Shown piece after piece: positions 1 to 22,008 of a DNA stretch of 22,008 nt. Source of the stretch: a virus; the IMG/VR virus record IMGVR_UViG_3300029319_000579, positions 1 to 22,008 of that record; one strand, 5' to 3'. The notes beneath the pieces were generated by a model. It did no database searches, was not told the DNA's origin, and worked only from the letters and a program-made list of their open reading frames with translations. The translations under genes and the position numbers were made by a program. Each line of letters begins with the position of its first letter. Position 1 is the first letter of the stretch.

Positions 1-24
1 AATTGCAGGGATTTAAAAACCAAC

Positions 25-31
25 AGGAGGG
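25..31 (+). promoter_or_regulatory. Ribosome binding site deciding a TTG start
   Basis: AGGAGGG lies 5 bases before a TTG at 37. It is one of the strongest Shine-Dalgarno matches in the window. It is the main reason to accept the TTG start, because the reading frame has no ATG until codon 34, inside the hydrophobic segment. Confidence 0.7.
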
Positions 32-36
32 TAAAG

Positions 37-252
37 TTGACACCTAGAGAAGCAGCACAGATAGAGGCAGAAAAAACTTTTGACTTGTTTATTCTGTGGT
101 CTAAGAGGGCTTTCATTTACAGCACTATATTTTTGATGGTGGTTGTATTTGGTTGTAATAGTGGTGTTGAAACAGGGCCAGATAAGTCAGGCTCTCAATA
201 TAATGGTGAAGCATACTCACCAATGAACTTAAATATAAAGGATAAAAAATGA
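37..252 (+). CDS. Small membrane-anchored or lipoprotein-like protein, unknown function
   Basis: A 71-residue protein starting at TTG, supported by AGGAGGG just upstream. Residues 1-24 are polar and mixed-charge. A single hydrophobic segment covers about residues 25-39 and ends in VVVFGCN. There Cys40 sits in a lipobox-like context (V-F-G-C), so the product could be either a lipoprotein or a simple membrane anchor. The rest (41-71) is polar and rich in Gly, Ser and Asn, as expected of an exported tail. The stop overlaps the next ATG as ATGA, so the three membrane genes at 37-1011 are probably translated together. A small phage lipoprotein could be an outer-membrane spanin subunit, but the long N-terminal extension is unusual and no spanin partner is visible. 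Family not recognised. Confidence 0.7.
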   Translation: MTPREAAQIEAEKTFDLFILWSKRAFIYSTIFLMVVVFGCNSGVETGPDKSGSQYNGEAYSPMNLNIKDKK

Positions 253-602
253 GTAACAAATTAAAGGTTGTGCCTTTGAGCATTGTTAGTGTCTTTGATT
301 TATTTAAAGAGGCATGGGACAGTGTGATGACTATACAGAATTCTCCGTTACGTCACATTCAAAGGCTTGATCCAATGGCTGCACATGCAGTCTTTCAAAT
401 ACTGGCATACATGTGGAGTGCAATCTTTGCATTGTGGATAGGTAACATGTTCTGGTTTGCAATCAGTGGGATGGGCCACTCTCTACTAATCGGAGGTATA
501 TTTATTACCGCAATGGTTTACAAAGAGGCTGAGAAAAAATCTAAAATAGATCCTACCGATAATGTAACCAGTAGTAGGATGTTTGGAGGTGAGCATGAAT
601 AA
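249..602 (+). CDS. Two-helix integral membrane protein, unknown function
   Basis: A 117-residue protein beginning in an ATGA overlap with the upstream gene. Residues 1-45 are amphipathic with several charged positions. Two hydrophobic segments follow at about 46-72 (rich in Trp, Met, Phe) and 75-90, split by a short Gly-His turn, so it forms a hairpin in the membrane. The C-terminal 27 residues are charged (KEAEKKSK, then an acidic end). The size and two-segment topology would also suit a phage holin, but no endolysin is seen beside it and the family is not recognised. It overlaps the next gene by 8 bases, and all three neighbouring products are membrane proteins, which suggests a shared role at the host envelope. 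Confidence 0.75.
   Translation: MSNKLKVVPLSIVSVFDLFKEAWDSVMTIQNSPLRHIQRLDPMAAHAVFQILAYMWSAIFALWIGNMFWFAISGMGHSLLIGGIFITAMVYKEAEKKSKIDPTDNVTSSRMFGGEHE
585..590 (+). promoter_or_regulatory. Ribosome binding site placing a start at 595
   Basis: GGAGGT lies inside the end of the upstream gene, with its GGAGG core 5 bases before the ATG at 595. An in-frame TTG at 583 would place this site inside the coding region, so the ATG at 595 is preferred. Confidence 0.6.
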
Positions 603-1011
603 GATTTTAAACATGATACCTGAGTTCTGTTTATCTCATTGGTTGCTAAGGATACCTTTGGCCATTGTATTTATACAACAAGGTTTGTCTAAGTTGCCTA
701 TAAGTATTGATGATGCTGAGGCATTTGAACTACCATATATAGTGTGGTGGTTTGCAGCTTATGGTGAGCTTGGTGCAGGTATAGGATTAATAATAGGTGG
801 GTTGATATCTTTTACTTATTTACATCTAGATCACCCTTGGGTAGAGGATATCGTTACAAGGTTTAGTGGTTTAGTTATCTGCTGCATAATGACAGGTGTG
901 ATATGGGTGGGTGAACCTGATAGTCTGTTAGATGTTTTACTGTACGATAACTTACATGTATTACTATGGGTTGGTGGTTTGTTCTTCGCACTTAGGGGTA
1001 GAAAGGTATGA
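595..1011 (+). CDS. DoxX-like integral membrane protein
   Basis: A 138-residue protein starting at the ATG after GGAGGT. About four hydrophobic segments cover most of its length. The first carries LLRIPLAIVFIQQGLSKLP, which fits the DoxX pattern of an Arg near the start of helix 1 followed by a G-x-x-K turn. The next begins with ELGAGIGLIIGG, like the Glu-Gly-rich second helix of that family. DoxX-family proteins are small four-helix membrane proteins with mostly unclear, sometimes redox-related, roles. Assignment rests on these two motifs only. In a phage it might alter host membrane redox state or simply be a membrane protein with chance similarity. It ends in an ATGA overlap with a tiny zinc-ribbon gene. 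Confidence 0.65.
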   Translation: MNKILNMIPEFCLSHWLLRIPLAIVFIQQGLSKLPISIDDAEAFELPYIVWWFAAYGELGAGIGLIIGGLISFTYLHLDHPWVEDIVTRFSGLVICCIMTGVIWVGEPDSLLDVLLYDNLHVLLWVGGLFFALRGRKV

Positions 1012-1109
1012 TGAGAAGAATTAAATTAGTGGAGTGTGACAAGTGTAAAAAACCCTTTGATACAAGTAAACATACATCTTGTCCTAGTTGTAAGGAGAAA
1101 AATAAATGA
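1008..1109 (+). CDS. 33-residue zinc-ribbon protein
   Basis: A very short gene held between two ATGA overlaps: its start overlaps the stop of the DoxX-like gene and its stop overlaps the thyX start. The product has two CxxC knuckles, CDKC at residues 10-13 and CPSC at 25-28, spaced as in a minimal zinc ribbon, with an otherwise Lys-rich composition. Such mini zinc ribbons are common in phages and usually bind nucleic acid or a protein partner; the actual role here is unknown. The paired cysteine knuckles, the exact fit between neighbours, and the lack of other coding in the 94-base interval make it likely to be translated. Confidence 0.7.
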   Translation: MMRRIKLVECDKCKKPFDTSKHTSCPSCKEKNK

Positions 1110-1837
1110 TTATGGTAACAATGATGGATTATATGGGCAGTGATGTTACTGTCGTTAACTCTGCCAGAGTCAGCTTTGGTAAAAAAATTCCACGGGGTAG
1201 GATTTATTTAACAGAGAAAGATGAAAATCTAATTAAATATTTAGCAAAACATAAACACATGTCACCCTTTGGTCACTGTTTTGCTACCTTTCATGTCAAA
1301 GCTCCCATCTTTGTAGCTAGACAGTTAGTCAAGCACAAGTTCTTACGCTGGAATGAAATCAGTCGTAGGTATGTAGATGAAGAGCCTGAGTTTTATGAGC
1401 CTAAGACATGGCGAGGACGTTCTAAAGATAAGAAGCAAGGAAGTGATGGTGTTGTATACCCCAAAGCAGAGACAGACTTCATTGGTTATACCTCTCTCAG
1501 AGTCTATAAAGAACTTCTTGAAGAGGGAGTAGCACCAGAGCAAGCACGTATGGTACTGCCCCAAAATACTATGACTGAGTGGTACTGGTCAGGTAGTCTT
1601 GATGCCTTTGCTGATATGTGTAACCTACGTTGTGCCAGTGATACACAATATGAAACACGATTAGTTGCTAGAAGTATTGGAGATCAAATGAAAAGATTAT
1701 TTCCTGTGTCATGGCCAGAGCTTGTAAAAGTTAATGGTTATCAAAAAGAAAAACTAGAAGATATTAACAAGTGGGAAGATGCAAACCCTGTAAATCAAGC
1801 ATGGTATGATGGAGATGGGGGAGAGTTGTTTGAATAA
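1106..1837 (+). CDS. thyX: Flavin-dependent thymidylate synthase ThyX
   Basis: Makes dTMP from dUMP using FAD, NADPH and methylene-tetrahydrofolate, supplying thymine for phage DNA. The 243-residue length suits the family. Recognisable blocks: SPFGHCFATFHVKAPIFVARQ (residues 53-73, given here as HM-SPFGH, HVKAPIFVARQ), the signature region ending NEISRRY (83-89), and the C-terminal DTQYETR and FPVSW blocks. The usual RHR-x7-S signature reads KHK-x7-S here (K76, H77, K78, S86), a conservative change at both arginines. AAGGAG lies 8 bases before the start. The start overlaps the zinc-ribbon stop. Pairing with the RNR further downstream means the phage carries both key steps of deoxynucleotide supply. 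Confidence 0.93.
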   Translation: MIMVTMMDYMGSDVTVVNSARVSFGKKIPRGRIYLTEKDENLIKYLAKHKHMSPFGHCFATFHVKAPIFVARQLVKHKFLRWNEISRRYVDEEPEFYEPKTWRGRSKDKKQGSDGVVYPKAETDFIGYTSLRVYKELLEEGVAPEQARMVLPQNTMTEWYWSGSLDAFADMCNLRCASDTQYETRLVARSIGDQMKRLFPVSWPELVKVNGYQKEKLEDINKWEDANPVNQAWYDGDGGELFE

Positions 1838-1863
1838 ACTATGGCACTATGTAAAAGGAGAAC

Positions 1864-2190
1864 ATGATGAATAAAGAATTTAACTTTGGAACAGAGCCTT
1901 ATAAACTAAGACGTTCTAATAGTATCATTACAAGTGTAGAATCTTCAGAAGCAGTAGATACAACAAAACTTGAGCAGCTTGTATATGATACTATAAAAAG
2001 CTTTGGTAGTAGTGGTTGTATAGCGGATGATATACTAGCCTTACATCCTTTTTATCCTTACAGTTCCATAACTGCTAGATTCTCAGCACTAGAGAGGAAA
2101 GGTTACATAGTAAGACTTGGCGATAAAAGGAAAGGTAAATCTGGCAGGAACCAATCTGTTATGACAATAGTGGAAAAGAATGATGAATAA
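1864..2190 (+). CDS. Winged-helix-like small protein, possible transcription regulator
   Basis: A 108-residue protein with AAAGGAG directly before the start (two consecutive ATGs). The first 34 residues are polar and look disordered. Residues about 35-105 read like a winged helix: a first helix (LEQLVYDTIKSFG), a short strand region, a helix-turn-helix stretch (ADDILALHP ... SSITARFSALERKG), then a Lys/Arg-rich wing (GDKRKGKSGR) and a final beta strand (VMTIV). This layout is that of MarR-type or similar DNA-binding domains. It could regulate phage or host genes or assist replication, given its place between thyX and the primase. The fold call is from pattern reading only. Confidence 0.7.
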   Translation: MMNKEFNFGTEPYKLRRSNSIITSVESSEAVDTTKLEQLVYDTIKSFGSSGCIADDILALHPFYPYSSITARFSALERKGYIVRLGDKRKGKSGRNQSVMTIVEKNDE

Positions 2191-2211
2191 AGATGAAGTA
2201 GAAGGTAGAAA

Positions 2212-2382
2212 ATGAAATATACATTAGATACCCCAATAAAAAAGATACGTCCCATGACTAAAGAAGAAAGACAGAGGGCTAAAGAAAGAGAGGCTTGTAA
2301 TACTGTTGGATTTAATCTATGTGTAAGTTGTGGATGTCCTACACCCAATACGTGGTGTGAGTTTTGTTTGGAGGAAGAGTGA
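2212..2382 (+). CDS. 56-residue cysteine-rich zinc-finger-like protein
   Basis: Starts at an ATG after a purine-rich stretch (GAAGGTAGAA). The N-terminal 30 residues are strongly basic and helical. The C-terminal part has a cysteine cluster, C37-x2-C40-x-C42 and C49-x2-C52, consistent with one zinc site formed by two CxxC knuckles. Its stop lies 2 bases before the primase-helicase start, and the Shine-Dalgarno sequence of that gene is inside this one, so the two are probably coupled. It may be a nucleic-acid-binding accessory of the replication genes. The family is not recognised. Confidence 0.65.
   Translation: MKYTLDTPIKKIRPMTKEERQRAKEREACNTVGFNLCVSCGCPTPNTWCEFCLEEE
2370..2375 (+). promoter_or_regulatory. 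Ribosome binding site of the primase-helicase
   Basis: GGAGGA lies 9 bases before the ATG at 2385. It supports that ATG over an in-frame TTG at 2364, which would lie upstream of this site and have no comparable signal. Confidence 0.6.
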
Positions 2383-2384
2383 CT

Positions 2385-3995
2385 ATGGCAGAAGGTGATA
2401 CACCACACTTAGCTTGTCCCTTTGAAGATTGTGGGTCAAGTGATGCATTTAATTGGAACGATGATGGCTATGGCTACTGTCACAGTTGTGGTAACTCTTA
2501 CCCAAGTAAAGAGCCTACCTTCGATTGGGCAGCAGAACAATACCCAGTAAAAAGGAGAGTTAATATAATGGATGTACCTATTAAGAGTATGACGTATGAA
2601 GATATACGTGGTATTAAACCTGAGGTTTGTCAGTTGTATCAGATACAGCTACAGTTGGGAGAGGGTGGTAAGCCTGTCAGATACGCATACAAATACCCAC
2701 ATACCACTAAGTATAGATCCTATGATGATAAGAAAAAGACTTGGCAAAAAGATGTGGGTGCAGGTATGGCTCACTTGTTTGGCCCAGAATTTAATTCAGG
2801 CACTAGCCAACGGTTGTATCTTACAGAGGGTGAGTTTGATGCAGCCAGTTTATATCAGATACTAGGTGAAAAGTTTCCGGTTAAATCTATACCAAGTGCT
2901 GCAATCAGTAATAAATTCTTGCAACAAAACCTAGACTATCTTAACTCATTTCCTATGGTGATCTATGCAGGTGAGTTAGATGCAGCAGGTAGATCAGCAG
3001 CAGATAAACTTTACTCTGTTATTCCTGAGAAGTTTTTCTACGTCCCTATGACAAAGCACAAAGATGCTAATGATTTCTTAACTGCAGGGGATGGTGAAGA
3101 GTTGATGTGGGCTGCACGTAAACCACAGAAATATTCACCTGATAACTTTTTTATATCTGATGAAGATGTAGATGTAGCAATACGTACAGAGAACCCTTAC
3201 TCTTATGTGCCTACTGGTCACAGTGGTATTGATGATAAGATACGTGGATTAGTTAAGGGTGGCCTTACGTTTATCAAAGCACCCCGTGGCACTGGCAAGA
3301 CTGAGGTAATAAGGTACTTTGAAAATGGATTGCTTCGTACACCTGAGACACGTATAGCTCTTTTGCACATGGAAGAAATGAAATCTACCACCTATCGTGC
3401 GATGGCAACTTATCATCTAGGCTGCAATGTACGCACTAATCTTGATGCCCATAACAATAACATAAGTCTTGATCAGGTGGTAGAGGCTGCACAGATAGCT
3501 GCTGACACAGAAAATAATCGTACAATAATCTTTGAGATGAGGAGCCATGATGACCCGCTTAAACTTCTTGATCACACTAGGACTGCTGCTACTGTCTTTG
3601 GTGCTGACTATATATTCGTAGACCATGTACAACGTCTTGCATATCTATCTAGCACAGGTGTTGATGGTGCTACCAGTACGCTGACTACACTAGGCTCACG
3701 TATGGCACAGTTAGCCAAGGAGTTAGATATTGGTGTGATCTTTATATCACAGGTTAATGATGATGGTAGAACAAAGTATGCTGCGTCCCTTGAAGAAGAA
3801 GCAATCATATGCTTAAAGATAGACAGAGATGTTGAATCAGAGGATGAGATAATTCAGAATACAACTAACTTTATGGTTGACAAGAACAGACCGTTTGCTA
3901 AATTAGGGCATGCAGGGTCACTATACTATGATCCTATCACCACTATCCTGACTGAGGATGCACCGTATAGACAGAAAGGAGATATAGCTGCATGA
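2385..3995 (+). CDS. T7-type primase-helicase
   Basis: A bifunctional replication protein of 536 residues (T7 gp4 is 566) that lays down RNA primers and unwinds the fork. The N-terminal zinc-binding domain has C11, C16, C32 and C35. A TOPRIM-like primase domain follows, with LTEGEFDAA at about 146-154 and YAGELDAAG at about 194-202, where the usual D-x-D is E197-x-D199. The helicase domain has Walker A APRGTGKT (299-306), a Walker B-like DYIFVDH with D413, and the ISQVNDDGR block near 455. The start is set by GGAGGA. Its stop overlaps the polymerase start as ATGA, coupling the two enzymes that form the T7-type replisome. Confidence 0.93.
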   Translation: MAEGDTPHLACPFEDCGSSDAFNWNDDGYGYCHSCGNSYPSKEPTFDWAAEQYPVKRRVNIMDVPIKSMTYEDIRGIKPEVCQLYQIQLQLGEGGKPVRYAYKYPHTTKYRSYDDKKKTWQKDVGAGMAHLFGPEFNSGTSQRLYLTEGEFDAASLYQILGEKFPVKSIPSAAISNKFLQQNLDYLNSFPMVIYAGELDAAGRSAADKLYSVIPEKFFYVPMTKHKDANDFLTAGDGEELMWAARKPQKYSPDNFFISDEDVDVAIRTENPYSYVPTGHSGIDDKIRGLVKGGLTFIKAPRGTGKTEVIRYFENGLLRTPETRIALLHMEEMKSTTYRAMATYHLGCNVRTNLDAHNNNISLDQVVEAAQIAADTENNRTIIFEMRSHDDPLKLLDHTRTAATVFGADYIFVDHVQRLAYLSSTGVDGATSTLTTLGSRMAQLAKELDIGVIFISQVNDDGRTKYAASLEEEAIICLKIDRDVESEDEIIQNTTNFMVDKNRPFAKLGHAGSLYYDPITTILTEDAPYRQKGDIAA

Positions 3996-5824
3996 TATTA
4001 TTTGATATTGAGACTGATGGTTTACTAGAGGATGTGACAAAGATACACTGTTTATCATACACTCGTGATGGATCAGAGGTTAAGACTACTAATGACTATG
4101 ACTACATGCGTAGGATACTACGTAGGGAAGATGGTTTAATTGGTCACAATATTATCCGCTATGACATACCAGTTCTTGAGAAGATACTTGGTATCAAGAT
4201 CAAGGCTCAACTGTTTGACACTCTACCTATGTCATGGGTAATAAACTTTGACAGGTCACGTCATGGTCTTGAATACTTTGGTGATGACTATGGTATACCT
4301 AAGCCAGAGATTAATGACTGGAGAAACCTAACACTAGAGGAATACACACATCGTTGTGAACAGGATGTAAAAATAAACTGGATCTTGTGGCAAGATTTAC
4401 TGAAGAAGTTTATGTTCCTCTACAAAGATAACAAGGTAGAGTTGGATAGGTTCTTTCGTTATCTGTCGTTCAAGATGGACTGTGCCAGAGAAGCAGAGAT
4501 GCAAGGTTGGAAGTTAGATGTTGCTAAAGCTAACAGTTGCATCTCACAACTTAAATCATTGCAGGAACAAAAAATAGAAGAGCTTATTGATGTTATGCCT
4601 ATGCGTAAGGTTATGTCTGAGAAGTCTAAGCCTAAAGTTATGCACAAGAAAGATGGTTCATTATCATCTCATGGTAAGCGTTGGTTAGATCTTTTATCTG
4701 ATAATGATTTACCTAAAAACTTCGAGGGTGTTGTGTCTGTGGTTAAGGGTGTTGAACCTGCTAATCCTAGTTCACCTGAGCAGGTAAAGAACTGGCTGTT
4801 CTCTCTTGGTTGGGAGCCATGTTACTATAAGTTTGATGGTGATAGGGGTATACCACAAGTAAGAAAGAATGGGGAGCTTACACCTTCTGTATTACTTCTT
4901 GCAGAGAAAGAACCAGTTGTTAAAGTTCTTGAGGGCTTAACCGTAATACAACATAGGTTAAGTATCTTTGAGGCTTTTATAGAATGTGAACGTGATGGGT
5001 ATGTCAAGGCAGAGATCAGTGGTCTTACCAATACACTACGCTTCAAACACAACAAACCTTTGGTCAACTTGCCAGGAGTAGATAAACCTTGGGGTAAAGA
5101 AATACGTGGTTGTCTTGTTGCACCTCAAGGTTATTTATTATGTGGTGCTGATATGACTTCACTAGAGGATACTTGCAAGCGCCACTACATGCATCCTTAC
5201 GATCCAGATTATGTTGCAGAAATGTCACGACCAGGATTTGATCCACATTTAGACTTGGCAAAGCACGCAGGTTATGCTAACGAGGAGCAGATAGAAAAGT
5301 ATAATAGGGGTGAGATGCCTGAGCTAAAAGAGTTACGTAAAAACTTTAAGGTAGTTAACTACTCTGCTACTTATGGTATTGGTGCTAGTAAACTATCAAG
5401 AGAAACAGGTATGTCTCAGGCAGATGCACAAACTCTCTTAGACGCATACTGGGATCGTAACTGGTCAGTCAAACAGTTCGCAGAAGACCAAAAGATTAGA
5501 TCTATTGGTGGTGATATGTGGGTACAAAATCCAGTTAGCAAGTTCTGGCATAGCCTACGATATGAAAAGGATGCTTTCTCTACTATTAACCAAAGCACAG
5601 GCGCATACTGTTTTGATAAATGGGTTGCTTATTATCGTGGTGCTAGACCCAATATCGTAGGGCAGTTTCATGATGAATCAATCAACGTAATCAGAAAAGG
5701 AGAGGAGAATATACATACAAATTATCTTCAGTCAGCTATTGACAAACTAAACAAAAATCTTAAATTAAATGTTACATTAGGTATTGACATACAATACGGT
5801 AACAACTACAGTGAGATACACTAA
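3992..5824 (+). CDS. Family A DNA polymerase with 3'-5' exonuclease, T7-like
   Basis: The replicative polymerase, 610 residues, somewhat shorter than T7 gp5 (704). The proofreading domain has Exo I DIETDG (D5, E7), Exo II GHNIIRYD (D58) and Exo III CEQDV (D125). The polymerase domain has motif A GADMTSLED (D387, E392), motif B R449-x3-K453-x3-Y457-x3-Y461-G, and motif C FHDE (H560, D561, E562). Y457 aligns with position 762 of E. coli Pol I (526 in T7, also Tyr). It is coupled to the primase-helicase by ATGA and followed 13 bases later by the SSB gene. No thioredoxin-binding loop or inserted DnaJ-type zinc domain was recognised, so any processivity partner is unknown. Confidence 0.95.
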   Translation: MILFDIETDGLLEDVTKIHCLSYTRDGSEVKTTNDYDYMRRILRREDGLIGHNIIRYDIPVLEKILGIKIKAQLFDTLPMSWVINFDRSRHGLEYFGDDYGIPKPEINDWRNLTLEEYTHRCEQDVKINWILWQDLLKKFMFLYKDNKVELDRFFRYLSFKMDCAREAEMQGWKLDVAKANSCISQLKSLQEQKIEELIDVMPMRKVMSEKSKPKVMHKKDGSLSSHGKRWLDLLSDNDLPKNFEGVVSVVKGVEPANPSSPEQVKNWLFSLGWEPCYYKFDGDRGIPQVRKNGELTPSVLLLAEKEPVVKVLEGLTVIQHRLSIFEAFIECERDGYVKAEISGLTNTLRFKHNKPLVNLPGVDKPWGKEIRGCLVAPQGYLLCGADMTSLEDTCKRHYMHPYDPDYVAEMSRPGFDPHLDLAKHAGYANEEQIEKYNRGEMPELKELRKNFKVVNYSATYGIGASKLSRETGMSQADAQTLLDAYWDRNWSVKQFAEDQKIRSIGGDMWVQNPVSKFWHSLRYEKDAFSTINQSTGAYCFDKWVAYYRGARPNIVGQFHDESINVIRKGEENIHTNYLQSAIDKLNKNLKLNVTLGIDIQYGNNYSEIH

Positions 5825-5837
5825 GAAGGAGAACTAA

Positions 5838-6341
5838 ATGGCTAAACCAAGAAAAGTAACTGTAAGCGGAATTGCAGAATGGGCAAAAGTATTCCCACAG
5901 AATCGTGACATGGAAGGTTATGGTGGTAGATATCGACAGTGGGATGGCTGCTGTACTATTGATCTTATTTTAGATGATGATAGTATAGAGAGGCTTATGG
6001 CTGCTGGATGTAGTAAGAAACCTAAACCTGATCTAGAGGGAAGAGGCCAACGAATTAAATTTGAGCGTAGGTATGACACTGGAAATGAGTGGTCATCTGG
6101 TCCACCAGTTGTTACAAAATTAGATGGTAGCCCTTGGTCACTAGAGGATGATGGTCTAATTGGTAACGGATCTATGGTTGAAGTAGATATAACCATTTAT
6201 GACACTCAGTATGACGTATCAGGTCAACGCTTAGATAGGGTGATGGTAACAGACCATGTGCAATATAACATCACTCCACAGGCCACACAGAAGCCTGAAC
6301 TAAAAACAGTATCAGCCACTCAAGAACAAGTACTGTTTTAA
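5838..6341 (+). CDS. Single-stranded DNA-binding protein, T7 gp2.5-like
   Basis: A 167-residue protein with AAGGAG 6 bases before its ATG, directly after the polymerase. The pattern resembles T7 gp2.5-type OB-fold proteins: an aromatic and basic N-terminal half (RYRQWDG, KFERRYD), then LIGNGSMVEVDITIYD (107-122), where the IGNGS loop leading into a strand is typical. The last residue is Phe, as in gp2.5, where the terminal Phe and acidic tail contact polymerase and helicase. The last 17 residues have only two acidic positions (E154, E163), so the usual acidic tail is missing or much reduced. Position right behind polymerase and primase-helicase supports the replication role. A hairpin plus T-tract follows the gene. 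Confidence 0.8.
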   Translation: MAKPRKVTVSGIAEWAKVFPQNRDMEGYGGRYRQWDGCCTIDLILDDDSIERLMAAGCSKKPKPDLEGRGQRIKFERRYDTGNEWSSGPPVVTKLDGSPWSLEDDGLIGNGSMVEVDITIYDTQYDVSGQRLDRVMVTDHVQYNITPQATQKPELKTVSATQEQVLF

Positions 6342-6346
6342 ACTGA

Positions 6347-6399
6347 AGGGGTGGGTGTCCTCCGCATCGTACTTCCATAACACTCACCCCTCATTTTTT
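6347..6399 (+). terminator. Candidate Rho-independent terminator after the SSB gene
   Basis: A GC-rich inverted repeat pairs 6347-6358 (AGGGGTGGGTGT) with 6380-6391 (ACACTCACCCCT), 12 pairs with one G-U. The loop is 21 bases and TTTTTT follows at 6394-6399. It lies in the largest non-coding gap of the window (67 bases), between the replication core and the nuclease genes. The loop is longer than usual, so it may act as a partial attenuator or as an RNA processing or stability element. Confidence 0.65.
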
Positions 6400-6408
6400 G
6401 GAGATAAC

Positions 6409-7266
6409 ATGAAAACAATAGACACACTTGTAGATGATATGTATACTGTCATAGAAGGTAAAGGTCTTTGGTCTAATATCTTAGCTAAAAATATGGGAGA
6501 TAATATATCTGCCTTATCTACCAAGAGATTCTCACATCCACCTGAGCCTAGAAGCTATCTTGGTTTGTCTGCTTTAGGTACACCCTGTAAACGTAAACTT
6601 TGGTTTAAGGTTAATTGCAAAGATAAAGGAGAACCATTACGTGCTAACACCTTGTTTAAATTTTTCTATGGGGATGTCATAGAAGAGTTAGCCCTAACAA
6701 TAGCAAAACAGACAGGACACTCTGTTGTAGGTGAGCAAGATAGATTAGATGTTCATGGCATCAAAGGACATAGAGATGCAGTGATTGATGGTATGACTAT
6801 TGATGTAAAGTCTTGTAGTCCTAACGCATTCAAAAAGTTTAAGGAAGGGACTCTGAGAGATGATGATCCGTTTGGTTATATATCACAACTATCATCTTAC
6901 GTGTATGCAGGAAAAGATGATGATCTAGTTACTAACAAAACTCATGGTGGTTTTCTTGCAATAGATAAAGTTAACGGCAGTATTTGCTTAGATGTACATG
7001 ACTTTACAGAGGAGTTAAAAAACAAAAAGAAAGAAGTAGAGCATATAAAATCTATGATCAAGGGTAAGATACCTGAAGATAGGATACCACCTGTAGCTCA
7101 GAGCAAGACCAGTCCCAATATGAAGTTGTCTATGCCGTGTAGTTATTGTGACTTTAAGAAAAGGTGTTGGCCCAATCTCAGAACTTTTATTTATAAGACT
7201 GGCCCTGTGTTCTTAACTCATGTAGAATATGAGCCTAACGTGCCAGAAATAAAAGATGACTCGTAG
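6409..7266 (+). CDS. Cas4/RecB-like PD-(D/E)XK exonuclease with Fe-S cysteines
   Basis: A 285-residue nuclease, the likely functional counterpart of the T7 gp6 exonuclease for degrading host DNA or processing ends. The catalytic core has a Glu-rich helix GDVIEEL (E92/E93), GHRDAVIDG with D123, IDVKS with D132 and K134, and the RecB motif QLSSY (Q160, Y164). Four cysteines, C60 and C244-x2-C247-x5-C253, match the arrangement that holds a 4Fe-4S cluster in Cas4 and AddB nucleases. The ATG at 6409 follows TTGGAG and is preferred to an in-frame GTG at 6355 inside the terminator stem. It overlaps the next nuclease gene by 11 bases. There is no CRISPR array, so this is a phage recombination or degradation enzyme, not a Cas gene. 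Confidence 0.85.
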   Translation: MKTIDTLVDDMYTVIEGKGLWSNILAKNMGDNISALSTKRFSHPPEPRSYLGLSALGTPCKRKLWFKVNCKDKGEPLRANTLFKFFYGDVIEELALTIAKQTGHSVVGEQDRLDVHGIKGHRDAVIDGMTIDVKSCSPNAFKKFKEGTLRDDDPFGYISQLSSYVYAGKDDDLVTNKTHGGFLAIDKVNGSICLDVHDFTEELKNKKKEVEHIKSMIKGKIPEDRIPPVAQSKTSPNMKLSMPCSYCDFKKRCWPNLRTFIYKTGPVFLTHVEYEPNVPEIKDDS

Positions 7267-7648
7267 TGGTAAAGCAAAAGGTAGGCTTGGTCAAAACGAG
7301 ATAAGAGATAAGTTGCTTGAAACATTTCCTGAGTTTGAACCAGATGATATCAAGGGGTGCATAATGGGTGATACTGGCGAAGATATACAATTCTCACCTG
7401 CTGCTAGAAAAAAACTACCTTTATCAATAGAAGTAAAAAGAAGAAAGTCAGGGATGCAAACAGCGTACAAATATATAGAACAAGCGTCCTCTCATGGTAA
7501 AGGAGAACCAGTTGTTTGTTATAGATCAGATCGTAAACCTTGGATAGTGATGATAGGATTAGATCACTACACTAAACTATTAAGGAGTTGGAATGACAAT
7601 AAAAGTATGGGGAATACTAGAAGGCCCAGTAAGTCTAGACGAAGATGA
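7256..7648 (+). CDS. Small endonuclease with EVK motif, possible Holliday junction resolvase
   Basis: A 130-residue basic protein. Early residues GQNEIRDKLLE resemble the first helix of small resolvase-type nucleases. MGDTGEDIQFSP then gives an acidic residue ahead of a strand, and SIEVKRRKSG carries the E-x-K of the PD-(D/E)XK active site. Lys-rich flanks suit DNA binding. A T7 gp3-like or Hjc-like junction-cutting role is likely, clearing branched DNA before packaging. The last 18 residues are almost purely basic and polar (ends RRPSKSRRR) and are encoded where the next gene overlaps it by 56 bases. It starts inside the end of the exonuclease gene, so the two nucleases are probably coupled. 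The exact family is uncertain. Confidence 0.7.
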   Translation: MTRSGKAKGRLGQNEIRDKLLETFPEFEPDDIKGCIMGDTGEDIQFSPAARKKLPLSIEVKRRKSGMQTAYKYIEQASSHGKGEPVVCYRSDRKPWIVMIGLDHYTKLLRSWNDNKSMGNTRRPSKSRRR

Positions 7649-7847
7649 TGAAGATATAGATTCACTACTAAACGCACCTGATGGTATGGGTTGGTATATG
7701 GTCTGCAAAACAGAGATAGACGGAATGATACAACCCGCTAATTTTTGGTTTGAGACTATGGATGATGCATACGAATGGCAGAAATATTTTGCCAGATCTA
7801 TTGAACCTTTAGTGGTTGATGATAAATACAAGGAACACATGACATGA
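7593..7847 (+). CDS. Acidic 84-residue hypothetical protein
   Basis: Starts within the endonuclease gene (56-base overlap in another frame) after a good AAGGAG 6 bases upstream. The product opens with a beta-strand-like MTIKVWGIL, then an acidic run (DEDDEDIDS), then a compact Trp/Tyr-rich part with DDAYEWQKYFA, probably an alpha-beta fold. It ends in ATGA overlap with the metallophosphoesterase start. The clear ribosome site and overlap coupling support a real gene despite its frame sharing. No family is recognised. Strong acidity leaves open an interaction with a basic protein, such as the neighbouring nuclease. Confidence 0.7.
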   Translation: MTIKVWGILEGPVSLDEDDEDIDSLLNAPDGMGWYMVCKTEIDGMIQPANFWFETMDDAYEWQKYFARSIEPLVVDDKYKEHMT

Positions 7848-8617
7848 AAACAGCAGTAGTATTTACCTGTGCTCACGCAGATCCATCAGTATCTAATGAT
7901 AGATTTAATTGGCTAGGTGATCTGCTCTATGATATAAGACCTGACTATGTTGTAGACTTAGGAGATGGTGCAGACTTAAAATCACTAAATAGTTATGATA
8001 CAAGATATCCTAAAGCTATTGTAGCACAAAGCTATGAGGCAGATATCCAATGTTACAATGACTCACAAGAAAGAATAAGACGTAAGTTTAGGCAAATGAA
8101 AAAGAAACGTCCTGCTTTCTTTGGCTTAGAAGGTAATCATGAAAACAGGATTAAGAAAGCCATAGCTAATGACCCAAGGCTAGAAGGTAGTAAATTTGGT
8201 CTATCTTTTAGTCATTTAAATACGGATGTATGGTTTGATGAATACCACGAATATAATAACTCAGCCCCCTCCATCGCTGATTACGATGGTGTCTCGTATG
8301 CTCACTACATTGCTAGTGGTAATTATGGTACAGCTTTGTCTGGTATACACCATGCTTATGGGCTTATCCAAAAACGCCATTGCAGTACTACTGTTGGTCA
8401 CAGTCATAAGCGTAGTATGTTTTTTAAGGATGATGCTCACCCTAATCCGACTATCGGCTTGGTCGCAGGGTGCTTCAAAGGGGCGCAAGAAGGTTGGGCT
8501 GGGCAGTCAAACTTGGAATGGTGGAAGGGAGTTATTATTAAAAGAAATATCCAAAACGGGTATTATGAACCAGAGTTTGTCTCGTTGGGAAGATTACGAG
8601 ATATCTATGGCAAGTGA
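7844..8617 (+). CDS. Calcineurin-like metallophosphoesterase, motif I variant
   Basis: A 257-residue protein with most of the metallophosphoesterase signature: LGDGAD (D41, D44), EGNHENR (N98, H99, E100) and VGHSHKR (G185, H186, H188), plus a GIHH block near 167-170. The first motif, normally D-x-H, reads C9-A10-H11, so the usual metal-binding Asp is Cys, with D13 close by. Family members cleave phosphoester bonds in nucleotides, proteins or nucleic acids; the substrate cannot be read here. Similar genes accompany nucleases and RNR in marine podoviruses, which would suit nucleotide salvage or end processing. The start overlaps the upstream stop (ATGA). The changed motif makes full activity uncertain. 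Confidence 0.82.
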   Translation: MKTAVVFTCAHADPSVSNDRFNWLGDLLYDIRPDYVVDLGDGADLKSLNSYDTRYPKAIVAQSYEADIQCYNDSQERIRRKFRQMKKKRPAFFGLEGNHENRIKKAIANDPRLEGSKFGLSFSHLNTDVWFDEYHEYNNSAPSIADYDGVSYAHYIASGNYGTALSGIHHAYGLIQKRHCSTTVGHSHKRSMFFKDDAHPNPTIGLVAGCFKGAQEGWAGQSNLEWWKGVIIKRNIQNGYYEPEFVSLGRLRDIYGK

Positions 8618-8663
8618 TGAACTTGTAAAAAATCTAAGATTCAAAGAGGGAAGACTTGACTAA
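8565..8663 (+). CDS. Possible 32-residue protein overlapping the phosphoesterase end
   Basis: An open frame from ATG 8565 crosses the last 53 bases of the metallophosphoesterase gene and fills the 45-base gap before the next gene. Its TAA shares its last base with the following ATG (TAATG), a layout typical of coupled phage genes. The product is charged (SRWEDYE, SDELVKNLRFKEGR). A shorter version could start at ATG 8607 (18 residues). Neither start has a convincing Shine-Dalgarno site, so the gene is only tentative. Without it the interval 8618-8662 holds no visible signal. Confidence 0.3.
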   Translation: MNQSLSRWEDYEISMASDELVKNLRFKEGRLD

Positions 8664-8851
8664 TGATAAAAAGGGAGTATAACTTAGGTTTTCCCTACGA
8701 GGTAACTCTAACTATTTTTGTAGATAGAGATGCAAATTTCCTAGAAGTAGAGGGAAACAACTGCCAAGTCATAGGTGAGCTAGTACAAGACGCACTCTAT
8801 GATATTGATGATATAACAGTAACCAAATGTGAGGTAATAGAAAATGACTAA
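8663..8851 (+). CDS. Small 62-residue hypothetical protein
   Basis: Begins at the TAATG junction and overlaps the following gene by 8 bases. The sequence alternates polar and hydrophobic residues (YEVTLTIFVDRD, FLEVEGN) and ends with a helix-like VIGELVQDALYDI and a final strand, suggesting a small alpha-beta domain. It is acidic overall. No family is recognised. A purine-rich AAAGAGGG lies about 13 bases upstream, rather far, so re-initiation from an upstream frame may matter. Its position, immediately ahead of a DUF6447-like gene and the RNR, places it in the nucleotide-metabolism part of the operon. Confidence 0.6.
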   Translation: MIKREYNLGFPYEVTLTIFVDRDANFLEVEGNNCQVIGELVQDALYDIDDITVTKCEVIEND

Positions 8852-9050
8852 ACTAACAATTGATGATGTCGAATATGACACTTCTGATTTTTCAGAGGAG
8901 CAAAACTCTTGGGTAATGGAGTTGCAATATAACACCAATATCCAACAACAATTAAATTATCAACTTAGTTCTGTAAAAACTAGGGGAGAGATAATTGTTA
9001 ATCGTTTGAGAGGATCTCTTGATAAAGGAGAAGATAGTGCTGACTCGTGA
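8844..9050 (+). CDS. DUF6447-like small protein
   Basis: A 68-residue protein whose opening, MTKLTIDDVEYDTSDFSEEQ, followed by a helix with LQYNTNIQQQL, has the layout of the DUF6447 family (short beta hairpin around a T-I-D-x-x-E-Y-D core, then a helix with L-Q). These proteins occur in marine bacteria and phages, with no known function as far as I recall. It overlaps the gene before by 8 bases and the RNR gene after by 14 bases, and the RNR Shine-Dalgarno site is within its coding sequence. The family call is by pattern recognition and should be treated as moderate. Confidence 0.65.
   Translation: MTKLTIDDVEYDTSDFSEEQNSWVMELQYNTNIQQQLNYQLSSVKTRGEIIVNRLRGSLDKGEDSADS
9027..9030 (+). promoter_or_regulatory. 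Ribosome binding site deciding a GTG start for RNR
   Basis: GGAG within AAAGGAG lies 6 bases before a GTG at 9037. An in-frame TTG at 9019 is upstream of this site and lacks one of its own, so the GTG is preferred. Confidence 0.5.
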
Positions 9051-11016
9051 AGAGATAGAAAACTGGGATAAAGATAACTTACCTATGGTAGATAGTAGAA
9101 CAGGAAAAGCTATGAATAATTATTTACCCACAGAATACCAAGCCTTTATACATAAATCAAGATATGCACGTTGGCTTGATAAAGAGAAGCGAAGAGAAGA
9201 GTGGTCTGAGACAGTTGAGAGGTATATGGATAATGTCATCAGACCAGTAATAGGTGATGATAGTTACGTAAATCAAATACGTGATGCTATACTTGGACTA
9301 GAGGTTATGCCTTCTATGAGGGCTATGATGACTGCAGGTCCAGCTTTAAACAGGGATAATACTGCAGGTTATAACTGTAGCTATCTACCAGTAGATGACC
9401 CCAAGTCTTTTGATGAGGCTATGTTCATCCTCTTGTGTGGTACTGGCGTTGGGTTCTCCGTTGAGAGACAGTTCATCAGCAAGCTCCCCGAAGTACCAAC
9501 ACTCTTCGATAGTGAAACTACCATCGTCGTTAGAGACAGTAAAGAAGGTTGGGCAAAAGCGTTCAGACAATTAATAGCACTCCTCTATAGTGGTGAGATC
9601 CCAAAGTGGGACATTAGTTTAGTTCGTCCTGCAGGAGCTAGGTTAAAGACCTTTGGTGGTAGAGCCTCTGGTCCTGGCCCCCTAGTAGATCTATTTAACT
9701 TTACCGTACATACATTTAAAGAGGCACAAGGTTACAAGCTATCAAGCATACAGTGCCACGATATTATGTGTAAGATTGGTGAGGTCATAGTTATGGGAGG
9801 TGTACGTAGGTCAGCAATGATTAGTCTATCTAACTTATCTGATGATCGTATGCGTCATGCTAAGTCTGGTGCTTGGTGGGAGAATGACCCTCACAGAGCA
9901 CTAGCTAATAACTCTGTAGCCTATACAGAAAAGCCAGATGCCATATCATTTATGCGTGAGTGGACTTCTCTGGTAGAGTCTGGGAGTGGAGAACGTGGTA
10001 TATTCAATCGTGAAGCAGCTAAGAAACAAGTTAGTAAATATAATAGGCGTGATCCTGACTGGGACTTTGGGACTAATCCGTGTTCTGAGATTATACTTAG
10101 GCCGTATCAGTTCTGTAATCTTACGGAAGTTGTTGTTAGGTCTACGGATACTATTGACGATCTTGAGCGAAAGGTACGTATTGCAACAATTTTGGGAACA
10201 GTTCAATCCACCTACACCAAGTTCCCATACTTGCGAAAAGTGTGGCAGCGTAACACCGAAGAAGAGAGACTGTTGGGTGTGTCACTCACGGGGATAATGG
10301 ATAACAAGCTACTGACAAGAAGGAACAAAGGTCTTGATAAAACACTTGAACATCTACGTGAAATTGCTGTTAATTCTAATGCTATGTGGGCTGATCGCTT
10401 GGATATTCCCCAGTCAACAGCTATTACCTGTGTCAAACCCAGTGGAACAGTATCCCAATTAGTTGACAGTGCCTCTGGGATACACCCACGCTATGCACAT
10501 CATTATATTAGAACCATTAGAGGAGATAATAAAGACCCCCTTACCACCTTTATGAAAGATCAAGGTATACCAAGTGAACCTGATGTAATGAAGCCAGAGC
10601 ATACAACTGTATTTAGTTTTCCAATCAAAGCCCCTGATGGTGCAACAGTTACAAAAGACCTTACAGCCATTGAACAACTAGAAACTTGGCTTATATATCA
10701 AAGACATTGGTGTTGTCACAAACCAAGTATTACGGTTAATGTAAAACCTGATGAGTGGTTTGAGGTAGGTGCATTTGTTCACAAGCATTTTGATGAGATG
10801 TCTGGTGTATCTTTCTTGCCTTATAGTGAACACACTTATCAACAAGCACCTTATCAAGAGGTAGGTATGAACGACTATAAAACTTTATTAAGTTTAATGC
10901 CAAAGTCTATTGACTGGTCTAAACTTTCAAGCTATGAAGAGGAGGATACAACGAAGTCTAGTCAGACACTAGCATGTACTGGCGACGTTTGTGAAGTAGT
11001 AGATATAGGAGCATAA
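9037..11016 (+). CDS. nrdJ: Class II (adenosylcobalamin-dependent) ribonucleotide reductase, monomeric type
   Basis: Reduces ribonucleotides to deoxyribonucleotides using adenosylcobalamin as radical source, with no need for oxygen or a second subunit. At 659 residues it is shorter than the Lactobacillus leichmannii enzyme (about 739), which it resembles by motif: MPSMRAMMTAGPAL (91-104), YNCSYLPVDD (C114), GTGVGFSVER (135-144), NPCSEI (C349 radical site, E351) and FCNLTE (C360). C114 and C360 would form the active-site redox pair. The end has CTGDVC (C647-x4-C652), the C-terminal shuttle cysteines. The start is GTG 9037, after GGAG. With ThyX it would feed phage DNA synthesis, and it implies a host with access to B12. 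Confidence 0.93.
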   Translation: MLTREEIENWDKDNLPMVDSRTGKAMNNYLPTEYQAFIHKSRYARWLDKEKRREEWSETVERYMDNVIRPVIGDDSYVNQIRDAILGLEVMPSMRAMMTAGPALNRDNTAGYNCSYLPVDDPKSFDEAMFILLCGTGVGFSVERQFISKLPEVPTLFDSETTIVVRDSKEGWAKAFRQLIALLYSGEIPKWDISLVRPAGARLKTFGGRASGPGPLVDLFNFTVHTFKEAQGYKLSSIQCHDIMCKIGEVIVMGGVRRSAMISLSNLSDDRMRHAKSGAWWENDPHRALANNSVAYTEKPDAISFMREWTSLVESGSGERGIFNREAAKKQVSKYNRRDPDWDFGTNPCSEIILRPYQFCNLTEVVVRSTDTIDDLERKVRIATILGTVQSTYTKFPYLRKVWQRNTEEERLLGVSLTGIMDNKLLTRRNKGLDKTLEHLREIAVNSNAMWADRLDIPQSTAITCVKPSGTVSQLVDSASGIHPRYAHHYIRTIRGDNKDPLTTFMKDQGIPSEPDVMKPEHTTVFSFPIKAPDGATVTKDLTAIEQLETWLIYQRHWCCHKPSITVNVKPDEWFEVGAFVHKHFDEMSGVSFLPYSEHTYQQAPYQEVGMNDYKTLLSLMPKSIDWSKLSSYEEEDTTKSSQTLACTGDVCEVVDIGA

Positions 11017-11017
11017 A

Positions 11018-11254
11018 ATGTCAGACTACAGCCCAGTAAATAAACCTGTACACTACACAATTGGTGATGGTATTGAATGTATTGATTATATAAAGCAAAC
11101 GCTAGGGTTGGAGGGTTTCAAAGCCTTCTGCCATGGCAATGTAATCAAGTATCAACACCGACACACTTACAAAGGAAACCCAGTAGAGGATATGGAGAAA
11201 GCACAATGGTATCTAGAAAAAATGATAGACACAATGAAAGAAATCAAAAAATGA
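11018..11254 (+). CDS. DUF3310 protein, related to the domain in T7 gp1.7
   Basis: A 78-residue protein carrying the DUF3310 pattern over nearly its whole length: PVHYTIGDGIECIDYI (8-23), then CHGNVIKYQHRHTYKG and a final VEDMEKAQWYLEKMI helix. This domain is widespread in phages and is found in T7 gp1.7, which has been described as a nucleotide kinase. The present protein is less than half that size, so kinase activity should not be assumed. It starts 1 base after the RNR stop, with TAGGAG 6 bases before the ATG, and overlaps the next gene as ATGA. Its place beside RNR fits a nucleotide-related role. Confidence 0.88.
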   Translation: MSDYSPVNKPVHYTIGDGIECIDYIKQTLGLEGFKAFCHGNVIKYQHRHTYKGNPVEDMEKAQWYLEKMIDTMKEIKK

Positions 11255-11433
11255 CTCCATGTGAACAAGGTGAACTAAGCTTTAAAAGAGGCGAACTAAT
11301 TAATCCCTATCATAATAAATATAAGTTCTGGCAACACAGGGATTGGCAATTAGGTTTTAATAGGGCCTACTTTAAGAACCTAGAGAAAGTAAAGCAGAAT
11401 GAAAAAATTAACAAAATTAGAGCAGGAGGCTAA
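11251..11433 (+). CDS. 60-residue basic protein, possible Rmf/CrpP-like
   Basis: Starts at the ATGA overlap with the DUF3310 stop. The pattern G7-x6-G14-x3-N18-P19-Y20 and then W32-x2-G35-F-x2-A resembles the ribosome modulation factor/CrpP fold, in which a Gly-containing helix, an N-P-Y turn and a W-x-x-G-[WF] helix start are typical. The C-terminal third is Lys-rich (NLEKVKQNEKINK). Rmf proteins bind ribosomes and help their dimerisation, and CrpP-like proteins are found in phages and plasmids. Either ribosome binding or an unrelated small role is possible. The assignment rests on spacing of a few residues. An upstream in-frame start at 11206 would lie inside the DUF3310 gene and is not needed. 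Confidence 0.65.
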   Translation: MTPCEQGELSFKRGELINPYHNKYKFWQHRDWQLGFNRAYFKNLEKVKQNEKINKIRAGG

Positions 11434-11611
11434 GGCTTATCAAGAACTACAGAAGAAAACTTCATCGCAAAAAGCAGCAGTAACTTTAAATGCACGTAGG
11501 TATTTTGCTGGTCAAGCGATGGTGGTTCTTATGGGTAATGTTGGTATGAGTATGTCAGAGATAAGAAAAGAAGCATACAAGTGGGCAGACTATATGTTAG
11601 AGAATAACTAG
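11399..11611 (+). CDS. 70-residue hypothetical protein ending the forward block
   Basis: Starts within the previous gene (35-base overlap) after a weak purine-rich AAAG. Residues 1-34 are basic and helical (MKKLTKLEQEAKAYQELQKK), and residues about 35-70 form an Ala/Met-rich amphipathic part ending in MSEIRKEAYKWADYMLEN. It may be a small helical bundle. No family is recognised. Its TAG stop shares four bases with the stop of the convergent 1171-residue virion gene, so transcription of the two arms meets here. No terminator hairpin is visible between them. Confidence 0.65.
   Translation: MKKLTKLEQEAKAYQELQKKTSSQKAAVTLNARRYFAGQAMVVLMGNVGMSMSEIRKEAYKWADYMLENN
11608..11611. other. Convergent shared-stop junction (CTAG)
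   Basis: The four bases CTAG read TAG on each strand: the forward 70-residue gene ends at 11611 and the reverse 1171-residue gene ends at 11608. The two operons therefore meet with overlapping stops and no spacer. No inverted repeat with a T-tract was seen within about 40 bases on either side. Confidence 0.9.
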
Positions 11612-14600
11612 TTTCCCCTAAGTATTTTATTATCTTTAATCTCATCTACCGTTTTTTTAACATCAAAGTATTCTCTGAGGAGTATTAGTTGACCTCTGTT
11701 TAAGTCACCTAAATCCTCAGAGAGTTCTAATTCTTCTCTAGCTTTATCTATCTCAGACCTACTATGTTTTCTAGTTAAATCATATTGTAAGTCTACTACT
11801 GACCCATGGACAGGATGAGAGTCACTATATTGTAATACTATAATTTCTCTTGCAGCCTCTTTAGCATCATTTTTTTCTTTGTCCCATATAGATCTTTGTC
11901 TTTCTATTGATGCGTTTCTAAACCCTTCGTTATCCATAAGTGCTTTAGACTTTGCCTCTATCACAGAGAATAAAATTCTATTATATTCATTAGCAGCTCT
12001 AGGTGCTTGCTCTCTTATCTTTCGTTCTGCATTTAATTCAAAATTACTATAACCAAGCATGTTTAAAAGAGCAGATGTGTCTGTTAACTCAACTGGTCTA
12101 ATACCAAATACTTTTGTCGCTGGCGGTATAATTGTACCCACTGCAGCAGACTGCAACTCTGGACGCTCACCCACAAAGATAGGCATGATGTTATCAAAAT
12201 AACGAAAGGCATCATTTACAAATTTATTGCCTTGTTCTCTATCTATTGTTTTTTGTTGACCCCCTTGAACAACACCAGCCACAATATTAAGTGGTTCTAA
12301 AAATCTTGTACCTGCATTTATAGGTTGAGTAATAATACCCCTACTAACTTTTATTGCAGATCTTTGAACGTCTTCTAACTCTAATCTAAAGGCATGATAT
12401 AATAACTCTGCCATATCTTTCTGAGATCTATCTAAGTTTCTAAGTAAACCTCCTAAAGTAAAGTCTCTAGATATTTGAGATAACATATCTTCTGTTGGTG
12501 TTTCTCCTGCATTAAGCATAGATATAACACGAGCAACAGCTTTAAATAAAGATAAAGGATAGTCAAACTGTTGATTAATTATTGTACCACCTGGAGTTCT
12601 AGTTTCATACAAACCCAAACCCTGTCTTCTTTTTTCATCCTCATCCTGTGATAAATAAGCCACAAAACCAACAGCCACAGTAGCTTTTGCTGATAATTCT
12701 TTATAAGTTTTATCTTTATAAAACCCCATTAATTTACCAAAGAGACCTATAGGACTGGCTTGAAAAGCAAAATCAACAGTGTTGTTAAAAAATCTACCAA
12801 AAGGAATCATTAAACCTATACCAGGTATATTTCTAGCATCCTCAATAGCACCAGCTATCTGACCTAAAGCACCTTTACCTTTATAAGACTTTGAAAAAAT
12901 AGTTTCTAAAGTTCTCTCTACAGCTAATGCTTCTATTCTAGAATACTCTTTAGTTTGCATAAGTTTGCTTGCATTAGGGTCAGTATAAAATTCATCCCAA
13001 CCTTTATTAAATTGTAGTCTTAATGCTTTATCCATTTGAGATACAAATTCTACAGACTTAGTAAATCTATCCTGTGCTTTAACTAAACTAAGCATTTGTA
13101 TCATATCAACAACTTGTTCTGATTTAAGGTCTAACATACGTGCAGTAGATGAAAACTCTCCATCAGTTATAAGTTTAGTTGCATTCTCTACACCTCCAGG
13201 GAGTGTGCTATCTAGTGCCTCCATAGCTTTTGCATTTCTAGATAACATGGTTTCAAAATGTGCTCTGGTCATGCTAGGATCAAGTATTGTCCTACCCTTA
13301 AACAAAGTACTAGCCATGATCTGCTTTGCTATCCTTAAATCGTTGTCTCCTCTATTACCCATAAAGGCTAACTTCTGCAACCCACCTTTACCTAAATATA
13401 CAGTTGCTAAGGCTATATCAGATACAGTGTTAAGAGATGTATGAGCACCCCAACCAATAACATTCAATGCACTTGTAGATGGATTAGAAACTAATAATCT
13501 AATAGTTTTATTCTGTGCATTTACTATTGCATCTGGGGTTAACTCTAAAAACTTTTCAAACCCACTCATCTCTGGATTATCAGTTTCTCTTTTTATTGTT
13601 TTAAAAGGTAGATCAGCCTCAGTAGCAATAAAAGTTTCTACATCTAAATCTTCTATAGATAAAGAGTTTCTATCTGCCACTTGTTTAAGAGCATTTAGAT
13701 TTCTAGCAGACTGACTTATCTTATTTGCAAATGTATCTGCTAGTTTTTCTGGGGTCATCTTCTTAGCAGAGATTTGTCTTAACTTATTGCCAGTGGCTTT
13801 ACGAAAAGCATCTACAAATTCATCCACATCTTTCTGCTCTGATGTTGCAATAATTTCTGCTACCCAATTACCTACATTCTCGTCTGATTCTTCTATCCAA
13901 TAAACATTATTTCTAGCTGCCTTTTGTGATATCCCCTCAAACAATACCTCTTCACCATCCTCTGAGTGTCTACCTAAAAGCAACTCTATAAAAAAATCAG
14001 AATCAAGATCAGAAAGTTCTTGCCCATCTGCAACCCTAGCTTCCCATTTTTTAGTAATAGGTATCTGCATCTCCCCATATTTTATAAGATCCTGTGTTAA
14101 ATCTTTTAGTACATCCTTTCTATTTTCTACACCCCCTGTTACTAATGGTGAAGCCTGAGGTCCAATTTCTCCTCTAGCCATAACTCTACCAGCTTGTATT
14201 CCACCCATAATAACAGAACCAAGGGCAGCAATACCTAGTTGCATAGTGCTAAATTCTTCCTGAACACCTGTTCTTATTAAGCCATTTTGATATAATGCAT
14301 CTGTACCTGCAGCAGCTATTGCATCTATACTAGCAACTGTGGCTATCTCCGCTACAGCACCCTTTTGAATTAGTCTTTTAAAACCTCTGGTATTTTTTAA
14401 CTCTGATGCAAACCTAGCAGCGTTTCTTTGCGTTTCTTTACCTGCTTCTCTTATGGCTTTTTTAAATGCTTCAGCACCTTTTTTCTTTACAGTTTTAGCA
14501 CTTGCACCTGTGCCTGCGGTCTTTTTCATTGCCTCCATAGCTGCTTTTTGACCAACATTAGAAGCAACTCTAACAGATCCACCACCAACAACTTTACCTA

Positions 14601-15123
14601 ATATACCACCAACAGCATTTACAGGGTCTAATAAAAAGGTACGTATATAATCTAAACTACCTTCTACCTTTTCTCCAACAGTAAGTTCTTTGCTAAACAA
14701 TCCTGCCATATCTTCGTAAAGTTTGTAGGCTTTACCTGCCGTAGCCATTTTTACTGGGTCATCTTGTATTCTATTTAAAAATCTTGTCTCCTCAAAATTA
14801 CGAACACTGTTACCTCCACTAACTCCTCTCCTATTATTTAAGAACGCATCCACAAGATTTTCTTTAGATTGTTTTTCTACATATCTTTTACCATAACGAT
14901 CTATCATATATGCTTCTACAACAGAGAACATATTATCATCCTCTGACATATCATTCTCAGAGTAAGTGCCAGCCTCAGGCAACCCTATCTCATTAATTTC
15001 CCTAGTTTTAGTTTCAGTATCTGTTTCATGAAACTTTAGAAAAAAATCTCTAGGTACTACATCTTGAGTTTGTTTGTTATGAAACTTTAGAAAAAAATCT
15101 TCGGGTACTACGTTTTGTGTCAT
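11608..15123 (-). CDS. Large internal virion (ejection) protein, 1171 residues
   Basis: The last gene of the minus-strand operon. Size, position downstream of a lysozyme-domain protein, and composition fit the big internal-core proteins of podoviruses (T7 gp15/gp16 class) that enter the host ahead of DNA. The N-terminus holds two copies of a 17-residue unit with core VVP-x-DFFLKFH (residues 5-15 and 22-32). Residues about 165-320 mix Gly/Ala-rich hydrophobic helices (AVGGILGKVVGGG, LGIAALGSVIMGGIQAG) with a Lys-rich stretch, as expected of a protein that can span a membrane. The rest is long, helical and charged, with no catalytic motif seen. It starts 7 bases after the stop of the 325-residue gene. 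The function is inferred from context rather than from a recognised domain. Confidence 0.75.
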   Translation of the reverse strand: MTQNVVPEDFFLKFHNKQTQDVVPRDFFLKFHETDTETKTREINEIGLPEAGTYSENDMSEDDNMFSVVEAYMIDRYGKRYVEKQSKENLVDAFLNNRRGVSGGNSVRNFEETRFLNRIQDDPVKMATAGKAYKLYEDMAGLFSKELTVGEKVEGSLDYIRTFLLDPVNAVGGILGKVVGGGSVRVASNVGQKAAMEAMKKTAGTGASAKTVKKKGAEAFKKAIREAGKETQRNAARFASELKNTRGFKRLIQKGAVAEIATVASIDAIAAAGTDALYQNGLIRTGVQEEFSTMQLGIAALGSVIMGGIQAGRVMARGEIGPQASPLVTGGVENRKDVLKDLTQDLIKYGEMQIPITKKWEARVADGQELSDLDSDFFIELLLGRHSEDGEEVLFEGISQKAARNNVYWIEESDENVGNWVAEIIATSEQKDVDEFVDAFRKATGNKLRQISAKKMTPEKLADTFANKISQSARNLNALKQVADRNSLSIEDLDVETFIATEADLPFKTIKRETDNPEMSGFEKFLELTPDAIVNAQNKTIRLLVSNPSTSALNVIGWGAHTSLNTVSDIALATVYLGKGGLQKLAFMGNRGDNDLRIAKQIMASTLFKGRTILDPSMTRAHFETMLSRNAKAMEALDSTLPGGVENATKLITDGEFSSTARMLDLKSEQVVDMIQMLSLVKAQDRFTKSVEFVSQMDKALRLQFNKGWDEFYTDPNASKLMQTKEYSRIEALAVERTLETIFSKSYKGKGALGQIAGAIEDARNIPGIGLMIPFGRFFNNTVDFAFQASPIGLFGKLMGFYKDKTYKELSAKATVAVGFVAYLSQDEDEKRRQGLGLYETRTPGGTIINQQFDYPLSLFKAVARVISMLNAGETPTEDMLSQISRDFTLGGLLRNLDRSQKDMAELLYHAFRLELEDVQRSAIKVSRGIITQPINAGTRFLEPLNIVAGVVQGGQQKTIDREQGNKFVNDAFRYFDNIMPIFVGERPELQSAAVGTIIPPATKVFGIRPVELTDTSALLNMLGYSNFELNAERKIREQAPRAANEYNRILFSVIEAKSKALMDNEGFRNASIERQRSIWDKEKNDAKEAAREIIVLQYSDSHPVHGSVVDLQYDLTRKHSRSEIDKAREELELSEDLGDLNRGQLILLREYFDVKKTVDEIKDNKILRGN
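15028..15100 (-). repeat. Tandem 51-base direct repeat at the start of the ejection-protein gene
   Basis: An identical 22-base stretch occurs at 15028-15049 and 15079-15100, 51 bases apart. This encodes two copies of a 17-residue unit at the protein N-terminus with the core VVP-x-DFFLKFH. Outside the core the DNA copies differ, so the duplication is not very recent or is held by selection. Confidence 0.85.
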
Positions 15124-15130
15124 TATCTAC

Positions 15131-16108
15131 CTATAAATAACTATCTGCTTTTCCTGGACCATATGTTAAATCAAAAATTCGTTTTTTCTCAGGACTTGGA
15201 TCTGCTCTTAATTCGTCTATAGATTCTTGAATAGGTGTTGGATAGACGTAGCCTTGGAGTATTGTTTTTCCAATACTAGTTTCTTGAAAACCTTTTAATG
15301 CAGGGTTGGCTTTTATCAACGCCTCAAGTTCTGCAGGGCTACCAAAAGAACTATTTCTACCTGATGGTGTATAATTAAATAATTGTATAAGACCTTTTTG
15401 TTTTATAGATGGTTCCTTACTAAAAACATCGTCTAATATACCATTAAGTTTAGTGTCGTCGGGGTTGTTAATTTGATACATAAGAGCAGGATTAACAATA
15501 CTATCTATTACTATTTTTACCATTGCTTCTTCTTTGGCACTGACTTTTACTGGATCTAATCTAGTTCCTGGTTTTATATCAATAAACACATTACGACCAG
15601 GTGTAGTTACAATGTTATTTAACTTAGAAGCCATGTCAATAAAGTTTTGTTTTCCTTCTTCTCCAACATAAGATTGACTTGTTATCTGTCCAATAATATC
15701 TATCTGTTGATCAACAGGTGCATTAGATGTAACTATATCTATCATAAGGGGGAGATCGAGCAGTTTAACAGAGTTGTTATACTCGGTCTCTTGTTCTTCT
15801 ATAAAATCAAATACCTCTTTTACAGCAAAAGGATCTGTTTTTAATTTATCAAAAAAGTTTTTTTGTGTATCATCAACGAATGTTATATCTTCCAGTCTCT
15901 TTTCTAACTTTATAACAGCTTCTGCTGCCTCTCTGTAAGGCTCGCTACTTCTAAATTTTGCTCTATCTCTATTTCTGGTTAAACCAAGTTCTAACAAAGT
16001 GTTTTCACGAGCAAGAGCTATCTCCTCTTCTCTTTCTTTGTCTGCCCTATCTTCTAATCTTTTTCTTTGATATGCATCATTAAGACCAGCCCATGAAAAT
16101 TTCATCAT
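15131..16108 (-). CDS. Late virion-operon protein, 325 residues, unknown function
   Basis: Lies between the 175-residue and the 1171-residue genes in the late operon and starts by ATGA overlap, with AGGAG just upstream and two consecutive ATGs. Residues about 12-100 are strongly charged and helical (RKRLEDRADKEREEE), predicting a coiled coil. The middle (about 100-230) reads as a helical and strand mix with DLPLMIDIVTSN and PGRNVFIDIKPG, and the C-terminal part is Pro/Gly-rich (YGPGKADSYL at the very end). No enzyme motif is apparent. By position it may be an internal-core or tail-associated protein acting with the large ejection protein. Family not recognised. Confidence 0.7.
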   Translation of the reverse strand: MMKFSWAGLNDAYQRKRLEDRADKEREEEIALARENTLLELGLTRNRDRAKFRSSEPYREAAEAVIKLEKRLEDITFVDDTQKNFFDKLKTDPFAVKEVFDFIEEQETEYNNSVKLLDLPLMIDIVTSNAPVDQQIDIIGQITSQSYVGEEGKQNFIDMASKLNNIVTTPGRNVFIDIKPGTRLDPVKVSAKEEAMVKIVIDSIVNPALMYQINNPDDTKLNGILDDVFSKEPSIKQKGLIQLFNYTPSGRNSSFGSPAELEALIKANPALKGFQETSIGKTILQGYVYPTPIQESIDELRADPSPEKKRIFDLTYGPGKADSYL

Positions 16109-16632
16109 ACTCTCCTAGACATCAGCCCTTGTGGGGTGAGGGGCATATCCTCAGTCTCCACCATTGGCTCTTCTTTTTCTTCAGGCTGCATTTCCATAGG
16201 TTCATCTATGGGCATACCTTGTTCTTTCTTCATTTGTTGTAGGATATCATTAGCACGTTTTGCATCTCTGGTATATTCAATACCATCATCTTGAGCCTTA
16301 TCAAAACCCTCTTCAAATTCTACATCAGCTTCTAGTGCAAGACCTCTAATATATTCATGTAATACTGGCGCAATAATTAGACTAACATCTAAGCTATGTC
16401 TGCCACCCATTACGGCACTACGCAATATACCTTCAACAAGAGACACAAGATCAAGACCTTCTTCTAAAAAATGAAAAGCATCTCTTAATGCTTCTGGTCT
16501 AGTAATGTTATCTATGTGCATATCCAGTGCTTCAAGAGGACTCGCAATATCAGGAGGTCTCTCAAAGCGCATGTTTTTAGGTTCTTTAGTTAATGATTGA
16601 CCTGGAATAGGTGCAGCTAATACTATACTCAT
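16105..16632 (-). CDS. Late virion-operon protein, 175 residues, acidic tail
   Basis: Start and stop both sit in ATGA overlaps with neighbours. Residues about 30-105 form a helical core (PLEALDMHIDN, LEEGLDLVSLVEGILRSAVMGG, SLIIAPVLHEYIRGLALEADVEF). Residues about 105-175 are acidic and Met/Pro-rich, with a run of EEKEEPMVETEDM, and end in LTPQGLMSRRV, a short basic end. This looks like a small helical protein with a flexible acidic tail. It may help assemble the internal core or bind the basic parts of neighbouring proteins. I do not recognise a named family. Its place between the lysozyme-domain gene and two other late genes makes a virion role likely. Confidence 0.7.
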   Translation of the reverse strand: MSIVLAAPIPGQSLTKEPKNMRFERPPDIASPLEALDMHIDNITRPEALRDAFHFLEEGLDLVSLVEGILRSAVMGGRHSLDVSLIIAPVLHEYIRGLALEADVEFEEGFDKAQDDGIEYTRDAKRANDILQQMKKEQGMPIDEPMEMQPEEKEEPMVETEDMPLTPQGLMSRRV

Positions 16633-17321
16633 TCTTCATCTTCTCTCATAAAATAGTCTAATGATACTTTACCACCCTCTAGTTGTATCATAATTTTTTG
16701 CAAATCATTTATTAAGTTTTCAGGAACTTTTTGATCAGGATCAATTCCTATTGTATTAGATACAGTTTTTAAATACTTAGTTGTTTCATTTTCGCTAGGT
16801 GGTGCATACTTGTTAATAAACTCTCTTAATGTTTGTCCACGGGTTTGAGTATCTAATACTATTTGTTTACGCATTGCTAACATACCAGCCTCTGCTGTTT
16901 TAAATCTAGCAAAACCTCCCTCACCTTTTTCTGCACCATCCTGACCTGCAAATCTAAGATTGCCTGGATTATTATTTCTTATAGTCAACGGTTGCTTACC
17001 CTTTTCACCCTTAACAAATATTTGATCGCCTGCCTCTGCTGTTGGTGACAAATCTGTTATTTCTTCTTTTAGTTGCCTATTCTTTGATTTTGCATTTGCA
17101 ATAGCACTTGTTTGACGAACAATAGTAGCTGAACGAGAAGAAAACTCTGCCATTAATTCTTCAACTGGGTCACTAACCCCTAAAGGAGATGTTGTATCAA
17201 CTCTATTACGCCTCATGAAATAAGGTCTATCTGTTTTTCTAACAGCCTTTGTTGTTCTAGCATCCTCTTCAGCTAGTTGGCTTCTTATCTCTTCCAAAGA
17301 TTTTTTAGTATATAGTGCCAT
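16629..17321 (-). CDS. Virion protein with lysozyme-like NNNPGNLR domain
   Basis: A 230-residue late protein. Residues 1-95 are charged and helical (a likely coiled-coil or assembly part). Residues about 112-200 hold a domain seen in phage structural proteins: IRNNNPGNLRFAG (114-126), GGFARFKTAEAGMLAM (135-150), TLREFINKYAPPSENET (164-180) and KYLKTVSNTIGI. That pattern (NNPGN-[LI]-R, G-F-[AT]-x-F, Y-A-P-P-x-x-N) belongs to lysozyme-fold domains thought to cut peptidoglycan during DNA entry. A catalytic Glu could not be pinned down from sequence alone. It replaces the transglycosylase part of T7 gp16 as a separate gene. Its start lies 8 bases after the stop of the 1476-residue gene. Confidence 0.8.
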   Translation of the reverse strand: MALYTKKSLEEIRSQLAEEDARTTKAVRKTDRPYFMRRNRVDTTSPLGVSDPVEELMAEFSSRSATIVRQTSAIANAKSKNRQLKEEITDLSPTAEAGDQIFVKGEKGKQPLTIRNNNPGNLRFAGQDGAEKGEGGFARFKTAEAGMLAMRKQIVLDTQTRGQTLREFINKYAPPSENETTKYLKTVSNTIGIDPDQKVPENLINDLQKIMIQLEGGKVSLDYFMREDEE

Positions 17322-17329
17322 TATTTCAC

Positions 17330-20300
17330 CTAATCAAAAATATCAAACAGAAAACTAAACAAGAAATCATTTTGAGCACGATCTTCACCTGCTGCTATTC
17401 TTTCCCTTAAACTTTCTAGGTCTTGTAAACCAAGAAGTATCTGCATACCACGATCTCTAGAGTTTTCTATTGACTCTACATTGTACTGCATTAGATCTCT
17501 TTCTCTTTGCCAGATGTGATCTAAGTTATTTTCTGTCAATTCATTAATTGTCTTAGCAAAGTCCATGTTGCTTTCATTTTGTACAGCAGTATTTAAAGTT
17601 GCTATATTCTGTCTCCACTGTGCATTAGCTTGTGCCACTACTAAACCATTATTAGCGTTAAACTGATCTCTTTGATTTTGTAAATTAGAATTAAATTGTC
17701 TAATACCATTTACTGCATTTACATTAAATTGATTTGTAGCATTAACTTGTGTTGCATTAAATTGTGAGGTCTGTGATGCTAGTGATGCAAAGAATTGATT
17801 AGTCTGGTTTTCACTGGTAGCATTAAATTGTGATGCAGCATTAGTAGCAGCCTGATCAGTAAACAACGCTTGTATGTTTTGTTGTGCTCTAAATATCTCA
17901 GTCTGTTGTGCATTAGTCAGGTTAGCCATGTCCATTTGTAAGAAACTTTGAGCATTCTGTACCGCAGCCTGTTGTCTATTATTTAAATTAGCCGTATCCA
18001 TAGCAGCAAGAGTAGCAGCGTTTTGTAATACAGCAGCCTGTCTATTACTTAAATTAGCTAAACCTACAGTTTTCATAAGTTCAGAGTTATGTAATTGTTC
18101 TTGTTGTTCTGCAGTAAAGTTTATATTAGCTGCCTCTGCAAATCTAGCTGCATTTTGTATAGCTGCTTGCTGTTGATTATCTATTTGTTTACCTTGCAAT
18201 GCTGCAGCAAGTTGTGCATTAGATACATAAGCCTGTTGCTTATTAGATAAATTTGACAGCTCAATCTGTAGGTTGTTTGCATTATTAGTTAAAGCAGTCT
18301 GTTGCCTGTTGTTTAAGTTCATGTTAGAAACTTCAGCGTATCTAGCTGCTGTAACTAAGTTGGCTTGTTGTTGATTGCTAAGGTTTTGACCCTGTAGTGC
18401 AGACTTTATCTGTGCATTAGCTAAGAATGTTTGTTGCATGTTAGACAAGTCTTGTGTTTGTAGAGCAAAAGCATTTGTGCTATTCTGCAGTGCTGCCTGT
18501 TGTTCGTTAGACAAGTTCTGTAGAGCAAGTCCTTGTTGTGCAGCAGCATTAGTCAGAGCAACCTGTTGTCTCCTGTTAAGGTTACTCATGTTCATCTGAT
18601 TAAATGTTTGAGCATCCTGTTGTGCAATAGGTAATGCAGACTCCATAGCAGCCTGTAAGATAGCTGCACCTGCCATAGAGCTACCACCCAGTCCTCTTGC
18701 AGCCATAGCAGCATTAGCGGCTCTCATAGCACCTGCAGCCCAAGCTGGTGTACCATCATCAAACTGACTCATCAGGTTTTCTAACTGACCTTGCACAGTT
18801 CCTAGAGCACCTACCTCACCCTGTATAGCTTTAGCTAGTGTACCATTATCAACACTAAAGGTATCTAACTTTGCAGCATATGCTGTAGCCTCTTCTCTAA
18901 GTAAACCACCAGACTGTGCTACCTTAGCTTGAGCCATATTAGACTCTGCTATAGTTGCAGCTTCTGGCAATTCATTTACAGACACTGTTGCTTGTTGAGC
19001 TATAGCAGGATCAATACCAGAGGACTGCGCTATCTTAACTGCTGGTGCTACCTCATCTTGACCTGCTGCATTTACAAGTTGACTAGGGGTAACATTCATC
19101 TCACCCATATTAACCCTATTAATAAAGTTAGAGTCAAACTGTGCTGCATCAGCCATAGCTGCATCAGATACAGTGCCTTGTGCTGCATCTACCTGAGCAC
19201 CCTCACTTACTGTCCCTGTAGCTGCAGTTGTTCTAGCAGTTTCATCTCGCACTGCTCCAGCAGCAGTAGTAGCACCGTAAGTAGCTGTATCTGCTACACC
19301 AGGAGTCATTGCTGTTTCTACTGTCTCAACAGTTGCTGCACTTGCATAGGGAGCTGTAGCACTAACCTGACCAGTAGATGGATCTAAAAACTGACTTTGA
19401 TCTTCTTCTATGTAAGATACAGGAGCTTGTCCAGGTTGCATAGTTTGAGTCACTGCATCACCAAACATAGGTATTATATCATCTTTATAACTTATTGTTT
19501 CAAAACCAGTTACTGGATCTATGTTTCCTTCACCTGATAGATCACTAGATGCTCCACCCTCTTGATAGCCACCAATTACTCCACCCCTATTTAGAGTATT
19601 TTGCCCAGACATTTTTCTTACCAAGTCTAATAAAAAATCATTAGGAGTTGTAAGTTTTACCCCAGCGAAATAACTACCCCCTGGAATATTAACTCTACCA
19701 GTGTCTTCTTCTATAAAGTTTGCTTCTAAAGAATATGTTGCATTACCTGAAGTATAAGATACAGGAAGTTTTTTATCTCTAAGGGCTTTTAAAAATACTT
19801 TAGATCCTTCAAGCACAGAGTTACTAGTTAGTAATTCGTTATTACGTACCTCATAGCTTTGTCCTGTATCTTGTAAATCTTTTGCAATGTCCCTTGTCAT
19901 AGGATCTTTAAAACTAAGTCTACTGGTTCTTTTATTACCGATCCCTATTTGTTCACCCTGAGAGTTAAAGTAAGATATAGAAACACCTTTATCTTTATCA
20001 GAAAACTGCATGGCTTTAGGTTGAGAGGTTTGTCGTGTTTGTTGTTGTGTCGTAGCTACTCTAGGTGGTGTGCTTCTGTCATTGTCCCTTTGTCTAGGCG
20101 CAGGAGCACCCATAGATCTTTGAGTGGTAGCCTGTGGTGCAGGACTAGACACTCTAGGTTGTTGTGTTCTACCCCTCTCTATACCTGCTGCAGGTTGTGA
20201 TCTAGGGGCAGGACTAGCTGCAGGTGCTCCTCTACCTCTCTCTGCAGGTCCACCAGTATAACCACCATAAGACATACCAGTTACAGCTTTTTGATATTCA

Positions 20301-21760
20301 CCCATACGTGCTGCTGCTCCAGGATTAGACTTGTAAAAACTATCAAGAGCAGGTCTAGACTTCTCGCCAGTGTACCCAAGAAATTTATTAGCTAAATTAT
20401 GCTCTGACTCTAGTGGCATAACAGCACCACCCTCAGACATAGATCTAACATACCCAGGTGGTACATAAGTAATAGGTTTACCATTTCTTAGTGTAACTGG
20501 TATCATCTGTCCTCTTTGGTTCCTATACATTACAGTTTCTATACCACTATCTCTGGCTTCAAACTGTGTCCCTTCATAAACAGATCCCGGTTGATATCCA
20601 CCACCAAATGTAGGCACAGAACTCAAACCAGCAGTAGATACTGGTCTAGCGACTGTAGCACTTACTGGGGTATAGTCTGTGGTTGGTGGGGGTGGGGCAG
20701 CAGTAGTAAGTCCTGTGTCAGTTGTAGTAGGTGCTGTTTCTACTGGTGTGGTGGTAGTTGGTGTTGGATCATAACCAGTTGTAACTGGCTGGCTAAATAC
20801 CTCTTCTGTTTGAGTTTGAGTTGTCTCTGGCACTGTAGCCTCTGGAGCAGGTGTAGTGTCAGCATAAGTAACTACTTCTTCTGGTGCAGGGTCTACCACA
20901 GTGTCAACTGTTTGATCTTGTTGACCACTACCTATCTGTATCCCAGCAAATGGTGAAGTTGCACCTGTATCAGACACATCCTCCCTTCCAACAACCTGCA
21001 TATCTGTAGTTGTTTCTTGTTGATCGCCAAGATTTAACTGTGTATCTCTGTAATCAAATATAGCCTGTTGGTCAAACCCAGAGGTTACTGCATTTTCATT
21101 TAGGAAAGCATTTGAGAAACCAGTCTGTTCATAAGAAGAGTCTAGCGTAGGGTTGTCAACTGTAAATGTTCTACCATCATCCAGTAAGAATGTTTTAGGG
21201 TCAGATCTGTAACCTGCTTCTTCCATCAAAGCAGAGTTAGCATGAATTGCATTATATACTCTTTGAAGTTCTGGCCCTTCTACTCTAGCTTGTCCACTAG
21301 CAATTTTTATATCTACTACATCCTGTGCACTTATCTGACCATCACCATCTAAGTCATATAAAGCTAACTCTTGAGGAGTTGCATCTTGTGCCTTAGAAAA
21401 ATCAAAACTAGATTTTCCTGTTCTTGCACCAACAGTATAAAATTTTTGTTCAAAGTCTGAAGCAAATTTAGCTAGGTTAAAACTAGCATCCCCCATTCTG
21501 TTTCTATCGTCACCACCTAAAAATACATCAGTCCTGTCTGGCATTGGCCCTAAGTCTGGAAGACCATCATCTACTGGTGTATCATCTGCTGGAGGTGGTG
21601 CTTCCTCAACAGGTTGATCACTAGGGATAGTTGCACCTATCTCTCTAGCGTGTCTTTCAGCATCTGATCTATTTTGAAACGTAGAGTCACCAACTTTGTA
21701 ATAGGTAGTAAACCCCTCAGAAGTTGGACCAGTTATTTCTTGAAAGATTGGGTTTGCCAT
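17330..21760 (-). CDS. 1476-residue repeat-rich virion protein
   Basis: The largest gene here; its ATG overlaps the upstream stop as TAATG. Residues 1-130 begin with a compact domain. An EF-hand/dockerin-like loop DLDGDGQISAQD spans 136-147. Residues about 285-375 are Thr/Pro/Val-rich and about 505-582 are Pro/Ala/Arg/Gln-rich, both disordered-looking. Between and after them are Gly-rich turns (MSEGGAVMP, MSYGGYTGG, RGGVIGGYQEGG). A globular domain lies at about 584-730. An Ala/Thr/Gln-rich stretch leads to eleven 22-residue repeats (1056-1297) and then seven 11-residue repeats (1310-1386), all predicted helical. The charged C-terminus ends FLFSFLFDIFD. It is probably an internal or tail-associated structural protein. 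No enzyme motif seen. Confidence 0.8.
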   Translation of the reverse strand: MANPIFQEITGPTSEGFTTYYKVGDSTFQNRSDAERHAREIGATIPSDQPVEEAPPPADDTPVDDGLPDLGPMPDRTDVFLGGDDRNRMGDASFNLAKFASDFEQKFYTVGARTGKSSFDFSKAQDATPQELALYDLDGDGQISAQDVVDIKIASGQARVEGPELQRVYNAIHANSALMEEAGYRSDPKTFLLDDGRTFTVDNPTLDSSYEQTGFSNAFLNENAVTSGFDQQAIFDYRDTQLNLGDQQETTTDMQVVGREDVSDTGATSPFAGIQIGSGQQDQTVDTVVDPAPEEVVTYADTTPAPEATVPETTQTQTEEVFSQPVTTGYDPTPTTTTPVETAPTTTDTGLTTAAPPPPTTDYTPVSATVARPVSTAGLSSVPTFGGGYQPGSVYEGTQFEARDSGIETVMYRNQRGQMIPVTLRNGKPITYVPPGYVRSMSEGGAVMPLESEHNLANKFLGYTGEKSRPALDSFYKSNPGAAARMGEYQKAVTGMSYGGYTGGPAERGRGAPAASPAPRSQPAAGIERGRTQQPRVSSPAPQATTQRSMGAPAPRQRDNDRSTPPRVATTQQQTRQTSQPKAMQFSDKDKGVSISYFNSQGEQIGIGNKRTSRLSFKDPMTRDIAKDLQDTGQSYEVRNNELLTSNSVLEGSKVFLKALRDKKLPVSYTSGNATYSLEANFIEEDTGRVNIPGGSYFAGVKLTTPNDFLLDLVRKMSGQNTLNRGGVIGGYQEGGASSDLSGEGNIDPVTGFETISYKDDIIPMFGDAVTQTMQPGQAPVSYIEEDQSQFLDPSTGQVSATAPYASAATVETVETAMTPGVADTATYGATTAAGAVRDETARTTAATGTVSEGAQVDAAQGTVSDAAMADAAQFDSNFINRVNMGEMNVTPSQLVNAAGQDEVAPAVKIAQSSGIDPAIAQQATVSVNELPEAATIAESNMAQAKVAQSGGLLREEATAYAAKLDTFSVDNGTLAKAIQGEVGALGTVQGQLENLMSQFDDGTPAWAAGAMRAANAAMAARGLGGSSMAGAAILQAAMESALPIAQQDAQTFNQMNMSNLNRRQQVALTNAAAQQGLALQNLSNEQQAALQNSTNAFALQTQDLSNMQQTFLANAQIKSALQGQNLSNQQQANLVTAARYAEVSNMNLNNRQQTALTNNANNLQIELSNLSNKQQAYVSNAQLAAALQGKQIDNQQQAAIQNAARFAEAANINFTAEQQEQLHNSELMKTVGLANLSNRQAAVLQNAATLAAMDTANLNNRQQAAVQNAQSFLQMDMANLTNAQQTEIFRAQQNIQALFTDQAATNAASQFNATSENQTNQFFASLASQTSQFNATQVNATNQFNVNAVNGIRQFNSNLQNQRDQFNANNGLVVAQANAQWRQNIATLNTAVQNESNMDFAKTINELTENNLDHIWQRERDLMQYNVESIENSRDRGMQILLGLQDLESLRERIAAGEDRAQNDFLFSFLFDIFD
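17603..17833 (-). repeat. Seven 11-residue (33-base) repeats
   Basis: Seven consecutive 11-residue units with pattern x-Q-F-N-A-x-x-x-N-x-x (for example SQFNATSENQT, SQFNATQVNAT, RQFNSNLQNQR) at residues 1310-1386 of the 1476-residue protein. The seventh unit is degenerate. They begin 12 residues after the 22-residue array and have exactly half its period. Confidence 0.85.
17870..18595 (-). repeat. Eleven 22-residue (66-base) tandem repeats
   Basis: Eleven gap-free units of 22 residues span residues 1056-1297 of the 1476-residue protein. The shared core is NLSNRQQAALQNA, with Leu, Gln-Gln, Leu and Asn at fixed places and four to nine freer residues between cores. The DNA copies are well diverged while the protein core persists, which indicates selection on structure. 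The spacing suits a long alpha-helical rod. Confidence 0.93.
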
Positions 21761-21978
21761 TATCTAGTTCCTATCCATACAAAACCGAACAAAAGGCCAA
21801 CGGAAATAATAAAGAGTAAAATACCTGTAGCCCATTCGATGATTGTTTGTTTGATTTCCATTTGTCTGTATTCATGTTCTCTCTTTTGCTTTCTAAGTTT
21901 TGCTTCTATTTCTAATATCTCTTGCCATTTAGATGGTCCATATACTACAGATATAAAGTCTTTTAACTCTGCTCTCAT
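21760..21978 (-). CDS. Small membrane-anchored protein, start uncertain (may be 5' partial)
   Basis: From the ATG at 21978 the product has 72 residues: a charged helical part about 17-45 (EILEIEAKLRKQKREHEYRQM), probably a coiled coil, then one hydrophobic segment at about 49-70 and a two-residue basic end. The frame stays open from this ATG to the window edge, adding ten codons that read IFAAKQKAAS, and the ATG has no good Shine-Dalgarno site. The true start may therefore lie outside the window. Its TAA shares a base with the start of the 1476-residue gene (TAATG). It could be a small internal-core or membrane protein of the late operon. Family not recognised. Confidence 0.6.
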   Translation of the reverse strand: MRAELKDFISVVYGPSKWQEILEIEAKLRKQKREHEYRQMEIKQTIIEWATGILLFIISVGLLFGFVWIGTR

Positions 21979-22008
21979 GGATGCAGCCTTTTGTTTTGCT
22001 GCAAAAAT

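Follow-up and report, generated by a model that had tools for sequence, protein, structure and literature searches.

The described systems closest to the one analyzed here are the ejection proteins of phages T7 and P22, NRPS/PKS docking pairs, and the capsid targeting sequence (CTS) of T4, which is cleaved off by the head protease. In the T7 head, gp15 forms an octamer and gp16 a tetramer, as described in PMC11784390, and contacts of the gp16 N-terminal region stabilize the gp15 C-terminus in the periplasmic tunnel, as described in PMC8954989. For P22, the parts of PMC8402733 drawn on here report that each ejection protein loads without the others, that the portal is dispensable for loading, that gp20 binds the procapsid through its first 314 residues, and that about 30 copies of gp20 are present to 12 of gp16.

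We analyzed a 22,008-nt stretch of viral DNA (IMG/VR record IMGVR_UViG_3300029319_000579, positions 1 to 22,008; hereafter the window). By gene content the window is an HMO-2011-type podovirus, a group assigned from tblastn relatives. Its forward genes encode ThyX, a primase/helicase, a family A polymerase, and a class II RNR, and its virion genes lie on the reverse strand (gene names by reading). Our interest centers on a 1171-aa virion protein and the 325-aa protein encoded immediately upstream of it (Table 1). Neither matched a Pfam or PHROG family at E≤0.05, a Foldseek search of the PDB with both models returned nothing at E≤0.001, a PDB sequence search with the family profile of the 1171-aa protein found no credible relative, and tblastn of the 325-aa protein in phages gave no match. 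The family profile gave short PDB matches to designed armadillo repeats, the best with E 9.1e-5 across 43 positions, which we judged not meaningful. The PDB sequence and fold searches found no link of the window proteins to T7 gp15 or gp16. The two proteins appear to be tied to podovirus ejection proteins (gp15/gp16, gp20/gp16) solely by a putative docking domain and by gene order, and gene order together with P22-type and Pam1 partners suggests a gp16-like role for the 1171-aa protein.

Table 1. Features of the window, in window coordinates.
Feature	Position	Strand	Residues	Remarks
1171-aa ejection-type protein, gp16-like by position	11608..15123	(-)		carries the N-terminal tail
N-terminal tail, predicted disordered	14989..15123	(-)	1-45	pLDDT <50
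Predicted docking peptide, copy 1	15079..15111	(-)	5-15	VVPEDFFLKFH
Predicted docking peptide, copy 2	15028..15060	(-)	22-32	VVPRDFFLKFH
Two tandem 51-nt repeat units	15013..15114	(-)		units 15013-15063 and 15064-15114; spacing 51; 78% identical; 22 nt exact
325-aa upstream protein, gp15/gp20-like by position	15131..16108	(-)		
C-terminal YG domain (putative docking) of the 325-aa protein	15134..15244	(-)	289-325	YPTPIQESIDELRADPSPEKKRIFDLTYGPGKADSYL
N-terminus of the 325-aa protein	16064..16108	(-)		MMKFSWAGLNDAY
175-aa protein	16105..16632	(-)		conserved PIPGQSLTxEPKN start
230-aa protein	16629..17321	(-)		lysozyme/injection-transglycosylase-like domain

Elsewhere in this gene cluster, the N-terminus of the 325-aa protein carries a motif, approximately M-[AG]-[FW]-[SN]-x-x-G-A, that is conserved in the upstream proteins of many relatives and is possibly a second docking end. 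The 175-aa protein matches 26 phage records, including HMO-2011, pelagiphages, and Rhizobium and Vibrio phages. The 230-aa protein matches the PHROG families endolysin (E 6.6e-28) and tail injection transglycosylase (E 1.5e-16), and its N-terminus, MALYTKKSLEEIRSQL, is similar by eye to the duplicated tail DYTQKLNDIRSRL of L079, a viral contig.

A sequence-only reading of the window had described two 17-residue copies at residues 2-35 of the 1171-aa protein, and our analysis confirmed them. Residues 2-18 (TQNVVPEDFFLKFHNKQ) and 19-35 (TQDVVPRDFFLKFHETD) align in register with a 17-aa period, with DFFLKFH identical in both. The self-match score of the tail was 73 against a shuffle mean of 17 and was reached by none of 200 tail shuffles (p=0.005, the floor of this test). 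TRF at a score of 30 did not report the repeat, probably because its copies are just 78% alike; a near-identical contig (L004) carries the same repeat. In an AlphaFold model built with 37 sequences, the sole ordered part of the predicted disordered tail is a five-residue helix at residues 11-15 and order begins near residue 50, while in the alignment of relatives conservation starts at LPEAGTY, residue 48. The low pLDDT of residues 1-45 and the onset of conservation at residue 48 thus indicate that the repeat belongs to a disordered tail preceding the folded body. The 22 bases shared exactly by the two window copies could suggest that the repeat acts as a DNA or RNA element rather than as a protein motif. 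However, of the 495 residues identical between copies in 72 distinct tandem pairs, 161 are encoded by different codons, and conservation of the copies in unrelated phages is at the protein level; we regard the nucleic-acid explanation as close to refuted.

We then compared this tail with those of homologues. An alignment-based scan yielded 80 viral loci and 86 ORFs of at least 900 aa, of which 66 remained after dereplication, 61 of them with a tail of at least 12 aa. A significant tandem repeat (shuffling, p≤0.035) was present in 45 of these 61 tails, as two to four copies of some short peptide, and the peptide differs among relatives: FFDQFD, FFEQFH, YFDKYL, GFTxEEL, DPFAxVTL, NPFG, LPEGFR, IPEWALP, SYQFIP, KYSxLLxxL, and others. 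The 16 tails lacking a significant repeat include 'YPQY' tails and those of L007-L009, which are closely related to the window's protein. Three phage isolates with 23-27% identity to the 1171-aa protein, CRP-207, CRP-603, and CRP-9, are also without the motif. The sequence-only reading had held that conserved homologues devoid of the motif would speak against a docking role. Such homologues do occur, but most of them carry another tandem peptide instead, and the three types tested come with a partner domain of their own. One branch (L037, L042-L045, L049, L050, L053) has a non-repeated tail, for example IQDLRDNYPQYIDLTDDQLAEKY, in place of a tandem peptide.

Tail type differs even between near-identical bodies (L028/L029, 99.7% identical; L057/L058, 99.3%; L063/L065, 96.9%; L018/L026, 96.0%). 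The tails of L028 and L029 are LPEGFRxV x2 and GFTxEEL x2, and the exchanged DNA runs from 106-145 bases 5' of the start codon to base 82 of the gene, with flanks showing 99.7% DNA identity up to -106/-145 and 99.35% from +82. These limits indicate that the tail and the C-terminus of the upstream protein were replaced together. Types of upstream C-termini follow tail types, the co-varying part being roughly 40 residues at the end of the upstream protein; L063/L065 is a counter-example, in which the tail peptide type differs and the upstream C-terminus is constant. A partial Mantel test of tail against upstream C-terminus, given core and upstream body, showed a correlation of modest size within the family (r=0.189, p=0.001, 54 loci). 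The clearest single case is L039/L010, with cores 44% identical, an upstream-body similarity of 0.11, and similarities of 0.61 for the tail and 0.63 for the C-terminus. Co-exchange is partly due to linkage, because the two halves are usually adjacent. Separately, the 57 records returned by tblastn of the LPEGFR partner domain all had E≥1, and many were named tail or tail fibre protein.

Tails of different types on 99% identical proteins would also be expected if the tail faced the host after ejection, as a receptor, protease, or defence target, and varied to escape recognition. However, the same peptide types, each with its own partner domain, occur across phages of different sources and hosts. 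As seen so far, with an informal comparison for host, peptide type tracks the phage partner domain and not the host, and we find a host-facing role very improbable.

The upstream C-terminus in the window forms a predicted three-helix domain, which we call YG. It is the highest-confidence part of the 325-aa model (pLDDT 90-93; helices at residues 294-302, 306-316, and 320-324), and an HMM built from other phages only matched it with E=9.6e-5 at Z=1000. Pfam returned nothing at E≤10 for six docking peptides and domains. Staphylococcal nuclease, the best PDB match of YG (E 0.15, in variants sharing EFNEKYGP), was judged a chance match. On the peptide side, the two copies of DFFLKFH lie within about 60 residues of the N-terminus and are a variant of an N[PFY]F[DE][QR]F-like consensus, with no exact match to it. 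The window therefore contains both parts of the FFxxF/YG pair as defined here, the N-terminal peptide and a C-terminal YG domain on the protein encoded upstream on the same strand.

Matches to the C-terminal domains outside the family were found by tblastn in Pam1 gp14, two metagenomic phages, and CRP-235. In each, another protein starts with the matching peptide: NFFDQFD in Pam1, NFFDQFD/NYFDQF and NFFDQFD/NFFDRFD in the metagenomic phages, and GFTLEELG/GFTLEDL in CRP-235. An annotated ORF separates the two partner genes of Pam1. A search with a DNA pattern encoding NPFDQFD, which took no account of the domain, identified at least 120 viral stretches. The YG HMM (E<0.01) matched 94 of the 120 contigs listed, 93 of them in a different ORF. 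All 93 pairs among the matches listed have both genes on one strand and YG upstream, nearly always at or near the C-terminus. Some of the 26 listed contigs that show no YG are perhaps explained by contig ends. Among the matches listed, 115 NPFDQFD proteins carry the peptide in one copy (51), two copies (63), or three (1), so two copies are not obligatory. No PHROG match was obtained at the thresholds used for 17 of 20 representative pair-carrying proteins. As a control, the NFF form of the peptide was searched in bacterial genomes, giving 118 stretches, 48 of them without an ORF of 50 aa. YG accompanied 6/6 N-terminal tandems, 2/30 N-terminal singles, and 0/34 internal cases (a class that includes one tandem), indicating that in bacterial genomes the NFF-type peptide is mostly chance. 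A separate search of E. coli genomes gave no match.

Several of these phages show variations on the arrangement. In L114, L134, L139, L154, and L164, the peptide-bearing protein has an extra NPFDQFD-type copy farther in, some 170-280 residues from its start. YG in the Pam1-like phages L115, L126, L159, L172, and L186 gives way to a terminal stretch rich in glycine, which contains FP (as in GGFP) and may represent a further motif. A single tail in L345:3260-6433 (+) has different peptides in series, NFFDQFD, then PWTKY/PWEKY, then PPPGYVLDQ, which would fit docking of a single protein to several partners. In two T7-like Roseobacter phages, YG lies at the N-terminus of a large internal protein (CRP-804 gp34, L112:13992-17645, with two YG copies; CRP-361 gp38, L442:4480-8409), and neither phage has a clear FF peptide partner. 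The upstream protein of CRP-361 has NPFENQ near its N-terminus, and the pair may be inverted in this phage.

Three peptide/domain pairings emerged from the comparison: FFxxF with the three-helix YG, GFTxEEL with a domain we call VVT, and DPFAxVTL with one we call LT. They do not mix. YG was found in 0/65 GFT loci, VVT in 0 of the 120 NPFDQFD loci listed, and LT only in DPFA loci. In viral contigs with GFTLEELG, VVT was present in 6/6 N-terminal tandem cases, which represent two phage groups and are partly contigs already known, and in 0/59 others; within the family table it accompanied 5/5 GFT tails. With DPFAxVTL, LT was present in 12/14 N-terminal cases, most of them homologues of the window's 1171-aa protein, and in 0/6 others; the two misses are a 49-aa ORF and an edge-cut contig whose longer copy, L060, has LT. 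Against circularity, we rebuilt the YG HMM from 83 sequences of NPFDQFD contigs alone; these are external in sequence, but the family HMM had served to gather them, so their selection is only partly independent. The rebuilt HMM, the one that gave E=9.6e-5 with the window's 325-aa protein, matched 17/18 FF-like family loci and 2/38 others. The latter two, L007 and L009, are close relatives of the window protein that have YG without an FFxxF peptide, as L008 does weakly, and no clear FFxxF peptide was found elsewhere in the L007 and L009 contigs.

The proximity of the two halves offers another account of their joint exchange, namely a recombination hot spot at the gene junction, where neighbouring termini are swapped together without binding each other. 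Partners lie within 100 nt in 78/93 pairs among the matches listed, and the swapped cassettes cross the junction. However, 13 listed pairs are more than 200 nt apart (two of these distances being inflated, since the motif counted is internal), and the pair is kept despite an intervening ORF of at least 50 aa in 8 of them and despite the ORF in Pam1. Single-linkage BLAST of the bodies minus their docking parts placed 87 motif proteins in 17 groups and 89 YG proteins in 27 groups, among the matches listed, so the pair sits on non-homologous bodies, and pair types remain unmixed. Linkage leaves unexplained why unrelated phages repeatedly combine a given peptide with one and the same domain, and a hot spot without binding seems quite unlikely to us.

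Instead, we propose that the duplicated peptide is probably a docking short linear motif (SLiM) in a disordered N-terminal tail. It would bind YG at the C-terminus of the protein encoded upstream, tying two ejection proteins together. The proposal is built from sequence, combining the repeat, the predicted disordered tail, joint cassette exchange, the pair on unrelated proteins, and three unmixed pair types, and these patterns suggest direct contact between peptide and YG. A docking peptide at an exposed end, as the sequence-only reading had it, is supported by the predicted disorder of the tail, its co-exchanged cognate domain, and its recurrence at the N-termini of unrelated phage proteins.

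That reading had further supposed that the peptide binds the portal or recruits the protein into the procapsid. The tail would then be a head-loading signal for portal, scaffold, or capsid, like the T4 CTS, an idea that suits its exposed N-terminal position and the entry of T4 internal proteins into the core by an N-terminal signal (PMC3012670, PMC8402733, in the parts drawn on). Yet a phage using such a signal should bear it on further internal proteins as well, and matches to the tail peptides within the N-terminal 120 aa of the remaining ORFs were at background in these partial contigs (49/960 vs 254/4493 at score ≥30); the window does not reach the scaffold and portal genes. It would also leave the link to the upstream C-terminus without a reason. 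We therefore consider a loading signal unlikely. Rather than to the portal, our results point to the neighbouring upstream ejection protein, whose C-terminal domain would be the partner. Recruitment into the procapsid is doubtful, and the independence of P22 loading from both the portal and the other ejection proteins, as reported in PMC8402733, favours a role in joining the proteins of the ejection assembly.

On the docking model, the tail peptide would engage the compact YG domain of the protein encoded immediately upstream and so link two ejection proteins within a single assembly, the equivalents of gp20 and gp16 in P22 or of gp15 and gp16 in T7. This would take place in the core within the head and/or in the conduit after ejection, so that the pair would act in ejection assembly rather than as a procapsid-loading signal. 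The contacts of the gp16 N-terminal region with the gp15 C-terminus in T7 offer a physical precedent. Two copies may allow one large protein to hold two smaller ones, or may raise avidity. More broadly, and tentatively, with the odds slightly against us, tailed phages might join their ejection proteins by mutually exclusive peptide/domain 'plugs', at least three of which are shown here and perhaps ten by tail types. Such plugs would spread among non-homologous proteins as compact DNA cassettes and so allow phages to recombine their ejection modules, with a copy number of 1-4 tuning how many partner subunits are held.

The YG consensus also finds P22-type gp20 in IME10, Sf101, phiKp_30, Aeromonas 4_4512, and Skarpretter, with weak E-values (6e-4 to 0.3) and always at the C-terminus of gp20-type genes, which are annotated as DNA transfer, injection, or ejection proteins or as 'released from the phage upon host infection'. 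The next, gp16-type protein starts with NPFDQFD in 4_4512, NVFDQFD in Skarpretter, NPFDQFD x2 in ZP9, and NPFAQF x2 in DSL-LC05. The gp16 of Sf101 and phiKp_30 and the frame after IME10 gp20 start with MANYRDLLEQ; there the canonical peptide is absent and YG is present. The T7 octamer and tetramer and the ~30:12 ratio of P22 loosely fit two peptide copies. We do not rely on this stoichiometry, because three P22-type gp16 proteins lack the canonical peptide and 51 of the NPFDQFD proteins noted above carry a single copy.

Ejection proteins are so divergent that many stay unannotated. A docking code of short pairs would allow interacting ejection proteins to be found by sequence in unknown phages and would explain the mosaic evolution of these proteins. 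The pair would also provide a directly testable handle on the cohesion of the DNA-delivery machine, P22-type laboratory phages included. In the open-access literature covered (titles and abstract openings), we found no description of such ejection-protein pairs. We rejected the notion of a categorically new mechanism, as peptide/domain docking pairs are known elsewhere.

Among known systems, P22-type gp20-gp16 is alike in having YG at the gp20 C-terminus, with the peptide at the start of the next protein in 4 of the 7 records inspected; it is unlike in that IME10, Sf101, and phiKp_30 lack the canonical peptide, and its protein bodies were not found to be related to the window proteins. T7 resembles the arrangement proposed here in that the large ejection protein uses its N-terminal region to contact the C-terminal part of the middle-sized one, but the parts of PMC8954989 drawn on describe an extended gp16 stretch, residues 157-228 behind the transglycosylase domain, rather than a terminal tandem SLiM. 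The T4 CTS is likewise a short N-terminal signal on internal head proteins; as described in PMC3012670, it is common to many internal proteins and targets the scaffold core, whereas the window peptide, within the partial contigs, is found on one protein and tracks the upstream C-terminus. NRPS/PKS SLiM-beta-hairpin docking differs in that the pairs described here are on phage virion proteins, with an N-terminal peptide in 1-4 copies and a C-terminal domain, and in that YG is predicted to be three-helical rather than a beta-hairpin, making this a likeness without shown homology. As described in PMC9113145, however, such docking likewise joins a disordered terminal peptide to a small folded domain on the terminus of the next protein; the pairs are complementary, set the order of subunits, and are transferable from one system to another.
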